A stretch of 64,000 bases of DNA from a bacterium. GTDB taxonomy: Bacteria > Auribacterota > UBA3054. Each line of letters opens with the position of its first letter. Positions within the stretch are counted from its first letter, which is position 1. The stretch is taken from assembly GCA_017616555.1 (NCBI GenBank), contig JAFZXZ010000032.1, forward strand, positions 241,862 to 305,861, written 5' to 3'. Below the pieces are notes generated by a model. The model had not been told where the DNA came from, did no database searches, and worked only from the letters and a program-made list of their open reading frames with translations. Shown here one piece after another: positions 1-64,000 of the stretch. Both the position numbers and the translations under genes were made by a program.

Positions 1-1
1 T

Positions 2-1426
2 CTGCGCGCCATGGAAGGCTTAAATTCAGAACTCGACAAGACCATACGGTTTCTTAAAAATCGCGGTTTGTCTGAGAACATAACGCAGGTCTGCGTGTCC
101 GGCGGCGGAGCTGCCAGGCCGGAGGTCTGCCGTGCGCTCTCGGCGCCGCTTGGCATCGACGCGCCCTTGTATCTTAACGGACTTGAGGCAATAGAGGCGA
201 AAGGCAAAGATCTTTTCGGTCCGTCTTTCTCGGCCGTCCTGGGCGCCGCCCTGGCCCAGGTCGACGAAGCGTCCATCTATATCGACCTTCTGCCGGTTGA
301 CGTAGTCAAGCTTCAGCTTCTGGCCATGCGTCGGAAGATGCTGATCAAGCTTGCCATAGGCGTGGCCGCCGTTGCTTTGATAGCGCTTCTGATACTTGGC
401 ATAGCGGTTCTCATTAGCAACGCCAAGGTCGAGGCGAAGAACAAGGAATTGAAGAGCAAGCTTACCGAGACCAAGAAGGTTGACGCCCTTGAGAAGCGCA
501 ACCAGCAGCTGCAGAAAGCAGTCAATGACATTGAGGGCGTCATTTCAAGAAAGACTTCCTGGAACTCAGTTTTGGCAGGCATTTCCTCCTGCATGACGAC
601 CAATCTCTGGATAACGTCCATAGGCGTCGATAAGAACAACACCATGACTGTCGAGGGCTACTCGAGGAACGCCGATTATTTGCTCTTCGAGGAAAACATG
701 CAGAAGCAGCTGCGCTTCGAGAACGTGATAGTTCCTTCTGAGAAGACCATGTACCAGTACGGGCTGCAAGTACACTATTTCAAGCTTACCTGCGACATCC
801 TGCCGGATTACAAATACAATGAGAAGCTGAGAAATCTTCTAAGCCAGCCGGTTTCCGAACAGGAAGAGAAAGCGCAGGATCCGGCCGCCGACGAAGCTCC
901 TAAGGTAGATACGGCTCCACTTGAGAAAAAAGAGGAGAATCCTGTGGAGTTCATGGAAGCTCCGATGCAGGGACAGCCGCTTCGCTTGGGAACGCCGGCG
1001 GGAGGCACCGTGAGGGGAAGCTCAAGAGTGGCTGAAGAGGCGCCGAAAGTTGAAGGCGGCTCTGAAGTGAAAACGGCTCCCAAACCGGCCCGCTCCGCTA
1101 GGCTTATGACGAAGAAAAAGGAAGACGAAACCGTGACGGAAGCGTTGCCCAAAACTATTGAAACCGCGTCAACTGCCGGCGAAGCCAAGGAAGAGGCTGC
1201 GGTAGAAAACGATTCAGCCGAACCTGAAAGCAAGGAGCAGGGGGAAGAACTGAAGGAAAGTGAGAATGCCGCGCCCAGGACCGAATTGAACGGTGAAGCG
1301 GCCGTCGATGACGCGGCTCTTGAAAAGGCGGCGGATGAAGCGGAGGAAGAGAGTGGCGGCGACAATGAGGAAACGGCTGACTTGGAAGAGACTTCCCTTG
1401 ACGACAACACGGAGGACGACAAATGA
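2..1426 (+). CDS. PilM-PilN fusion protein (5' end outside window)
   Basis: The reading frame is open from the first bases of the window, so the protein starts upstream. The first ~90 visible residues match the end of an actin-like PilM/GspL cytoplasmic domain (VSGGGAARPEV, then SFSAVLGAALAQV). A PilN-like part follows: INLLP-type motif (IDLLPVD), one membrane helix (about residues 112-135 counted from the ATG at 11), a coiled coil, and a ferredoxin-like periplasmic domain (LWITSIGVDKNN, VEGYSRNADYLLFEENMQ). The last ~190 residues are an acidic low-complexity tail rich in Glu, Ala and Lys, which is unusual for PilN. The protein should form part of the inner-membrane assembly platform of a type IV pilus or type II secretion system. 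Its stop overlaps the next gene (ATGA). Confidence 0.75.
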   Translation: MRAMEGLNSELDKTIRFLKNRGLSENITQVCVSGGGAARPEVCRALSAPLGIDAPLYLNGLEAIEAKGKDLFGPSFSAVLGAALAQVDEASIYIDLLPVDVVKLQLLAMRRKMLIKLAIGVAAVALIALLILGIAVLISNAKVEAKNKELKSKLTETKKVDALEKRNQQLQKAVNDIEGVISRKTSWNSVLAGISSCMTTNLWITSIGVDKNNTMTVEGYSRNADYLLFEENMQKQLRFENVIVPSEKTMYQYGLQVHYFKLTCDILPDYKYNEKLRNLLSQPVSEQEEKAQDPAADEAPKVDTAPLEKKEENPVEFMEAPMQGQPLRLGTPAGGTVRGSSRVAEEAPKVEGGSEVKTAPKPARSARLMTKKKEDETVTEALPKTIETASTAGEAKEEAAVENDSAEPESKEQGEELKESENAAPRTELNGEAAVDDAALEKAADEAEEESGGDNEETADLEETSLDDNTEDDK

Positions 1427-2877
1427 GAGCGCTAACCACTAGAGAATGGATGACCGTCGGCATTGGCGGAGCCCTCGTAGTAATCGTTCTGGTCTGGACT
1501 CAGCTTATCTCTCCCGGTACCGATAAACTGGAGTCGAATTCCAAACGTCTGGCCGACCTTAACAAGAACATCGCTACTGCTGACAAAAAGATCAGCCAAG
1601 GCGCCAATCTTGCCAAGGATTACAAGAACTTGACTGAACGGTATAGCAACGCTTTGGAGACGATCACTGCCCAGAAAATGCCGGACAATCTGGCGCGCAC
1701 TTTGCGAGAGGAGTTTGCCAAGCTGGACGGCAAGTACGGATCATCCATCACGTCCACGGCTGTGAAGCAGCCGCAGACGAACGAAATGTACAGCGACTTC
1801 TCATACAATTTGAAAGACGTCAGGTGCGACTGGAAGAGTCTGAACGCTGCGCTGGGCCTTATAGAGAGCGCCGGGCAGCTCGTCGGCTTCGACGCCATGA
1901 AGATCAAAAGCAACCTGAAGGATCCCAACAATCCCCAGGCCGTTGTTGATATGTCTGTCAGATCTTTCGTTTTTAACGACAGCCAGGATCAGGATCTGCC
2001 CAATTGGACGGCCCCCGATTACGATAAGCTGACGGCTGATCTCAAGGGCGACATCTTTGCTCTGCCCTCCGAAGTGGCGGCGGCTGTTAGTAGAAAAGGC
2101 GGTCCCAAGCCGGTAAATTTGAGCTCCGACGGCAAGGAGGAATTGCCATCCTGGACAAAGCACATTCAGTTCAACGGCATCTCCCGTTTCGGCGATAAGA
2201 ATTTCGCCATGTTCTACAACAAATCCAATCGCTCGACTTTCACCGTTGCGGAAGGCGAGAAGATCGGAGACACCGAGGCGACGGTCGTTTACATCGACGC
2301 TGCCAGCCAGAAGGTGGTATTCGAAGAGAACGGCGAGAACAAGACACTGAAGCTTAGGACTTACGGCGACATCAGCGAATTTTTGAACCGCCCGTTCTCA
2401 TTCCAGTACGATCTTGAAGTTCAAAACGTGCAGACGAACGAAGCTCTCAAAGTCGAGGCAGCCTCTGCAAAGGAACAGGAGGAAGCGAAGGAAGAGGAGA
2501 AGAAGACTCCGACTATCGCCGTCAACACGGAGGACACAGAAGTTCCCGAAGAATATGAGAAATCTTTGGGCAGCACCTCACAGTGCATGATGAACAGCGG
2601 CATGTACGTCATTAAAGTGGACGCTATCATGCAGAAGAGGAACAAACGCCTGAAAGCCAATTACGGAATGCTCATCACCAACACGCAGAAACTCGGTCCG
2701 GGCGAACTGGCCGGTCTCGAGTCGAACGACGTGCTTTTGGAGATAGGCGGCCTGAAAGTGGATTCCGTGGCGACCTACACTTACGCCATGAACAAAGCTT
2801 ACAGCTCCGGCAAGACGATCCCGATGAAATATATGCGCGGAGACGAGATATTCGAGACAAACGTGACTTTAAAATAA
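1423..2877 (+). CDS. PilO/GspM-like assembly protein with GspC-like and PDZ domains
   Basis: 484 residues. One N-terminal membrane helix (about 12-30) and a coiled coil are followed by a PilO/GspM-type periplasmic domain to about residue 190. A middle segment (about 245-330: TVAEGEKIGDTEATVVYID, then KTLKLRTYGD) resembles the PilP/GspC homology region. An acidic linker comes next, and then a C-terminal PDZ domain (from about residue 390: LGPGELAGLESNDVLLEIGG), as in GspC. It looks like PilO, PilP and the GspC PDZ collapsed into one chain that links the inner-membrane platform to the secretin or substrates. It overlaps the upstream PilM-PilN gene by 4 bases, so translation is probably coupled. 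The role is inferred from architecture and neighbour. Confidence 0.65.
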   Translation: MRALTTREWMTVGIGGALVVIVLVWTQLISPGTDKLESNSKRLADLNKNIATADKKISQGANLAKDYKNLTERYSNALETITAQKMPDNLARTLREEFAKLDGKYGSSITSTAVKQPQTNEMYSDFSYNLKDVRCDWKSLNAALGLIESAGQLVGFDAMKIKSNLKDPNNPQAVVDMSVRSFVFNDSQDQDLPNWTAPDYDKLTADLKGDIFALPSEVAAAVSRKGGPKPVNLSSDGKEELPSWTKHIQFNGISRFGDKNFAMFYNKSNRSTFTVAEGEKIGDTEATVVYIDAASQKVVFEENGENKTLKLRTYGDISEFLNRPFSFQYDLEVQNVQTNEALKVEAASAKEQEEAKEEEKKTPTIAVNTEDTEVPEEYEKSLGSTSQCMMNSGMYVIKVDAIMQKRNKRLKANYGMLITNTQKLGPGELAGLESNDVLLEIGGLKVDSVATYTYAMNKAYSSGKTIPMKYMRGDEIFETNVTLK

Positions 2878-2893
2878 CCTAAACCTTCCAAAA

Positions 2894-5704
2894 ATGAGCA
2901 AAGAAGAGAAAAACAAGTACCAGGATTCCTTAAACCTGCCGGCAGGAAATTTCCCGATGCGCGGGAATCTTCCCCAGCAGGAACCGAAAAGACTTGAGAA
3001 ATGGCAGAAAGAGGATCTTTACGGCAAGATCAGAAAAGCCAGGAGCGGCTGCAAAAAATATGTCCTTCACGACGGACCGCCTTATGCGAACGGCAAGATC
3101 CACAACGGCACCGCCATGAACAAGATCCTGAAAGATATTACCATCCATTACCTGACCATGCAGGGCTATGACGCGCCTTACGTTCCTGGCTGGGACTGCC
3201 ACGGCCTGCCCATCGAATACGCGCTTTTAAAGAAGCTCGGCAAGACCAAGGATGAAGTCGACCAGGTCGATTTCCGCCGCCAGGCCAGGGAATACGCCAA
3301 ATCTTACATCGACATCCAGCGCGCCCAGTTCAAGCGCTTCGGCGTTCTGGGCGAATGGGAGAACCCCTATATCACGATGGACGCCCGCTACGAGGCGGAC
3401 ATCATCAGGTCGTTTGGCGAACTGTACGCCAAGGGTTACGTTTACAAAGGCTGCAAGCCGATCCACTGGTGCACGAACTGCGAGACCGCCCTGGCAGAAT
3501 CGGAAATAGAGTATGCCGACGACACCTCGACTTCCATCTATGTGAAATTCCCTCTGGCGGAAGGCCAGGATCTTCCGAGCGGATTGCCGAAGGAAGCGGC
3601 GATAGTCATTTGGACCACCACTCCCTGGACGCTTCCCAGTAACAGGGCCGTCTGCGTCAAATCCGACATCAATTACGGTGTGGTGGAACTCGAAGGCAAG
3701 CCGATCGTCATGGCGGTCGAGCTTGTCGCCCCGCTTTTCGCGAAACTTGGAAAACCGGCGCCTCTTACGACTGCGGTCTTCCAAGGCGCGGAGCTTGAAG
3801 GCCTCAAGGTCAAGCATCCAATCTTTGATGAACTGACTGTTCCCGTGGTGATGGACGACTACGTCTCGCTTGACACCGGCACAGGCATCGTGCACATCGC
3901 TCCAGGCCACGGCCAGGAAGACTACGGAGTAGGTTTGCGCTACGGTTTGGAAGTCTTCTCTCCTGTTAACGGCAAAGGCCTTTATGACGCGAACGTTCCC
4001 CAGTATCAGGGAATGCACGTCTTCAAAGCCAACGAAGTGATAATAGAAGACCTTATCAAGAAGGGCATCCTGATCCATCAGGAACCTACGACGCACTCTT
4101 ACCCGCACTGCTGGCGCTGCCACAAGCCTGTCATCTTCCGCGCCACTGACCAGTGGTTCATAGGCGTTGACAGAAACGACATGCGCAAAAAGGCCCTGGA
4201 GGCCATAGAGACTGTAAAATGGGTCCCGGAAGTCAGCAAGCAACGCATTAAATCTATGCTGGAATTGAGGCCAGACTGGTGCCTTTCACGTCAGCGCATG
4301 TGGGGCGTGCCTATCCCAGTCTTCTATTGCGAGAATTGCGGCCAGGAGATCTTGAACGACGAGATCATAAAAAAAGTCGGCGACCTGGCTGAGAAGGAAA
4401 CTTCCGACATCTGGTTCAGCAAGGAAGCCAGTGAACTTCTGCCGGAAGGCACCGTCTGCCCGAAATGCAGCGGCACCCATTTCCGCAAAGAGAAAGACAT
4501 CCTGGACGTCTGGTTCGATTCAGGACTTTCCCACAGAGCGGTCTGCGGCCGCAGGGAGAATCTCTACGATCCCGCCGACATGTACCTGGAAGGCTCAGAC
4601 CAGCACCGCGGCTGGTTCCAGGTCTCGCTTCTGACCGGCATCGGACTGATGGGCTGCGCGCCCTACAAGAAAGTCGTGACGCACGGCTGGACGCTGACGG
4701 AATCAGGCGAAAAGGAATCGAAATCCAAAGGCAACTACACCGATCCGGAACTGATGTGCAACCAGCTGGGCGCCGACATTCTGCGCCTCTGGGTCTCTTC
4801 CACGAACTACATGCAGGACGTCATGATCTCGGAAAACATCCTGCGTCAGATCGGCGACGCCTACAGGCGTATCAGGAATACCTTCAAATACATTCTCGGC
4901 AACATAGCGGACTTCGATCCCGAAAAGGACGCCGTTCCGGTTGACCAGCTGAATGAACTTGATCGTTACATGCTCCACGCCCTGGAGACGCTGCGCCAAG
5001 CGGTTACGGAAGCCTACGAAAAGAACGAATACCACAGAGTATTCCACGCTCTCTACAATTTCTGCTCCGTCGATCTTTCCGCCCGCTACTGCGACATATT
5101 GAAAGACACGCTTTACGCGGACGCCAAGGCTTCTCTTTCCAGAAGGGGAGCCCAGACCGTCCTAAGGCAGTGCGCCGTGGTTTTGGCGAAACTTTTGGCC
5201 CCGATACTCGTCTTCACTTGCGAAGAAGTCTGGGAATGCCTTTCCGAATGCGGATTCTCAAAGGAGGAAGATGGTGAGGAGACTGTGCATCTTTCCGCCT
5301 GGCCTAAGGAAAAGAAAGAATGGCTGGCTCCCGAGCTCGCTGCCAAATTTGAAAAACTCTGGTTCATCCGCGACGAAGTCTTAAAGGAACTCGAAGCGTT
5401 GCGCCAGACTGGAAAAATCGGTTCAGGTCAGGAAGCGGAAGTTGAACTATGGAGCGATGACCCAGAATGGCAGGAACTCTTGAAGAGTTACTCCGACAAA
5501 TTCGCGAAGCTCTTCATTGTTTCCGGCGTAGATATAAAGAAGCCCGAAGCCGGACGCGCGATCGATAAGATCGTCGTTGCGGCCGGAAGATCCGGGAAAC
5601 CGAAGTGCGCCCGCTGCTGGAATTGCAGCGACGACGTAGGCATTGATCCCAATAATCCTGACGTCTGCGCCCGCTGCGCGGAAGTCTTGAAAAATCAGGC
5701 TTAA
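2894..5704 (+). CDS. ileS: Isoleucyl-tRNA synthetase
   Basis: 936 residues, the normal length for bacterial IleS, the class I enzyme that charges tRNA-Ile. The chain shows the catalytic Rossmann fold, the CP1 editing domain (around WTTTPWTLPSNRAV and LDTGTGIVHIAPGHG), the anticodon domain and a C-terminal zinc finger (CARCWNCSDD then CARC). The two signature motifs are unusual: the HIGH motif reads HNGT (residues 70-73), and the KMSKS loop reads KESKS followed by KGN (607-614). The rest of the active site is conserved (VPGWDCHGLPIEY, DVWFDSG, GSDQHRGWF), so I expect an active enzyme. No clear Shine-Dalgarno or T-box leader is seen in the 16-base gap upstream. Confidence 0.95.
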   Translation: MSKEEKNKYQDSLNLPAGNFPMRGNLPQQEPKRLEKWQKEDLYGKIRKARSGCKKYVLHDGPPYANGKIHNGTAMNKILKDITIHYLTMQGYDAPYVPGWDCHGLPIEYALLKKLGKTKDEVDQVDFRRQAREYAKSYIDIQRAQFKRFGVLGEWENPYITMDARYEADIIRSFGELYAKGYVYKGCKPIHWCTNCETALAESEIEYADDTSTSIYVKFPLAEGQDLPSGLPKEAAIVIWTTTPWTLPSNRAVCVKSDINYGVVELEGKPIVMAVELVAPLFAKLGKPAPLTTAVFQGAELEGLKVKHPIFDELTVPVVMDDYVSLDTGTGIVHIAPGHGQEDYGVGLRYGLEVFSPVNGKGLYDANVPQYQGMHVFKANEVIIEDLIKKGILIHQEPTTHSYPHCWRCHKPVIFRATDQWFIGVDRNDMRKKALEAIETVKWVPEVSKQRIKSMLELRPDWCLSRQRMWGVPIPVFYCENCGQEILNDEIIKKVGDLAEKETSDIWFSKEASELLPEGTVCPKCSGTHFRKEKDILDVWFDSGLSHRAVCGRRENLYDPADMYLEGSDQHRGWFQVSLLTGIGLMGCAPYKKVVTHGWTLTESGEKESKSKGNYTDPELMCNQLGADILRLWVSSTNYMQDVMISENILRQIGDAYRRIRNTFKYILGNIADFDPEKDAVPVDQLNELDRYMLHALETLRQAVTEAYEKNEYHRVFHALYNFCSVDLSARYCDILKDTLYADAKASLSRRGAQTVLRQCAVVLAKLLAPILVFTCEEVWECLSECGFSKEEDGEETVHLSAWPKEKKEWLAPELAAKFEKLWFIRDEVLKELEALRQTGKIGSGQEAEVELWSDDPEWQELLKSYSDKFAKLFIVSGVDIKKPEAGRAIDKIVVAAGRSGKPKCARCWNCSDDVGIDPNNPDVCARCAEVLKNQA

Positions 5705-5707
5705 GAT

Positions 5708-6088
5708 ATGGTCAAAAAAACGAAATTATCCAAAGAAGTCCTTTCGAAACTTCAGAAAGCCCTTTTGAAGAAACGCGCCCGCTTGATGGGCAACGTTGAG
5801 AAGCTGGAGGAGGAATCTTTCATGAATTCTCAGAAAGATTTTTCCGGCGACATTTCCGGTTACAAAACGCACATTGCCGACATCGGCTCCGACGCCTCCG
5901 GCATGGAACTGATGCTGGGATTGGCCAGCAACCAGCAGAAGCTGCTGCAGCAAGTTAACGACGCCTTAGCCCGCATAGAAGACGGAACCTACGGCTTCTG
6001 CCAAATGTGCGGCAAACCGATTCCGCAGGCCAGGCTGGAAGCCATTCCCGAAGCCGAACTCTGCCTTAACTGCGCGGACAAGAATTAA
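5708..6088 (+). CDS. DksA/TraR-family zinc-finger protein
   Basis: 126 residues. The N-terminal half is a predicted helical hairpin (KLQKALLKKRARLMGNVEKL). The C-terminal part is a DksA/TraR C4 zinc finger with CQMC and CLNC pairs in the setting DGTYGFCQMCGKPIPQARL. Members of this family bind RNA polymerase through the secondary channel and adjust transcription, often with ppGpp. It lies between ileS and lspA with gaps of 3 and -1 bases, so the three are probably one operon. Many bacteria have such a small DksA-like gene next to ileS and lspA. Whether this one acts as true DksA cannot be told from sequence. Confidence 0.8.
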   Translation: MVKKTKLSKEVLSKLQKALLKKRARLMGNVEKLEEESFMNSQKDFSGDISGYKTHIADIGSDASGMELMLGLASNQQKLLQQVNDALARIEDGTYGFCQMCGKPIPQARLEAIPEAELCLNCADKN

Positions 6089-6570
6089 TGGGTGAAAAGT
6101 GGAACAGGTGCGCGACTCCCGTCTATCTGGCCGCCAGCGCCGCGATCATTGACCAACTGAGCAAGTTCGCGGTCAGAAGTTTCGTAGAGGAGAATTCCGT
6201 AATAGAGGTCCTGCCGTCATTCAATCTGACATTCAGGCTGAATCCGGGAGTGGCTTTCTCAATGCTGGACAACATAAACTACGGGCACTTTATTCTGGCC
6301 GGGCTGGCGCTTGTCGTCATCCTTTTCATCCTCTCCTTGTTTTTAAGAGGCAAGGCGCCGAAAAGCCGTGTGGCGACGGCGGCTTTGGGTCTTATCATGG
6401 GAGGAGCCTTCGGCAACATGATAGACAGGCTGCTTCCGCCTTACTATGCGGTTGTTGACTTCATCGACATTTATTACAAGAACTATCACTGGCCCGCCTT
6501 CAACATTGCCGACAGCTGCATAACGGTGAGCGCCCTGCTTCTCATTATCGTCTGTTGGAAAGAAGATTAG
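6088..6570 (+). CDS. lspA: Lipoprotein signal peptidase (signal peptidase II)
   Basis: 160 residues with four membrane helices. The aspartyl catalytic pair is visible as Asp113 in GNMIDRL and Asp142 in FNIADSCI, and the motif NPGVAFSML is conserved. The enzyme cleaves the signal peptide of diacylglyceryl-modified prolipoproteins in the inner membrane. Its start ATG shares its A with the last base of the TAA stop of the upstream zinc-finger gene. The window contains at least one likely lipoprotein substrate (the fusion gene at 50628). Confidence 0.93.
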   Translation: MGEKWNRCATPVYLAASAAIIDQLSKFAVRSFVEENSVIEVLPSFNLTFRLNPGVAFSMLDNINYGHFILAGLALVVILFILSLFLRGKAPKSRVATAALGLIMGGAFGNMIDRLLPPYYAVVDFIDIYYKNYHWPAFNIADSCITVSALLLIIVCWKED

Positions 6571-6585
6571 TTTTTGGGGGACAAA

Positions 6586-7674
6586 ATGGAAATCAATTAT
6601 GACGGCCTAGGCAACAGCCTGAGTGATCTGACCAGGCTTTCGAACGCAGTCTCGCGCTCCATCAGCGCCGAGAATTTCAAAGGCGAGAAAGGAAAGGGCG
6701 CCATGGCGACGGAGGGAGCCCTTGCGAACGCCGCCAGAGAACTGGGGCAGGGCTGGAAAGTTTCTCCTTGCGTCAGAATAGCTCCCCACACAACTTTCAC
6801 CGTGGCGGAGATAGATGGTCCCGGTGCCATAAAGCACATGTGGATGACTTTGGACTACAGGTTTTACCGCCAGTACGTACTGAGAATCTATTGGGATGGA
6901 GAAAAAGAGCCTTCTGTCTGCGTTCCTCTTGGAGACTTTTTCTGCCACGGCTGGCTGGAGAGAACTAATGTCAATTCCGTCCCGATCGTAGTCAACCCGA
7001 GCGGCGGCTTCAATTCTTATTGGGAGATGCCTTTCAGGAAAAAATGCCTTATTACCCTGGAGAATCTTTCCGAGGAATCGCCGGAGTTCTTTTATCAGAT
7101 CAATTACATTTTGACCGAGATCCCGGAGGACAGAGCTTATTTCCACGCCCAGTGGCGCAGGATGAACCCGACCAACGAAAAGGAAGAGTACGTGATCCTC
7201 GACGATGTCAAGGGCAGGGGACAGTACGTAGGGACGTATGTCGCCTGGCAGCCCAACAGCAACGGCTGGTGGGGCGAAGGCGAAGTGAAATTCTTCCTGG
7301 ACGGCGACAGGGAATTCCCGACGATCTGCACAACGGGAACAGAGGATTATTTTGGCGGCGCCTGGGGTTTCACGGACAGCACTTTCAAAAATTATCAGGA
7401 GTTCAGTTCGCCGTACTGCGGGCTGCCCCAGATCATCCGCCCGGACGGTTTCACAAAAGCCAATCTGCGCTTTGGGATGTACCGCTGGCATATTTGCGAC
7501 CCCATTCGTTTCACCGAGGAGCTTAAAGTCACCATGCAGGCCCTTGGCTGGCGAAATAAGGGCCGTTTCCTTCCACTAAGGGACGACATAGCCTCGGTGG
7601 CCTACTGGTACCAAACTGAGCCTCACAGCCCCTTTAAACAGAATCTTGATCCCAATCATCTGGAGGTTATTTGA
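6586..7674 (+). CDS. DUF2961 family protein (GH172-like)
   Basis: 362 residues from the ATG at 6586. I prefer this start because a GGGGGA run at 6576-6581 sits 4 to 5 bases upstream, whereas a TTG at 6574 would lie on top of that run. Family marks are DGPGAIKHMWMTLDYRFYRQ, VPLGDFFCHGW, NSYWEMPFRKKCLITLENL and TGTEDYFGGAWGF. DUF2961 includes the GH172 enzymes acting on fructose- and arabinose-containing saccharides, so a carbohydrate-active role is plausible, but the substrate is unknown. No signal peptide is visible, so it is probably cytoplasmic. The next gene, a predicted SGNH esterase, starts 1 base after its stop, suggesting joint processing of a decorated sugar. Confidence 0.82.
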   Translation: MEINYDGLGNSLSDLTRLSNAVSRSISAENFKGEKGKGAMATEGALANAARELGQGWKVSPCVRIAPHTTFTVAEIDGPGAIKHMWMTLDYRFYRQYVLRIYWDGEKEPSVCVPLGDFFCHGWLERTNVNSVPIVVNPSGGFNSYWEMPFRKKCLITLENLSEESPEFFYQINYILTEIPEDRAYFHAQWRRMNPTNEKEEYVILDDVKGRGQYVGTYVAWQPNSNGWWGEGEVKFFLDGDREFPTICTTGTEDYFGGAWGFTDSTFKNYQEFSSPYCGLPQIIRPDGFTKANLRFGMYRWHICDPIRFTEELKVTMQALGWRNKGRFLPLRDDIASVAYWYQTEPHSPFKQNLDPNHLEVI

Positions 7675-7675
7675 T

Positions 7676-8320
7676 ATGAAGTTGGAAAAAAATTCTAAGT
7701 TTCTTATTATTGGCGATTCGATCGGTGATTTCGGCCGCGCCCGCCCGGTGGGCGAAGGTTTGCATGCCGGACTCGGCACCGGCTTCCCGCGCGTCCTTGA
7801 CAGCATTTTGAGGATCAAGGCTCCGGAATACGGAATCAGAGTTATGAACGTCTGCACAAGCGGCGACACGTCACAGGCGCTTCTTGATCGCTGGCAGACC
7901 GACGTCATCGATCTCAAGCCAGATTACCTTGCCATAGAGATCGGCATAAACGACGTCTGGCGCCACTTTGACGAACCTTACAGGAACGAGATCTTCATCT
8001 CCGTTGAGGAGTACGCCGCAAACCTTCAGAAAATGGTCGATTCTACAAAGGGTCTGAAAGGGATTTATTTTATTTCGCCTTATCTCATGGAACTGAACAG
8101 GCAGGACGCTTTCCGGGCCATGATAGACAAATACCACGACGCTATGAAAGCGGTGGCTGAAAAGAACGGCGCGACGTTCGTTGACCTGCAGGAAGCCTTC
8201 GACAAATATTTTGAGCACTTCCACCCGGTCTCAATGAGCTGGGATAGGGTGCATCCGGATCCCACCGGACATTTGCTGATAGCCCGCACAATTGCGCAGG
8301 CGATAGGATTAATTGACTAG
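7676..8320 (+). CDS. SGNH/GDSL-type hydrolase
   Basis: 214 residues from the ATG at 7676, which has a GGAGG at 7662-7666. An upstream in-frame ATG at 7646 lies inside the previous gene and has no such site. Block I is LIIGDSIGDFGR (nucleophile Ser in GDS), block III is IEIGINDVW with the catalytic Asn, and block V is WDRVHPDPTGHLLIA with the Asp-x-x-His pair. The family hydrolyses esters such as acetyl groups on sugars. Lacking a signal peptide, it probably acts in the cytoplasm together with the DUF2961 protein encoded just upstream. Its last 12 bases overlap the 3' end of the convergent gene on the minus strand. Confidence 0.88.
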   Translation: MKLEKNSKFLIIGDSIGDFGRARPVGEGLHAGLGTGFPRVLDSILRIKAPEYGIRVMNVCTSGDTSQALLDRWQTDVIDLKPDYLAIEIGINDVWRHFDEPYRNEIFISVEEYAANLQKMVDSTKGLKGIYFISPYLMELNRQDAFRAMIDKYHDAMKAVAEKNGATFVDLQEAFDKYFEHFHPVSMSWDRVHPDPTGHLLIARTIAQAIGLID

Positions 8321-9256
8321 CAGTCCGTAGAAGAGCGCTCCGGCGACGGAGCGCTTGACGAAATCCCGGCGTTCTTCAGGAGAAAGTTCCTTTTTCTGCT
8401 TCGCGGCGATCATGGCTCTCTCCTTGGCTTGCGCCATTTCGATCGCTTCTTTCCTCGCCTTGTCTTCAGCCGCGCCGCGCCCTTCATTAACATACGCAAT
8501 GTCTTTGTAATAAACTTCCGGATGGACTGAGACGAAGGTCCTGAAGGGTTTGTTGCCAAGAAGGCGCTGCATGTTCACCGGGCGTTTTATGGGATATTTG
8601 AAGGGCAGCCACCAGGAGAAATTGTAAGAGCCGAAGTCGGAGTTCACGGCCGAGGACTGCAGCCTTATGGCTCTGGTGTTGTTTTTAATGAGCGGTTTGC
8701 CGGACTCGTCCCTGGTATTGAAGAAAAGATCGACATTGACTTCCGGACGCTCAAAGCAGATGGTTTGGGGAAGCTTGTAGTCGCTGACGCATTTGTAGGC
8801 CTTGACTCTGACGCCGTCGCTGGAAAGAAGCGTGAAATAATCGGCGATGTTCGCGGGGATCTTTACTTCATTCTGCATGTCCAGGAAATTGTTCCTTAAT
8901 TGGAAAGTCAAGCGGAATCCAAAGCCGTTAGTCAAGATCTGCTTGTACCTGGCGCCCCATTTTTTGAGGAAGGCCGTGCGGTCTTTGGGCTTGGGATCCT
9001 CCTCGACGTAGAGCTCCGCCATCTCTGCTTCCGCAAGGATGGGGTGCATGATGACGATCACTTCCTTAAGGTTGTTCGTCATGTTGTAATAGGAGCAGAC
9101 GTCGTCGCGGTACTTGATTATCTGCTGACGGGGCGTGAGCACGGGCTGGGGCTCGGGTTCTGTGAACGAAACGTCGACATCATTGTAATCGTTGGTCTCC
9201 TCCGCTGTCAGAAAGAGGGGTAGAAAAAGGAAAAAAAGCAAGAGCAACTTTTTCAT
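8309..9256 (-). CDS. Secreted protein of unknown function
   Basis: 315 residues. The N-terminus is a clear signal peptide (MKKLLLLFFLFLPLFLTAEE), so the protein should be exported. The mature part is soluble with no recognisable domain. It includes a Trp-rich stretch (SYNFSWWLPFKYPIKRPVN) and a charged C-terminal helix (KARKEAIEMAQAKERAMIAAKQKKELS), and it ends in a short hydrophobic segment (VAGALFYGLLVN). It begins immediately after the ABC exporter stop with no gap, so the two are almost surely co-transcribed. A periplasmic partner in envelope transport is a guess from context only. I do not recognise the family. Confidence 0.7.
   Translation of the reverse strand: MKKLLLLFFLFLPLFLTAEETNDYNDVDVSFTEPEPQPVLTPRQQIIKYRDDVCSYYNMTNNLKEVIVIMHPILAEAEMAELYVEEDPKPKDRTAFLKKWGARYKQILTNGFGFRLTFQLRNNFLDMQNEVKIPANIADYFTLLSSDGVRVKAYKCVSDYKLPQTICFERPEVNVDLFFNTRDESGKPLIKNNTRAIRLQSSAVNSDFGSYNFSWWLPFKYPIKRPVNMQRLLGNKPFRTFVSVHPEVYYKDIAYVNEGRGAAEDKARKEAIEMAQAKERAMIAAKQKKELSPEERRDFVKRSVAGALFYGLLVN
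8334..8355. terminator. Hairpin at the convergent junction (possible terminator)
   Basis: A perfect 9-base stem (AGCGCTCCG / CGGAGCGCT) closes a GCGA tetraloop just past the stop of the SGNH hydrolase gene. It lies inside the 3' coding end of the convergent minus-strand gene. There is no T run, so intrinsic termination is uncertain; it may stall or protect the mRNA 3' end instead. Confidence 0.35.
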
Positions 9257-11254
9257 CTATTCCTGCTCCTCGTCGGTGAACTGCATCATGCAGAGCTTAT
9301 AGTACATGCCGGATTCGTCTTTTATCAGCTCGTCATGGGAGCCGACCTGCTGGATCTTGCCTTCCTTCATGACGATTATTCTGTCAGCATGGCGAATGGT
9401 GGAGAGACGGTGCGCGATGGCTATCACCGTGCGGTTTTCCACGAGGTTGTCTATGGCTTCCTGGACCAGCCTTTCGCTCTCGGTGTCGAGAGCCGAGGTC
9501 GCTTCGTCAAGGATCAGGATGGAGGGGTTCTTGAAGATGGCCCTAGCGATGGCCAGCCTTTGGCGCTGGCCGCCGGACAGCCTTACGCCGTGCTCGCCGA
9601 TTATGGTGTTGTAGCCTTCCGGCATTTCCATGATGAACTCATGGGCGTTGGCGGCCATGGCGGCGGCCTGGACGTCATTCATGTCGTATTTCCTGAGGCC
9701 GTAGGCGATGTTGCTGGCGATGGTGTTGTTGAAGAGTATGGTGTCCTGGCTTACCATGCCCATTTGTCCTCTGAGAGAGGAGAAGGAAAGATTCCTGATG
9801 TCAATGCCGTCCAACGTGACAGAGCCTTCCGTGCAATCGTAGAAGCGCGGGATGAGATTGGCTATGGTTGTCTTTCCGGAACCGGATGGGCCGACCAGGG
9901 CGATCATCTCACCTGGCTTTATGGTTATGTCGATGTCCTCGATGACATTGCCTTCCGTTGCGTCATAAGAGAAGGAGACGTGGTTCAAACGCAGTTCTTT
10001 CTGCATTGGAGGAGCTTCGATGGGGGAGTCGCACTCCTTGATTTCCGGAACGGTGTCCAAAACTTCGTAAATGCGGTTGAGGGCGGCTTTGGAACGCTGT
10101 ATGACATTGTTGAGTTTGCCGATGCTTCGGAAGGGCTTGATGGAAAGGAGAAGGATCGTGAGGTAGGCGACGATCGTTCCGAAAGTAGCCTCGCCGGTCA
10201 TGACCGAAATGAGGAGCAGGCTGCCGACCACTACAAGGCACAAGATACCCGCCAGTTCGGTCAGCGGGCTGACCATGACGTCGTTCCTTATGCCGGCCAT
10301 TCTCTGTTCATAATATTTTCTGAGCTGGCGGTCAAAGCGCTTAATTTCGTATTCCTCGGTGTTGAAGGCCCTGACGATCCTGATACCTGTGATGGTCTCC
10401 TGGAGAAGGGAGACGATATCCGCGATCTTTTCCTGCGTTTTCTTGGAGATCTTCCTGATCCTTTGTCCGATTATGATGATTGGCGCCATGATGACGGGCA
10501 GGAAGATGGCGGAGAAAATGGAGACTTTCCAGTTCAAGGCCAGAAGCATGCAGACTATGAAGGGAAGGCTTGAGATCTCGGCCACGGAGTCCGCCAAGCG
10601 TGCGGAGAGCGTCGCCTGCACAACGTTGACGTCGTTCGTGACGCGGGAAATAAGGTCGCCGGTTCTGTTGACGTTGAAATAGCGGATGGGGAGTTCCTGT
10701 ATTTTTCGGTACATCATGTCCATCAGCTTGCAGACCATCGACTGCGAAACGCCCTCCATCACAAGGTGTAGGGAAACGGAGAAGAAAACTCTCAGAAGGA
10801 TCATCACAAAGATGAAGGCTAGGAGCATGCGGGCCAGCTTGGTGGGATTGATGGCATTCAGCTTGGCCACTATCTCCTCTATTTTCGCCATCCAGGAGGC
10901 GGGAAGGACCTGCCTGGTTGAGTCGGGGATCCTAATGAGATAGCTGTCCTCTTTGCTCTTCTCCTCCTTTTCTTTCGCTTCGCCAAGCTTCTCGTCAAGC
11001 TTCAGTTTGGCGGAAAGGTAATTGTTGGTCAGCGGCCTGGCCGACCAATAGCGGGAGACTTTGCACATCCACTCCGGAACTTCCTCCCTGTCGCTGGAAG
11101 TGAGGGCCGGCAGGATGCGGTCCGCGAAAGGCGCGATCGTTCCTATGCTGGCGAACTGCGTGGCGTTGACGCCTATCATGCACACGACGCCCAGGAGCAG
11201 CTGGAACTTGTAGCTGAGAGCTAGTTTCGCGAAGCGTAAAAAAGGACTTTTCAT
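9257..11254 (-). CDS. MsbA-like ABC exporter (fused permease and ATPase)
   Basis: 665 residues. Six membrane helices are followed by an ATPase with Walker A GPSGSGKTT (about residue 453), signature LSGGQRQRLAIARA (about 556), Walker B ILILDEATSALD and the H-loop AIAHRLST. This is the type IV ABC exporter layout of MsbA, the lipid A flippase, and of related lipid or drug exporters. Between helices 1 and 2 there is an enlarged loop of roughly 100 residues containing a Lys/Glu-rich coiled segment (KLGEAKEKEEKSKED), not present in E. coli MsbA. LPS genes elsewhere (hldD) make lipid A export likely but not certain. It is followed without a gap by a secreted-protein gene. Confidence 0.85.
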   Translation of the reverse strand: MKSPFLRFAKLALSYKFQLLLGVVCMIGVNATQFASIGTIAPFADRILPALTSSDREEVPEWMCKVSRYWSARPLTNNYLSAKLKLDEKLGEAKEKEEKSKEDSYLIRIPDSTRQVLPASWMAKIEEIVAKLNAINPTKLARMLLAFIFVMILLRVFFSVSLHLVMEGVSQSMVCKLMDMMYRKIQELPIRYFNVNRTGDLISRVTNDVNVVQATLSARLADSVAEISSLPFIVCMLLALNWKVSIFSAIFLPVIMAPIIIIGQRIRKISKKTQEKIADIVSLLQETITGIRIVRAFNTEEYEIKRFDRQLRKYYEQRMAGIRNDVMVSPLTELAGILCLVVVGSLLLISVMTGEATFGTIVAYLTILLLSIKPFRSIGKLNNVIQRSKAALNRIYEVLDTVPEIKECDSPIEAPPMQKELRLNHVSFSYDATEGNVIEDIDITIKPGEMIALVGPSGSGKTTIANLIPRFYDCTEGSVTLDGIDIRNLSFSSLRGQMGMVSQDTILFNNTIASNIAYGLRKYDMNDVQAAAMAANAHEFIMEMPEGYNTIIGEHGVRLSGGQRQRLAIARAIFKNPSILILDEATSALDTESERLVQEAIDNLVENRTVIAIAHRLSTIRHADRIIVMKEGKIQQVGSHDELIKDESGMYYKLCMMQFTDEEQE

Positions 11255-11264
11255 TTCGTTTTCT

Positions 11265-11341
11265 TGGTGCGCCAGGCGGGATTCGAACCCACAGCCTTCG
11301 GCTCCGGAGGCCGACGCTCTATCCAGTTGGGCTACTGGCGC
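11265..11341 (-). tRNA. tRNA-Arg (anticodon CCG)
   Basis: Reading the minus strand, a 77-base cloverleaf can be drawn. The acceptor stem is GCGCCAG/CTGGCGC with discriminator A and an encoded CCA end. The anticodon stem-loop TCGGC-CTCCGGA-GCCGA has anticodon CCG (codon CGG), and the T arm contains GGTTCGAATCC. It sits between glyS and the ABC exporter, 8 bases after the glyS stop and 10 bases before the exporter start, so it is probably cut out of a shared transcript. Confidence 0.97.
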
Positions 11342-11349
11342 TGATTCTT

Positions 11350-13545
11350 TTATGCTGTGACGATTTTTGAGAGATCGGCGATCTTGTTCTGTATGGTGTC
11401 GGAAATGCTTTTCAGTATGGCGAGCCTGTTGGAGGCCACCGCTTTGTCGTCGGCGTAGATCCTCACGTTGGTGAAGAAATCATCAAGGGGCTTGGCCATT
11501 TTGCTTGCAAGCAGTTTGACGGTCTTGCCGAATTCGCAGTTTTCCAGGAGAGCGTGCGCTTCCAGCCTTGCGTTTTCCCAAGCGTCCCACAGTTCTTTCT
11601 CTTCCTTTTCAGCGAAGAGCGCCGTGTCCACTTTGCAGGCTGCCGTACCTTTCTTCTCGTCTTTCATTATATTGACGCAGCGCGTCAGCATATTGCACAA
11701 GGTCAGGAACTCGGCATCCTGCTTCATTTCCTGGAGCTCCAGGGCTTTTTTGCGGGCGACGTATATTCCGGGCCAGGGAGATCCGAAGATCGCCTGTATG
11801 ATGTCGTAGCTTACGCCTTCCTCTTTCAAAACTGTCTCGAAGCGGCCCATGAAGAGGGAAGTGAACTGTTTTTCAAGCTTGTGCGCGTCGGAGTGCGGCT
11901 CGAACCAGCTGTTGGCGATAAGGGATAGTTCGTTTTCCTGGATAGCGGCGGAGATGCCCATTCTTTCCGTCATGATGGAAACGAAATTCTTTTTAAAGCT
12001 GTCGCTGTCGGCTTCCAGAAGCTCCACGGCGACTTTGGCAAGATCGCTCAGTTTGAAGCGCAGTTTGTGGGCGATGATGGTCTTCAGAAGACCGAAGGTT
12101 TGGCGGCGCAGCATGTAGGGATCGGCGGAGCCTGTGGGGGCCAAGCCTACCGTCACGCAGCCTATTATCGTGTCGATCTTGTCGGCGATACTGAGAATGG
12201 CTCCGGGAAGCGTCTCGGGAAGGTCGTCTCCGGCGCTCCTGGGTTTATACATCTCCTCGATGGCCAGGGCGTGCGCGCGGCTCACCTTATCGACGCGCTC
12301 GGCGTAGATCCGGCCCATGATGCCCTGCAGTTCCGGGAATTCGAAGACCATGGCGGTCGTGAGATCGGAACGGGACAGGAGCGCGGCTTCACTGGCAATC
12401 TCCGCGGCTTCCTGGTTCCCGGTCATCTCTCCGAGAGCGGTGGCGATGCAGGCCACTCTTTCCGTTTTGGCGAAGTAGGTGCCGATGTCCTTTTGGAAGA
12501 TCACGTTTTTCAGTTTCTCTCTTCTTTCCTTAAGCGTGACTTCTTTGTCTTCGTTGAAGAAGAAGCGAGCGTCGGACAGCCTGGCGGAGATAACGCGCTC
12601 GTAGCCCGTCTTGATCAGCGCTTCCTCTTTCAGGTCATTGTTGGTGACGGAAAGGAAAGAAGCCTCAAGCCTGCCCTCGGAGTCGTAGCAGGGGAAGCTC
12701 TTCTGGTGCTTTTTCAGAGTCGTTATGAGAACTTCCGGCGGCAGCTCGAGGTATTCGGGCGCGATGCTGCCTTTCACGCAGTTGGGGTATTCGGTAAGAT
12801 TCGCGCAGATATCGATAAGCTCTTCGTCGAGGCGTTCCTCGATGCAGCCGAATTTTAGAAGCTGTTCTTTGATAATCGCTCTGCGTTCTTCAAAAGAGAG
12901 GATGACAAAGTGCTCTTTGAGCAGTTTTGCGTATTCCGCAAAGTCGGCTTTTTCCATTTCGAAGGGGCCGGGGGCAAGGAAGCGGTGCCCCTTTATTTCC
13001 CTACCGGCTTTGAGACCGTCCAGGTCGCAGTCGATTAGTTCGCTGCCAAGGAGGCAGCAGAGCGAGCGGATCGGGCGGGCGAAAGTCGTGGGCTTTACGT
13101 CCCAGCGCATGGATTTCGGGGAGCGCAGTCCTTTGATAAGCTCAGGGATCTTTCCTTTCAAAAGCTCAGTAGTTTTCTTTCCGCCTTCCTTTACTCTGGC
13201 AAAAAGATATTCCTTGCCGTTCTCCTCAACGCGTCCAATCTTATCCAAGGGAAGACCTACTTTCAGGGCGAAATTCTCAGCGGCTTTGGTCGGAGCCCCG
13301 TCCTTAAAAGAAACGGAAACGGGGGGACCTTTCACGTCGCTTTCTTTGACGGATTGCACTTCGGAAAGTTCAGCGCAGAAAAAAGCCAGCCTTCTGGGAG
13401 TCCAGGCGCACACGACGTCCTTGTGTTCCAGCATGGCGGAGGCGAAATAGTTTTCGAGATCCTCCTTCATCTGGCGGGCGTAATTGGGAAGGTAGGAAGC
13501 GGGGAGCTCTTCAGTCCCGATCTCTAAAAAGAATGGCAAGCTCAT
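11350..13545 (-). CDS. glyS: Glycyl-tRNA synthetase beta subunit
   Basis: 731 residues from the ATG at 13545, chosen because it overlaps the glyQ stop as ATGA and follows a GGAGG. An upstream in-frame ATG would extend into glyQ. The N-terminus LPFFLEIGTEELPASYLPNY is the classic GlyS opening; KGPPVS, EFPELQGIMGRIYA, the HD-domain-like middle and the C-terminal DALR-type anticodon region (DDFFTNVRIYADD) are all seen. With GlyQ it forms the alpha2beta2 enzyme that charges tRNA-Gly. Beta supplies tRNA recognition and possible editing functions. Confidence 0.96.
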   Translation of the reverse strand: MSLPFFLEIGTEELPASYLPNYARQMKEDLENYFASAMLEHKDVVCAWTPRRLAFFCAELSEVQSVKESDVKGPPVSVSFKDGAPTKAAENFALKVGLPLDKIGRVEENGKEYLFARVKEGGKKTTELLKGKIPELIKGLRSPKSMRWDVKPTTFARPIRSLCCLLGSELIDCDLDGLKAGREIKGHRFLAPGPFEMEKADFAEYAKLLKEHFVILSFEERRAIIKEQLLKFGCIEERLDEELIDICANLTEYPNCVKGSIAPEYLELPPEVLITTLKKHQKSFPCYDSEGRLEASFLSVTNNDLKEEALIKTGYERVISARLSDARFFFNEDKEVTLKERREKLKNVIFQKDIGTYFAKTERVACIATALGEMTGNQEAAEIASEAALLSRSDLTTAMVFEFPELQGIMGRIYAERVDKVSRAHALAIEEMYKPRSAGDDLPETLPGAILSIADKIDTIIGCVTVGLAPTGSADPYMLRRQTFGLLKTIIAHKLRFKLSDLAKVAVELLEADSDSFKKNFVSIMTERMGISAAIQENELSLIANSWFEPHSDAHKLEKQFTSLFMGRFETVLKEEGVSYDIIQAIFGSPWPGIYVARKKALELQEMKQDAEFLTLCNMLTRCVNIMKDEKKGTAACKVDTALFAEKEEKELWDAWENARLEAHALLENCEFGKTVKLLASKMAKPLDDFFTNVRIYADDKAVASNRLAILKSISDTIQNKIADLSKIVTA

Positions 13546-14423
13546 TTTTCCTCCTTGTCGATGCCTTTCACTACCCTGTAGCATTTGGCGCAGCTAAGGG
13601 CCATGCTTCTTATCATGCCGATGAAGGCCGTCCTCTGCGTCACGCTGATGGCGCCGCGGGCGTCAAGCACGTTGAACCAATGCGAACAATTCATCAGCCA
13701 TTCGTAAGCGGCGTAGGGAATCTTCGCTTCAAGCGTTTCCTTGCATTCCGTTTCCGCCTGCTTGAAGAACTGCCAGTGCCTTTCCACGCTGGCGTGTGAG
13801 AAACTGTAGTCGGAAAGCTCGTATTCGAACATCTTGCGCATGTCACGGTAAGTGACGCCTTCCGTCCATTCGATATCCATGACATGGTCTTTGCCCTGGA
13901 CGAAGGCGGCGATCCTTTCCAAGCCGTAAGTCAGTTCCAGCGTCACGGGCTTCATCTCAAAGCCGGCCATCTGCTGGAAATAAGTGAACTGCGAGATCTC
14001 GGTGCCGTCGCAAAGTATCTGCCAGCCGAGGCCGGTGGCGCCCAGAGTGGGGGATTCCCAGTCGTCCTCCTCGAACCTGAGATCGTGCACCCTGGGGTCG
14101 ATGCCGATAGCTTCCAAACTTTTCAGATAGACTTCCTGCGCGTTGACAGGCGAAGGCTTTATGATCGCCTGGAACTGATGGTGCTGGTAGAGTCGGTTAG
14201 GGTTGTCGCCGTAGCGGCCGTCGGTCGGACGGCGGGAGGGCTGAACGTAAGCGACCTTCCAGGGGTCTGGCCCCTGGACGCCGAAGAAAGTGCAGGGATG
14301 GAAAGTGCCTGCGCCAACCTCATGGTCGTAAGGTTGGACTATTACGCAGCCGTACTCGCTCCAATATTTCTGCAAACGGAAGATGATCTCCTGCAGAGTC
14401 GGAGCTTTTTCAAATTTAGTCAT
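13542..14423 (-). CDS. glyQ: Glycyl-tRNA synthetase alpha subunit
   Basis: 293 residues, the usual GlyQ size. Conserved blocks include LQEIIFRLQKYWSEYGCVI, HPCTFFGVQGPDPWKVAYVQ, RRPTDGRYGDNPNRLY and TYGLERIAAFVQ, the class II catalytic core that makes glycyl-adenylate. The start ATG at 14423 is downstream of an extended -10 promoter and a 17-base palindrome. The gene heads a minus-strand unit glyQ-glyS-tRNA-Arg-ABC exporter-secreted protein. Confidence 0.96.
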   Translation of the reverse strand: MTKFEKAPTLQEIIFRLQKYWSEYGCVIVQPYDHEVGAGTFHPCTFFGVQGPDPWKVAYVQPSRRPTDGRYGDNPNRLYQHHQFQAIIKPSPVNAQEVYLKSLEAIGIDPRVHDLRFEEDDWESPTLGATGLGWQILCDGTEISQFTYFQQMAGFEMKPVTLELTYGLERIAAFVQGKDHVMDIEWTEGVTYRDMRKMFEYELSDYSFSHASVERHWQFFKQAETECKETLEAKIPYAAYEWLMNCSHWFNVLDARGAISVTQRTAFIGMIRSMALSCAKCYRVVKGIDKEEK

Positions 14424-14446
14424 TTCTTTAGCCGTTTTGATTAACT

Positions 14447-14463
14447 TATAGATATTATCTATA
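14447..14463. promoter_or_regulatory. Palindrome between glyQ promoter and start (possible operator)
   Basis: TATAGATA-T-TATCTATA is a perfect 8-1-8 inverted repeat. It lies immediately downstream of the glyQ -10 box and overlaps the expected transcription start, where a repressor would block initiation. The position supports an operator; the regulator is unknown. Confidence 0.45.
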
Positions 14464-14464
14464 A

Positions 14465-14473
14465 ATTATAGCA
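14465..14473 (-). promoter_or_regulatory. Extended -10 promoter of glyQ
   Basis: On the minus strand the sequence reads TGCTATAAT, a perfect extended -10. No good -35 is found at the usual spacing (GAAAGG there). The glyQ ATG follows about 41 bases later. Confidence 0.6.
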
Positions 14474-14501
14474 TAAACGGCCGCGCGCCTTTCCTTGGCG
14501 C

Positions 14502-14849
14502 TCAGGCAACGACTTCGGGGCCGGAAACGCCTTTGGGATTCGGACCGTATTCGTTGTCGCCAGGATCGCTGTCGATAATGAAGAAAATGATGAGAATGAT
14601 CGTTCCAATGATAGGAATGCATCCGATCAAGAGCCACCAGCCGGTGCGGCCGGTGTCATGGAGTCTTCTGACCGCGACGGAAAGACCCGGAATGAAGAGA
14701 ACTATGCCGGAAATAATGTTTACCAAAGGAATCAAGCCCAAGATAAGCGCGAAAAGGGTGAAAAACCAATATTCGCTGCGGCGAGCTCTGCCTTCAAAAC
14801 ACCTGTAAGCTTTATTCCAGGCGCTGACAATCGATTCTGAAAAACTCAT
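14502..14849 (-). CDS. DUF805 family membrane protein
   Basis: 115 residues from the ATG at 14849, chosen because AGAGGAG lies just upstream. Family marks are FEGRARRSEYWFFTLF near the N-terminus and AVRRLHDTGRTGWWLLIGCIPIIG, with four predicted membrane helices and a polar end containing DPGDNEYGPNP. DUF805 proteins are small inner-membrane proteins of unknown function, common next to stress or envelope genes. It is a single-gene unit with its own extended -10 and lies back to back with the acyl-CoA synthetase gene. Confidence 0.85.
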   Translation of the reverse strand: MSFSESIVSAWNKAYRCFEGRARRSEYWFFTLFALILGLIPLVNIISGIVLFIPGLSVAVRRLHDTGRTGWWLLIGCIPIIGTIILIIFFIIDSDPGDNEYGPNPKGVSGPEVVA

Positions 14850-14892
14850 ACAAGACTCCTCTTCTTTTTGGTTAGATGCTATATCTCCTAAC

Positions 14893-14901
14893 ATTATAAC
14901 A
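14893..14901 (-). promoter_or_regulatory. Extended -10 promoter of the DUF805 gene
   Basis: The minus strand reads TGTTATAAT, a TGn extended -10, about 43 bases before the start codon. The -35 region is weak. Confidence 0.5.
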
Positions 14902-14951
14902 CAGGCTAACAGCGGAAGAAAGCCCCTTGGAGAATGATGAAAGGGAAACTA

Positions 14952-14980
14952 TTTACTTTTTAATAGTTTTTTAATACAAT
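14952..14980 (+). promoter_or_regulatory. Promoter of the acyl-CoA synthetase gene
   Basis: A -35-like TTTACT (14952-14957), a 17-base spacer and a -10-like TACAAT (14975-14980) sit in an AT-rich tract between divergent genes. The ATG at 15019 follows with a short AAGG. Confidence 0.5.
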
Positions 14981-14982
14981 AA

Positions 14983-14998
14983 ATTAATACGTATTAAT
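14983..14998. promoter_or_regulatory. Perfect 16-base palindrome at the acyl-CoA synthetase promoter (possible operator)
   Basis: ATTAATAC-GTATTAAT is a perfect dyad located 2 bases downstream of the -10 box, so it covers the expected start of transcription. This is a typical repressor position. A TetR- or FadR-type fatty-acid regulator is possible, but none is encoded nearby. Confidence 0.5.
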
Positions 14999-15018
14999 AT
15001 CGCCGGAATATTAAGGTT

Positions 15019-16644
15019 ATGAAATATTACGAATTCCTGGAAAGATACAGAAAAGAAGAGTCGCCCTGGCCCTTCAACTTCGCCGTTGACGTCGTGGACG
15101 CCGAGGGCAAGGCTGATCCTAAGAAGCTTGCGATGATCTGGCTGAACGAGCACGGCCTTGAAAAGCGTTTTACTTACGCGGACTTCACAAGGGAATCCAA
15201 CAAAGCCGCGAACGTTCTGAGAGGACTGGGCGTGCAGAGGGAGGACATCGTGGTCCTTATGATGACGAGGCGTCCCGAGTGGTGGATCTGCGCCTTGGCC
15301 GTCATGAAGCTCGGCGCCATCGTTATCCCGGTCTCTTCCAAGCTTACGCCTTATGACATCCGCTACCGCAGCGGCATGACGCCCATCAAGGCTATCATTA
15401 CGGAAGATTCCTTAAAGGGCGTCTTCGACGAAGCCAGCGACGATTTGACTTACGTGCATCTTTTCCTGACTTACGACGGCGGCAACGAGAAGTGGCAGAA
15501 CATGGGCGAGCTCTGTGAGAAGGCTTCAGAAGATTTCAAGGATCCCGCCGACACCACCATCCTTTCCCCCATGATCATGTACTTCACCTCCGGCACTTCC
15601 GGTTTGCCGAAGATGGTGAGGCACAATTATCTTTACGCTTGGGCGCATCTGGCCACCAGCGAGCTCTGGCACAAAGAGACGCCTGAGTCGCTGCAGTGGA
15701 CGATCACGGACACGGGCTGGGGAAAACTTTGCTGGGGCGCTTTCATAGCCCAATGGATGGCTGGTTCCTGCATTTTCGTTTACGAGTACAAAGGCCACTT
15801 CGACGGCAAGGATATCCTGCGCAATATTGAGAAATACCGCATCACGAATTTCTGCGCGCCTCCTACGGTCTATCGTCTTTTGATCGCCGAGGACGTCAGT
15901 AAATACGACATCTCCTCCCTTAAGGTGTGTACCGCCGCCGGCGAGGCCTTGAGCATTCCCGACGCTTTGAAGTGGAAAGAGCTTTCCGGCCTTGACATCT
16001 ACGAAGGCTACGGCCAGACTGAGAGCACGATCCTGCTTGGAAATCTGCCGGGCGAACAGCACAAGATCGGCTCCCTCGGCAGATCCATTCCCGGTCTCGA
16101 CGTCGATATCGTTGACGAGGAAGGAAACCGCCTTGGCCCAGACAAGGAAGGCAACATCGCCGTCTGCATGGAGGGCAAATGGCCTCCCGGACTTTTCCAC
16201 GGGTACCTTAACGAGGAAGAGATGAACAAGGAAGTCTTCCACCACGGCTGGTATTTTACCCGCGACCTCGGCATTAAGGACAAGGACGGCTTTATCTGGT
16301 TCGTCTCCCGCAGCGACGACGTTTTCAAGAGTTCCGGCTACAGGATCAGCCCGGCGGAAGTTGAGAAAGCCCTGCAGCAGCACGAGGCAGTGGCTGACAG
16401 CATCGTTATAGGCGTTCCGCACAAGATGCGCGGTTTCGTTGTCAAGGCTTTCGTACAATTAAGACCGGGCTTCGAACCGTCCTTCCTTCTTGAGAAAGAT
16501 ATTCAGAGCTTCGTGAGAAAGAACACGGCGCCCTACATGTATCCGAGAATAGTCGAGTTCGTGGACGATCTTCCCAAGACCACCAACGGCAAGAAGTGCC
16601 GCTGGAAAATGGTGGAAATAGAAAACAAAAAGAACAATGGATAA
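15019..16644 (+). CDS. Acyl-CoA synthetase (medium-chain ACSM-type, AMP-forming)
   Basis: 541 residues of the ANL adenylate-forming family. The ATP loop is YFTSGTSGLPKMVRHN, A5 is EGYGQTESTI, A8 includes the FTRDLG / SRSDDVFKSSGYRISPAEVE block, and the catalytic-lysine motif near the end is TTNGKKCRW. The pattern resembles ACSM or acetyl/propionyl/butyryl-CoA synthetases that activate a short- or medium-chain acid with ATP and CoA. Its promoter carries a palindrome at the start site, so it is probably repressed when substrate is absent. The stop overlaps queH by 8 bases. Confidence 0.85.
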   Translation: MKYYEFLERYRKEESPWPFNFAVDVVDAEGKADPKKLAMIWLNEHGLEKRFTYADFTRESNKAANVLRGLGVQREDIVVLMMTRRPEWWICALAVMKLGAIVIPVSSKLTPYDIRYRSGMTPIKAIITEDSLKGVFDEASDDLTYVHLFLTYDGGNEKWQNMGELCEKASEDFKDPADTTILSPMIMYFTSGTSGLPKMVRHNYLYAWAHLATSELWHKETPESLQWTITDTGWGKLCWGAFIAQWMAGSCIFVYEYKGHFDGKDILRNIEKYRITNFCAPPTVYRLLIAEDVSKYDISSLKVCTAAGEALSIPDALKWKELSGLDIYEGYGQTESTILLGNLPGEQHKIGSLGRSIPGLDVDIVDEEGNRLGPDKEGNIAVCMEGKWPPGLFHGYLNEEEMNKEVFHHGWYFTRDLGIKDKDGFIWFVSRSDDVFKSSGYRISPAEVEKALQQHEAVADSIVIGVPHKMRGFVVKAFVQLRPGFEPSFLLEKDIQSFVRKNTAPYMYPRIVEFVDDLPKTTNGKKCRWKMVEIENKKNNG

Positions 16645-17167
16645 GTGCGTCCTGCATACCTGCTGCGGACCGTGCGCCAGCCATTGCTGCTATGTCCTAT
16701 CGGACGCTGGCAAAAGGCCGGTTCTGTTTTATTCCAATTCCAACATCAGCCCTTTCGAGGAATTTATCAAACGTTGGGAAAACGTGAAAAAGTTATCCGG
16801 CATCCTGGGAGTGGAAGCTGTTTGCGACCACTGGGATCATTCTCTCTGGCTTGAAGCGGTGAAGGGGCACGAACTCGATCCCGAAGGCGGCGAGCGCTGC
16901 CGCTTGTGTTTCGCCTTCAATCTCAAAAGGGCTTATGAGTTTGCTTCCGCAAGAGGACTTGAATTCACTACTTCCCTTACCGTCAGCCCCTACAAAAATT
17001 CCAAAACGCTCTTCGAGGTGGGGGAGGCTTTCCCAAATTTCCTGAAGTTCGACTTCAAAAAGAAGAATGGGTATAAGCACAGCGTAGAGCTGTCCAATGA
17101 GTACGGTCTCTACCGTCAGAATTACTGCGGCTGTGAGTTTTCCTTATCGCAGAGGGAGAAGAAATGA
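16637..17167 (+). CDS. queH: Epoxyqueuosine reductase QueH
   Basis: 176 residues of the DUF208/QueH family. Conserved cysteines appear as LHTCCGPCASHCC at the N-terminus, GGERCRLCFAFNLKRAYE in the middle and YCGCEFS near the C-terminus, together with FYSNSNISPFEEF and TTSLTVSPYKNS. The enzyme reduces epoxyqueuosine to queuosine in the wobble position of tRNAs with GUN anticodons, using an iron-sulfur and metal site. Another queuosine-pathway gene, queD, is found at 57493, so the pathway is split over the chromosome. It overlaps the acyl-CoA synthetase end by 8 bases and abuts hrpB. Confidence 0.93.
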   Translation: MDKCVLHTCCGPCASHCCYVLSDAGKRPVLFYSNSNISPFEEFIKRWENVKKLSGILGVEAVCDHWDHSLWLEAVKGHELDPEGGERCRLCFAFNLKRAYEFASARGLEFTTSLTVSPYKNSKTLFEVGEAFPNFLKFDFKKKNGYKHSVELSNEYGLYRQNYCGCEFSLSQREKK

Positions 17168-19591
17168 ATGAAGTGGCCGGAAAAGCTTAAAGCTCTTCCG
17201 ATTTTTCCGCACCTTGGATCGGTGACGGAAGCTTTGTCCGTTTCCAATATTCTTCTCGAGGCGGCTCCCGGCGTAGGCAAGACCACGCTTGTTCCCCTCG
17301 CGCTTTTGAATGCGCCCTTCGTTTCTAAAAAGATAATCATGCTGGAGCCGAGGAGGCTGGCAGCCAGGGCCGCCTGCACAGTCATGTCAAAGTATCTGGG
17401 AGAGGAACCGGGCGTGACAGTAGGATACCGCACGAAGCTAGACACGAAGGTCTCCAAGGCAACCAGGATAGAGATAGTCACGGACGGCGTTTTTACGAGG
17501 ATCATCCAGAACGATCCGGAGCTCAAAGACTATTCTGTCGTAATTTTCGACGAGTTCCACGAACGCAGTTTGCAAAACGACCTGGGCTTTGTCCTGACCA
17601 TGGAAGTCCAGGAAAATCTGCGTCCTGAACTTAAGCTGCTTCTGATGTCCGCCACGCCTGATCCCGGCTTCCTGGAGCGCTGCGATAATTTCAAAGCGCT
17701 CAGTGTTCCCGGAAAAATGTATCCTGTCGAAGTAGATTATCTGCCGCCCGATTACGGTGAGAAGATGGAAGAAGCCGCGGCGCGCGCTGTGAAGCGATTG
17801 CTCAACGTTGCGGATGGTGACATTCTCGTTTTTCTTCCGGGCGTAGCTGAAATAGAGAACACAAAAAAACTTCTGGGCGAACTCAAAAATGTTTCTGTTC
17901 TGACTTTGCACGGCATGCTGAGCAAGGAGGAGCAAGACCTGGTGCTTTTCCCCGGCGAAAAAAGAAGAGTTATCTTGAGCAGCGCCATAGCGGAGAGCAG
18001 CCTTACCGTTCCAGGCGTCCGCAACGTAGTTGACAGCGGTTTGAGCCGCTATTCCGTTTACGACCCCGTCTCCGCTTTCGAGCGTTTGGAAACGCACGCG
18101 TCCGATTTGGGAACCATAACCCAAAGAACGGGCAGAGCCGGCCGAATCGGGCCGGGCCGTGTTGTCAGGCTTTGGGAAAAAGTGAGCGAAAAAAGCAGGC
18201 CGCAGTCGGCGGAGCCGGAGATCTTAAGGGCGGATCTTAGCGCTTTGTGCCTCTCGTTGGCCGTCTGGGGAGAGAGCGATTACGGGCGCCTGAAGTGGCC
18301 GGTCGCTCCTAAAAAAGAAATGATGCAGAACGCCAGGGAACTGCTTTTCTCCTTGGGAGCGTTGGATTCTGACGGTTTGCCTACCGGGAAGGGAAAAATT
18401 ATGGAAGCGCTGCCTGTGCATCCGCGCCTTTCCAGTATGCTTTTGCGCGCCCAAGAAGAGGGAACGCTCAGAAAAGCCGCCAGACTGGCGGCCGTTTTGG
18501 AAAGCTCTGAAGACGCGAGAGGAAACATCGAGGCTATGCTGAAGGGGAGAGCTTCCTCTCTAGTTGAACGTTCTGCGGAAAGGCTGAAAAAACTTTTGAA
18601 GGAGTCAGCTGGGAGGGAAAAGGAAATTTCGGCCGGACGGCTTGTTTCCTGGGCCTACCCTGACAGGATCGCGAAAAAAAGAGAAGGCGCTCCGGGATTT
18701 CTTTTGGCAAACGGCAAAGGCGGAGTTCTTGCCTTTGAAAGCGCTCTCACTAGCAGCGAATACATTGCGGCTGCTTCCCTGGGAGGAGTGGCCGGCAACG
18801 CGAAGATCTTCTCCGCCGCGGAGTTGACGCTGGAGGACATTACGGCGGATTTTTCCTCTTTTTTCACCGTACAAGAAAAAACGATCTGGGAAGAAAAGCG
18901 AAAAAAAGCGCTTACTGTCAGGGAGACTAAATTCGGCGAGATCACTTTGAAGCGCGAGGAGAAAAACTTGGGAAGCGAAGAGGAGAGCACTCTTCTGCTT
19001 GAGAAGCTTCTGGAGGAAGAGCTGAGGCCTTTGGAATGGACTCCCGCCGCAAGATCTTTTATGGAGAGAGCCGAGTGCGCTCATGCTTTGCTTGGATCTG
19101 ACTGGCCTTCCTTTGACGGGGAAGAGCTTGAAAAAGACGCGAAAATTTGGCTCCTGCCTGTGCTGTCTGGTCTCAATTCTTTTTCCCAGGCTTCGGGGAT
19201 AGACCTGTTGAACGCTCTTAAGAGCAGGCTCGGTTCAAAAAGCCGGGAAATGGAAAAGCTTTTTCCAAAGACCTTGCTTCTGCCGTCCGGCAGGTCTGCC
19301 AAGGTAGATTACAGCGATCCAATGAATCCTACGCTTTCCTCTTATCTTCAGGATTTCTACGGCATGGATTACAACCCGGCGATTGCCGGCGGCAGTATCG
19401 TTTTGAGGGTGGAGCTTCTGAATCCTGCCGGCCGCCCGGTCCAGGTTACTTCCGACCTTGCGAATTTTTGGAAGAATTCCTATCCCCTTATAAGGAAGGA
19501 ACTGAAGGGGCGCTATCCCAAGCACAACTGGCCGGAGGAGCCTGTACTTGGGGATAAAAGGCTAAAATCTTCCAAAAAAGTGGTAAAATAA
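17168..19591 (+). CDS. hrpB: ATP-dependent helicase HrpB
   Basis: 807 residues of the DEAH RNA-helicase family. Motif I is APGVGKT (33-39), II is DEFHER (about 127), III is SATPD, V/VI is AESSLTVPGVRNVVDSG and QRTGRAGRIGPG. The HA2 winged region (KEMMQNARELLFSLGALD) and the HrpB-type C-terminal domain (YLQDFYGMDYNP, FWKNSYPLIRKELKGRYPKHNWP) follow. The cellular role of HrpB is poorly known; RNA remodelling is presumed. It begins at the base after the queH stop region, so the three genes from 15019 likely form one operon. Confidence 0.94.
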   Translation: MKWPEKLKALPIFPHLGSVTEALSVSNILLEAAPGVGKTTLVPLALLNAPFVSKKIIMLEPRRLAARAACTVMSKYLGEEPGVTVGYRTKLDTKVSKATRIEIVTDGVFTRIIQNDPELKDYSVVIFDEFHERSLQNDLGFVLTMEVQENLRPELKLLLMSATPDPGFLERCDNFKALSVPGKMYPVEVDYLPPDYGEKMEEAAARAVKRLLNVADGDILVFLPGVAEIENTKKLLGELKNVSVLTLHGMLSKEEQDLVLFPGEKRRVILSSAIAESSLTVPGVRNVVDSGLSRYSVYDPVSAFERLETHASDLGTITQRTGRAGRIGPGRVVRLWEKVSEKSRPQSAEPEILRADLSALCLSLAVWGESDYGRLKWPVAPKKEMMQNARELLFSLGALDSDGLPTGKGKIMEALPVHPRLSSMLLRAQEEGTLRKAARLAAVLESSEDARGNIEAMLKGRASSLVERSAERLKKLLKESAGREKEISAGRLVSWAYPDRIAKKREGAPGFLLANGKGGVLAFESALTSSEYIAAASLGGVAGNAKIFSAAELTLEDITADFSSFFTVQEKTIWEEKRKKALTVRETKFGEITLKREEKNLGSEEESTLLLEKLLEEELRPLEWTPAARSFMERAECAHALLGSDWPSFDGEELEKDAKIWLLPVLSGLNSFSQASGIDLLNALKSRLGSKSREMEKLFPKTLLLPSGRSAKVDYSDPMNPTLSSYLQDFYGMDYNPAIAGGSIVLRVELLNPAGRPVQVTSDLANFWKNSYPLIRKELKGRYPKHNWPEEPVLGDKRLKSSKKVVK

Positions 19592-19595
19592 AAGC

Positions 19596-20474
19596 ATGAG
19601 AAAAATACTTCCTTTTTTCTTAGCGCTCCTTTGCGTCTCGCAAACCTTCGGATATCGCTACGAACTGGCGATGCCGCTTGACGACGGCGTCTATATGGCT
19701 CTGGCGCATGCCGCCAGCAACAGCAACGTCAGTGAACGCGTCATCTGCAGCCGCTCCTTTCACGTGCAGGGCTTCCCCGAAGCCGATCCAAATCCGGACT
19801 GGGGCTGCAAGGGCCTGAAAGCGGACGACCCCATATATTACAACTCCTCCCTCGCTGGGATGCAGGCCATTGTGGCGGACGCATTAAGGGACGAAGGCAA
19901 TTACGTCCTGTACGCCGTCAACGCCGAGACCAACGCCGTGGAGACTTACGTGGACGTCCTCAACTGGCCGGGTTTGAAGAGCAAACGCTATCCGGTCAAT
20001 CTGGAGGCTGAAAGCATTATGCTTCTAGGGTATCTACCAGCCAGGAAAAACCTTGGCATGCAAGTTGTGAACGCTTCCCAGAACAAGAATTATTACGTGA
20101 AAATGAAGTGCGTCATAGATCCTGACGATCTGGCCAAAGTCATCCAGCCAAAAACCAACTTGGTCTACTCCTCTTTCGCTTTTAATGACGACGAGCTGCG
20201 CTGGCATACGCTGACGTTCCTGAACAACATGAGCGTTTCCAAGAACTGCAGGCAGCTTTCCATAAAGTCCGGGGCATTCAAAGTTAAGGTCAACTGCAGA
20301 AAAGGCGTCGTTAATCTGCAGGGAATAGCCAAGCAGTACCTCCAGGATTACAGCCGGGTGCGCTTTTTCCTCAATATAAACGATTATTCCAACGTGGATC
20401 TCATCTGGTTCGATCATCAGAGGAAATACAACTGGATGAGAGAATACAAGCCCAAGAAGAACAAGGGGATTTGA
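19596..20474 (+). CDS. Secreted protein of unknown function
   Basis: 292 residues with a signal peptide (MRKILPFFLALLCVSQTFG). The mature part has several Cys and Trp residues and aromatic-rich segments (DLIWFDHQRKYNWMREYKPK at the end). No domain is recognised. A TGG-TAAAAT box at 19581-19589 sits 6 bases before the ATG and there is no ribosome binding site, so a leaderless transcript is possible besides read-through from hrpB. Confidence 0.65.
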   Translation: MRKILPFFLALLCVSQTFGYRYELAMPLDDGVYMALAHAASNSNVSERVICSRSFHVQGFPEADPNPDWGCKGLKADDPIYYNSSLAGMQAIVADALRDEGNYVLYAVNAETNAVETYVDVLNWPGLKSKRYPVNLEAESIMLLGYLPARKNLGMQVVNASQNKNYYVKMKCVIDPDDLAKVIQPKTNLVYSSFAFNDDELRWHTLTFLNNMSVSKNCRQLSIKSGAFKVKVNCRKGVVNLQGIAKQYLQDYSRVRFFLNINDYSNVDLIWFDHQRKYNWMREYKPKKNKGI

Positions 20475-20498
20475 TTTTAGGGAAAAATATGCTATAAT
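20471..20498 (+). promoter_or_regulatory. Promoter of the small basic protein gene
   Basis: -35 TTGATT (20471-20476), 16-base spacer, and -10 TATAAT (20493-20498) preceded by TGC, giving an extended -10. A leader of about 45 bases with a GGAG site precedes the ATG at 20552. Confidence 0.75.
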
Positions 20499-20551
20499 CC
20501 CCTTCACACTAATTTGAATTGTAAACTTTAAACCCAAACAGGAGTTTAGCT

Positions 20552-20641
20552 ATGCCTTGTGGACGCAAGATGCGCAAATCCAAAATGAACAAGCATAAGC
20601 GCAAAAAACGCTTACGCAAGAACCGCCAGAAGAACAAATAA
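20552..20641 (+). CDS. AURKAIP1/COX24-domain small basic protein
   Basis: 29 residues, MPCGRKMRKSKMNKHKRKKR then LRKNRQKNK; 17 are Lys or Arg. The pattern KMNKHKRKKRLRKNR matches the AURKAIP1/COX24 domain, known from the mitochondrial ribosomal protein mS38 and from very small proteins of Bacteroidetes and PVC bacteria. It probably binds rRNA in the small ribosomal subunit. The gene has its own strong promoter, a GGAG ribosome site (20541-20544) and a hairpin terminator downstream, so it is a monocistronic, well-expressed gene. It is short enough to be missed by default gene finders. Confidence 0.85.
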   Translation: MPCGRKMRKSKMNKHKRKKRLRKNRQKNK

Positions 20642-20686
20642 GGCCGGTTTTTGGTTCGCCTGCCTATAGGCTAGTATAGGATACTT

Positions 20687-20725
20687 GAAGCCGCGCTTAA
20701 ACCGCGCGGCTTCTTTTCTTGTTTT
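20687..20725 (+). terminator. Rho-independent terminator after the small basic protein gene
   Basis: A perfect 10-base stem (GAAGCCGCGC / GCGCGGCTTC) with a 7-base loop, followed by TTTTCTTGTTTT. The T tract runs directly into the ispE start codon at 20726. Confidence 0.9.
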
Positions 20726-21574
20726 ATGCCCTACTGCTGCCCAGCTAAAGTCAACCTAATCCTATCCGTTGACGGGCTTCTGCCCGGCGGCTTCCATGCG
20801 ATTTCCACCGTTATGCAGAGGATAGGGCTCTGCGACGAATTGGAAGCGAAGATCCGCTGCGACGGAACGCTTACACTCGCGAGGGATATTCCGGCGACCG
20901 CCGATCCTAAAGACGACCTTGTCATGAAGAGCGCAAAGCTGTTGAAGGAATACGCCGGTAAACCTGATTTAGGCGCCGATATTCTGCTGAAAAAGAGAAT
21001 ACCGACCGGCGCCGGTTTGGGAGGAGGCTCAAGCGACGCGGCCGGAACGCTGGTTTATCTCAACGATCTTTGGAAGCTGGGTCTGAAAAAGGAAGAGCTG
21101 TTTGAATTGGCGCTCTCCTTGGGTTCTGACGTGCCGTTTTTCCTCGGCCCTCCTGCGTCCTTTTGCCGGGGAAGAGGGGAAGTCATAACAAAACTTAAGC
21201 CAAGGGAACTTTTCCTTGCGGTCGTAAAGCCGCCGGAAAGTCTGCCCACCGCGGCGGTCTATCGCAAATTTGATGAAAGATCAAGGGATAGTTTTGATCT
21301 TAACGCTTTCCTCAAATCGTATGAAATCGGAAGCGCAAGCGACGTCGGCGCCTCTTTTGGAAACGCGCTGGAAGCTCCCGCAGCGGAGCTTGAGCCGAAG
21401 GTTGGGGCGGTAAGGAAGCTAATGGAAGCTTATACGCCTTACGTTTCCATGAGCGGCAGCGGCAGCGCTTTTTTCGGCCTTTTCAAAGATCTCTTATCGG
21501 CCACGGAAGCCGCGTCAAGCATATTAGAGGCTCACCCAAATCTTTTTGTCTGCGCTGCTAAAACGTTAACATGA
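20726..21574 (+). CDS. ispE: 4-diphosphocytidyl-2-C-methyl-D-erythritol kinase
   Basis: 282 residues of the GHMP kinase family. It shows CCPAKVNLILSVDG at the N-terminus, the ATP loop PTGAGLGGGSSDAAG, LGSDVPFFL, and the C-terminal MSGSGSAFFGLF. It phosphorylates CDP-methylerythritol in the MEP route to isoprenoids, which also feeds undecaprenyl phosphate made by UppS in this window. The assigned ATG directly follows the T tract of a terminator and has no ribosome binding site. No in-frame ATG occurs earlier, and AKVNL needs this start or one very close. Confidence 0.93.
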   Translation: MPYCCPAKVNLILSVDGLLPGGFHAISTVMQRIGLCDELEAKIRCDGTLTLARDIPATADPKDDLVMKSAKLLKEYAGKPDLGADILLKKRIPTGAGLGGGSSDAAGTLVYLNDLWKLGLKKEELFELALSLGSDVPFFLGPPASFCRGRGEVITKLKPRELFLAVVKPPESLPTAAVYRKFDERSRDSFDLNAFLKSYEIGSASDVGASFGNALEAPAAELEPKVGAVRKLMEAYTPYVSMSGSGSAFFGLFKDLLSATEAASSILEAHPNLFVCAAKTLT

Positions 21575-21584
21575 TCTTCTGAAG

Positions 21585-23135
21585 ATGAAAAAATTCTTTC
21601 TGTTTATTCTGTTCCTTATCGCTTTGTGCGCCGCCGGGCTTTACTATGTTTTCCACAATCCGATGTACGTTTTGAAGAACGTGCCAGGGCTTTCCATTGA
21701 GGAGATCTCGCTTAAACTCTGGCCGCCTGGCGTCAAAATTAAAAACGCCAGTTACACGACGGACGCCTTTTATCTTTCCGCAGATCATGCGGTCGTTGGC
21801 GCGACGATCCATTCTTTCAAGGGGATGAGAGAAAAGGATCCCCAGGCTTGCTTTATCGAGGCGTATGTTTCCAACGCTGTTTTTGAACTCAGTGAGAGCG
21901 CTGGCGAGGAGGAAGCGTCACCCAAAAATTATGAAGAATTGATCAGGACGCCTTTCCTTTTCAACGTAAGCTTTGACGAGGTTAAAGTCCGTATGAGCGA
22001 GCCTAAAATGACGCTTGCGCTGTCCGGTCATCTCGCCAACGCTTACGAGGGAAGCCATTATTCCCTGACAGGCTCAGTTTATACGGTCGTTTCCGAAACT
22101 TTGCTGCCTAATGGCGGGGAGAACGCCAGTCTTGTTTTGACTGGCGGACTCGACGGGAACATTGTAAGGTTGGAATGCAAGGGAAGAAGCACCGGCGACA
22201 TTCTGGACCTGGCTGGGATGGACCGCAAGACCGTTACCATGGACGAAGTGAAGTCGACTTTGAATTTCAGTTCCCGCGTGGATTGGAAGCTTTTGAGGAA
22301 CGCTTATCCCAAGGACCTGCCGCAGGCCATGACTAACGTCTCTGCGAAGCTCGCCATGCGCGTCAGGAATATGGAGGCTATGATGGGGAAGATCATAGTC
22401 ACAAATTTGACTTTGAGATCAGACCTCAAGACGGAGAACTTCCTTAAAGAAAGGGCCAATTATTCTTCGCAGGCCTCCTGGCTTTTCCATACCATAAAGG
22501 GCGGTTTCGACTGCTCCTGCAGCGCCATAACTTTCACAAATCTGGCACCGCACGCCATAAATGTCAAGGAATCGAAAGCGGTGGCTTTCCTGAAAAAGAA
22601 CGGTCTTGTACTGAGCAACCTTTACCTTTCCACTATGAAGGGCCAGTTCACCGGACGCGCTGACATCTCGTCGAGGAAAATTCAGGGTCAGGATTCCTAT
22701 CTGCCTTATATCGAGCTTGATTTGAAAAGCCAGGACATCGACATCGGCCTCTTTTGCGACCTTTTCGATTTGAAGCAGAACCGCATGGACGGAAGACTCA
22801 GCGGGGAGCTGCACACGGCTATCTTCGGCAAATACGTCAAGGCTCTGAAAGGGAAACTTTACGCCAATGAGCAGGGGACGTTCACGCTTGGACAGGCCGA
22901 GACATATCTGCAAGGCATGGAGGCCGGGTACGGGAAAGACGTGGCAAACATTTTAGCTTCCCGTTTGAAAAAATATCCCTATAAGACGGCCTCTGTAGAA
23001 CTGTCTTACGAAAACAAAGTGACTACTGTGACGTTCGATCTGGAAGGCGCCAACGACAACAGCCATATCAAGCTTCCCGTTCACCTTCATTCTTCCTGGA
23101 TGGATCTTCTTGACCTGGCGAAACAGTTCAAATAG
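21585..23135 (+). CDS. AsmA-like membrane-anchored protein
   Basis: 516 residues. There is one N-terminal membrane helix (FFLFILFLIALCAAGLYYVF) and then a large periplasmic part of beta-rich character (VPGLSIEEISLKLWPPGVKI, TGRADISSRKI, GRLSGELHTAIFGKYVKALKG). This architecture resembles AsmA/TamB/YhdP-type proteins that help move lipids between membranes. Similarity is by pattern only, so the family call is moderate. It lies 10 bases after ispE and 3 bases before another N-terminally anchored protein, forming a likely unit closed by the terminator at 23745. Confidence 0.55.
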   Translation: MKKFFLFILFLIALCAAGLYYVFHNPMYVLKNVPGLSIEEISLKLWPPGVKIKNASYTTDAFYLSADHAVVGATIHSFKGMREKDPQACFIEAYVSNAVFELSESAGEEEASPKNYEELIRTPFLFNVSFDEVKVRMSEPKMTLALSGHLANAYEGSHYSLTGSVYTVVSETLLPNGGENASLVLTGGLDGNIVRLECKGRSTGDILDLAGMDRKTVTMDEVKSTLNFSSRVDWKLLRNAYPKDLPQAMTNVSAKLAMRVRNMEAMMGKIIVTNLTLRSDLKTENFLKERANYSSQASWLFHTIKGGFDCSCSAITFTNLAPHAINVKESKAVAFLKKNGLVLSNLYLSTMKGQFTGRADISSRKIQGQDSYLPYIELDLKSQDIDIGLFCDLFDLKQNRMDGRLSGELHTAIFGKYVKALKGKLYANEQGTFTLGQAETYLQGMEAGYGKDVANILASRLKKYPYKTASVELSYENKVTTVTFDLEGANDNSHIKLPVHLHSSWMDLLDLAKQFK

Positions 23136-23138
23136 CAT

Positions 23139-23741
23139 ATGAAAAAAATTATTCTTTCCCTTGTTATTCTGATTGCTCTCGTTCTGCTTGGCATTAAGCT
23201 CTACTACAGCGAGCAGCTGAAGATCGCCTTCAACAGGCCAAAGTATCTTTACGATGGTCGGCATTATCTTACCGGCAACAACGAGAGCGCCTTGATGCTG
23301 GTCAGAAACGAACTTTTGATCGGCAGGGGAGACGAAGTCTCCAACTGCTGGGATAAGGCCGTGAGAATCGTTCCGGGCGGCGGCATAGAAATGATAGGCG
23401 AGGATAGCTTAAGTTTCACGACTTCCAGGAAGGGATCCCGCAGCATGCTGAAACTGCGTCCGATGATGAAAGAGGATGCCGAAAAGGATAAGACAAAGCC
23501 TATTGAAGGACAGGGCGACTGGGGCCTCTATCTTGAAAGGCGTCTCTATGACGGCGACGAGCTAAAGGGAATGGAAAGGGATCTTCTCTTCGACGAAAAC
23601 GGAGCCTGCTATATTAGCCGCGCCACCGTTCCCGAGAGTATGGATTCTCCTGGAAAAGAAGGGGACATTGCCTGCGACGATGATTATATATATGTTTATC
23701 ACAACGGCCGCTGGCTCAGATCGAAACTTGAGAGCTGGTAA
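23139..23741 (+). CDS. Small membrane-anchored protein of unknown function
   Basis: 200 residues with an N-terminal membrane helix (IILSLVILIALVLLGIKLYY) and a polar periplasmic domain of about 175 residues. No known domain is recognised. It is the last gene before a strong terminator and follows the AsmA-like gene by 3 bases, so the two products may act together in the envelope. Confidence 0.65.
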   Translation: MKKIILSLVILIALVLLGIKLYYSEQLKIAFNRPKYLYDGRHYLTGNNESALMLVRNELLIGRGDEVSNCWDKAVRIVPGGGIEMIGEDSLSFTTSRKGSRSMLKLRPMMKEDAEKDKTKPIEGQGDWGLYLERRLYDGDELKGMERDLLFDENGACYISRATVPESMDSPGKEGDIACDDDYIYVYHNGRWLRSKLESW

Positions 23742-23744
23742 TGG

Positions 23745-23772
23745 AAAAGCGCCTTTTGAGGCGCTTTTTTTA
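23745..23772 (+). terminator. Rho-independent terminator upstream of clpP
   Basis: The stem AAGCGCC / GGCGCTT closes a short T-rich loop and is followed by a run of seven or more T. It separates the ispE unit from clpP. Confidence 0.9.
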
Positions 23773-23775
23773 TTA

Positions 23776-23804
23776 TTGCCAGTATGACCTAAATTAGGTA
23801 TAAT
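23776..23804 (+). promoter_or_regulatory. Promoter of the clpP-clpX-lon operon
   Basis: -35 TTGCCA (23776-23781), 17-base spacer, -10 TATAAT (23799-23804). Both boxes are near consensus. An AAAGGAG ribosome site at 23828-23834 precedes the clpP ATG. No CIRCE or CtsR-like repeat is evident. Confidence 0.8.
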
Positions 23805-23840
23805 AAATAAATAATCATAAATCTTATAAAGGAGCATTGT

Positions 23841-24440
23841 ATGCAGAATTATTATTCTCCCATCGTTATCGAGAACAACGGCAACGGCGAAAGGCAGTAC
23901 GACATTTATTCCCGCCTTTTGATGGACCGCATTATCTTTTTGGGCAGCCCCATAACCGACGAGGTGGCGAACCTTATTGTGGCCCAGCTCCTGTTTTTGA
24001 ACTCCCAGGACTCCGAGAAGGATATCAGCCTTTATATAAACTCTCCTGGCGGCAGCGTCACGGCCGGTCTGGCGATCCTCGACACCATGCGTTTCATTCC
24101 CTGCGACGTCAGAACTTACTGTATCGGCCAGGCGGCCAGCATGGGCGCTTTGCTTCTGGCAGCCGGCAGCAAAGGGAAACGCTTTGCTCTGCCCAATTCC
24201 AGAGTCATGATCCATCAGGTCTTGGGCGGTTTTGAAGGCTCCGCTCCGGACGTCAGCGTCCAGGCCAAGGAGCTCTTCTATCTGAGGGATAAGCTGAACG
24301 ATATTTTGGCTTCCTGCTGCGGAAAGACGCCGGAGCAGGTCGGCAAAGACACGGAGCGCGACAATTTCATGACGGCGCAGGAGGCCCTGTCGTACGGCAT
24401 TATTGACAGCGTTGTTGAAAAAGCCGGGGAGGAGAAATGA
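23841..24440 (+). CDS. clpP: ATP-dependent Clp protease proteolytic subunit
   Basis: 199 residues with the serine-protease triad Ser100 ([11 protein letters not shown]), His125 ([10 protein letters not shown]) and Asp174 (TERDNFMTA). It forms the double-ring chamber that degrades proteins fed by ClpX, encoded next with a 4-base overlap. The N-terminus ([20 protein letters not shown]) resembles the propeptide plus axial loop of usual ClpP. Confidence 0.97.
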
Positions 24441-25708
24441 GCCCCCGTTATCCGAAAAAATCGGAGCGTGACGTGCCCTTCTGCTCCTTTTGCGGCAGGG
24501 AGGCGACCAAGGAGAATCCCTTGGTCTCCGGTCTCTACGACGACAACGTTTTCATCTGCGGTTCCTGCGCCCGCTCCTGCACTTCCATCGTCAGCGAGAA
24601 TGCGACTTTCGACGAGGAAGTGAAGCTGAGGACGCCTAAGGAGATCAAGGAGTACCTCGACGAGTATGTCATCGGCCAGGATTCGGCCAAACGCTCCATC
24701 GCGGTTGCGGTCTACACCCACTACCTCAGGCTCATGTCGCATTTGAGCACCATCGGAAGGCCTGAGCTTACAAGGTCTCTTAAAGACGCCCCCGCAAAGA
24801 ATGACAACGACATAGAGCTGGACAAAAGCAATATGCTCGTCATAGGCTCGACCGGCACGGGCAAAACGCTTCTGGCCAAGACGCTGGCCAGGATGATGAA
24901 CGTGCCGTTCGCAATCACTGACGCCACGACGCTGACCCAGGCCGGCTACGTCGGCGAGGACGTTGAAAACGTCATCCTTCAGCTCCTTCAGAACGCCAAC
25001 TTCAACGTGGCCAAGGCGGAGTGGGGCATAGTTTACATCGACGAGATCGACAAGATCAGAAAGACCGGCGACAACGTTTCCATCACGAGGGACGTTTCCG
25101 GCGAGGGCGTCCAGCAGGCGCTCCTCAAGATCATGGAGGGAACGATCGCCAATGTTCCTCCGAAAGGCGGCAGGAAGCATCCCTTGGAGGAATACATCAA
25201 GGTCAACACGACGAACATCCTCTTCATCTGCGGCGGCGCCTTCAACGGCCTGGACAAGATCGTCGCCAGGAGACTGGGGAAAGGCCAGGTCGGTTTCGAC
25301 GGGAACAAAAAGCGCCTTAAGGAAACGGACGAGCTATTGTCCCAGGTTGACCAGGAAGATCTTATCGCCTACGGCATGATCCCGGAATTCATCGGCCGGC
25401 TTCCCGTGATCACGCCTCTCAACGATCTGAAAAGGGAAGACCTCATCAGGATCCTGACCGAACCGAAGAACGCCATCATCCGCCAGTACCAGTCCATCTT
25501 TGCCATGAGCGGCAAGACTCTCACTTTTGAAAGAGGGGCGCTTGAGTGGATCGCGGACAAGGCCATTGAGAAAAAGACGGGCGCCAGGGGCTTGAGAGCC
25601 ATAATTGAGAAATTCATGACGAATCTCATCTACACCCTCCCGGAAGCGGGGGAGAAGAAGGAGTTCGTCGTCAGAGTAGAAGACCTTAAGAAAGGAACAG
25701 ATATTTAA
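24437..25708 (+). CDS. clpX: ATP-dependent Clp protease ATP-binding subunit
   Basis: 423 residues. The N-terminal C4 zinc domain is CSFCGREA and CGSCARSC. The AAA+ core has Walker A GSTGTGKT (137-144), Walker B YIDEIDKI, the pore loop GYVGED and the sensor-2 region [13 protein letters not shown]. ClpX unfolds tagged substrates and passes them to ClpP. The start overlaps the clpP stop (ATGA). Confidence 0.97.
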
Positions 25709-25711
25709 AAC

Positions 25712-28129
25712 ATGGAATTAAGCAAGAACGACAAAGAAAAATTAGAATTTCCCTTGACCATACCGATGATCCCGGTGAGGGATATGGTGGCTTGCCCGTA
25801 TCTGGTCAGCCCGATACTTGTCGGCCGCCCTTCCTCCATCAGGGCCCTGGAAGAAGCCCAGGACACTGGCAAGATTATTTTCATAGCGACCCAAAAGAAA
25901 GAGCAGATCGACGATCCCAAGCAGAAGGACCTCTATCAAGTAGGAACGGTCGCAAGGATATTGCAGCTGCTGCGTCAGGATGAGACGGTCAGCGTTCTGG
26001 TGGAAGGCTTGGCCTGCGCCGACATCGTGAAGACTTCCAGCAAGTTTTTCACCATGGCGACCGTCAGCGAGCATGCGCTTGAAAAGAACATGACGAGCCT
26101 GGAATGCAGCGCCATGCGCCGGGCCGTCTTTAAGCTTTACTCAGAGTACGTCTCCAAAAACCCCAGGCTCTCGGAAGAACTGATGCGTTCCTTGGGGTCG
26201 GAAACGGACGATCTGAAATTCTATTACCTGGTGATTGGGAATCTTTTCATCAGAAACGACGAGAAGATGAAGCTTCTTGAGTGCACGCAGCTGAAAGAGG
26301 GTTTTAGGAAACTGCTTGAGATCCTGTCCAGGGAGACGGAGCTTCTGACGATGGAGCACAAGATCCTTGACGACGTCAAGCACCGCATCGACGATCAGCA
26401 GAAATCCTATTTTCTGAACGAGCAGATCAAGGCCATAGAAAAAGAGCTTGGCAAGAGGAGCTACAGCGAGGCGGACGACTATATCAAGCGCTTGCCGAAG
26501 ATGAAATTCCCCAAAGACGTCGCCAAGGCCGTCGATAAAGAATTGACGAAGCTAGACCATATGGCGCCTTTCAGCCCGGAGAGCACGGTGGCCAGGAACT
26601 ATCTCGACTGGATCTTCGACCTGCCTTGGGGAAAATATTCCCAGGACAAGACGGACCTTAAGGAAGCCAGGAGGATCCTTGACCGCACGCACTACGGTTT
26701 GAAGGAGCCCAAGGCGCGCGTCATGGAATTTTTGGCGGTAAAGGTGAAAAGGGAAAAGGAAAAGATTGAATTCCAGAACGGCGAGGATGGGACAGTACTA
26801 TGTCTGACAGGGCCTCCGGGCGTCGGCAAAACGACGCTGGCCAAATCCGTGGCAGAAGCCTTGGGCAGGAAATTTGTCCGTATCTCTTTGGGCGGCGTTT
26901 CCGACGAGTCCGAGATCAGGGGACACCGCAGGACCTACATTGGCTCTATGCCGGGCAGGATCGTGCAGGCTTTGAAGAAAGCCGGCACCATGAATCCTGT
27001 CATACTGCTCGACGAAGTTGACAAGATGACTTCCAGTTACCACGGCGATCCGACCGCCGCGCTTCTGGAAGTTCTGGACCCCGAGCAGAACACTGCTTTC
27101 AACGACCATTTCCTGGAAGTTGACCTGGACCTTTCCAAAGTGATCTTCATCTGCACCGCCAACATTGAGGACGCTATCCATCCGACTCTTAAAGACCGTA
27201 TGGAGAAGATCGCGCTTACGAGCTACACCGAAAGGGAAAAGCTTGAGATCGCCAAGAATTACCTGCTTGAAAAACAGAGAAGGATCAACGGCCTTACGGA
27301 AGTTCCTGCGACCAGCGACGCGGCGATCCTCAAGATCATCCGCGACTACACCTGCGAGTCCGGCGTGCGCCAGCTTGACAGGATGCTTTCCCAGGCTATG
27401 CGCAAACTGGTTTTGGAAATGGTAACTAAAGGCGAAGAGAAAGCGCCCGTTCTCGATGAAGCGGCTATCAGAAGGCTTCTGGGGACGCCCAAAGAATTCC
27501 CGGACCTTGAGCTGCCGAAACCTACCCCAGGCGTGGCCGTGGGATTAGCCTGGACGGAAGTTGGCGGCGCGATCCTGAAGATCGAAGCTCTGGCCATAAA
27601 AGGCAAAGGCGAGCTTATCCTGACGGGACAGTTGGGCGACGTGATGCAGGAGTCCGCGAGGGCGGCCCTGACGTACGTAAGAAAGATCTTGTCAAGAAGC
27701 GAAGCGGACGAAAAATTCTTCGTGCAGCACGACATTCACATCCACGTTCCGGAAGGCGCCATTCCCAAGGACGGCCCCTCCGCCGGCATTACTTTAGCCA
27801 GCGCGGTCTATTCCGTTATAACCGGCGTTCCCTTGAAGGAAAAACTGGCCATGACTGGCGAGATAACGCTGGGCGGTTCCGTTCTGCCGATCGGCGGAGT
27901 AAAGGAAAAATTCCTGGCGGCGCATAGGGCAGGCGTCCGGGAGATAATCCTCCCCAAGCGTTCCGAAGCGGAACTGGACGACGTGCCGGAGGAAGTTCTG
28001 AAAGACCTGACCATCCATAAAGTCGAGACTATGGAGGAAGTGATTGCACTTGCTTTCCCCAAGGGAGCGAAATTGCAAAGGAATGGCAAAGCGAAACCTA
28101 AAAGCAAAGCGAAAGGCGCCAAGAAATGA
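25712..28129 (+). CDS. lon: ATP-dependent protease Lon
   Basis: 805 residues with the full LonA layout. The N-terminal substrate domain opens with FPLTIPMIPVRDMVACPYLV, followed by a coiled coil, the AAA+ module (Walker A GPPGVGKT at 367-374, Walker B PVILLDEVDKM), and the protease domain with the Ser690 (PKDGPSAGIT) / Lys733 (GGVKEKFLAAH) dyad. The last residues form a Lys-rich tail (RNGKAKPKSKAKGAKK) of unknown use. It follows clpX after 3 bases, so three ATP-dependent protease genes share one promoter. Confidence 0.97.
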   Translation: MELSKNDKEKLEFPLTIPMIPVRDMVACPYLVSPILVGRPSSIRALEEAQDTGKIIFIATQKKEQIDDPKQKDLYQVGTVARILQLLRQDETVSVLVEGLACADIVKTSSKFFTMATVSEHALEKNMTSLECSAMRRAVFKLYSEYVSKNPRLSEELMRSLGSETDDLKFYYLVIGNLFIRNDEKMKLLECTQLKEGFRKLLEILSRETELLTMEHKILDDVKHRIDDQQKSYFLNEQIKAIEKELGKRSYSEADDYIKRLPKMKFPKDVAKAVDKELTKLDHMAPFSPESTVARNYLDWIFDLPWGKYSQDKTDLKEARRILDRTHYGLKEPKARVMEFLAVKVKREKEKIEFQNGEDGTVLCLTGPPGVGKTTLAKSVAEALGRKFVRISLGGVSDESEIRGHRRTYIGSMPGRIVQALKKAGTMNPVILLDEVDKMTSSYHGDPTAALLEVLDPEQNTAFNDHFLEVDLDLSKVIFICTANIEDAIHPTLKDRMEKIALTSYTEREKLEIAKNYLLEKQRRINGLTEVPATSDAAILKIIRDYTCESGVRQLDRMLSQAMRKLVLEMVTKGEEKAPVLDEAAIRRLLGTPKEFPDLELPKPTPGVAVGLAWTEVGGAILKIEALAIKGKGELILTGQLGDVMQESARAALTYVRKILSRSEADEKFFVQHDIHIHVPEGAIPKDGPSAGITLASAVYSVITGVPLKEKLAMTGEITLGGSVLPIGGVKEKFLAAHRAGVREIILPKRSEAELDDVPEEVLKDLTIHKVETMEEVIALAFPKGAKLQRNGKAKPKSKAKGAKK

Positions 28130-28860
28130 GTTTGGACAATATTGATATGAGCCGCGTGCCGAAGCACATTGCCATCATCATGGACGGCAACGGGCGCTGG
28201 GCCAAGGAGCATTCCCTGGCTACCAGGCTGAAAGGGCACGAAGCCGGCGCTCAGACGGTGAGAAGAGCTCTCAAAGCCTGCGACGAACTGGGAGTGCGCT
28301 ATCTTACGCTCTACACTTTCTCGACGGAGAATTGGAAACGTCCGAAAGCGGAAGTGGAGGGACTGATGGCGCTTTTAAGCCGTTTTCTGGATGCGCACAA
28401 GGACGAGCTTTTGGAAAAGGGCATAAGATTGAGGGCGATGGGGGAGCGATACCCCTTGCCGGAAACAGTTCTCACAAAGCTTGACAGCGTCTGCGAAATG
28501 ACCAAAGAAAACAAGAAGCTCGACCTCATATTGGCTTTGAATTACGGTTCGCGCACGGAAATAACGGCTGCAGCCCGCAAACTGGCTGTCAAGGTGAAAG
28601 CGGGCGAACTGTCGCCGGAAGAAATAAGCGAGGAAACGCTTGCTAGTGAACTCTATCTTCCCGACGTTCCGGATCCGGAACTGATGATAAGGACGGGAGG
28701 AGAAATGCGTCTTTCCAATTTCCTTCTTTGGCAGCTCTCTTACAGCGAGCTCTACGTTACGCCGAAATACTGGCCAGACCTTGAAACTGAAGATATAATC
28801 GCGGCGGTAGCCGCCTATCAGAAACGCGACAGGCGTTTTGGAGAAGTGAAATCATGCTGA
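28126..28860 (+). CDS. uppS: Undecaprenyl diphosphate synthase
   Basis: 244 residues of the cis-prenyltransferase family. It has the catalytic Asp20 in IIMDGNGRWAK, the helper motif TLYTFSTENWKRP, LNYGSRTEI, and the C-terminal PDPELMIRTGGEMRLSNFLLWQLSYSE region. It condenses isopentenyl diphosphate onto farnesyl diphosphate to make the C55 carrier for peptidoglycan and O-antigen. It overlaps lon by 4 bases and cdsA by 7. Confidence 0.96.
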   Translation: MSLDNIDMSRVPKHIAIIMDGNGRWAKEHSLATRLKGHEAGAQTVRRALKACDELGVRYLTLYTFSTENWKRPKAEVEGLMALLSRFLDAHKDELLEKGIRLRAMGERYPLPETVLTKLDSVCEMTKENKKLDLILALNYGSRTEITAAARKLAVKVKAGELSPEEISEETLASELYLPDVPDPELMIRTGGEMRLSNFLLWQLSYSELYVTPKYWPDLETEDIIAAVAAYQKRDRRFGEVKSC

Positions 28861-29768
28861 AATACCGTATCCCGAGCGCACTGCTGCTCATAGCCGTTTT
28901 TTCCATGGCCGTCTGGGGTCTCTACAAGCCTTACCTCTTCTGGCTTCTGCCTTCTGTCGCCTGCCTTCTGGTAGTGGCGGGAAGCATTGAAATGCTTAAT
29001 ATGACGAGGACGCAGGGCGCTTACAAGATCTGGACCATTGCCGCCGCTTTGATGATATTGCTTAGCGGATTCTTTTATTTCCGTTATCCTAATTTCCAGA
29101 GAATGAAAGTCGTCCTGGGCTTTATCGCTCTTTTGATCTTCACGGCGACTTTCCTGATCCCTTTGTTCATCAACAAAATTGAAGGCGCCATCCAATCTGT
29201 TTCCGCTTCTTTCCTGACGCTGCTGTACATTCCCGTGCCCGTAGCCATGCTCTTGGGCGTCGCGCTCATAGGCTACACTTCCGCCAAGCTTGACGGAAGG
29301 CTCTTGCTGCCGTATTTTGTCTTTATCGTCAAGGGCGCGGACATCGGAGCCTACTGCGTAGGCACGCTTTTCGCCAAGTCGCCTCTCGGAAATCATAAGT
29401 TCGTTCCGGAAATTAGCCCCAAGAAGAGTATCGAGGGCCTTGTGGGAGGCATTTGCTTTTCCCTCGCCATCGGCGTCCTTGGAGCTTTGTATCTCCCGAA
29501 CGTTTCCGACGCCATGCTGCTTCTGGGTTCCAAAATAGCGGCTAATCCCTCGGTCGGAAGGATCGCGGGAGCGCTCATAATTTCCCTGATCCTCTGCCTG
29601 CTTTCCATTGTGGGAGACCTGGTCGAATCGATCTGGAAACGCGACAGCGGAATAAAGGATTCCGGCAGTTACGTTCCAGGAATGGGAGGAATATTGGACG
29701 TGGCGGACAGCCTTCTTTTGGCGGCGCCTTTCATGTACGCGATAACTTTGACTTTTAGTCGCTTTTAA
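28854..29768 (+). CDS. cdsA: Phosphatidate cytidylyltransferase
   Basis: 304 residues with about eight membrane helices. The signature near the end reads RDSGIKDSGSYVPGMGGILDVADSLLLAAP. The family motif is S-x-x-x-KD-x5-PGHGG-x-x-D-R-x-DS. Here the His of PGHGG is Met and the Arg is Val, though the KD and the two later Asp residues remain. It makes CDP-diacylglycerol for phospholipid synthesis. The uppS-cdsA order is widespread, which supports the call. Confidence 0.9.
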   Translation: MLKYRIPSALLLIAVFSMAVWGLYKPYLFWLLPSVACLLVVAGSIEMLNMTRTQGAYKIWTIAAALMILLSGFFYFRYPNFQRMKVVLGFIALLIFTATFLIPLFINKIEGAIQSVSASFLTLLYIPVPVAMLLGVALIGYTSAKLDGRLLLPYFVFIVKGADIGAYCVGTLFAKSPLGNHKFVPEISPKKSIEGLVGGICFSLAIGVLGALYLPNVSDAMLLLGSKIAANPSVGRIAGALIISLILCLLSIVGDLVESIWKRDSGIKDSGSYVPGMGGILDVADSLLLAAPFMYAITLTFSRF

Positions 29769-29791
29769 CTTGTAAAAACAGGAGATAATTT

Positions 29792-30757
29792 ATGTTGGTC
29801 TTAACAGGCGGAGCGGGCTTTATAGGAAGCTGCCTTTTGGCTAAGCTCAACGAGAACGGCGTAAACGATATCATCGTGGTGGACAATTTGGCCAGCACCG
29901 AGAAATGGAAGAATCTGGTCGGCAAGCGTTTTGAAATGTATCTGCAGAAGCAGGAATTCCTGATGCTCATGAGCCAGGGCAAGCTCGAGAAGATAGACGC
30001 GATCATTCACCTCGGCGCCTGTTCAAGCACGACGGAAAAGAATGCGGATTATCTCATGGCCAACAATCTTAACTACACCAAGGCCCTGGCGGCCTGGTGC
30101 CTGAAGAACGGCAAGAAGATGTGGTACGCTTCGAGCGCCGCCACCTACGGCGACGGATCATTGGGATATAGCGACGACGACGCCCTGACGCCCAAACTCA
30201 GGCCGCTCAACATGTACGGCTACTCCAAGCAGCTTTTCGACGAATGGCTCATCAAAAACAAATGCCAGAATAAGCTTACGGGCTTCCGCTTCTTCAACGT
30301 TTTCGGTCCCAACGAATACCACAAGGAGAGCATGCGCTCGATGATACTTAAAGCTTTCCCCAAAGCCAGGGACGAGCACAAGATCTCGCTGTTCGCCTCC
30401 GATCGTCCGGACTATAAGGACGGCGAGCAGAAGCGCGATTTCGTCTATGTCAAGGACGTTGTGGAAGTCATCATGTATTTCTACAAACACCCGGAGATCG
30501 GCGGCATCTACAACATCGGCACCGGCAAAGCCCAGAGCTGGAACGACGTTGCGAAAGCGATGTTCAAAGCCCTCGGCGTCAACGGCGAAATAGAGTACAT
30601 CGAGATGCCGGATATTCTGAAGGGCAAGTACCAGTATTTCACGGAAGCCGACCTTAAAAAACTGAGAGCTGCCGGCTGCAAGCACCAGTTCATGACGCTT
30701 GAGGAATCCGTCGGCGACTATGTCAAGAATTATTTGCTTGAGGAAAAATACCTGTGA
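29792..30757 (+). CDS. hldD: ADP-L-glycero-D-manno-heptose 6-epimerase
   Basis: 321 residues of the extended SDR family. It has the NAD loop TGGAGFIGSCLLAKL, the substrate motif SSAATYGDG, the catalytic Tyr-Lys in NMYGYSKQLFDEW, and RFFNVFGPNEYHK. HldD converts ADP-D-glycero- to ADP-L-glycero-manno-heptose, the donor of LPS inner-core heptose, so this organism probably makes a heptose-containing core. An AGGAGA ribosome site lies about 8 bases before the ATG. The stop overlaps the next gene as GTGA. Confidence 0.92.
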   Translation: MLVLTGGAGFIGSCLLAKLNENGVNDIIVVDNLASTEKWKNLVGKRFEMYLQKQEFLMLMSQGKLEKIDAIIHLGACSSTTEKNADYLMANNLNYTKALAAWCLKNGKKMWYASSAATYGDGSLGYSDDDALTPKLRPLNMYGYSKQLFDEWLIKNKCQNKLTGFRFFNVFGPNEYHKESMRSMILKAFPKARDEHKISLFASDRPDYKDGEQKRDFVYVKDVVEVIMYFYKHPEIGGIYNIGTGKAQSWNDVAKAMFKALGVNGEIEYIEMPDILKGKYQYFTEADLKKLRAAGCKHQFMTLEESVGDYVKNYLLEEKYL

Positions 30758-31506
30758 GATATTTTCTTTTGTTTTTCGGCCTGACTCTGGCGGCGCTTTT
30801 CGTTATTGGAGAAGAAGCCAAAACCGAACCGAAGAAGCCGCAGCACGTCAATCCCGCCAGCTATGACGACATAGCGGACGGCGAGCTTTATTGGGGCGAC
30901 TGGGACGGCAGCATCATGGGCAGAGTTATAGACAAAGACAGGAAGCCCATTCCTTTTGCCAAAGTGAAAGTGCATTCCAAGAATTTGGAGACGACGGCCG
31001 ACAAAGACGGCAACTTCCAGATTGACGGCCTGCAGGTAGGCGGCCACTATTCGCTCATCATTAGCTCCCACGGAATGGAGCCGGGCGTAGCCCGCTGGAT
31101 CCCCATTCCGGTTGTGAAGGTCGCGAAGATCGGCGACTTCAGCATTGAGCGCGAAAAGGCCTGGACGAACTTCTGGGTGATCGCCACCAATACCGTGATC
31201 GTTACTGAAACGGATGCTATGAGCAACAGCTACGAAAAGGTCGTGACGAACTGCATCAGCAACTATTACGACGTCGTGGAAGACGAGACCAACGTTTACA
31301 ACTACACCGAATGGTATTTCCGCTTCCATTTGAATTACCTTGAGCGCCGCGTATTGGAGAGCCTCGGCATAACGAACGTGCCGCTGGCGAAAAAAGAACT
31401 CATCCGCCTAGGTATCGGCTTCGGTCCCGACGGCAGGCCGACGGAACCGAAGATTGAGGAAGAGGAAAAGGAAGAAAAGGAAATAAAAGAAGAAAAGCCT
31501 GAATAA
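30754..31506 (+). CDS. Secreted protein with carboxypeptidase-regulatory-like fold
   Basis: 250 residues starting with GTG inside the hldD stop. A signal peptide (RYFLLFFGLTLAALFVIGE) is followed by a beta-sandwich segment at about 45-110 (GSIMGRVIDKDRKPIPFAKV, then ADKDGNFQIDGLQVGGHYSL), typical of CarboxypepD_reg-like domains that bind or scaffold at the cell surface. The rest is not recognised. The C-terminus is a Lys/Glu repeat tail. It lies 3 bases before the sensor kinase gene; it may be a periplasmic partner of that kinase, but this is only context. Confidence 0.65.
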   Translation: MRYFLLFFGLTLAALFVIGEEAKTEPKKPQHVNPASYDDIADGELYWGDWDGSIMGRVIDKDRKPIPFAKVKVHSKNLETTADKDGNFQIDGLQVGGHYSLIISSHGMEPGVARWIPIPVVKVAKIGDFSIEREKAWTNFWVIATNTVIVTETDAMSNSYEKVVTNCISNYYDVVEDETNVYNYTEWYFRFHLNYLERRVLESLGITNVPLAKKELIRLGIGFGPDGRPTEPKIEEEEKEEKEIKEEKPE

Positions 31507-31509
31507 AGC

Positions 31510-33009
31510 ATGACCAACCCCCGTTTAGTCAGAAGACTGCCCCTATTCTCATCGCTTTTCCTGGCGGTGCTGATAGTGGCTGTCGCTTTTTCGTATTCCT
31601 ACCGCGACCACGCGCTCTTTACGGAATACGCGAGAATGACGGCCATCAGGGAGGGCAACACGCTTATGACAAGCTTTCATTCCTGGGTTGGCAGGGGGCG
31701 TTTCAGGGACATGTCGCTAGAGGACTTCACAAACGTCACTTTATACGTCTGCCGCAATTCCTCGGCCAGCATCTATTCTTTTCTGATGCCGAACATGCAG
31801 GTCTTCAACGCCGGTATGAAAGAGTTGCCTATGCGCTATCTTGCGGAACTCAGGGACAGGAGCGTTCCGACCAACGGCTTCAGGGCTTTCCATTTCACAA
31901 GCGAGGACGGAAAGTATGTGCTCTTTTGCACACCGGTCTTCACGTATTACCTCAATTCCGGAACGCGAAGAGTTCCCGGCGTCAACAGTTATTCCAACGC
32001 GTTGGATGAGAACAGCGAGATCCAGAACCGCCGCAGAGCTGACATCCGCTATTTCTGTCGTCTTTTGACCGGCAGCTCCTGCCACTTCGAACTTATGAAC
32101 ATGAAAGGCGACGATCTTCCGCTGGCCATAATCGGCATCCCTACGGAAACGTATTCCGCCTATGTGAATCCCAGGAGAGTCCACGGGCTCATCTTCCTGG
32201 CGATCTTCGCGATCATAACTTTCTTCCTTATCTTCATCGTCAGCTTCACTAGGGAAAAGCGTAGCGTGGAGCGGTCGCTTAAGATCGCCGAGGAACAGAA
32301 CGCCGCATTGCAGTCGGAAAAGATCTTCAACGACAGGCTCGTTACGATAGGACGGGCTGCTGCTGCCATCGCCCATGACCTGAGGAACCCTTTGAGCTCC
32401 ATAAGAGGTTTCATCGAACTTTTCAAAAAGCATGCTGATGAGACTAAGGACGAAGTCTATTCCAAGCATACGGACGTGATGCTGAGGGAAATAGACAGGC
32501 TCAACAACCGCATTACCAGCATACTTAATTTTGCCAAACCGGATACGCTGAACCTGAGGCGCTGCCAGATAAAGGAATTCCTCGATCAGCTTGTCGCCAT
32601 GGAGGATTCCGACGCTGAGTCGAGAGGAGTTGACCTTGTCATTGACCTCGGACCGGACCTTCCCGACGTCATGCTTGACGAAGCGGTCTTCATGCGCGCC
32701 GCACTGAATCTCTGCGTCAACGCCTACGACGCCATGCCTTACGGCGGGGAATTGAGGATCCGCTGCAGAAGAAGCGGAACTTTCCTTTCCGTGGCTTTTC
32801 AAGATTCCGGCTCCGGAATTAAGCCTGATCTTATGGAGCATATTTTCGATCCTTTCATAACTTCGAAGGCGGAAGGCTCAGGCTTAGGCTTGGCCAGCGT
32901 GGAGAAAGCCGTCACCGAACACAAGGGCACAATAACAGCCCGCAACGCCGCCGCGGGAGGAGCTATCTTCGAGATACTGCTTCCCGACGCTGATTCCTTT
33001 GACAAATGA
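31510..33009 (+). CDS. Membrane sensor histidine kinase (NtrB-like)
   Basis: 499 residues. One membrane helix near the N-terminus (LFSSLFLAVLIVAVAFSYSY) and another at about 219-240 flank a periplasmic sensor domain of about 180 residues. The HisKA domain carries His289 in AIAHDLRNPLSSIRGF. The ATPase domain shows the N box (NLCVNAYDAM), G1 (DSGSGIKPD) and G2 (GSGLGLASVEKA). It should phosphorylate the sigma54-type regulator encoded next, with a 4-base overlap. The signal is unknown. Confidence 0.92.
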   Translation: MTNPRLVRRLPLFSSLFLAVLIVAVAFSYSYRDHALFTEYARMTAIREGNTLMTSFHSWVGRGRFRDMSLEDFTNVTLYVCRNSSASIYSFLMPNMQVFNAGMKELPMRYLAELRDRSVPTNGFRAFHFTSEDGKYVLFCTPVFTYYLNSGTRRVPGVNSYSNALDENSEIQNRRRADIRYFCRLLTGSSCHFELMNMKGDDLPLAIIGIPTETYSAYVNPRRVHGLIFLAIFAIITFFLIFIVSFTREKRSVERSLKIAEEQNAALQSEKIFNDRLVTIGRAAAAIAHDLRNPLSSIRGFIELFKKHADETKDEVYSKHTDVMLREIDRLNNRITSILNFAKPDTLNLRRCQIKEFLDQLVAMEDSDAESRGVDLVIDLGPDLPDVMLDEAVFMRAALNLCVNAYDAMPYGGELRIRCRRSGTFLSVAFQDSGSGIKPDLMEHIFDPFITSKAEGSGLGLASVEKAVTEHKGTITARNAAAGGAIFEILLPDADSFDK

Positions 33010-34340
33010 TCAAAACTCATGAAACCTGGATACTGGTCGCCGACGATGACAGGGCGCACCGCGACATGCTGAGGGCTAACCTTGAGCACGCCGGATATTC
33101 TGTTATGGAAGTGACGAACGGAAGCGAGGCGGTCAAATGCGTGAAAACGCAGCATCCCGACCTTGTCTTAATGGATATGCGCATGCCGGAAATGGACGGC
33201 CTTACGGCAGTAAAGGAAATAAGGAAAATAAACGAGCGCGTGCCGATCCTGATCATGACAGCTTACGGAACGATCGAGAATGCGGTGCAGACCGTTAAAT
33301 CCGGAGCTTACGACTACATCTTAAAGCCGCTTGACATGAGCGTTCTCATGAAGACCATAAAAATCGGCCTTCAGAAACAGGACGAACAGGAAGAACAATC
33401 CAAGCTTGTTTCAAGCGAGACTTATATCGCCGAAAGCTCAGTCATGAAAGATATTTTTGCGCTTGCGGAAAAAGTCGCAAGAAGCGAGGCAAACGTTCTT
33501 CTGACGGGCGAGAGCGGGACAGGCAAGGAAGTCCTGGCGAATTTCATCCAGGAAAAAAGCGCTAGAAGCGACAAGCCTTTCGTCAAGGTGAACTGCGCCG
33601 CTCTGCACGACCAGCTTCTGGAGTCCGAGCTCTTCGGGCATGAGAAGGGCGCCTTCACCGGCGCGGTCGCTCAAAGGAAGGGCCGCTTTGAACTGGCGGA
33701 CACAGGCACGATATTCCTGGACGAGATAGGGGACATGGCCCTGGAAACTCAGGCCAAGATCCTGAGGGCTCTCCAGCAGGGAACATTTGAGCGGCTTGGC
33801 GGAACGCAGACCATAAAAACGGATTGCCGTGTGATCGCCGCTACCAACAAAGACCTTGAGGCTGCAGTCGCGGCCGGAAGATTCCGCGAGGATCTCTACT
33901 ACCGCCTCTCCGTTGTGCCGATGCCGATCCCGCCTTTGCGGGAGAGGAAGGAGGATATTCCGGCCCTGGCGAACTACTTTTTGAAAAAGCATTCCGAGAA
34001 GAACCGCAAGCACATGAAACGCATTGTCCAGGAGGCGATGGACAAACTTGTCGCCTACGATTGGCCCGGGAACGTCAGGGAACTCTCGAACTGCATCGAG
34101 AGGGCTGTCATACTCTCCCTGGGAGACGACATAACCTTAGAGTCGCTTCCCAACAGCATAAGACAGTCCTCTTCCGCACCGGCAGGCGACCTTAACATTA
34201 TGGAGCAAGCTGAGCGCAGCGCCATACTGACCGCCCTCAAGTCCTGCGGCGGCAACAAGAGCCTGGCTGCTGAAAAACTCGGAATAAACCGCAAGACCCT
34301 TGCAAGCAAAATGCAACGCTACAATATAAGTGAGGAATGA
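33006..34340 (+). CDS. Sigma54-dependent response regulator (NtrC family)
   Basis: 444 residues. The receiver domain carries phospho-acceptor Asp57 ([13 protein letters not shown]). The AAA+ activator domain has Walker A GESGTGKE (168-175), the sigma54-contact loop GAFTGA, and the [11 protein letters not shown] Walker B. A C-terminal Fis-type helix-turn-helix follows ([20 protein letters not shown]). It turns on sigma54 promoters when phosphorylated by the upstream kinase. Overlaps of 4 bases on both sides show it belongs to a tight operon. Confidence 0.95.
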
Positions 34341-35485
34341 AAATGCCTAGTCTTATACTGCCACTCTTTTTCTTAGTTTGCGCAATGATTTGCCCGGCCG
34401 CGACCGGAACGGAAGTAAAGCATATCAGGGAGATCGCCACCAACGTGGTGGAAGTCTCAGAGCCTTACTATTTCCCGAGGCTGGCTTTTGAGCTCGGCAA
34501 ATATCCCTGCATGGAAAGTCTTGAGGCCCTCAACTTAATGTGGGGGAAATGTCAGGTGGAGCCAAACCCCTACACCAGCAGCACCACCAGAGACGATCTT
34601 TACATCGCCAGGGCTTACATTCTCTATTCCGTCGCCAGGATCGGTTCCACTTTCCCGCCGGGGGCCCAGATGCTTAAAGAGCATTCCGAGATCTCGCGCC
34701 CCTTAGGCATGGCTTTTTTGCAGGCCAAGAGCAATGCGCTCATAAGCTTCCTAAAGAAAGGCGTCCCCGGCCTTATAGGCTCCGTTAAGCCCGCCTCCAG
34801 CGACACCGAGATCTATCTGATGAAGAAATTCATTCCCGGCGCCGCGTTCATCATCAAGAACTGTCCGGACCTCAACGGCGAAGGCATCCGCTTCGAAGAC
34901 TTGAGAAGAATGCTGGAAGCGATCTGTCTGCTCGAGATGTCGGGCTCCAAGGACGCTCTGCAGCTCTTAAACCAGATGCTGGGCACCAACGACGCCCGCT
35001 ATTGGGAGAAGGCGGTCTTCCGCGCGGTCTATAACCTTGACATTACGGACGAGGAAAAATTCGAGTTCTATAAAAGAGCCTACGCTATGACTAAGAACAA
35101 AACGGTTGACAAGGCGCCCAAGAATTTGAAAGGCGAACCTGAATTCTCTATCCGCAACATTTCCGGTGAAGCGCATCTCATTCTCCTCGTCTCCCGTCTC
35201 GATATCCCGATCAAGGAAAAAGGCCAGCTCTATGAAAAATCCCTGGTCAGCAAATCTTTCACCGCCAAAGAAGCGGTCGTGGACGCCATGATCAGGGAAG
35301 GCCTTTTCAAGAATCTTATGGCGGTCTTTTCCGGCCGCAACAAGGACATGAACCTGGCGCAGTTCGCCATCTACCGCTTAGGCTACGACGCCTCAGCCGG
35401 ATCCAAAGACATCCTTAAAAAGCTTGTCAAAGGCGAGAACAAAACACTCGCTGAGACTGCCAAAGAAGCTCTGCTCATAAAATGA
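34337..35485 (+). CDS. Secreted alpha-helical protein of unknown function
   Basis: 382 residues with a signal peptide (PSLILPLFFLVCAMICPAAT). The mature chain is largely helical, with segments reminiscent of HEAT-type solenoids (EMSGSKDALQLLNQMLG, YRLGYDASAGSKDILKKLVK). No family is recognised. It overlaps the response regulator and nth by 4 bases each. Confidence 0.65.
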   Translation: MKMPSLILPLFFLVCAMICPAATGTEVKHIREIATNVVEVSEPYYFPRLAFELGKYPCMESLEALNLMWGKCQVEPNPYTSSTTRDDLYIARAYILYSVARIGSTFPPGAQMLKEHSEISRPLGMAFLQAKSNALISFLKKGVPGLIGSVKPASSDTEIYLMKKFIPGAAFIIKNCPDLNGEGIRFEDLRRMLEAICLLEMSGSKDALQLLNQMLGTNDARYWEKAVFRAVYNLDITDEEKFEFYKRAYAMTKNKTVDKAPKNLKGEPEFSIRNISGEAHLILLVSRLDIPIKEKGQLYEKSLVSKSFTAKEAVVDAMIREGLFKNLMAVFSGRNKDMNLAQFAIYRLGYDASAGSKDILKKLVKGENKTLAETAKEALLIK

Positions 35486-36114
35486 CGGAAAAGGAAAGAA
35501 AAGCAAGCGTCATCAAAGCTGTAAAAGCCGCTTATCCCAAAGCGGGCTGCTCCTTGAAACACAAAGGGGTTTGGCAGCTTATGGTCGCCACGATCCTTTC
35601 AGCCCAATGCACAGACGAGCGCGTAAACCTGACGACGCCAAATCTTTTCAAAGCTTACCCCACGCCCAAAGCCATGGGCGTTGCCAAACAGGAGGACGTT
35701 GAAAAACTTATCCGTTCCTGCGGCTTTTACAAAAACAAAGCCAAAAACATTATCGCCGCTTCAAAAGTGATTGCGGAAAACTACAAAGGCCGCGTTCCGA
35801 AAACCATGGAAGAATTGACAACGCTTCCGGGAGTGGCCAGGAAGACCGCCAACGTTGTCTTAGGCACAGGCTACGGCATCAACGACGGCATAGTAGTCGA
35901 TACACACGTAGCAAGGCTCTCAAACAGAATGGGCCTCAGCAAAAACACCGAGCCGGAAAGGATAGAAAAAGACCTGGTTAAAATCGTCCCAAGGGAAGAG
36001 TGGACAGACTTCAGCCACCAGCTTATCGCGCACGGCCGCGCCATCTGCCAGGCCAGAAATACCAAATGCGCCGAGTGTCCGCTAAAATCACTCTGCCCCC
36101 GCAAGGGCGTTTGA
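35482..36114 (+). CDS. nth: Endonuclease III
   Basis: 210 residues. The helix-hairpin-helix with catalytic Lys is LPGVARKTANVVL, the catalytic Asp lies in VVDTHVARLSNRMG, and the 4Fe-4S loop is C-x6-C-x2-C-x5-C (CQARNTKCAECPLKSLCPRK). It removes oxidised pyrimidines in base excision repair and cuts the abasic site. It is the last gene of the tight run from hldD before a gap of 21 bases. Confidence 0.96.
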   Translation: MTEKERKASVIKAVKAAYPKAGCSLKHKGVWQLMVATILSAQCTDERVNLTTPNLFKAYPTPKAMGVAKQEDVEKLIRSCGFYKNKAKNIIAASKVIAENYKGRVPKTMEELTTLPGVARKTANVVLGTGYGINDGIVVDTHVARLSNRMGLSKNTEPERIEKDLVKIVPREEWTDFSHQLIAHGRAICQARNTKCAECPLKSLCPRKGV

Positions 36115-36135
36115 TAAATTTTAGGAGATAAATAA

Positions 36136-38583
36136 ATGAAAAATTTCCTTCTTATCGCTATCGCCATGTTTTTCTTTATGGCTGGAACGACATCTGCTGA
36201 CACTATTGCCACGCAGGAAGTCGCCAATGTCTCAAAATATGTTAAGGGCAAGACCACGCTTAAGCTGAGCGGAACGTTGACTGAAACCGCTATGCAAGCT
36301 CTTGCCGAAGGGGCGACGAGCGTCTCAATCTGCAATAATCTCGGCAGTTGTCTTTCTGTGCCTACGCTGATTCCAGAAAGCAAGAAAGGCTACGGGACAA
36401 AGGCCGGTGGTCAGAAGATCTCTGTAAAATCAAAAAACGGAAAATTCAGTTGGACGGAAAAAGATGTTACAAAGAATTTCGCTTTTGTTGTAGGGACTGA
36501 AACCGTTAAGCCCGACAAAGCCGCATTGAAATCTTCCGGAACGATAGATACGACAGACATCGACAACTTCAAGACACAAAAGGCAACTGTTTTGGACATC
36601 CAGGCCTACGAAAAAGGCCAGGGAAGCGTCGCCGCCTACACCTTTACTCCTGAGATGACAGGCAACGGCTTCAAGCACGCGAATAAAGGCGCGGATCTGC
36701 AAGTTAAGTTTTCCGCCAATGCCAAGGGCAAAGCGACAGCGACATTCAAGCTTCTTCCCAACGCGGCTTCTCCTGCGTTCACAGGAGAATCTCCTGTAGA
36801 TCCTCCTCCGGCAGTGACAAACAGATTGTACATGGTCATCGATCTTTCGGGAGGCCCTGACGCCGAAAGCTATCCGATAAGCTATCTTAATGAAGTTCCG
36901 GAAGGCGGCTGGACGGAGGAATACAAGACCACCAAGATGGTATTAAGTAAGATCAATGCTGGCAAATTCACTATGGGCAGCCCCGATGATGAACTGGGAA
37001 GAGACGATGATGAAGTCCAGCACGAAGTGACTTTGACCAAGCCTTTCTTCGCGGGTGTGTTCGAAGTCACCCAAAAGCAATATGAACTAATAACGGGAAA
37101 CAATCCGGCAAATTATCAGGGAGACGCACGCCCTGTGGAATGCGTTTCATACAAAAAGATACGCGGAAAGGATAAAGGCGCTGGTTGGCCGGATAACAAT
37201 GAAGTCGACGAGGACTCTTTCTTCGGAATTTTGCGTGCCAAGACCGGCTTGGAATTTGATCTTCCCACGGAAGCCCAGTGGGAGTTTGCCTGCAGGGCGG
37301 GCACGACCACCGCTTTGAACAGCGGGAAAAATCTGTCAGACGAGTCTGAATGCGATGAAATGGCGGAAGTAGGCCGCTACTATTACAACCAAAATGACGG
37401 CAAAGGCGGATACACAAATGCTCACACCACCGTCGGTTCGTATCTTCCCAACGCTTGGGGGTTGTATGATATGCACGGAAACGTAAGGGAATGGTGTCTG
37501 GATTGGAAAACCTCATACGACGGAGATGCCACTGATCCGAAGGGCGGAGAAGGACATTCCCGTGTTATCCGGAGCGGGTTCTGTTTCATCCACGCCAGCT
37601 GCTGCCGCTCTGCTTTCCGCTTCCTCCAAAGCCCCGGCTTCGCCGACTACTCCAACGGCTTCCGCGTTTTCTTGACAGGGTCCAATGATCCTCCTACGCC
37701 CCCGGTAGTGACAAACAGATTGTACATGGTAATAGATCTTTCGGGAGGTTCCAGCGCCGAAAGTTATCCGATAAGCTATCTCAATGAAGTTCCTGAAGGC
37801 GGCTGGACGGAGGAATACAAGACCACCAAGATGGTGTTGAGCAAGATCAATGCTGGCAAATTCACCATGGGTAGTCCAAAGGACGAACTGGGAAGATACA
37901 ATGACGAAGTCCAGCATGAAGTGACTTTGACCAAGCCTTTCTTCGCGGGCGTGTTTGAAGTCACCCAAAAGCAATATGAACTAATAATGGGAAACAATCC
38001 GGCGAATTATCAGGGAGACGCACGCCCTGTGGAATACGTTTCATACGATATGATCCGCGGAGCGGAAAAAGGCACGAACTGGCCCGCAAAAAGCGAAGTT
38101 GACGCAACATCGTTCTTTGGTATTCTTCGCTCCAAAACCGGCTTATCATTCGATCTTCCCACGGAAGCACAATGGGAATACGCATGCAGGGCAGGCACGA
38201 CCACTGCCTTGAATAGTGGAAAGAATTTGTCAGACGAGGATCAATGTGATGAAATGAATGAGGTCGGTCGCTGCTATGGCAATATGAATGACGAAAAGGG
38301 CGGATATGATGAGCACACTACCGTCGGTTCGTATCTTCCCAACGCCTGGGGGTTGTATGATATGCACGGAAACGTGTTGGAGTGGTGCCTGGATTGGTAC
38401 CAGTCAGATCTGGGCAGCGATCCGGCCACCGATCCGAAGGGCAATACCGAAGGTCGTTATCGCCTCCTTCGCGGCGGCGGCTGGAACTTCTGCGCCAGCG
38501 ATTGCCGCTCTGCTGACCGTGGCGAAGTCACTCCCGGCGAAGTCTACGGCTTTGGCGGGTTTCGTGTTTTCCTAGTTCAATAA
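36136..38583 (+). CDS. Secreted protein with two tandem FGE/SUMF1 (C-type-lectin-like) domains
   Basis: 815 residues with an AGGAG ribosome site and a signal peptide (NFLLIAIAMFFFMAGTTSA). An N-terminal part of about 200 residues is unrecognised. Two formylglycine-generating-enzyme-type domains follow, from residues 227 and 525, with a period of 298 codons. Marks in both are AGKFTMGSP, FEVTQKQYE, DLPTEAQWE, ACRAGTTTALNSGKN, NAWGLYDMHGNV and GFRVFL. The first ~110 residues of the two copies differ at only about seven positions, while the C-terminal 35 residues differ strongly. This secreted FGE/CLec fold is often a ligand-binding scaffold rather than a sulfatase activator. The C-terminal segments resemble the variable regions of retroelement-diversified proteins. 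Confidence 0.85.
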   Translation: MKNFLLIAIAMFFFMAGTTSADTIATQEVANVSKYVKGKTTLKLSGTLTETAMQALAEGATSVSICNNLGSCLSVPTLIPESKKGYGTKAGGQKISVKSKNGKFSWTEKDVTKNFAFVVGTETVKPDKAALKSSGTIDTTDIDNFKTQKATVLDIQAYEKGQGSVAAYTFTPEMTGNGFKHANKGADLQVKFSANAKGKATATFKLLPNAASPAFTGESPVDPPPAVTNRLYMVIDLSGGPDAESYPISYLNEVPEGGWTEEYKTTKMVLSKINAGKFTMGSPDDELGRDDDEVQHEVTLTKPFFAGVFEVTQKQYELITGNNPANYQGDARPVECVSYKKIRGKDKGAGWPDNNEVDEDSFFGILRAKTGLEFDLPTEAQWEFACRAGTTTALNSGKNLSDESECDEMAEVGRYYYNQNDGKGGYTNAHTTVGSYLPNAWGLYDMHGNVREWCLDWKTSYDGDATDPKGGEGHSRVIRSGFCFIHASCCRSAFRFLQSPGFADYSNGFRVFLTGSNDPPTPPVVTNRLYMVIDLSGGSSAESYPISYLNEVPEGGWTEEYKTTKMVLSKINAGKFTMGSPKDELGRYNDEVQHEVTLTKPFFAGVFEVTQKQYELIMGNNPANYQGDARPVEYVSYDMIRGAEKGTNWPAKSEVDATSFFGILRSKTGLSFDLPTEAQWEYACRAGTTTALNSGKNLSDEDQCDEMNEVGRCYGNMNDEKGGYDEHTTVGSYLPNAWGLYDMHGNVLEWCLDWYQSDLGSDPATDPKGNTEGRYRLLRGGGWNFCASDCRSADRGEVTPGEVYGFGGFRVFLVQ
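36814..37677 (+). repeat. Direct repeat copy 1 encoding FGE domain 1
   Basis: First copy of an in-gene duplication with a period of 894 bases. The 5' third is nearly identical to copy 2 at the DNA level, and divergence rises towards the 3' end. The last ~100 bases (from about 37570) form the variable segment. Confidence 0.85.
37708..38580 (+). repeat. Direct repeat copy 2 encoding FGE domain 2
   Basis: Second copy of the 894-base duplication, starting with the same VTNRLYMVIDLSGG coding segment. Its variable 3' segment covers about 38470-38570. The near identity of the 5' parts indicates recent duplication or gene conversion. Confidence 0.85.
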
Positions 38584-38594
38584 AATCTGCCCGA

Positions 38595-39716
38595 TTACTC
38601 GTACATGTGCTCTACGGTATTGGCGTAGTATTCGACGATCTCGGGTTTTACTACGTTGATGGTGTCGCCTTTCCTTTTTAGGATGTTGCGCAGTCTCCAT
38701 GGCATGGCAAGGTGCGGCTTGGCCAGTTTCCAGATGTAGCCTGGGTTGGCGTTCTGATCGACGCCGGGGATCATCTTGTAGCCGTTTTTATAGGCGATGT
38801 TCTTGTCCCTTTCCATTCTTTCGTAGAGTTCGGAGAGGGTGAGGGACTTGTCGTTGCCGATGGCGTGGCAGACTAAGGAAACGGGAGTGAGGACGGTCTC
38901 CTTTATCATGGCTTTCCTGACGCGGTCGCCTAGTTCGTCTAGGTGGCGGAGATCCTCCATGGTTATGTAGATCGGTTCGCCGAAGGAGAAGAGCACTTTT
39001 CCTCTGGCCTGGAGCAGGGCGTGAAGTTTGAAGGAGCTGAGGTCTTTGGCGCGGTAGCGCTTCGACATGCCTTCTTTTTCTTTTATCTTCTCGAGCTGCG
39101 GGAAGACTTCGTCTTCGGTGACGCGCTCGTAGGTTATGCCCATGGGGAGGATGGCCATTTTGCCGTCTTCGTTGATGGCGCGTTTGGCCATGCCGAAGAT
39201 GCCGTGGGCCAGTTTTCCGACTTTGCCGTTGTAGGAGCGCCCGGCCTCGGGGTATATGAGGACCGTTTCGGATTTGCCGAAGATCTCTTCGGTCAGATAA
39301 TCGTAGAAAGTCTTGAGATAGATGATGTTCTCTTTCTTTCTGAGATTCTCTTCCTTGATGCGTTCGCGGTCAAGGCAGATGCCTTTGACCTTCGGCAGCA
39401 TTTTCTTGAAGTAGCCGTGGAAAAGATTCTTCCCGGCGACAGTGCAGGGGTAGTAGCCGATGGCTTCCAAAAGAACGCAGTCGATGAGCAGGTAATCGAG
39501 GTGGCTCTTGTGAGTGGCGCTGATGATTACGGGGACGCTCCTTGGGATCGTCTTGAAATTCTCTATGCCGCGCAGCATTATGTGCTTGATGCCGGTCTTA
39601 GCGATAGTCAGGATCACCCGCCTGATGTAATAAGAGTACTTCTTATCGTAATGGTGGCGGATCTCGTCTCTGAATTTGGCTTCCAGCTCTTCTCTGGAAA
39701 GATTTGATGTATCCAC
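38595..39716 (-). CDS. PlsB/PlsC-type glycerophospholipid acyltransferase
   Basis: 373 residues from a GTG start at 39716 with no clear ribosome site. The acyltransferase motif I (H-x4-D) is ATHKSHLDYLLID, motif II lies near GICLDRERIKEEN, and motif III is LIYPEAGRSYNGKVG, as in PlsB/PlsC glycerol-3-phosphate or lysophosphatidate acyltransferases. It should transfer fatty acyl groups to glycerol phosphate or a lysolipid at the inner membrane, although no long membrane helix is obvious. It is a lone minus-strand gene, convergent with the FGE-domain gene and divergent from dnaE. Confidence 0.8.
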   Translation of the reverse strand: MDTSNLSREELEAKFRDEIRHHYDKKYSYYIRRVILTIAKTGIKHIMLRGIENFKTIPRSVPVIISATHKSHLDYLLIDCVLLEAIGYYPCTVAGKNLFHGYFKKMLPKVKGICLDRERIKEENLRKKENIIYLKTFYDYLTEEIFGKSETVLIYPEAGRSYNGKVGKLAHGIFGMAKRAINEDGKMAILPMGITYERVTEDEVFPQLEKIKEKEGMSKRYRAKDLSSFKLHALLQARGKVLFSFGEPIYITMEDLRHLDELGDRVRKAMIKETVLTPVSLVCHAIGNDKSLTLSELYERMERDKNIAYKNGYKMIPGVDQNANPGYIWKLAKPHLAMPWRLRNILKRKGDTINVVKPEIVEYYANTVEHMYE

Positions 39717-39816
39717 TTTTTAATTATTTATGTTGATTATTCTATATTCTATCAAAATGCCCTTTCGGATTGTTAGGGAAATTTTCTATTGGCGTGAAAG
39801 TTGGAGCGATTTAAGG

Positions 39817-39822
39817 TATAAT
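39817..39822 (+). promoter_or_regulatory. -10 box of dnaE, very close to the start codon
   Basis: TATAAT ends 13 bases before the dnaE ATG, so transcription would begin only about 6 bases before the ATG. No ribosome binding site fits in between. The -35 is weak (GTGAAA at 17-base spacing). Confidence 0.5.
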
Positions 39823-39835
39823 ATGAATATAAGTT

Positions 39836-42800
39836 ATGTCTTTTGTACATTTACATACCAGATCGGAATTTTCCCTCTTGGGCAGCGCCCTGCGCATCAA
39901 AGATATGGTAAAGGCGGCTGCGGATCAGAAGATGCCGGCTTTGGCCCTGACAGACCATATGAATATGTCGGGCGCCGTCAGGTTCTACGATTCCTGCATG
40001 GAAGCCGGCGTTTTGCCTGTTTTGGGCGTTGAGGCGGAAATTGAGCCTTTTTGCGAAAAGGCAGTTGGCGGCGAGGAGCTTGATGCTCCTGAAGTGAAAA
40101 GCTTCACTGTCGTCATCCTGGCCAAGAACAACGAGGGTTACAGAAAGCTCTGCCAAATTTTGAGCGACGCTTACGCGGCGGCCGGGGACGGAAGCGCGCC
40201 AATTGTCAGGAAGGAGCAGCTCAAAGATGCGGGAGGAGATCTCATTTTCCTGACCGGCGGAAAGGACGGGGAAATTTACAGCTTGCTTTTGAAAGGCGCC
40301 GTTCTTGAAGCGACGGAAGTCTTGGGGGAATATGTGAGACTCTTCGGAAAAGGAAACGTTTACCTGGAATTGCAGGATCACGGGTTTGACGGGGAGGCGG
40401 AATTAATTAAAAGCGCAACGGACTTAGCCAAGACTTTGGGGATCCCTGTCGTTGCGACGAATGAATGCAAATATTTGAAAAAAGAGGACGCCGGCATCCT
40501 TGGGCTTCTTGAAGCGATAGATCAGGGAAGGACGGTGGACGACCCCAGGGAACTGACGCCCAAGAACAACCAGTATTATTTCCGCTCCGCTGAAGAGATG
40601 CGCACGCTTTTCCAGAATTATCAGGAAGCCTGCGACAACACTCTTTCCATTGCCGACGTCTGTCATGTGGAACTGAATCCCGAGAGAAGAACGGAACTGC
40701 CGAGGTTTCCTCTTCCTGGCGGAGGATCGGCCGACGAGGTCCTGGAAAAGGAGGCTTACGCCGGGCTCGTGAAACTCTATCCTTTCATCCTTACTGGAAG
40801 CGACGCGGAAAAGGCTATGAAGGTCAGGGGCCGCTTCGATTATGAACTCGACATCATCAAGAGGCTGGGCTTCTCAGATTACTTCCTTATCGTTGCCGAT
40901 TACGTGCGCTTTGCGAAATCAAACGGCATACCGGTAGGCCCCGGCAGGGGCTCGGCGGTCGGCAGCCTGGTTTCCTACTCACTCGGCATAACGGAGATCG
41001 ATCCTTTGGAATACGATCTCTATTTCGAGCGCTTCCTCAATCCCAGCCGCCGTAAGATGCCGGATATCGACATGGACTTCTGCGAAAGGAGAAGGGGAGA
41101 AGTCATCGACTATATCAGGTCCCGTTTCGGATCTGACCGCGTGGCCCAGGTCGCTACTTTTTCAACGCTGCGAGCCAGGGCGGCTTTGCAGGACTGCGCG
41201 CGCGTACTTAAAACGCCGGCGGGTACTGTTGAGAAGCTCGGCGTCGCCCTTGACCGCTTCGCCAAAGACAGCGGCCTGAAGTTCGGCCTCATTCGGGAAG
41301 CGAGGATGAAGTGCGAGGAAGTCAGGCGCATGCTTAGGGAAGGGGACAATTCGCTTCTGGCTCTGCTTTACGCCGCCGAAAAGATCGAGGATCTTCCCAG
41401 GAACGTTTCTTTGCACGCTGCGGCGGTCGTGATAGCGCCGGAGCCTTTGAAGAACAGGATCCCGCTTTTCGGAAGCGAGAATGACACGAGGACGCAGTGC
41501 GACATGTACGCCGTGGAGCGCATGGGCCTTCTGAAGATGGACGTCCTTGGCTTGAGGACGCTGACTATTATGGAGGACATGAGAGTCCTTTGCGAAGAGT
41601 CTGGGGAAAAAATCGTATGGAACGATATTCCCTTAGACGACCAAGAGGCTCTCGAACTCATCGGCAGAGGCGACACGATCGGCATTTTCCAACTTGAAAG
41701 CGAAGGCATGAAGCGCGTTTTGAGAAGGTTGAAACCGAGGTCATTCAAGGACATCATCGCTGTCTTGGCGCTCTACCGTCCCGGCCCCATGCAGTACATC
41801 GATTCTTTCATCGCCCGCCACAACGGCGAGGAGGAAGTTGCCTACACCCATCCCAAGCTGCAAAAAGTCCTAAAAGAGACTTACGGCATCATGCTCTATC
41901 AGGAACAGGTCATGCAGGCGCTGCATTTGATCTTAGGCTACACCATGGCGAACGCCGACATTTTCCGGCAGATCATGTCGAAGAAGAAGGTCGCCCAGAT
42001 GGAGAAGGAGCGGGAGAAATTCATGCAGGCGGCCCAGAACAAAAAGATCGATCCTTTCGTGGCGGAGAAACTCTACGGCGACATAGCGAGTTTCGCAGGC
42101 TACGGCTTCAACAAATCGCACGCCGCGGCCTACGCTTTGATAGCCTACAGGATGGCTTACATGAAAGCCCACTTCCCGGCGCACTTCTGCGCCGCGCTTT
42201 TGAACGCGCACCTAGGAGACCATGAATTCATTTCCAGAACGATAAGGGAGATGGGCTCCATGGGCTTTAAGTTCGCCCCGCCCGACGTGAACGCTTCCTC
42301 CGTTTACAACAGCGCTGCAAACGATGCGGGCGAATGGGTCATGTCCTTCGGCTTGGTCGGGATCAGGAACGTCGGCGAAAAACTGGCGGAGGCAATCGTA
42401 AAAGAAAGGGCGCAGGGAAAATTCACTTCGCTTGACAATTTCTGCCTGCGCATAGAAAGGCGCCTCTTGCAGCCCGCCGCTGTCGAGAACATGATCAAAG
42501 CCGGCTGCTTCGACTTTACGAACGTTTCCCGTTCGGAACTGACGCTTCTGGCGAATGACCTTTTGTCCAGTTGGGAATCCAAGAACGAGAGCTCCCTCCA
42601 GCGTTCCTTCTTCTCCGTTAAGCAGGAGAAGAGCAAAGAGGATGAATGGACTTCCGAAGAGAAGCTGCGCTATGAAAAGGAAGTCCTGGGCGTTTACGTG
42701 TCCGACCATCCCCTCAACGCCTGGGGAGAGCTTTTCAAAGGGAAAGTTACGCTGAGCTCCGACCAGCTGAAAGAAACGGCTGAGAGGGAGCCGGGAAAGA

Positions 42801-43081
42801 TCGTCGTCATGGGCGGCGTGGTGAACAGCGTAAGGAAGCGCATCAACCGCAAAGGCGGAATATATCTTGTCCTGGGCATGGAGGATCTCGGCGGACAATT
42901 TGAGGTAATGGTCTGGGACACCCTGGCGGAAGAGATGTCAAAAAAGGCGAAAGCGAACGAAGTCTGGTTCCTTAAAGGGTGCGTCAAAGCCGCGAGGGAC
43001 TTGAGGCCGCCTTCCGTCTGGGCCTCGGCTTTCAAGCGTTTTGCGCCCGACGGAACTTTATTGGATCAAAGCAATGCCTGA
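39836..43081 (+). CDS. dnaE: DNA polymerase III alpha subunit
   Basis: 1081 residues, slightly shorter than E. coli DnaE. It has an N-terminal PHP domain (FVHLHTRSEFSLLGS, ALTDHMNMSG), the palm with catalytic Asp residues (PVGPGRGSAVGSLVSY, RKMPDIDMDFCERRRGEVID), the finger region, a tandem HhH region and a C-terminal OB fold (GKIVVMGGVVNSVRKR). SSLQRSFFS between HhH and OB has the Q-x-x-F-F form of a beta-clamp binding site. The enzyme is the main replicative polymerase. The start codon lacks a ribosome binding site and sits just after a TATAAT. Confidence 0.95.
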   Translation: MSFVHLHTRSEFSLLGSALRIKDMVKAAADQKMPALALTDHMNMSGAVRFYDSCMEAGVLPVLGVEAEIEPFCEKAVGGEELDAPEVKSFTVVILAKNNEGYRKLCQILSDAYAAAGDGSAPIVRKEQLKDAGGDLIFLTGGKDGEIYSLLLKGAVLEATEVLGEYVRLFGKGNVYLELQDHGFDGEAELIKSATDLAKTLGIPVVATNECKYLKKEDAGILGLLEAIDQGRTVDDPRELTPKNNQYYFRSAEEMRTLFQNYQEACDNTLSIADVCHVELNPERRTELPRFPLPGGGSADEVLEKEAYAGLVKLYPFILTGSDAEKAMKVRGRFDYELDIIKRLGFSDYFLIVADYVRFAKSNGIPVGPGRGSAVGSLVSYSLGITEIDPLEYDLYFERFLNPSRRKMPDIDMDFCERRRGEVIDYIRSRFGSDRVAQVATFSTLRARAALQDCARVLKTPAGTVEKLGVALDRFAKDSGLKFGLIREARMKCEEVRRMLREGDNSLLALLYAAEKIEDLPRNVSLHAAAVVIAPEPLKNRIPLFGSENDTRTQCDMYAVERMGLLKMDVLGLRTLTIMEDMRVLCEESGEKIVWNDIPLDDQEALELIGRGDTIGIFQLESEGMKRVLRRLKPRSFKDIIAVLALYRPGPMQYIDSFIARHNGEEEVAYTHPKLQKVLKETYGIMLYQEQVMQALHLILGYTMANADIFRQIMSKKKVAQMEKEREKFMQAAQNKKIDPFVAEKLYGDIASFAGYGFNKSHAAAYALIAYRMAYMKAHFPAHFCAALLNAHLGDHEFISRTIREMGSMGFKFAPPDVNASSVYNSAANDAGEWVMSFGLVGIRNVGEKLAEAIVKERAQGKFTSLDNFCLRIERRLLQPAAVENMIKAGCFDFTNVSRSELTLLANDLLSSWESKNESSLQRSFFSVKQEKSKEDEWTSEEKLRYEKEVLGVYVSDHPLNAWGELFKGKVTLSSDQLKETAEREPGKIVVMGGVVNSVRKRINRKGGIYLVLGMEDLGGQFEVMVWDTLAEEMSKKAKANEVWFLKGCVKAARDLRPPSVWASAFKRFAPDGTLLDQSNA

Positions 43082-43289
43082 AATAAAAAAATACAAGTGC
43101 GCTCTTTGCAAAAAAGAGTACGTGCGGTCAAATGACAAAGCTAAAGACTATTTTCCTTTCTGCTCCGAACGCTGCCGCCTTATGGACCTTGGCAGCTGGC
43201 TGAAAGAGGAATACGTTACCAGCCGTCCTCTGAAAGAGGAGGAGCTAGTTGAGCTGGCGAACGCCGAGGGCAAAGAGCAAGGGGAATGA
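43074..43289 (+). CDS. yacG: YacG-family zinc protein (DNA gyrase inhibitor type)
   Basis: 71 residues from the ATG at 43074, overlapping the dnaE end by 8 bases. The zinc ligands are CALCKKEY and [18 protein letters not shown], which closely matches YacG. In E. coli, YacG binds GyrB and blocks gyrase from binding DNA. Here the gene is tied to dnaE and uvrB (4-base overlap), which suits a replication or repair setting. Confidence 0.88.
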
Positions 43290-45295
43290 GCGAAGCGCTG
43301 TTTGAATTGAATTCGCCCTACGCCCCCATGGGCGACCAGGTGAAGGCCATAACAGACCTTTCCGAAGGCGTGGAGCGCGGGCTCAGGTCGCAGACGCTTT
43401 TGGGCGTCACCGGCTCCGGCAAGACTTTCACCATGGCGAACATTATAGCGAGGGCGGGAAGACCGACGCTCATTCTGGCGCCCAACAAAACGCTGGCGGC
43501 GCAGTTGTACGGTGAGATGATGCGGCTTTTTCCCAAGAACGCCGTGGAGTACTTCGTCTCATACTACGACTATTTCCAGCCGGAAGCCTACATTCCTGTT
43601 TCGGACACTTACATTGAGAAAAGCTGCGACCGCAACGATCTTTTGGACAGGCTGCGTTTGTCCGCGACTCGCTCTCTTCTGACGAGGAGGGACGTGATCG
43701 TCGTCGCTTCCGTCTCCTGCATCTACGGCCTATCGAAGCCCGAGACCTACCTTGAGATGAGGCAGAGCGTGGCCGTTGGCGACGTTATCGACCAGCACGC
43801 TTTTTTGAAGTCGCTCGTCGCCATGCAGTACCAGCGCAACGACGAGGATTTCCACCGCGGGACTTTCAGGGTGAAGGGAGACACTATCGACATCTTCCCG
43901 GCTTACGAGGACAAGGAGTATCTCTCCATCTCGCTTTTCGGCGAGGAAGTGGAAAGCTTAAGGCTCTGCGACGAGCTGACGCGCCAGACTCTGAGGCACA
44001 CCGATTCTTTCACCATCTATCCCGCTTCCCATTACGCCACCAGCGCCGAGATCATGCGCCTTTCCATAATGGAGATAAAGGAAGACCTGGAAAAAAGATT
44101 GGAGGAGTTCAAGCGGGAAGGAAAACTCCTGGAGGCCCAGCGCCTTCTTCAGCGCGTGACGCACGACGTCGAGATGATGGAGGAGATGGGCTTCTGCTCA
44201 GGAATCGAGAACTACTCGCGCTACCTAGACCGCAGGAAAGAAGGGGAGATGCCCTACACGCTTCTTGATTATTTCCCGAAGGACTGGCTGATGCTTATCG
44301 ACGAAAGCCATATCAGCGTTCCTCAGCTTGGCGGCATGAGCAGGGGAGACGCGGCCAGGAAGGAGACGCTGGTTCGCTACGGTTTCCGGCTTCCCGCTGC
44401 CAAGGACAACCGGCCTCTGCGCTTCGAGGAGATAAAGGAGAAGCTGAACCAGGTCATCTACGTTTCCGCAACGCCCGGGGAATACGAACTCACTCTTTCC
44501 AAAAAAGAAGCGGAGGAGAAAAAGGTTGCTTTCCATGTTCCCGTGGAACAGGTCATCCGCCCAACCGGTCTACTCGATCCCATACTCGAAGTCAGGCCTT
44601 CCAAGACGCAGGTCACTGACGTTATTGGCGAGATAAGGAAACGCGTGGAGGCGGGCGAACGCACGCTCATTACCGTGCTGACGAAACGCATGGCGGAGGA
44701 ATTGACCGATTACCTGATTGGAGAAGACATCAAGGTCACGTATCTCCATTCCGACATCGACACGATGGAAAGGACAGAAGTGATCAACAGTCTCAGAAAA
44801 GGCGAAGTGGACGTTTTGGTCGGCATCAATCTTTTGCGGGAGGGTCTCGACCTTCCGGAAGTGACGCTCGTCGCAATTTTCGACGCCGACCAGGAGGGTT
44901 TCCTGCGTTCCACGCGTTCCCTTATCCAGACCATTGGCCGCGCCGCCAGGAACATCAAGGGACACGTCATACTTTACGCCGACCAGATGACGGAAGCATT
45001 GCGTGACGCCATCAGCGAAACGGAAAGACGCCGGGCGATCCAGGAGGACTACAACATAAAGAACGGCGTTATTCCCAGAACAGTCTGGAAAGAGATCGAC
45101 GCGCCCTTGCGCGACATGGTTGAGGCGGATTACATCGACCCCTCCAAAGACGCTATTGAAAACATGCTCCGCGACCGCAGGAAAGGCAGCGGGGAGAAAA
45201 CTAAGAACTCAAAAAGAAAATTTTTGGCGCGTCGCGCCAAATCGAGAAAAATACTGGATAAAATAAAAGGCGAAACAGAAGAGGAGATATGCTGA
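43286..45295 (+). CDS. uvrB: Excinuclease ABC subunit B
   Basis: 669 residues. It has Walker [11 protein letters not shown], the damage-binding beta-hairpin ([12 protein letters not shown]), [13 protein letters not shown], helicase motifs V and VI ([23 protein letters not shown]), and the linker to the C-terminus. The usual C-terminal UVR/UvrC-binding motif is not clear; the end is a basic tail ([17 protein letters not shown]). UvrB verifies DNA damage in nucleotide excision repair. It overlaps yacG by 4 bases and the M24 peptidase gene by 7. Confidence 0.96.
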
Positions 45296-46413
45296 ACGCC
45301 AAGACACTTGCGCCTATAACAAAAAGCGACCGCGAGGAGAGAATAAAAAAAGCGGCCGCCAAGCTTGCGGAAAACGGTTACTCTTGCCTGGTAGTGGCCG
45401 GGCCTTCCAACTTTTATTACTTTTGCGGAGCGAAGGGCGGCTATAGCGACCGCCTGTACGCCCTTGTCATCAAATGCGACGGGACGTGTTTTTACGTTTG
45501 CCCCTCCTTTGAGGAAAGAAGGATGCGCGAGACTTACGGCGAGGATGCGGAAGTATTGCCCTGGCAGGAAGACCAAAATCCCTGCGAAATGATCGCGCGG
45601 AAATTGTCAGCCTTCAAGGGGAAGATCGGATTAGAGGACACGCTGCCGCTCTGGTATCATTCCGAATTTGAAAAAGCGGCCAGACAGGGCGCCGGTGACG
45701 CCGGCATGATAGTTAGGCTCTGCCGGGCTGTGAAGAGCGAAAAGGAACTTAAGATCATGGCGCACGCCAACGCTGTTATAGGCGAGGCGGTGAGCGCGGC
45801 TTTTGAGCGCGCAAAAGAAGGCATGACGAACCGGGAGATGTCGGAACTTGTCGCCGAGGAATGTCTGGCGCGCGGGTGCAAAGGCGGAGGCTTCGTCCTT
45901 TTCGGCGAAGCGGCCAGTTATCCTCACGGGACGAAGTATCCGCAGAAATTGAAAGCGGGCGACCTTATGCTCTGCGACGCCGGCTGCCAGATCGAGGGCT
46001 ACACCAGCGACATCACCAGGAGCGTCGTCTTCGGAACTCCCAGCGCCAGGCAAAGGGAAGTTTACAAAGTTTTAAGGGAAGCCCAGGAGGCGGCGAGAGC
46101 CGCCGCCAAAGTCGGGAATCCTCTGGAGGCGCCGGACCTGGCGGCCAGGGAAGCCATAGGCAAAGCCGGCTTCGGCTATGACTACGAAACTTTCACACAC
46201 CGTCTGGGACACGGCATCGGATTGGACGGACACGAATGGCCCTACCTCTGCCGGGGAAACAAAATGCTTCTTGTAGAAAACATGACTTTCAGCGACGAGC
46301 CAGGGATCTATATTCCTGGAGAGATCGGCATGCGCTTGGAAGACTGCATGTACGTGACCGGTGAGGGCGGAAAGTATCTCGCTCCCCAGCAGAAGAGCCT
46401 GGAGGAATGCTGA
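45289..46413 (+). CDS. M24 family metallopeptidase (Xaa-Pro aminopeptidase type)
   Basis: 374 residues. An N-terminal creatinase-like domain (about 1-135, [15 protein letters not shown]) precedes the pita-bread domain with metal ligands [16 protein letters not shown] (two Asp), [15 protein letters not shown] (His), [17 protein letters not shown] (Glu) and a last Glu. It should remove N-terminal residues preceding proline. A GAGGAG ribosome site precedes the ATG inside the uvrB end. Confidence 0.9.
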
Positions 46414-47168
46414 TGATAGACAGCCACGCTCACATTCAGTTCGAAGTCTTCGACGAGGACAGAGAGGCCATGCTCAGGAGGGCCTGGGACCGCGGCCTGA
46501 CCAAGATCATCGTCATAGGCGGCGAAGAGAAAAGGAACGACCAGGCGCTTGCGCTGGCGAAAAGCAACGAGAGACTGAGAGCCGTTATCGGCATCCACCC
46601 TTTGAACGCCGGGGAATACAGCCCCGAAGCCGAGGAGAGGATAAAGCTTCTTCTCAAGGAAAAAGAAGCGGTCGCCATAGGCGAAATAGGCCTTGATTAC
46701 CACAACAACATTTACCCCAAGGAAGTGCAGTGGGCCACATTCGTTTCCCAGCTTGAATTGGCGAAGATTTTGGATAAGCCGATCGTCATCCACTCCCGGG
46801 ACGCCAAGGACGATACGCTTGCGATCCTCCGCGATCATCCGGGACTGAGAGGGCAGGTACACTGTTTCTCCTACGACGCGGAGAGCGCTGAGCGTTTTTT
46901 GGAGCTGGGCTATCACATCTCTTTCTGCGGTCCCATCACTTTCAAAAACGGGCAGCTTCAGAGAAGCGCCTCTCTTGTCGTGCCGCTCGACAGACTTCTG
47001 GTGGAGACGGACTGCCCTTATATGGCGCCGGAACCGAACAGGGGAAAACGCAACGAGCCCTCTTACGTCGTGGATATAGCGCTGGCTCACGCCAAGCTCA
47101 GAAACCTCACTTTTAAAGAAATAGACGAGGCTGTGACGGCGAATACCGAAAAGCTCTTTATGTTATAA
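46413..47168 (+). CDS. TatD family metal-dependent hydrolase
   Basis: 251 residues from the ATG at 46413, chosen because GGAGGA lies 6 bases before it; the ATG at 46407 touches that site. Ligand motifs are [35 protein letters not shown] and LVETDCPYMAPEP. TatD proteins act as 3'-5' exonucleases on DNA or RNA, for example in repair of oxidised ends. The TGATG overlap with the M24 gene suggests coupling. Confidence 0.92.
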   Translation: MIDSHAHIQFEVFDEDREAMLRRAWDRGLTKIIVIGGEEKRNDQALALAKSNERLRAVIGIHPLNAGEYSPEAEERIKLLLKEKEAVAIGEIGLDYHNNIYPKEVQWATFVSQLELAKILDKPIVIHSRDAKDDTLAILRDHPGLRGQVHCFSYDAESAERFLELGYHISFCGPITFKNGQLQRSASLVVPLDRLLVETDCPYMAPEPNRGKRNEPSYVVDIALAHAKLRNLTFKEIDEAVTANTEKLFML

Positions 47169-47169
47169 T
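47161..47169 (+). promoter_or_regulatory. Extended -10 directly upstream of the DUF374 acyltransferase gene
   Basis: TGTTATAAT overlaps the tatD stop codon and ends 9 bases before the ATG at 47179. No ribosome binding site lies between, so the mRNA could start at or near the ATG. No good -35 is seen. Confidence 0.45.
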
Positions 47170-47178
47170 CAAATCCAA

Positions 47179-47892
47179 ATGGCGGATAATATATTCAAAA
47201 AACCCTTCATGCGTTTCAAGGTCATACCAAGGCTGGCCTATTGGCTTACCTTGATCAACATGAAGACCTGCCGCTTCAAGTTCCACAACGAGGAGAACTA
47301 CAAGCTTTACCTCGACAGGGAAAACAACGGCGAGAACATCATCTTCGGCTCCTGGCACGGCAGGGGAATGCTCCTTCCGGCCATCTACCGTTTCCACTTC
47401 GGCTACGACAAGCTTTCCATGATGGTCTCGCAGAGCAAGGACGGCGACATTCTCGCAACGTACTTTAATCTTCTCAACGTGGAGTGCGTCAGGGGCTCGG
47501 CCCACAAGGGCGGAGTCGGGGCTTTGAAAAATCTTTTGAAGATCACACGCTCGGGAAGGGATACGGCCATGGCCCTTGACGGGTCCAGAGGACCGAGACA
47601 ACGGATAGAGCCGGGCATGGTTTTGATCTCCCAGCGCACGGGGATCCCCATAATCCCTCTGGGGCTTTCCGCCAAGTTCAGCTACAGGGCCTCTTCCTGG
47701 GACCGCTGCATGATAATCTTTCCCTTTGCCACCGTGCATATAGTTTTCGGCACGCCCTTTGTTGTACCTAAGGATGCGGAAGACCTCACCCCTTACTGCG
47801 AAAAACTTCAGAACATTATGGACGAAGTTACGATCCAGGGTGACGAGCTTGCAGGCATCAAGCCGGACGGCAAAGGCGAAATAAGAAATTAG
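47179..47892 (+). CDS. DUF374 lysophospholipid acyltransferase family protein
   Basis: 237 residues. The acyltransferase block I is GSWHGRGMLLPAIYRF (His with later Asp-type residues), MVSQSKDGDILATYF and RGSAHKGGVGALK follow, and block III is AMALDGSRGPRQRIEPG. This pattern is typical of DUF374, a branch of the LPLAT superfamily found near LPS or lipid A genes in Gram-negatives. It probably acylates a lipid precursor at the inner membrane. The reaction is not known in detail. Confidence 0.83.
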   Translation: MADNIFKKPFMRFKVIPRLAYWLTLINMKTCRFKFHNEENYKLYLDRENNGENIIFGSWHGRGMLLPAIYRFHFGYDKLSMMVSQSKDGDILATYFNLLNVECVRGSAHKGGVGALKNLLKITRSGRDTAMALDGSRGPRQRIEPGMVLISQRTGIPIIPLGLSAKFSYRASSWDRCMIIFPFATVHIVFGTPFVVPKDAEDLTPYCEKLQNIMDEVTIQGDELAGIKPDGKGEIRN

Positions 47893-47901
47893 GAGAATGT
47901 G

Positions 47902-48834
47902 ATGACAACCAGAGACGGCGTTAAATTATCCGGTACGATCATAGTGCTGCTCATAGTAGGCGTCTTGATCTTTTTAGGTCTAAGGAACCGCGAGAAGCCG
48001 GTCCCTTATGAGCCGCCCCGCCCTAGAACGCCCATCACGGAAAGAAAAGTGAGGACTCCGCGGAAGCCGAAGGTCGTCGTCTCGCAGGACACCACCTCAA
48101 CAAATGCCGCTGCGGAAGAAACTATCTCCATGCGGCAGCTAAGGCACGAGAGAGCTGTTATGTTTTTGCCGGAAGGGGACCCTATTCCGGGCTTCGATAC
48201 CAAAGGTTTGGTGGAAGACACCATGGCGGCTTTCCGCAGCAACGCGCCAACTGAGAAAAAACTGGAGTTGATGAACCAGATAGCCATGATAGGCGACAAG
48301 ATGGTCATGCCGGCGGTCCTTGAGGCCCTGGAAGACAAGGATGAGGAAGTTAGGACGCTGGCAGTTGAGGCGATGAAAGCTATAGACGATCCTGCGGTCG
48401 TAGAAGGTGTTGAGAAGGCTCTGAAAGATCCTGATCCCGACCTTAGGGAAGAAGCGCTTGAATGCATTGCGACTTTGACTCCGGAAGCGAGCCTCAACGA
48501 CATTATCATGCAGGCTCTGAACGATCCCAACGAGGACGTCAGGGAGAACGCTCTCGATATGCTGACCATGCTGGTTGACGACTGCATGATGCCAAGCCTT
48601 GACTACGCGCTTAAGCAGGGCGACGCCGATACGCAGGAAACTTCCCTGACGCTTCTCGAGCAGCTGCACGAGGAGGGAAGCCACAACGCCCTGCAGCCCA
48701 TAATAGAGCAAGGCCTTCTCAGTCAGTACAACGAGGTCCGCCAGATGGCTGTTTCCATTTTGCAGGAACAGACCGGCCAGAATCTAACCACTTACGAGCA
48801 GTGGGCCAAGTGGTATGAAGAAAACCGAAAGTGA
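47902..48834 (+). CDS. Membrane-anchored HEAT-repeat protein
   Basis: 310 residues from the ATG at 47902, 6 bases after an AGGAG; a GTG lies one codon earlier. One N-terminal membrane helix (IIVLLIVGVLIFLGL) is followed by a Pro-rich linker. Four to five HEAT repeats cover about residues 105-290 (MPAVLEALEDKDEEVRTLAV, VEGVEKALKDPDPDLREEAL, DIIMQALNDPNEDVRENALD). It is probably a periplasmic protein-binding scaffold. Its end overlaps rnhB by 20 bases. Confidence 0.8.
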   Translation: MTTRDGVKLSGTIIVLLIVGVLIFLGLRNREKPVPYEPPRPRTPITERKVRTPRKPKVVVSQDTTSTNAAAEETISMRQLRHERAVMFLPEGDPIPGFDTKGLVEDTMAAFRSNAPTEKKLELMNQIAMIGDKMVMPAVLEALEDKDEEVRTLAVEAMKAIDDPAVVEGVEKALKDPDPDLREEALECIATLTPEASLNDIIMQALNDPNEDVRENALDMLTMLVDDCMMPSLDYALKQGDADTQETSLTLLEQLHEEGSHNALQPIIEQGLLSQYNEVRQMAVSILQEQTGQNLTTYEQWAKWYEENRK

Positions 48835-49588
48835 TGTGAAGAAAGTTCTGCGTTTCCAAAAGCTGCTCGCAAAGGAAACGGAACTCCTCAACACTTTCAG
48901 TCTTGTGGCCGGAGTGGACGAAGCCGGTCGCGGCCCTCTCTGCGGGCCGGTAGTCTGCGCCGCGGCCATGCATGGGAAAGATTTTCCAAGCGCCGAGGAA
49001 TTTCCCTGGCTGATGGAGATCTTCGACTCCAAGCAGCTCTCTGAAAGCAAAAGGGAATACGTTTTCGAGCGCCTCATGGGCAGCGATAGTCCTTTTGTCA
49101 TCTCGATTGCCATGGCGGATGCTAGGGAAATAGACGAAACGAATATTTTGAGAGCCACTCACAGGGCCATGAAAAGCGCGGTCCTGGGATTAAAGGAGGC
49201 TCCCGGGTTCGTCCTGGTGGACGGGACGGCCATACCTGACCTTGGGATTCCTCAGGAGAAGGTCATAAAAGGGGACAGTCTGTGCTTAGCTGTCGCGGCG
49301 GCTTCGATCGCCGCGAAGGTAACAAGGGACCATATCATGCTGGAGTTGGATGAAAAGTATCCGGGATATGATCTCGCAAAGAACAAAGGTTATGGGACTG
49401 CCTTCCATCTTAAAGCATTACAAAAACTTGGTCGCTCGCCAATTCACCGCAAAACTTTCTACGTCGAAGGCCTCGACGAAGACCGAGGCGCAAAAAAGGG
49501 GAAAGCTGGGGGAGGATCTGACCGCAAAGGAGCTCAAAAAAAGAGGGTTCCGGATAATCTCGCGCAACTATCGCTTTTCGAGGAGTGA
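48815..49588 (+). CDS. rnhB: Ribonuclease HII with C-terminal extension
   Basis: 257 residues. Catalytic acids are in GVDEAGRGPLCGP (Asp35, Glu36), LVDGTAIPD and VTRDHIM. The family usually ends soon after GRSPIHRKTFY, but here about 40 more residues follow. The extra tail is Lys/Gly-rich and ends in LAQLSLFEE. QLSLF (251-255) fits the bacterial beta-clamp binding consensus QL[SD]LF. The enzyme removes RNA from RNA/DNA hybrids and single ribonucleotides from DNA. The extension is encoded on DNA that also encodes the start of yraN in the +1 frame. Confidence 0.93.
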   Translation: MKKTESDVKKVLRFQKLLAKETELLNTFSLVAGVDEAGRGPLCGPVVCAAAMHGKDFPSAEEFPWLMEIFDSKQLSESKREYVFERLMGSDSPFVISIAMADAREIDETNILRATHRAMKSAVLGLKEAPGFVLVDGTAIPDLGIPQEKVIKGDSLCLAVAAASIAAKVTRDHIMLELDEKYPGYDLAKNKGYGTAFHLKALQKLGRSPIHRKTFYVEGLDEDRGAKKGKAGGGSDRKGAQKKRVPDNLAQLSLFEE

Positions 49589-49877
49589 GATAGACCTCGT
49601 CGCCGCCAAGGACGACATTGTCATTTTCGTCGAGGTCAAGACCAGAAGCAAAAACGTTTTCTTTCCCGTCAGGGCGCTCTCCTTCCCCCAGGAAAAGCGG
49701 ATAGTAAAAGCCTCAAAGGCGTTTTTAATTGAAAACGGCCTGCAAAAGCGAAGAGTCGGCTACGTTTACTCCCTTATTCTGATTGGAGAATCCGGAGTTC
49801 CCGAAATACATCTGAGGCCTTTTAGGGTAAGGAAAATTTGCTATAATCATACATATGAAGATTATACTTTCCAATGA
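49392..49877 (+). CDS. YraN/UPF0102 family protein (start uncertain)
   Basis: About 161 residues if the ATG at 49392 is used; an ATG at 49350 and a TTG at 49428 are alternatives. The conserved part starts near 49497: RGKLGEDLTAKELKKRGFRI, then SRNYRFSRSEIDLVA and VIFVEVKTRSKN, an endonuclease-like fold of unknown function. All candidate starts lie inside rnhB, so the two genes overlap by at least ~90 bases of conserved coding and up to about 200. The rnhB-yraN order is common in bacteria, but usually with little overlap. The 3' end contains the surE promoter and overlaps surE by 23 bases. Confidence 0.75.
   Translation: MGLPSILKHYKNLVARQFTAKLSTSKASTKTEAQKRGKLGEDLTAKELKKRGFRIISRNYRFSRSEIDLVAAKDDIVIFVEVKTRSKNVFFPVRALSFPQEKRIVKASKAFLIENGLQKRRVGYVYSLILIGESGVPEIHLRPFRVRKICYNHTYEDYTFQ
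49839..49847 (+). promoter_or_regulatory. Extended -10 promoter of surE, adjacent to the start codon
   Basis: TGCTATAAT ends 7 bases before the surE ATG at 49855. Transcription would begin at about the ATG itself, giving a leaderless mRNA. The -35 is poor, which is usual for extended -10 promoters. It lies inside yraN. Confidence 0.6.
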
Positions 49878-50625
49878 CGACGGCATTTATTCAGAAGGAC
49901 TCCTTGTCCTGGCCGAAACTTTAGCAGGCGAAAACGAGGTGACGATAATCGCTCCTGAAAGGGAGCGCAGCGCCATCAGCCACGCCATCACTTTAAGAGA
50001 ACCGATAATCCTTAAGAAAAAGGAGATAGTTCCGAACGTCAAAGCCTACGCTGCCACCGGTACTCCCGCGGACTGCATGAAGATCGCCCTGCTTTCTTTC
50101 TGCGACCAGCCGGACTGCGTGGCGGTCGGCTTGAACCCCGGCTCCAACCTCAGCACAGACATAGTCTATTCCGGAACGGTCGCGGCCGCTAGCGAAGCGA
50201 ACATGCTGAGCGTTCCCGCCTTCGCTTTCTCCATGGACGATTCCAAGGACGGGAAATTCTATTTTGAAACGGGAGCGAAAGCGGCTAAGGAAATGCTTTC
50301 AAAACTTGATCTCAAAGCCGCTCCCAAAGGCGTGTTCTTGAACATCAACGTTCCCAACGTGCCTTTCGAGGAGATCAAGGGCTATAAGCTCACTACGCTC
50401 GGCAAAACGAAATTCCACGAGCGCTATCTGCACAGGACCGATCCCGGCGGCAACGACTATTTCTGGATCAGCGGCGTTCTGCTGCCTGACGACGAGGACG
50501 CGAATTCCGATTACCTTGCCATCAAGCAGAATTTCATATCCGTCACTCCCTTGAACAGCAACTTTACTTCCGAACCCAAAACAGAAGAAGTGAAAGTCTG
50601 GCTGAAAGACCTGCTCCACGAATAA
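49855..50625 (+). CDS. surE: 5'/3'-nucleotidase SurE
   Basis: 256 residues. The metal site is ILSNDDGIYSEGL, with APERERSAISHAIT, GTPADCMKIAL and VGLNPGSNLSTDIVYSGTVA (Asn ligand). SurE dephosphorylates nucleoside monophosphates and exopolyphosphate and is linked to stationary-phase survival. It starts inside yraN without a ribosome binding site and just behind a strong extended -10. Confidence 0.93.
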   Translation: MKIILSNDDGIYSEGLLVLAETLAGENEVTIIAPERERSAISHAITLREPIILKKKEIVPNVKAYAATGTPADCMKIALLSFCDQPDCVAVGLNPGSNLSTDIVYSGTVAAASEANMLSVPAFAFSMDDSKDGKFYFETGAKAAKEMLSKLDLKAAPKGVFLNINVPNVPFEEIKGYKLTTLGKTKFHERYLHRTDPGGNDYFWISGVLLPDDEDANSDYLAIKQNFISVTPLNSNFTSEPKTEEVKVWLKDLLHE

Positions 50626-50627
50626 AA

Positions 50628-52604
50628 ATGAAATTGCGCCTTGCTTTCACAATCATCTTAGCGGCCGCGGTCCTGACCGCCTGCTTCGACTATCGTGAAA
50701 GCTGGGTCTATGACAGGGAAGGGAACGCTACGGTCCATATCGTCTGCGCGCTCAGCCCTGATTTCCTTAAGAAGAATCCCAACCTTACCCTTGAGGAAGA
50801 GCGTTTGCTTCTCGTGCCTTTCTGGGCCAGCAACAATTTCACCGCCAACGTTACGCTTTTAAGATCCGCTCTCGTAAGCAGCAATTCTCACCTGGCGCTA
50901 GACATAAAATTCAAAGGCGCGATAAGCGAACTGGCGCAGCTGCCTTTCTTCCGCCACCGCACTATCAACGTTTCTGCTAAGCACAGCGGAATGACGATAA
51001 TGCAGCGCTTCGACCTCGGGCAAAGCGCCGCCAATCTTCCCTGCGACGGCACGGTGGAATTCTCCCAGACATTCCCGGGGAACATCACTGGCGCCAACAT
51101 TGCTTTCAACGGCAAGACTATCAAGAAGAAGATCAAGCTCTCGGAATTCCAGAACGACAAGCAGCTTCTTTTCAGCGCCACCTGCGTTTATCCGGAGCGC
51201 TGGCCCTGGAAGGAGACGCTCTACGTAGCTCTGTGCTTCCTTGCTTTCTTCCTCTTCGCCAGATATGCCCGCAACAAGAAAAGACTTGCTCCGAGAGATC
51301 CCGCGCCCATTCCTGGCGACGTTCACAACATTCCCGACCTCATGATGAGGGCGGCTTCGCTTTTCACCTCCCTTCCGGCCGTCAGGGATGTGGCCGAAAG
51401 GGGAAGCAGCGAACTGACTTTCCATTGGCTCAGGGCCAATGCCAACAGAGTCTCGCATTACCTGATCGAGAAAGGACTTCGCACGCACGACAAAGTCGCG
51501 CTTCTCGTGCCCAACGGCCGCTGGCGGCACATCGCGGCCTTGGGCGTTCTGGGCGCCGGCGGCGTCATGACTTTCCTCGACACGGAGGAGTCTCCGGAAA
51601 AACTGGCCGACATCATCAGAAGGCTCAATATTTCCTTCCTCATCGTTTCGGAAGCATATCAGGCGACGGCCAGCGAGATGCTTCTTCTCTCCCTGCCGCT
51701 TAACTGCGTGCTCTGGCTGAGAGGCGACCTCGAGAAAAACATTCTTCCCAACTACCTTTTGGAGCAGCCGACTTCCGCGCCTCTGAAAGCCCTGACAAGG
51801 GAAGATCCGGCTGTCCTCCTTCCCGGCGACAGGGATATTATTCTCACTCACGGCCAGATCCTCTCCCAGCTTTTCTCCGCCGCGCAAACGATCCTGCCCG
51901 ACGCCAGAGACGTTCTCTTTACGACTTTCGCCCCTGCTTCGATCGAATCGCTCTCCTTCACGCTCTTTTTGCCCCTTGCCACCGCTTCCTGCGTAGTCAA
52001 TCTTGAAAGCAAAGATCTTGACCTCGCTTTTGAAGCGCTGAGGAAAGAGGGCGTGACGATCATGCTGACGGACATCCAGAGCGCCTTTGCTCTCTCCTCC
52101 CGCTTCAGGAAGCTCGTAAAAGACAGCGGCGGCTTTGTTAAGCGCATCAGGTTCGCCAGGTACCTTAAGAACTTCAAGCTTCCTCACGTCAAGCTGCTTT
52201 CCAGCCTGAAGGAGAAATTCGGCATCAAGCTTAAACGCGTTTACATTCTTGAGGAGATAAAGGAAAAGAGATACTACTTCTACGCTCCCATGTACGGTGT
52301 GGAGATCATGACCGGCTACGCCAGGAAGGAGACCGCCGGCATCGTTCTCCTGTCCACCGCCCTCAGGACCGCCTACGGAGCCCAGGGAGCCCCGCTTCCC
52401 AATATCCAGGTGAAAGTACTAGACCAGGACGGCAAAGCTCTCCCTAAGGGCCAGGAGGGCTTTTTGGCTTTCCGCGGCCCGGCCGTCATAAAGAGCTTCT
52501 ACAGGAAAGGCCAAAACGACGACGCCATTTTCCGAAACGGCTGGTATGTTACCGAAACGACAGCCAAGGAAAACAGCGACGGCACCGTCACGATTATAAA
52601 GTAA
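50628..52604 (+). CDS. Lipoprotein-like ectodomain fused to a degenerate AMP-binding (ANL) domain
   Basis: 658 residues. The N-terminus is a lipoprotein signal with lipobox LTAC (Cys19), then an external domain of ~170 residues (FDYRESWVYDREGNATVHIV) and a membrane helix (about 197-212, YVALCFLAFFLFARYA). From about residue 240 a cytoplasmic adenylation-like domain follows (SSELTFHWLRANANRVSHYL, LVPNGRWRHIAALGVLGAGG). The ATP loop normally before ILTHGQI is missing: the text reads AVLLPGDRDIILTHGQI. The TGD of A8 reads TET, and the C-terminal lysine subdomain is absent. It is probably a pseudoenzyme that senses or binds acyl ligands. I do not know a described family with this layout. Confidence 0.7.
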   Translation: MKLRLAFTIILAAAVLTACFDYRESWVYDREGNATVHIVCALSPDFLKKNPNLTLEEERLLLVPFWASNNFTANVTLLRSALVSSNSHLALDIKFKGAISELAQLPFFRHRTINVSAKHSGMTIMQRFDLGQSAANLPCDGTVEFSQTFPGNITGANIAFNGKTIKKKIKLSEFQNDKQLLFSATCVYPERWPWKETLYVALCFLAFFLFARYARNKKRLAPRDPAPIPGDVHNIPDLMMRAASLFTSLPAVRDVAERGSSELTFHWLRANANRVSHYLIEKGLRTHDKVALLVPNGRWRHIAALGVLGAGGVMTFLDTEESPEKLADIIRRLNISFLIVSEAYQATASEMLLLSLPLNCVLWLRGDLEKNILPNYLLEQPTSAPLKALTREDPAVLLPGDRDIILTHGQILSQLFSAAQTILPDARDVLFTTFAPASIESLSFTLFLPLATASCVVNLESKDLDLAFEALRKEGVTIMLTDIQSAFALSSRFRKLVKDSGGFVKRIRFARYLKNFKLPHVKLLSSLKEKFGIKLKRVYILEEIKEKRYYFYAPMYGVEIMTGYARKETAGIVLLSTALRTAYGAQGAPLPNIQVKVLDQDGKALPKGQEGFLAFRGPAVIKSFYRKGQNDDAIFRNGWYVTETTAKENSDGTVTIIK

Positions 52605-52613
52605 GGAAAACAA

Positions 52614-53348
52614 ATGTCGAAAGAATTTACTGCTGCGATAATCATTGTGGGGGACGAGATCTTGTCGGGCCGCACGCGCGACATCAACGCCAACTTCATC
52701 GCCGCCAGGCTTCACCAGCGCGGCATCTACCTAAAGCGCATCATAACCATTCCCGACGATATGGATACCATTGTTGGAAAAGTCAGGGAATATTCGGAGA
52801 AGTACGACAATGTTTTCGTCTGCGGCGGCATCGGCGCGACGCCGGACGACCTTACCAGGGAAGCGATGGCTAGGGCTTTCGGAACAATCTTGGAAAGAAA
52901 CAAGGCGGCGGAAGCAATGCTTTGCGCCTATTACGGCGAAAGGATAAACGACCTGAGACTGATGATGGCTGATCTGCCGATCGGCTGCCGTTTGATAGAG
53001 AACGAACTTTCCGGAGCACCAGGCTTCATCATGGGCAACGTTTATGTTTTCCCGGGCGTTCCGAAACTGATGCAGAAGATGTTCGACGTCATAGAGCCCG
53101 AGCTCCCGCAAGGCAGCATCGTGACGCTGGAGTATCTTTCCCCGATCGGGGAAACGCTTTTCGCCGACCTTATGGAAGCGGCGCAGAACAAATATCCGGA
53201 CGTAAAGATAGGATCGTATCCGGAACTCGACGAAGCAAGCGGGAAGTGGCGCTGCAAATTGACGTTCACTTCCTCGACCGAAGAAGCCATCGCTCCCTGC
53301 CGAGATCAGCTCCTCTCCGCGATATCCGACCGCGCGAAAAATCAGTGA
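52614..53348 (+). CDS. CinA N-terminal / MoCF-type molybdopterin-binding domain protein
   Basis: 244 residues. The start FTAAIIIVGDEILSGRTRDINANFIA and the block VFVCGGIGATPDDLTREAMA are typical of the MoaB/CinA N-terminal fold. It is followed by LSGAPGFIMGNVYVFPGVPKLM and a short alpha/beta tail that fits the COG1058 type. The nicotinamide-nucleotide amidase C-terminal domain of full CinA is lacking. Related domains hydrolyse ADP-ribose or bind pterins; the substrate here is uncertain. It is the last gene of the plus-strand run. Confidence 0.85.
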   Translation: MSKEFTAAIIIVGDEILSGRTRDINANFIAARLHQRGIYLKRIITIPDDMDTIVGKVREYSEKYDNVFVCGGIGATPDDLTREAMARAFGTILERNKAAEAMLCAYYGERINDLRLMMADLPIGCRLIENELSGAPGFIMGNVYVFPGVPKLMQKMFDVIEPELPQGSIVTLEYLSPIGETLFADLMEAAQNKYPDVKIGSYPELDEASGKWRCKLTFTSSTEEAIAPCRDQLLSAISDRAKNQ

Positions 53349-53566
53349 CGTCGCAAATGTATCGGTCGCTGCGCAAAAGGCATGTGCCCTTGGCAAACAG
53401 GCTTCGCTAAGTTTGCTTACGGGTACATGCCTTCTTGCTTCGCTCCCAGTATGTGACGGAACAAAGGGCGGCGTGTGCCCCTAAGCGAACTCACGGAGGA
53501 TGCTAATCAAGGCCATGCGCGCGTAGTCCGTGAGCGAGGGGCATACGCCGCCCTTTGCGACATCAG
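53349..53566. repeat. Nested palindromic element between convergent genes
   Basis: Two long inverted repeats fill the gap. Hairpin A (53377-53433) has arms AAGGCATGTGCCC / GGGTACATGCCTT with an inner GCAAAC/GTTTGC stem. Hairpin B (53462-53557) has arms starting CAAAGGGCGGCGT and ending ACGCCGCCCTTTG that pair over about 20 bases, plus CTCACGGA/TCCGTGAG, enclosing a 29-base loop. An outer GTCGCAAA/TTTGCGAC pair (53350-53357 and 53554-53561) could close the whole. No T run follows, so it is not a simple terminator. It may be a small palindromic mobile repeat or an RNA element. Confidence 0.7.
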
Positions 53567-54670
53567 CTATTCCAACACCAAAATCGGAATTTCCGCAGGA
53601 ATTCCCAGCCTAGTCGGAAAGCCGTTCCAAAGCGAAGCGCCGTTCGTGACGAAAATGGCGGTTCCGTCCTCGTTGTAATAGAGTCCCGAGACCGCGCCGC
53701 AATTAAAGCGCTCAACGATTTTGTGCAATCCCCAGACCATCCCGCCGTGGGTGTGGCCGGAAACCAAGAGCGCCACGCCCTTTGCTTTGGCTTCCGGGCG
53801 GTAGGTGGGTTTGTGGCCCAGCAATATCACGCATTTGCCATCCGTTCCCTCAAGGGCTTTGTCAATATTTGGCTTTACTCCGCCGAAGTGGTTGGCGGCA
53901 AGGTCGGGGATGCCGGCGATGAAAAGGCCTTTCACGATTTCTTTGTTCCCATTTTCCAAAATGGGAAGGCCTAAGCTTTCCAGATAAGGTTTCCAATCCT
54001 CCCAGCCGTTGTAATATTCGTGGTTGCCGCTGACGGCGAAAACGCCAAGCGGCGCCTGCAGTTTTTTGAGCGATTTCAGTTCTTGGCCAACGTCTTCCAC
54101 TTCTCCATCCGCAAAGTCGCCGGGCATAACGATAACGTCCGGTTTGGCAGAGAGGGTGAGCTCGACGATTTTGTCAACAGATCTTTTTTTCGTCAGGCGG
54201 TCGGCGTGGATGTCTGCAACAACTGCCACTCTCAGGCCTTTCGCTTCCGGAGGAAGATTAGGGAGGCTGACTTTGTATTCCTTCACATACGGCGCCTTGA
54301 GGGCGTTGTAGAGCCCAAGAAGGCCAACTAAGAGGGCAATCACGGTCAATGATAGGTTGATATACCCTTGTGAGAAACGCACCCCGAAAAGGAAGCAGGG
54401 GAGATAAACGAGGTCTTTAATGAGAAGCAGGAAAAAGAGAATGTAAACGGAAATGTAGAGAACGCCGGCAACTGCGGTCACAAAGCCAGGGATCTTGGGA
54501 GCGAAGAACTGCGGCCCGCCCAAGAGATGGATGAGCTGGAACTTCATGGCCGCCGCCACGAGAATTATTATGATGGGGATCTTGACCGTCCAGCCGAAGT
54601 GTGACGGAAAAACGGCCCGAATTATTATGTAGAGGGCGGCCAGCCCGGAAACAATATTGACAGGAAACAT
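53567..54670 (-). CDS. Membrane-bound metallophosphoesterase
   Basis: 367 residues. Four N-terminal membrane helices (to about residue 130) precede a calcineurin-like domain with VAVVADIHAD, VIVMPGDFADG, AVSGNHEYYNG and VSGHTHGGMVWG, the complete dimetal site. It resembles YkuE/YaeI-type phosphoesterases, which are often attached to the membrane; UDP-diacylglucosamine or a phospholipid could be a substrate, but this is inference. It is the last gene of the minus-strand run from aconitase. Confidence 0.88.
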   Translation of the reverse strand: MFPVNIVSGLAALYIIIRAVFPSHFGWTVKIPIIIILVAAAMKFQLIHLLGGPQFFAPKIPGFVTAVAGVLYISVYILFFLLLIKDLVYLPCFLFGVRFSQGYINLSLTVIALLVGLLGLYNALKAPYVKEYKVSLPNLPPEAKGLRVAVVADIHADRLTKKRSVDKIVELTLSAKPDVIVMPGDFADGEVEDVGQELKSLKKLQAPLGVFAVSGNHEYYNGWEDWKPYLESLGLPILENGNKEIVKGLFIAGIPDLAANHFGGVKPNIDKALEGTDGKCVILLGHKPTYRPEAKAKGVALLVSGHTHGGMVWGLHKIVERFNCGAVSGLYYNEDGTAIFVTNGASLWNGFPTRLGIPAEIPILVLE

Positions 54671-54701
54671 GCTTTTATTTTAACTTATTTTTGGAATCAA
54701 C

Positions 54702-55646
54702 TTACTCGACGCAGTCATCGTGCTCCTGGACGAACTCGAGCTCGAAATCCATAGTGTCGAGTTTTTCCAGAGTCTTAAGATATTCGTCAAAAGATAAGCG
54801 GTCTTTGAGTTCGGGATATTTTGCCGACTGGAAGGTCGGGAAGTACTGGCACATCAGGCTGAAGCCGAAAGGAATCTTTCCTTCATCGTCCGCAAACTCT
54901 TTTTTCAGCATGTCCATGACCGCCAGGGAATTTTCGACCGCGTTGGGCAGAACGAGGTGACGGACGATCATGCCTTTTGTCATATAGCCGTCCTTGTCAT
55001 AGGAAAATACTTTCGTCTGTCGCCACATTTCTTTCAGGGCAAGGATATTCTTTTCGGGATAGTCTTCGGCGTAGGAGTACTTTTTCGCGAGCGCGTTGAT
55101 TTGGTATTTGGCGTCGGGGAGATAGATGTCAACGACGCCCTCCAGGGCTTTCAAAACTTCGAGAGATTCATAGCCGCCGCAGTTGTAGAGCAGGGGAAGA
55201 TCCATGCCTTTTTCGCGCGCCAGATAAAGCGCTTTCAGGGCGGGCAGGATCTGGGGAGTGGGAGTGACGAAGTTGATGTTTTTGGCGCCCCGCTTCTGCA
55301 GTTTCAGCATTTCCTCGGCCAATTCCTCAACGGTCATGAATTTGCCGTTGCCGTTGTGGCTGAAGGCGAAGTTCTGGCAAAAGACGCAGCGCAGGTTGCA
55401 GCCGGAAAAAAAGATTGTGCCGGAGCCTTTTGCTTCTACGCCTTCAGTTAGGCCTGTTCCGGAAAGAGGCGGTTCCTCGCCGAAGTGCAGGTTGCAGCAG
55501 AAGACTTTCAGTTTGTCGGTAAGTCCGCAGGCGCCGACTTCGCCCTCCTTCCTTTTTGCCTTGCAAACCCTCGGGCAGAGCAGGCAGGGGGAGGAGAGTT
55601 CTTCGATTTTAGCTATCGCTTCTTTCAGGCGGTCAAGAGCGGTCAT
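54702..55646 (-). CDS. Radical SAM protein, PflA/AmmeMemoRadiSam-related
   Basis: 314 residues. The radical SAM cluster is C-x3-C-x2-C in FFSGCNLRCVFCQNFAFSH. An N-terminal Cys set (LSSPCLLCPRVCKAKRKEG) may bind another cluster. GAKNINFVTPTPQILPAL and YNCGGYESLEVLKALEGVVD are typical of the COG1313 group of PflA-like proteins. The substrate protein is unknown. Its start lies 14 bases inside the end of the proteasome-like gene, so the two are translated together. Confidence 0.85.
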   Translation of the reverse strand: MTALDRLKEAIAKIEELSSPCLLCPRVCKAKRKEGEVGACGLTDKLKVFCCNLHFGEEPPLSGTGLTEGVEAKGSGTIFFSGCNLRCVFCQNFAFSHNGNGKFMTVEELAEEMLKLQKRGAKNINFVTPTPQILPALKALYLAREKGMDLPLLYNCGGYESLEVLKALEGVVDIYLPDAKYQINALAKKYSYAEDYPEKNILALKEMWRQTKVFSYDKDGYMTKGMIVRHLVLPNAVENSLAVMDMLKKEFADDEGKIPFGFSLMCQYFPTFQSAKYPELKDRLSFDEYLKTLEKLDTMDFELEFVQEHDDCVE

Positions 55647-56388
55647 TATAGGCGAACTGCTTTCTTTCGATCCAGTCTGAGCCTTTCGGGGTCAGAAGCA
55701 GGACGTCGATGGGGCCGCCGACGTTCTTGGGGCGCATCTGGAAGCGCTGCATGCTGGCGGTGATGTCAACGGCGGTCTCGCAGAAATCTATGGCGTCGAT
55801 TAGCGGCATGACGTCCCAGCCGATGGCATAGTTGGGGAGTTCTGTTATCATTGGTTTGCCTTCCTTGTCGGACTGTCCGCTGGGAATGAGAGATCTGGAC
55901 TGCAGAAGGCGCGACATGATGTCGCCCTGCCCGCCCCAGGAAGTTCCGTAAATGATATCGCCGTTCCTTTCGTTCGTGTTGAGGCGCTGGATGATGTTGT
56001 GCGAGACCTGGCAATGATAGACGTGCGGGACGGAGACGCCGTTCTCAAGGGCGTAGCCGGCCACGTGGAAACTTGTGTTGGCCTTAGGATAACGGGAGCT
56101 CATGAAGCGCATGAGATTGCTGACAACGTCCATGATGCCGTCGCCCTGGTTGTTGGCTTCCTCTTCGAAGAGACGAATGGCGTGGCTGACGGGCTTGCCG
56201 TCAAGTATTGTGTCGCCGAAGGCGGAAATGCCGACTCCCTGGTTTTCCAAAAAGAAAAGCTTGTCGCAGTTGTCGGAGACGACGATCTCGACTTCAGGCA
56301 TATCTCCGCTTTTGCCTCTGGCGGTCTGACGGCTGTCGGCAGCCATGACGATCCCTTCCGGGACATAGGTCGTTATAACAAATGACAT
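55633..56388 (-). CDS. Proteasome-like Ntn-hydrolase candidate
   Basis: 251 residues. The start MSFVITTYVPEGIVMAADSR aligns with the N-terminus of proteasome beta, HslV and Anbu. If Met1 is removed, Ser becomes residue 1 and the Asp of AADSR becomes residue 17, as in the catalytic Thr1/Asp17 arrangement. DKLFFLENQGVGISAFGD fits the strand carrying Lys33 and the following Gly-rich turn. The nucleophile would be Ser rather than Thr. Bacterial self-compartmentalised proteases of the Anbu type are possible relatives. It is located between gpsA and the radical SAM gene. The fold call is from pattern only. Confidence 0.6.
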   Translation of the reverse strand: MSFVITTYVPEGIVMAADSRQTARGKSGDMPEVEIVVSDNCDKLFFLENQGVGISAFGDTILDGKPVSHAIRLFEEEANNQGDGIMDVVSNLMRFMSSRYPKANTSFHVAGYALENGVSVPHVYHCQVSHNIIQRLNTNERNGDIIYGTSWGGQGDIMSRLLQSRSLIPSGQSDKEGKPMITELPNYAIGWDVMPLIDAIDFCETAVDITASMQRFQMRPKNVGGPIDVLLLTPKGSDWIERKQFAYNDRS

Positions 56389-56392
56389 AATC

Positions 56393-57484
56393 TTAGCTAA
56401 GTTTCAAGGTTATTCTGGTTCTCAGGGCCTGCAGTTTCAGCCAGCGCATGATGGGGCTGCCGGTGTGCGATTCGGATTTCAGGTCCCTCAGCATTAGTTC
56501 CGTGACGAGGGAATGGAAATCCTTGCCTTCGTAGAGAACGCTGTAAATGGCGGAAGTAAGGGGCATACTTATGTTGTATCTTTCCGCAAGCTTGTGCACG
56601 CACTCAGCGTTGCGGTAGCCTTCCACAACGCCTGCGGAAGCTTTGAGAGCTTCCTCGACGCTCATGCCTTTCACGAGGTTCATGCCGAAGGTGTAGTTGC
56701 GGCCCATGTTGCAAGTCGTCATCAGGTCGCCGATGCCGGCCAAGCCGATGAAGGACTCTACCTGGGCGCCCATGGCGACGCCGAAGCGCATCATCTCAAC
56801 CAATCCTCTCGTCACAAGGGCGGACTTGGTGTTAGTGCCGAACTCCATGCCGTCCACGGCGCCGGCCGCGATGGCGATGATGTTCTTTAATGTGCCGCAG
56901 AGCTCGACGCCTATTATGTCGCTGTTGGTGTAAACTCTCAGGTGCTCATTGGAGAAGACCTGCTGGACAAAGGCGGCCAATTGCGGGATCTTGGAAGCGA
57001 CCGTTACGGCGGCTGGCATTTTCCTCGCGACTTGGGCGGCGTGGCTCGGGCCGGAAAGGCAGGAGACGTGCTTGCATTTCGTCTCTTCCTCGATGATCTC
57101 GCTCATGCGTTTCAAAAAGATGCCGTCCGTCTCGATGCCTTTGGCGACCGTAACGATGGGGTAGGGTTCCTTCATCGCTTCACCCAGTTGATGGGAGACG
57201 CTGCGCATGAACTGCGAAGGTGAGGCCATGACGAGAAGCCTAGCATCTTTTACTGCTTCTTCCAAACTGTTGGTGAATTCCAGCGTTTCCGGCAGGGGAA
57301 TGCCTGGCAGGAATTTGTAGTTCATACGTTCCTTTGCCATTTCCCTGGTGTACTCCGGGAAAGCGCCCCAGAGCATGACGCGGTAACCGTTCTCAAGAAG
57401 GGTGAGCGCGATGGCGGTTCCCCAGGCTCCGTCTCCTATTACGGAGACCTTCATGCCTTTCTGCGGTTTGGTATAGTCGATCAT
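56393..57484 (-). CDS. gpsA: Glycerol-3-phosphate dehydrogenase [NAD(P)+]
   Basis: 363 residues from the ATG at 57484; an internal ATG at 57454 gives the more usual length of 353 and has a GAAAGG upstream, so the start is open. The NAD motif is VSVIGDGAWGTAIALTLLE, followed by LSGPSHAAQVARKMPAAVT, ELCGTLKNIIAIAAG (catalytic Lys) and GLAGIGDLMTTC. It makes sn-glycerol-3-phosphate, the backbone for phospholipids used by the acyltransferases in this window. It follows queD by 8 bases. Confidence 0.95.
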   Translation of the reverse strand: MIDYTKPQKGMKVSVIGDGAWGTAIALTLLENGYRVMLWGAFPEYTREMAKERMNYKFLPGIPLPETLEFTNSLEEAVKDARLLVMASPSQFMRSVSHQLGEAMKEPYPIVTVAKGIETDGIFLKRMSEIIEEETKCKHVSCLSGPSHAAQVARKMPAAVTVASKIPQLAAFVQQVFSNEHLRVYTNSDIIGVELCGTLKNIIAIAAGAVDGMEFGTNTKSALVTRGLVEMMRFGVAMGAQVESFIGLAGIGDLMTTCNMGRNYTFGMNLVKGMSVEEALKASAGVVEGYRNAECVHKLAERYNISMPLTSAIYSVLYEGKDFHSLVTELMLRDLKSESHTGSPIMRWLKLQALRTRITLKLS

Positions 57485-57492
57485 AGTTTTGA

Positions 57493-57873
57493 TTATTTTT
57501 TTGTTGAGTAGGCAACGCAGCAGTCCTGCGCTTCCCACAAGGTAACGCTTTCAAGTTTTATTCCGTCCCGGGTTTTCGCAACGGGAGATTCCAGTTCGTC
57601 GTAGATCCACTTTGCGACCGCTTCGCAAGTCGCGTTTCCCGAAAAGGAGGGAATATCGTTCAGATTGGCGTGGTCGAGTTTGGAGAGAACGAGTTCGTCT
57701 ATCAGCTTTTTCAGCTCCTCAAAATCGACGACCATGGCGCAGTCATTGAGCGTTTCGGAAGAGACGCAGACGACGAGCTTCCAGTTGTGGCCGTGAAGCG
57801 GCTCCACGCAGCCGTTTTTGAATCTGACGGCGTGGGCAGCGCTGAAATTTGCTTTGACTTTGAGCTGGTACAT
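57493..57873 (-). CDS. queD: 6-carboxy-5,6,7,8-tetrahydropterin synthase
   Basis: 126 residues of the PTPS/QueD family. Zinc ligands are FSAAHAVRF (His) and LHGHNWKLVV (two His). The catalytic Cys lies in KNGCVEPLHGH, and the C-terminal part shows LDHANLNDI and a Glu near the end (ESVTLWEAQ). It converts 7,8-dihydroneopterin triphosphate to the queuosine precursor CPH4. Together with queH at 16637 it shows a queuosine pathway. It lies 2 bases after the aconitase stop. Confidence 0.92.
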   Translation of the reverse strand: MYQLKVKANFSAAHAVRFKNGCVEPLHGHNWKLVVCVSSETLNDCAMVVDFEELKKLIDELVLSKLDHANLNDIPSFSGNATCEAVAKWIYDELESPVAKTRDGIKLESVTLWEAQDCCVAYSTKK

Positions 57874-57875
57874 GC

Positions 57876-59807
57876 TTACTTTGCGGCGAAAAGGTTCAGC
57901 TTTCCGCCGGCTAGGATCGTTTCGATATCTTTTGCGGTGAGGGAATGGGAGAGAGTAATTTCTTTCCCGTCTTCGGTTGCCGCGATTAATGGCTGCCCAA
58001 CCTTTAGCTGAGATCTCACGTCCTTGATCATGACCTTTTCGGAGGCTCTCAATTTCTCAAGATCTTCTTCTTTCACGGTGAGAGGCAGTATGCCGAAGTT
58101 TATGAGATTGGCGGAATGTATCCTCTCGAAGGAAAGCGCGATGACAGCCTTGACGCCAAGGTACATCGGGCAGATGGCGGCATGCTCTCTGGAACTTCCC
58201 TGGCCGTAGGATAGGCCGGATAAGATTATTCCGTGGCGTCCGGAATTCTTAACTTTCAAAGCTCTTTCGTAGAAAGTTTCTTTGCCTTCCTCGTTGAAGC
58301 AGTTGAAGACGTATTTGGCGTATTCAGGAATGTTGGACCTGAACTTCATGAAAGCTCCGGCCGGCATGATGTGGTCGGTCGTGATCTTGTCGCCGAGTTT
58401 TATAAGGATCTCGCCGTCGAGGTTTTCCGGCAGGGGAGAGTTCTTGGGCGGTTCGCCGATAGTCGAGGCTCTTCTGATTTCCGGCCTTCTTCTGGGAGGC
58501 GGAACCACGAGCCAATCGTCGTGGTCGTAATGTTCAGGCTCTTCGATCTGGGGATACTTGATGACGTCCTGTTTCCTGGGATCGACGATCTCGCCGCAGA
58601 TGGCGGCCATTACGGCGGTCTCGGGGCTGGCGAGGAAGACCAGATCATTTGGAGTTCCCGTACGGCCGGAGAAGTTGCGGTTGAAAGTTCTGACGGAAAC
58701 TATTCCTTCGGCAGGGGAGCAGCCCTGACCGATGCAGGGGCCGCAAGCCGATTCCAAGATCCTCGCGCCGGCCGTAAGGAAAGTCGAAAGCGAGCCGTCG
58801 CGGTCGATCATCTGCATGACCTGCCGGCTTCCGGGAGCTATGAGGAAGCTGACGTCCGGATGCACTCTCCTGCCTCTCAGCATGTTGGCGGCTATGGTTA
58901 GGTCGCGGTAGGAACTGTTGGTGCAGGAGCCCACTATGACTTGGCCTACCTTGGTGCCTTCCACTTCGGAAATGCTTTTCACGTTGTCAGGGGAAGGGGA
59001 CATGGCGACCAAAGGCTCAAGCGAAGCCAGGTCTATCTCGATCACTCTGTCGTAAGAAGCGTTCTCGTCGGGAAGCAATTCCGTGAAGTCGTTGGGGCGG
59101 CCCTGGGCCGTCAGGAATTCCTTGGTCCTTTCATCGGAGGGGAAGACGCTGGTCGTGACGCCCAGTTCGGCGCCCATGTTGGTGATCGTCGCCCGCTGCG
59201 GGACAGTCAGAGTTTTTACGCCGGGGCCGAAGTATTCGACTATGCAGCCGACGTTGCCTTTGGTCGTAAGGATGGAGAGAAGCTTTAAAATAACGTCTTT
59301 GGCGGAGACCCACTCGGGCAGGGAATTGGTGAGCTTGACGCCTATCACTTTCGGCCACTTAACGGTGAAGGGTTCGCCTCCCATGGCGAGGGCGACGTCA
59401 AGGCCTCCCGCTCCGATGGCTAGCATTCCCAAACCTCCGCCCGTCGGCGTATGGGAATCTGACCCAAGGAGCGTTTTGCCAGGCTTTCCGAAGCGCTCAA
59501 GATGGACTTGGTGGCAGATCCCGTTACCGGGGAGAGAACACTTTATGCCGAATCTTCCGGCGACCGATCTCAAATAGAGATGGTCGTTCATGTTGTTGGG
59601 CCCCATCTGGGCGGTGTTGTGGTCGATGTAGGAAAGGGAGAGCTCGGTCTCGACTTTATCTTTTCCCAGCGCCTCGAACTCAAGGTAGGCCATGGTACCG
59701 GTCGCGTCCTGCGTCAAAGTCTGGTCGATCTTTATGCTGACGGAAGCGCCCGCTTTCTTTTCGCCGGAGACGAGGTGGGTGGAAAGAATTTTTTCAGTGA
59801 CGTTCAT
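57876..59807 (-). CDS. Aconitate hydratase (aconitase)
   Basis: 643 residues. The 4Fe-4S cysteines are in VGSCTNSSYRD and ESACGPCIGQGCSP. Active-site blocks are LLGSDSHTPTGGGLGMLAIG and YGQGSSREHAAICPMYLGVK, and the swivel domain follows the linker near EEPEHYDHDD. This single-chain form of about 640 residues is the type also seen in some anaerobes and PVC bacteria; it isomerises citrate and isocitrate. It heads a six-gene minus-strand unit under an extended -10 promoter. Confidence 0.93.
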   Translation of the reverse strand: MNVTEKILSTHLVSGEKKAGASVSIKIDQTLTQDATGTMAYLEFEALGKDKVETELSLSYIDHNTAQMGPNNMNDHLYLRSVAGRFGIKCSLPGNGICHQVHLERFGKPGKTLLGSDSHTPTGGGLGMLAIGAGGLDVALAMGGEPFTVKWPKVIGVKLTNSLPEWVSAKDVILKLLSILTTKGNVGCIVEYFGPGVKTLTVPQRATITNMGAELGVTTSVFPSDERTKEFLTAQGRPNDFTELLPDENASYDRVIEIDLASLEPLVAMSPSPDNVKSISEVEGTKVGQVIVGSCTNSSYRDLTIAANMLRGRRVHPDVSFLIAPGSRQVMQMIDRDGSLSTFLTAGARILESACGPCIGQGCSPAEGIVSVRTFNRNFSGRTGTPNDLVFLASPETAVMAAICGEIVDPRKQDVIKYPQIEEPEHYDHDDWLVVPPPRRRPEIRRASTIGEPPKNSPLPENLDGEILIKLGDKITTDHIMPAGAFMKFRSNIPEYAKYVFNCFNEEGKETFYERALKVKNSGRHGIILSGLSYGQGSSREHAAICPMYLGVKAVIALSFERIHSANLINFGILPLTVKEEDLEKLRASEKVMIKDVRSQLKVGQPLIAATEDGKEITLSHSLTAKDIETILAGGKLNLFAAK

Positions 59808-59839
59808 AAGTCAAAATAATGAAGCTAATTAATCTTATT

Positions 59840-59848
59840 ATTATAGCA
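59840..59848 (-). promoter_or_regulatory. Extended -10 promoter of the aconitase operon
   Basis: On the minus strand TGCTATAAT lies 32 bases before the aconitase ATG. It faces away from a second TGCTATAAT serving the divergent gene at 59943. Confidence 0.6.
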
Positions 59849-59905
59849 ATTTTCATTTGAGCTCATCCCCAATGTGAGAGATCGGGGCGCGACATGGGGC
59901 GGGGT

Positions 59906-59934
59906 TTGGAATTTGGGCCGATAACTGCTATAAT
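59906..59934 (+). promoter_or_regulatory. Promoter immediately before the membrane-protein gene at 59943
   Basis: -35 TTGGAA (59906-59911), 17-base spacer, extended -10 TGCTATAAT (ends 59934). Only 8 bases separate the box from the ATG, and there is no ribosome binding site, so the mRNA would start at or next to the start codon. Confidence 0.65.
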
Positions 59935-59942
59935 AAATAAAT

Positions 59943-61241
59943 ATGTTAACTTATCTGTTCAGTAATGATAAGGTCCGCCTGAAATGGAGCGACATCGTTG
60001 TCGCTCTGCTCTTTTTCGTCTTCGGGCTTTTCATATTCACCCAGATGTACCGCATTCAGGTGGATATGTTCTGGCATTTGCGCTCCATGACCATCGTTAT
60101 TTTCGACAAGGCGAATCTTTTCAGGCCCAGTTACGACGCCATGACCAGAATTGCGACCTATGTTCTGGGCTTCTTCTCAAGGAGCGGATGCGTTCTCGGC
60201 TATGTCTGTTTCCTCTCCCTGATGCTTTCCTTGAAATACCTTGTTCTTAGATGCGTTTCCATAGATTATCTCTCCAGGCAGGGAAAGGGAGAGCGGGCTG
60301 AGCTTTGGCTTTTCCGCACCGCATTGATACTGCTTTGCCTGGGCGGACATCTGATCGCTTTCCCGCAGATGGTCTCCGGATATTGGCAGGCGGACGTTCT
60401 GAGACTGAACGTCTGGCACAATCCCACCACCGTGGCCGTCATGCCGTTCGGCATCCTTCTTTTTTATTTCGGATTCCTTACGCTCAGGGAAAGGACTTTT
60501 AAGAATTTTGCGATCCTGGCGGTTCTGATTATGCTGAACTTCTTTTCCAAGCCGAGCTACATTCTGGCCTGGGCGCCCGCGATATTTTTTTCTTTCACTT
60601 TCATCAAGGTCGACGGCGAGGGGAATTTTTCCTTTGTCTTTTCCTTTAAGCGTCTTCTTGTCGCCTGCGCCGTGGTCATTCCCGTCCTTATTGGGATCTT
60701 TTTGATGAAGCACGCTACGAAGAGCATGAGGGAAGGAGTGGTCATATCGGTACTTTACGCCATCCAGAGCCACATGCTCCACATCGACTTCGACCGCAAC
60801 CTTAATCTGATCGCGGAGCGTCTTCTAGGGGCCAGTGTCGGCGCTGCCAAAGGCTGCTGGCAGACTTTCTGGTACCTTGTGTTTTACAAGCCGCTGACCC
60901 TTGTCTGCGGCCTGGCTTTCCCGGCCGCCGCCTTCTTCATTTCCAAAAGGAAAAAGGACGGGCTTATGGTTTTCGCCTGGCTGACTCTGTTCGTCTCCTT
61001 CGCCATCGCCTACACTTTGAGCCAGAGCACGGTCCACAGGACGCATTTGAACTTCACCTGGCAGATCCCGGTGGCAGTGGCCACGCTTTTTTTCGCCTCG
61101 CTTCTGAATTTCTTTTCGGAGGAGGACAATTTTCCCAAAATGAGCTGGCCTGCGGCTCTGACTGTCGGATTGTTCCTTCTTCATGCTTATTCCGGTCTGC
61201 TTTACCTGCAGCGCCTCATCTTCATATGGAGCTGGAGGTAG
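59943..61241 (+). CDS. Polytopic membrane protein, possibly GT-C-like
   Basis: 432 residues with about ten to eleven membrane helices. A conserved-looking external loop after helix 1 contains an Asp (YRIQVDMFWHLRSM), and others hold VSGYWQADVLRLNVWHNPTT. Size, topology and neighbours (a CBM-like protein, a GT2-GtrA glycosyltransferase, gmd) fit a lipid-linked-sugar glycosyltransferase or polysaccharide polymerase. No sequence motif proves this. The start sits directly after an extended -10 promoter. Confidence 0.6.
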   Translation: MLTYLFSNDKVRLKWSDIVVALLFFVFGLFIFTQMYRIQVDMFWHLRSMTIVIFDKANLFRPSYDAMTRIATYVLGFFSRSGCVLGYVCFLSLMLSLKYLVLRCVSIDYLSRQGKGERAELWLFRTALILLCLGGHLIAFPQMVSGYWQADVLRLNVWHNPTTVAVMPFGILLFYFGFLTLRERTFKNFAILAVLIMLNFFSKPSYILAWAPAIFFSFTFIKVDGEGNFSFVFSFKRLLVACAVVIPVLIGIFLMKHATKSMREGVVISVLYAIQSHMLHIDFDRNLNLIAERLLGASVGAAKGCWQTFWYLVFYKPLTLVCGLAFPAAAFFISKRKKDGLMVFAWLTLFVSFAIAYTLSQSTVHRTHLNFTWQIPVAVATLFFASLLNFFSEEDNFPKMSWPAALTVGLFLLHAYSGLLYLQRLIFIWSWR

Positions 61242-61244
61242 AAC

Positions 61245-62246
61245 ATGAAAAAAGCATTGGTATTATTAGCGGGAGTAGCGGCGATCTACGTTCTTTATGT
61301 TTTCACTTACCGTCCCAATCTGCTTTCCAACGGCTGCTTCGCCAGGGGACAGGCACACTGGCAGTTCGCTAAGACGAGCGACGCCAAACTGATCGTTCCT
61401 GAGGACATGGGCGATGAACCATATATCGCGATAAACCCCGGCGGGGAGGTCTGTCAATTTTTCCTTTCTGGCCTTGTTCCAAGCCAGATATGCGAAACAA
61501 GCTTTGAGGCACGCGCCAAGAACGCTTTCGGGCGCCTGACCTTCAGACTTGATAATCACACTCACGCGGTCATAGCAGTTACCAACACAGAGTGGCAGAC
61601 TGTGAAGTTCCTTTTTCCAATCTTTGAATACGCTGACAAACGTTCCTTCAGGCTTGTGGCTGGGAAGAATTCCGGTATAGATGTCCGCAACCTTTCCTTG
61701 AGGCGAGCCGTTCCAACTGCAAAATACGAATTGTACGCTATATCAGGCGTGCTCGTCACCAACCTGGTCGCGAACGGCGATTTCTCAAATGGAACTGAAG
61801 GCTGGACAGGTATTGATGAAAACGATTTCCGTTCCTTTGACAAACGCGGCGTGCCGACTTTGATGTTCGATCAGTCCAGCAACGTTCTTTTGACGGCCTC
61901 CCAGAAAGTTAAAATAAAGAAAGGCGTTCCTTACATCGTAAGCGTTGACGCTCTGATGGATGACAACCGCCCGGTGGCCAGAATAGCCAACGTCCGCTGC
62001 ACCTACAACGACGTAAGACCCAGGAGCGTGGAGCTGAAGTTCAACAGCAACACCAGGGGAGCTTGGGTAAGAGGCAGCAACAAGATTACGCCTTTGGAAG
62101 ATTGTGAGCTGACCATCAACCTGAGGTGCGAGCACAGCAGAGGCAAGAAGCCTGGGAAAGTTTATTTCCACGGCGTAAAAGTTTACCCTGCCGATGAACT
62201 TCCCAAACCGGATCCTGTCAAGATCCCCATTACCAAAAAACAGTAA
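61245..62246 (+). CDS. Membrane-anchored protein with two CBM-like beta-sandwich modules
   Basis: 333 residues with an N-terminal membrane helix (ALVLLAGVAAIYVLYVFTYR). Two modules open with similar blocks, NLLSNGCFARGQAHWQF and NLVANGDFSNGTEGWTG, the usual start of CBM4/9-like carbohydrate-binding domains, with FEARAKNAFGRLTF and YIVSVDALMDDNRPVARI as following strands. It probably binds a glycan at the cell envelope. It sits 3 bases after the membrane-protein gene and 3 before the glycosyltransferase gene. Confidence 0.68.
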   Translation: MKKALVLLAGVAAIYVLYVFTYRPNLLSNGCFARGQAHWQFAKTSDAKLIVPEDMGDEPYIAINPGGEVCQFFLSGLVPSQICETSFEARAKNAFGRLTFRLDNHTHAVIAVTNTEWQTVKFLFPIFEYADKRSFRLVAGKNSGIDVRNLSLRRAVPTAKYELYAISGVLVTNLVANGDFSNGTEGWTGIDENDFRSFDKRGVPTLMFDQSSNVLLTASQKVKIKKGVPYIVSVDALMDDNRPVARIANVRCTYNDVRPRSVELKFNSNTRGAWVRGSNKITPLEDCELTINLRCEHSRGKKPGKVYFHGVKVYPADELPKPDPVKIPITKKQ

Positions 62247-62249
62247 ACT

Positions 62250-63350
62250 ATGCCAACTCTCTATGCCATTATACCGGCCTACGAGCCGCTGCCGTCTCTT
62301 CCCGAACTGGTGAGGGAAACGCTTAGGATCACGCTTCTGAAAGGCGTCATCGTAGTTGACGACGGTTCCGTGAAAGAGGGGACTGCGGAGACTTTTTCCG
62401 AGATTGAGAAGATCGAAGGTTGCTGCCTTTTGCGCCATCCGAAGAACAAGGGCAAAGGCGCTTCCATGAAGACAGCCTTCCGCTATCTTCTTGAAAAGGA
62501 CGATGATATCATCGGCGCAGTCACCGTGGACGCCGACGGCCAGCATCTCCCTGTTGACATCGAGAAGGTCCTCGCATCCTTCCTTGAGCATCAGGAAGAT
62601 TATGTTCTGGGCGTCAGGGACTTTGGCACGCTTGAAGTGAAGATTCCCTGGCGGTCCCGTTTCGGCAACAACATGACGGAAAAAGTTTTCAAGCTTTTCA
62701 CCGGCACGCCCCTGAAAGACACCCAGACAGGCTTGAGAGTATATCCCAGGGACTTCATGCGGGAAGCTTTGAACATCAAGCCTGACCGCTACGAATTTGA
62801 ACTAGAGGCGCTTCTTCGCTACTACCGCTGCGGCATGGGAGTGATCCGCCAAGTGCCCATCACAACCGTTTACGAAGAGAACAACCCGAGTTCTCACTTC
62901 AACCCCATCAAGGACTCCATCAGGATCTACGCTATTTTTTTCAAGTTTATCGGCGCCTCCATCATCAGCAGCATAATCGACTTCATAATTTTCTCCATAA
63001 TGATACTGTGCCTTGGGCAGGACAGGGTCATTTTGGGGTACACTTCTGTTCTCTGGAGTTTGCTTACGGCCAGGATCATAAGCTGCAGCGTAAATTTCAT
63101 ACTCGACAAAGAGGCAGTTTTCGGATCAAAAGGGCATTGGCTAAGACAGTCTCTGCTCTTCTTATTGCTGGCAGTTTTCCTCTTCACGGCCTCATATTTC
63201 GGAATAAGAGGATTGCAGCATTTTGGCGTTCATCCGATCCTTGCCAAGATCTTGGTTGAAGGAATGCTCTTCATACTCAGCTTCGCTTTCCAGAACTCCG
63301 TTATTTTCCGCTCAAAAGGCGTTTTTGGTAAAATATCGAACAAATCTTAA
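62250..63350 (+). CDS. GT2 glycosyltransferase with C-terminal GtrA-like membrane domain
   Basis: 366 residues. Residues 1 to about 225 are a DPM1/DPG-synthase-type GT2 domain (IIPAYEPLPSLPELV, GVIVVDDGS, HPKNKGKGASMKTAF, VDADGQHLP as the DxD motif, DTQTGLRVYP). About 230-360 is a GtrA-like four-helix membrane domain (FIGASIISSIIDFIIF, AFQNSVIF near the end). Such fusions make and help flip polyprenyl-phosphate sugars. It is probably part of the surface glycan unit with gmd. Confidence 0.88.
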   Translation: MPTLYAIIPAYEPLPSLPELVRETLRITLLKGVIVVDDGSVKEGTAETFSEIEKIEGCCLLRHPKNKGKGASMKTAFRYLLEKDDDIIGAVTVDADGQHLPVDIEKVLASFLEHQEDYVLGVRDFGTLEVKIPWRSRFGNNMTEKVFKLFTGTPLKDTQTGLRVYPRDFMREALNIKPDRYEFELEALLRYYRCGMGVIRQVPITTVYEENNPSSHFNPIKDSIRIYAIFFKFIGASIISSIIDFIIFSIMILCLGQDRVILGYTSVLWSLLTARIISCSVNFILDKEAVFGSKGHWLRQSLLFLLLAVFLFTASYFGIRGLQHFGVHPILAKILVEGMLFILSFAFQNSVIFRSKGVFGKISNKS

Positions 63351-63380
63351 GAAAAGAAATAACTTTAACTCTACACCGCT

Positions 63381-64000
63381 ATGACAAAAAAAGCTTTGGT
63401 CTCCGGAATCACCGGTCAGGACGGATCGTATCTGGCTGAGCTGTTGCTTGGCAAAGGCTACGAAGTTTACGGCATCATCCGCCGTTCCTCATCCTTCAAT
63501 ACGAAACGCATCGAGCACATTTACCACAATCCCAAATTGAAACTGGAATACGGCGACCTGACGGACGCCACGCGCCTAAGGGAGCTTGTTTTGGACATCA
63601 GGCCCGACGAAGTTTACAACCTGGGCGCCCAGAGCCACGTGAGAGTTTCCTTTGACGAGCCGGTTTATACCGTGGACACCGTGGCCATGGGCTGCCTGAA
63701 CCTTCTGGAAGCCATTCGCCGCCTGGATAACAAGCCTCGTTTCTACCAGGCTTCCTCTAGCGAGATGTACGGTCTGGTCCAGGAGACACCGCAGAAAGAG
63801 ACCACGCCTTTCCATCCCAGGAGCCCTTATTCCTGCGCCAAGGTTTTCGCTTTCTGGCAGACCGTAAACTACAGGGAGTCCTACGACCTCTTTGGCTGCA
63901 ACGGCATCCTCTTCAATCATGAGTCTCCCAGAAGAGGCGAGACCTTCGTCACGAGGAAGATAACCAGGGCGGCCGGCCGCATCAAAATGGGTCTGCAGGA
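63381..64000 (+). CDS. gmd: GDP-mannose 4,6-dehydratase (3' end outside window)
   Basis: The visible 206 residues cover the N-terminal two thirds. It has the NADP loop [35 protein letters not shown], the catalytic Ser and Glu in [16 protein letters not shown], and the Tyr-Lys in [28 protein letters not shown] is the classic Gmd tetramer segment. It converts GDP-mannose to GDP-4-keto-6-deoxymannose, the precursor of GDP-fucose or GDP-rhamnose for surface glycans. The frame runs through the window end. Confidence 0.95.

What the first reader, a model, noticed from the sequence alone, without database searches (positions are those of the whole stretch)
36136..38583. Tandem FGE/CLec protein with two retroelement-like variable C-termini
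The gene encodes two FGE-fold domains 894 bases apart. For about 110 residues they are nearly identical, but their last ~35 residues differ codon by codon around an invariant frame (CRSA, P, GFRVFL). At many variable codons the two copies differ in the first two bases and keep C in the third: TTC/AAC, ATC/TTC, CAC/TGC, TTC/GAC, GAC/TAC, AAC/GGC. That is the mark expected when AAC codons in a template repeat are mutated at A. FGE/C-type-lectin folds are the standard target of diversity-generating retroelements, and the variable region normally sits at the C-terminal end of the domain. Here there would be two such regions in one secreted protein. No reverse transcriptase or template repeat was seen in the window, so it would be a remote target or a relic.
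Basis: partly seen in the sequence, partly recalled or inferred. Interest (0 to 1): 0.8.

Follow-up and report, generated by a model that had tools for sequence, protein, structure and literature searches.

The report
Retroelement-type variable lectin domains, probably relic
This secreted gut-bacterial protein carries two copies of a binding domain of the kind that some bacteria deliberately hypermutate with a reverse transcriptase; sister genes in related species carry the clear mark of that process, but in this gene the mark has faded and the machinery is missing from the genome, so it is most likely an inherited leftover.

Summary
The 815-aa ORF with two FGE (PF03781) domains is real, and the last 36 codons of each domain (37561-37668, 38461-38568) are its most divergent part: 20/36 residues differ versus 40/251 in the rest of the domain. 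The codon mark claimed for a diversity-generating retroelement (DGR) is not significant here. Only 11 of 20 changed codons keep the third base, against 17/40 in the core (p=0.26). VR2 is protein-identical, and VR1 nearly so, in some sister species.

The DGR idea is nevertheless right for the family. In congeners, four domains in G005 and three in G006 share a template-like patch: third base kept in 93% of changed codons, almost no synonymous change, while cores show 35% and 41%. A homologue 56% identical to domain 2 (L228, Pontiellaceae) sits beside a DGR reverse transcriptase and template; all 19 mismatches in the 36-codon register lie at template A.

No DGR reverse transcriptase or template was found in this genome or its seven congeners. 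Best reading: a DGR-derived tandem target, now inherited like an ordinary gene (relic). RT-less leftover targets are known in Treponema denticola, and a tandem three-VR FGE ORF in Marichromatium.

The parts
36136..38583 (+). ORF, 815 aa: signal-peptide-like N-terminus (MKNFLLIAIAMFFFMAGTTSA), ~200-aa N-terminal region of unknown function, two FGE domains
   Evidence: Pfam PF03781 in two stretches; signal peptide by inspection only
36805..37668 (+). FGE/C-type-lectin-type domain 1
   Evidence: repeat unit 1; PF03781 match at contig positions 278810-279529
37561..37668 (+). VR1: 36-codon variable C-terminal segment of domain 1 (RVIRSGFCFIHASCCRSAFRFLQSPGFADYSNGFRV)
   Evidence: C-ending codons 24/28 vs 17.5 expected; differs from the G005 orthologue mainly at codon positions 1-2 (15 vs 3 at position 3; core 12 vs 21)
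37699..38568 (+). FGE/C-type-lectin-type domain 2
   Evidence: repeat unit 2; best PF03781 match 570-811
38461..38568 (+). VR2: 36-codon variable C-terminal segment of domain 2 (RLLRGGGWNFCASDCRSADRGEVTPGEVYGFGGFRV); conserved between species
   Evidence: protein identical in G005 with one synonymous change

Best explanation
The gene encodes a secreted protein with two tandem FGE/C-type-lectin-type domains, from a genus-wide family of such proteins (15 to 40 FGE domains per genome). The C-terminal 36-codon segment of each domain occupies the same register as the variable region of true DGR targets. I infer that the family was diversified by a DGR that copied an A-mutagenised template into these segments. 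In this gene the process has stopped: VR2 and most of VR1 are now inherited, with ordinary synonymous drift and between-species recombination. The product most likely works as a surface or secreted ligand-binding protein with two fixed binding specificities. Shown: domains, VR register, lack of the codon mark in this pair, absence of a reverse transcriptase and template in the assemblies, template signature in congeners. Inferred: past DGR action on this gene; secretion and ligand binding.
For: Homologues with a DGR reverse transcriptase close by: L228 (Pontiellaceae, 56% identical to domain 2), L282 and L279. All three carry the GLPIGNLTSQ motif. L228 template versus its VR: 19 mismatches, all at A, 0/74 at non-A; L282 likewise A-only inside the matched patch. 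Window VR1, VR2 and the L228 template are all exactly 36 codons; VR1 and VR2 differ at 27/34 of that template's A columns and 19/74 of the others (p=1.6e-7). Congener copies: third base kept in 93% of changed codons and 7% synonymous change in VRs, versus 35% and 41% in the cores of the same pairs. In a sister gene (L076, L077, L081) the VRs differ at 3-5 bases, all at codon positions 1-2, while about 106 flanking codons differ at 0-1 base. Decay here. No reverse transcriptase or template.
Against: The codon mark in the window pair itself is not above background (p=0.26), so past DGR action on this very gene rests on family resemblance. The match of differences to template A columns is confounded: structural residues are conserved there whatever the cause. 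Several FGE families in the genus have VR-register segments that are fully conserved between species, so this register need not be hypervariable. VR lengths vary between NNC-rich copies within a genome, which a single template would not give.
Confidence: 0.62

Rival explanations
1. Ordinary FGE paralogues: the C-terminal loops diverged by point mutation and selection for ligand binding, helped by recombination between paralogues and species; this gene was never a DGR target.
For: The window pair is indistinguishable from ordinary within-genome FGE pairs in third-base retention (11/20; background mean 0.41, s.d. 0.14). Synonymous drift is present in both VRs. The gene is a mosaic between species, with stretches of more than 100 identical codons beside diverged ones. 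No reverse transcriptase or template.
Against: VR1 is rich in C-ending codons while its core is poor in them. Between window and G005, VR1 changes are 15 at positions 1-2 and 3 at position 3, against 12 and 21 in the core. Sister genes show clear template copying in the same register.
Confidence: 0.25
2. Active remote target: a DGR on a plasmid, phage or unbinned contig still rewrites VR1 (and perhaps VR2) in trans.
For: Congener VRs look recently rewritten although no reverse transcriptase or template is in their assemblies. In G006 versus G007 the flanking 102 codons of domain 1 are identical but VR1 differs at three codons. The MAG is 84% complete.
Against: VR2 is protein-identical between window and G005; VR1 is nearly unchanged among window, G006 and G007. 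No template-like pattern in viral contigs and no FGE relative found there with the G005 query.
Confidence: 0.13

Closest known systems
Treponema denticola DGR target proteins (TvpA family; PDB 2y3c), including target genes in strains without a reverse transcriptase or template (PMC4891356)
   Same: FGE-sulfatase domain with C-terminal VR; sequence match of the window family profile to 2y3c, E=3.3e-27; several scattered targets; leftover targets in strains lacking reverse transcriptase and template
   Different: T. denticola targets are mostly predicted lipoproteins; here two domains lie in one ORF with an ordinary-looking signal peptide; no genome of this genus with the reverse transcriptase and template was found
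Marichromatium purpuratum 984 tandem FGE ORF with three VRs (PMC3521204)
   Same: Several VR-bearing FGE domains in tandem in one ORF
   Different: There the reverse transcriptase and template are present; here they are not found. The architecture recurs in several species of this genus, which argues against the sequencing artefact its authors considered
Pontiellaceae DGR in JAOZMR010000253.1 (L228)
   Same: Target FGE domain 56% identical to window domain 2, same 36-codon VR
   Different: Complete cassette: target, reverse transcriptase and template within about 2.5 kb, A-only mismatches

Membership tests
DGR target (variable protein) | FGE/C-type-lectin-type domain with the VR at its C-terminal end | tested here: met
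   PF03781 twice; profile match to TvpA 2y3c; VRs at the end of each domain
DGR target (variable protein) | A template repeat matching the VR except at A | tested here: not met
   No template-like match in own genome or seven congeners with three patterns at up to 3 mismatches; none in viral contigs. MAGs are 83-93% complete
DGR target (variable protein) | A DGR reverse transcriptase in the genome | tested here: not met
   No RVT_1 in G000; no convincing DGR match in eight genus genomes. One non-DGR-like reverse transcriptase ORF in G006 only
DGR target (variable protein) | Variation confined to codon positions 1-2 of C-ending (AAC-derived) codons | tested here: inconclusive
   Window VR1/VR2: third base kept 11/20 vs core 17/40, p=0.26. 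VR1 vs G005: 15 vs 3, core 12 vs 21. Met strongly in congener copies
DGR target (variable protein) | VR variable within a population or between close strains | not testable with these tools
   One genome per species, no reads. Between species VR2 is largely conserved and VR1 partly variable

The most novel reading that the evidence does not exclude
A whole genus of ruminant-gut bacteria keeps secreted proteins with two to four tandem DGR-diversified FGE domains, rewritten in trans by a retroelement that is not on the binned chromosome (plasmid, phage or other unbinned DNA); the window gene is an aged member of that set.
Probability: 0.3. Interest if true: 0.65.

Novelty: new member of a known kind. 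Interest (0 to 1): 0.42.

Why it matters
If the genus-wide reading is right, these gut bacteria offer a natural series from freshly rewritten to frozen DGR targets in one protein family, several per genome and several per protein. It would also show that searches anchored on a reverse transcriptase next to its target miss whole target families; Roux et al. 2021 say their approach cannot detect remote targets (PMC8144416). For this gene alone, the lesson is that DGR-like codon patterns should be tested against core codons and orthologues before a DGR is claimed.

Tried and rejected
Search for a reverse transcriptase by Pfam RVT_1, by a single DGR protein and by a four-sequence profile: none convincing in the genus; G006 C178 has a 631-aa reverse transcriptase ORF with a GIPQGG motif, not the DGR GLPIGNLTSQ. 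Template searches by three patterns in eight genomes and three patterns in viral contigs: no A-rich copy. FGE relatives in phage records: only distant ones, under 60% identity; plasmid records likewise. FGE search of viral contigs with a G005 domain: none confirmed. A template scan of L279 found none although a DGR-type reverse transcriptase is nearby. PADLOC: no defence family. Structure prediction was not run, because homology to TvpA and FGE already indicates the fold. The A-column test (p=1.6e-7) was not taken as proof of mechanism, because structural conservation alone could give it.

Full report
WHAT IS THERE. The ORF 36136-38583 (815 aa) has a signal-peptide-like start (by inspection), a region of about 200 residues of unknown function and two PF03781 FGE domains. 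The DNA repeats are spaced 894 and 891 bases at about 90% identity. The C-terminal 36 codons of each domain, which I call VR1 (37561-37668) and VR2 (38461-38568), align without gaps. They differ at 20/36 residues, while the rest of the domain differs at 40/251. So the observation of a sharply divergent end around an invariant frame is right.

IS THE CODON MARK REAL? VR1 has the highest run of C-ending codons among the window's long ORFs (26/31). Corrected for amino-acid content it has 24/28 against 17.5 expected, p=0.004; VR2 has 19/26 against 15.3, p=0.085. These p-values are not corrected for the 113 domains tested. Among 652 within-genome FGE pairs that are not NNC-rich, the mean is 0.41 with s.d. 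0.14, so the window pair is ordinary on that measure.

THE FAMILY. The window lies in a 1.66-Mb MAG, 84% complete. FGE matches number 15 in the window's genome and 25-40 in the congeners. Congeners contain ORFs with two to four VR-bearing FGE domains. Four domains in G005 (L086, L087) share the letters TGCCGCTCCGCT and GGCTTTCGTATAGCCCTAGTTCAA, although their cores differ at about a fifth to almost half of residues. Between these VRs 14-20 of 15-21 changed codons keep the third base, and 0-1 of 18-24 unchanged residues has a synonymous change, against roughly a third to a half in the cores (p 0.015 to 6e-9). Pooled over 14 NNC-rich within-genome pairs: 93% third base kept and 7% synonymous change, against 35% and 41% in the cores. 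The NNC-rich set was chosen by C-ending codons, so part of the first figure follows from the choice; the shared flanks that do not end in C are independent of it. One caution is that these VRs differ in length within a genome.

RECENT CHANGE IN A SISTER GENE. In the gene held in L076, L077, L081 and L082, about 106 codons of domain core before the VR differ at 0-2 bases, while the VRs of L076, L077 and L081 differ at 3-5 bases, all at codon positions 1-2; L076 and L082 have the same VR. Numbers are small, and the A-column test on these pairs alone is not significant.

THIS GENE ACROSS SPECIES. VR2 is protein-identical between window and G005, with one synonymous change. VR1 is nearly unchanged among window, G006 and G007, but differs at 12 residues from G005. 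Window versus G005: core 12 changes at positions 1-2 and 21 at position 3; VR1 15 and 3. The gene is a mosaic: window and G007 have no differing codon over about 150 codons of domain 2 but many in the N-terminal half. So VR2 is fixed, and VR1 is at most occasionally altered.

TRUE DGR RELATIVES. A search of named genomes with domain 2 gave L228 (Pontiellaceae, 56% identical), L282 (Kiritimatiellae) and L279 (Phycisphaerae), each with a DGR-type reverse transcriptase within about 1 kb of the FGE match and with the GLPIGNLTSQ motif. L228 has a template at 3153-3260: 19 mismatches in 108 bases, all at A; L282 is A-only inside its matched patch. No template was found for L279. The L228 template is 36 codons long like VR1 and VR2, and VR1 and VR2 differ at 27/34 of its A columns and 19/74 others (p=1.6e-7); structural conservation confounds that test.

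NO MACHINERY. RVT_1 finds nothing in the window's genome. In the genus the only match is a 631-aa ORF in G006 with a different motif. Three template patterns find only VR-type copies. Viral contigs give nothing. The absence holds in all eight assemblies (83-93% complete), so a chromosomal cassette lost by chance in every one is unlikely; an unbinned element is not excluded.

KNOWN PRECEDENTS. T. denticola strains without reverse transcriptase and template keep FGE target genes, read by the authors as leftovers (PMC4891356). PMC3521204 reports three VRs in one tandem FGE ORF of Marichromatium purpuratum. PMC6642488 finds 31 of 271 multi-VR DGRs with several VRs in one ORF. The window gene is therefore a new member of a known kind.

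VERDICT. DGR-type tandem target, most likely relic.

Noticed in passing
G005 L086:1038-4298 (+), L087 ORF 4393-7023 (- strand coordinates), L085:5051-10354 (+); G006 L092:1993-4443 (+): Congener ORFs with two to four VR-bearing FGE domains; in L086, L087 and L092 the VRs carry a strong template-copy signature although no reverse transcriptase or template is in the assemblies.
   Followed up: partly
window 36136-38583 versus L078, L079, L080: The tandem gene is a mosaic between species: stretches of more than 100 identical codons beside strongly diverged ones, suggesting recombination or transfer between species.
   Followed up: partly
L228:792-3260, L282:10001-12700: Complete DGR cassettes (FGE target, reverse transcriptase, template) in Pontiellaceae and rumen Kiritimatiellae MAGs with A-only mismatches.
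   Followed up: yes
G006 C178, locus L039: A 631-aa ORF with a reverse transcriptase match and a GIPQGG motif, not DGR-like; the only reverse transcriptase match in the genus.
   Followed up: partly
L032:1200-1360: In a same-phylum genome a DGR reverse transcriptase is followed by an AAC-rich template-like stretch (GGSWNNNANN...NIGFRV).
   Followed up: partly
L145, L159, L170, L181, L192: An FGE family (VR GSCYYGAGDCRSAYRGANDPSY...) is almost identical in five species, so many FGE C-termini in this genus are not variable.
   Followed up: yes
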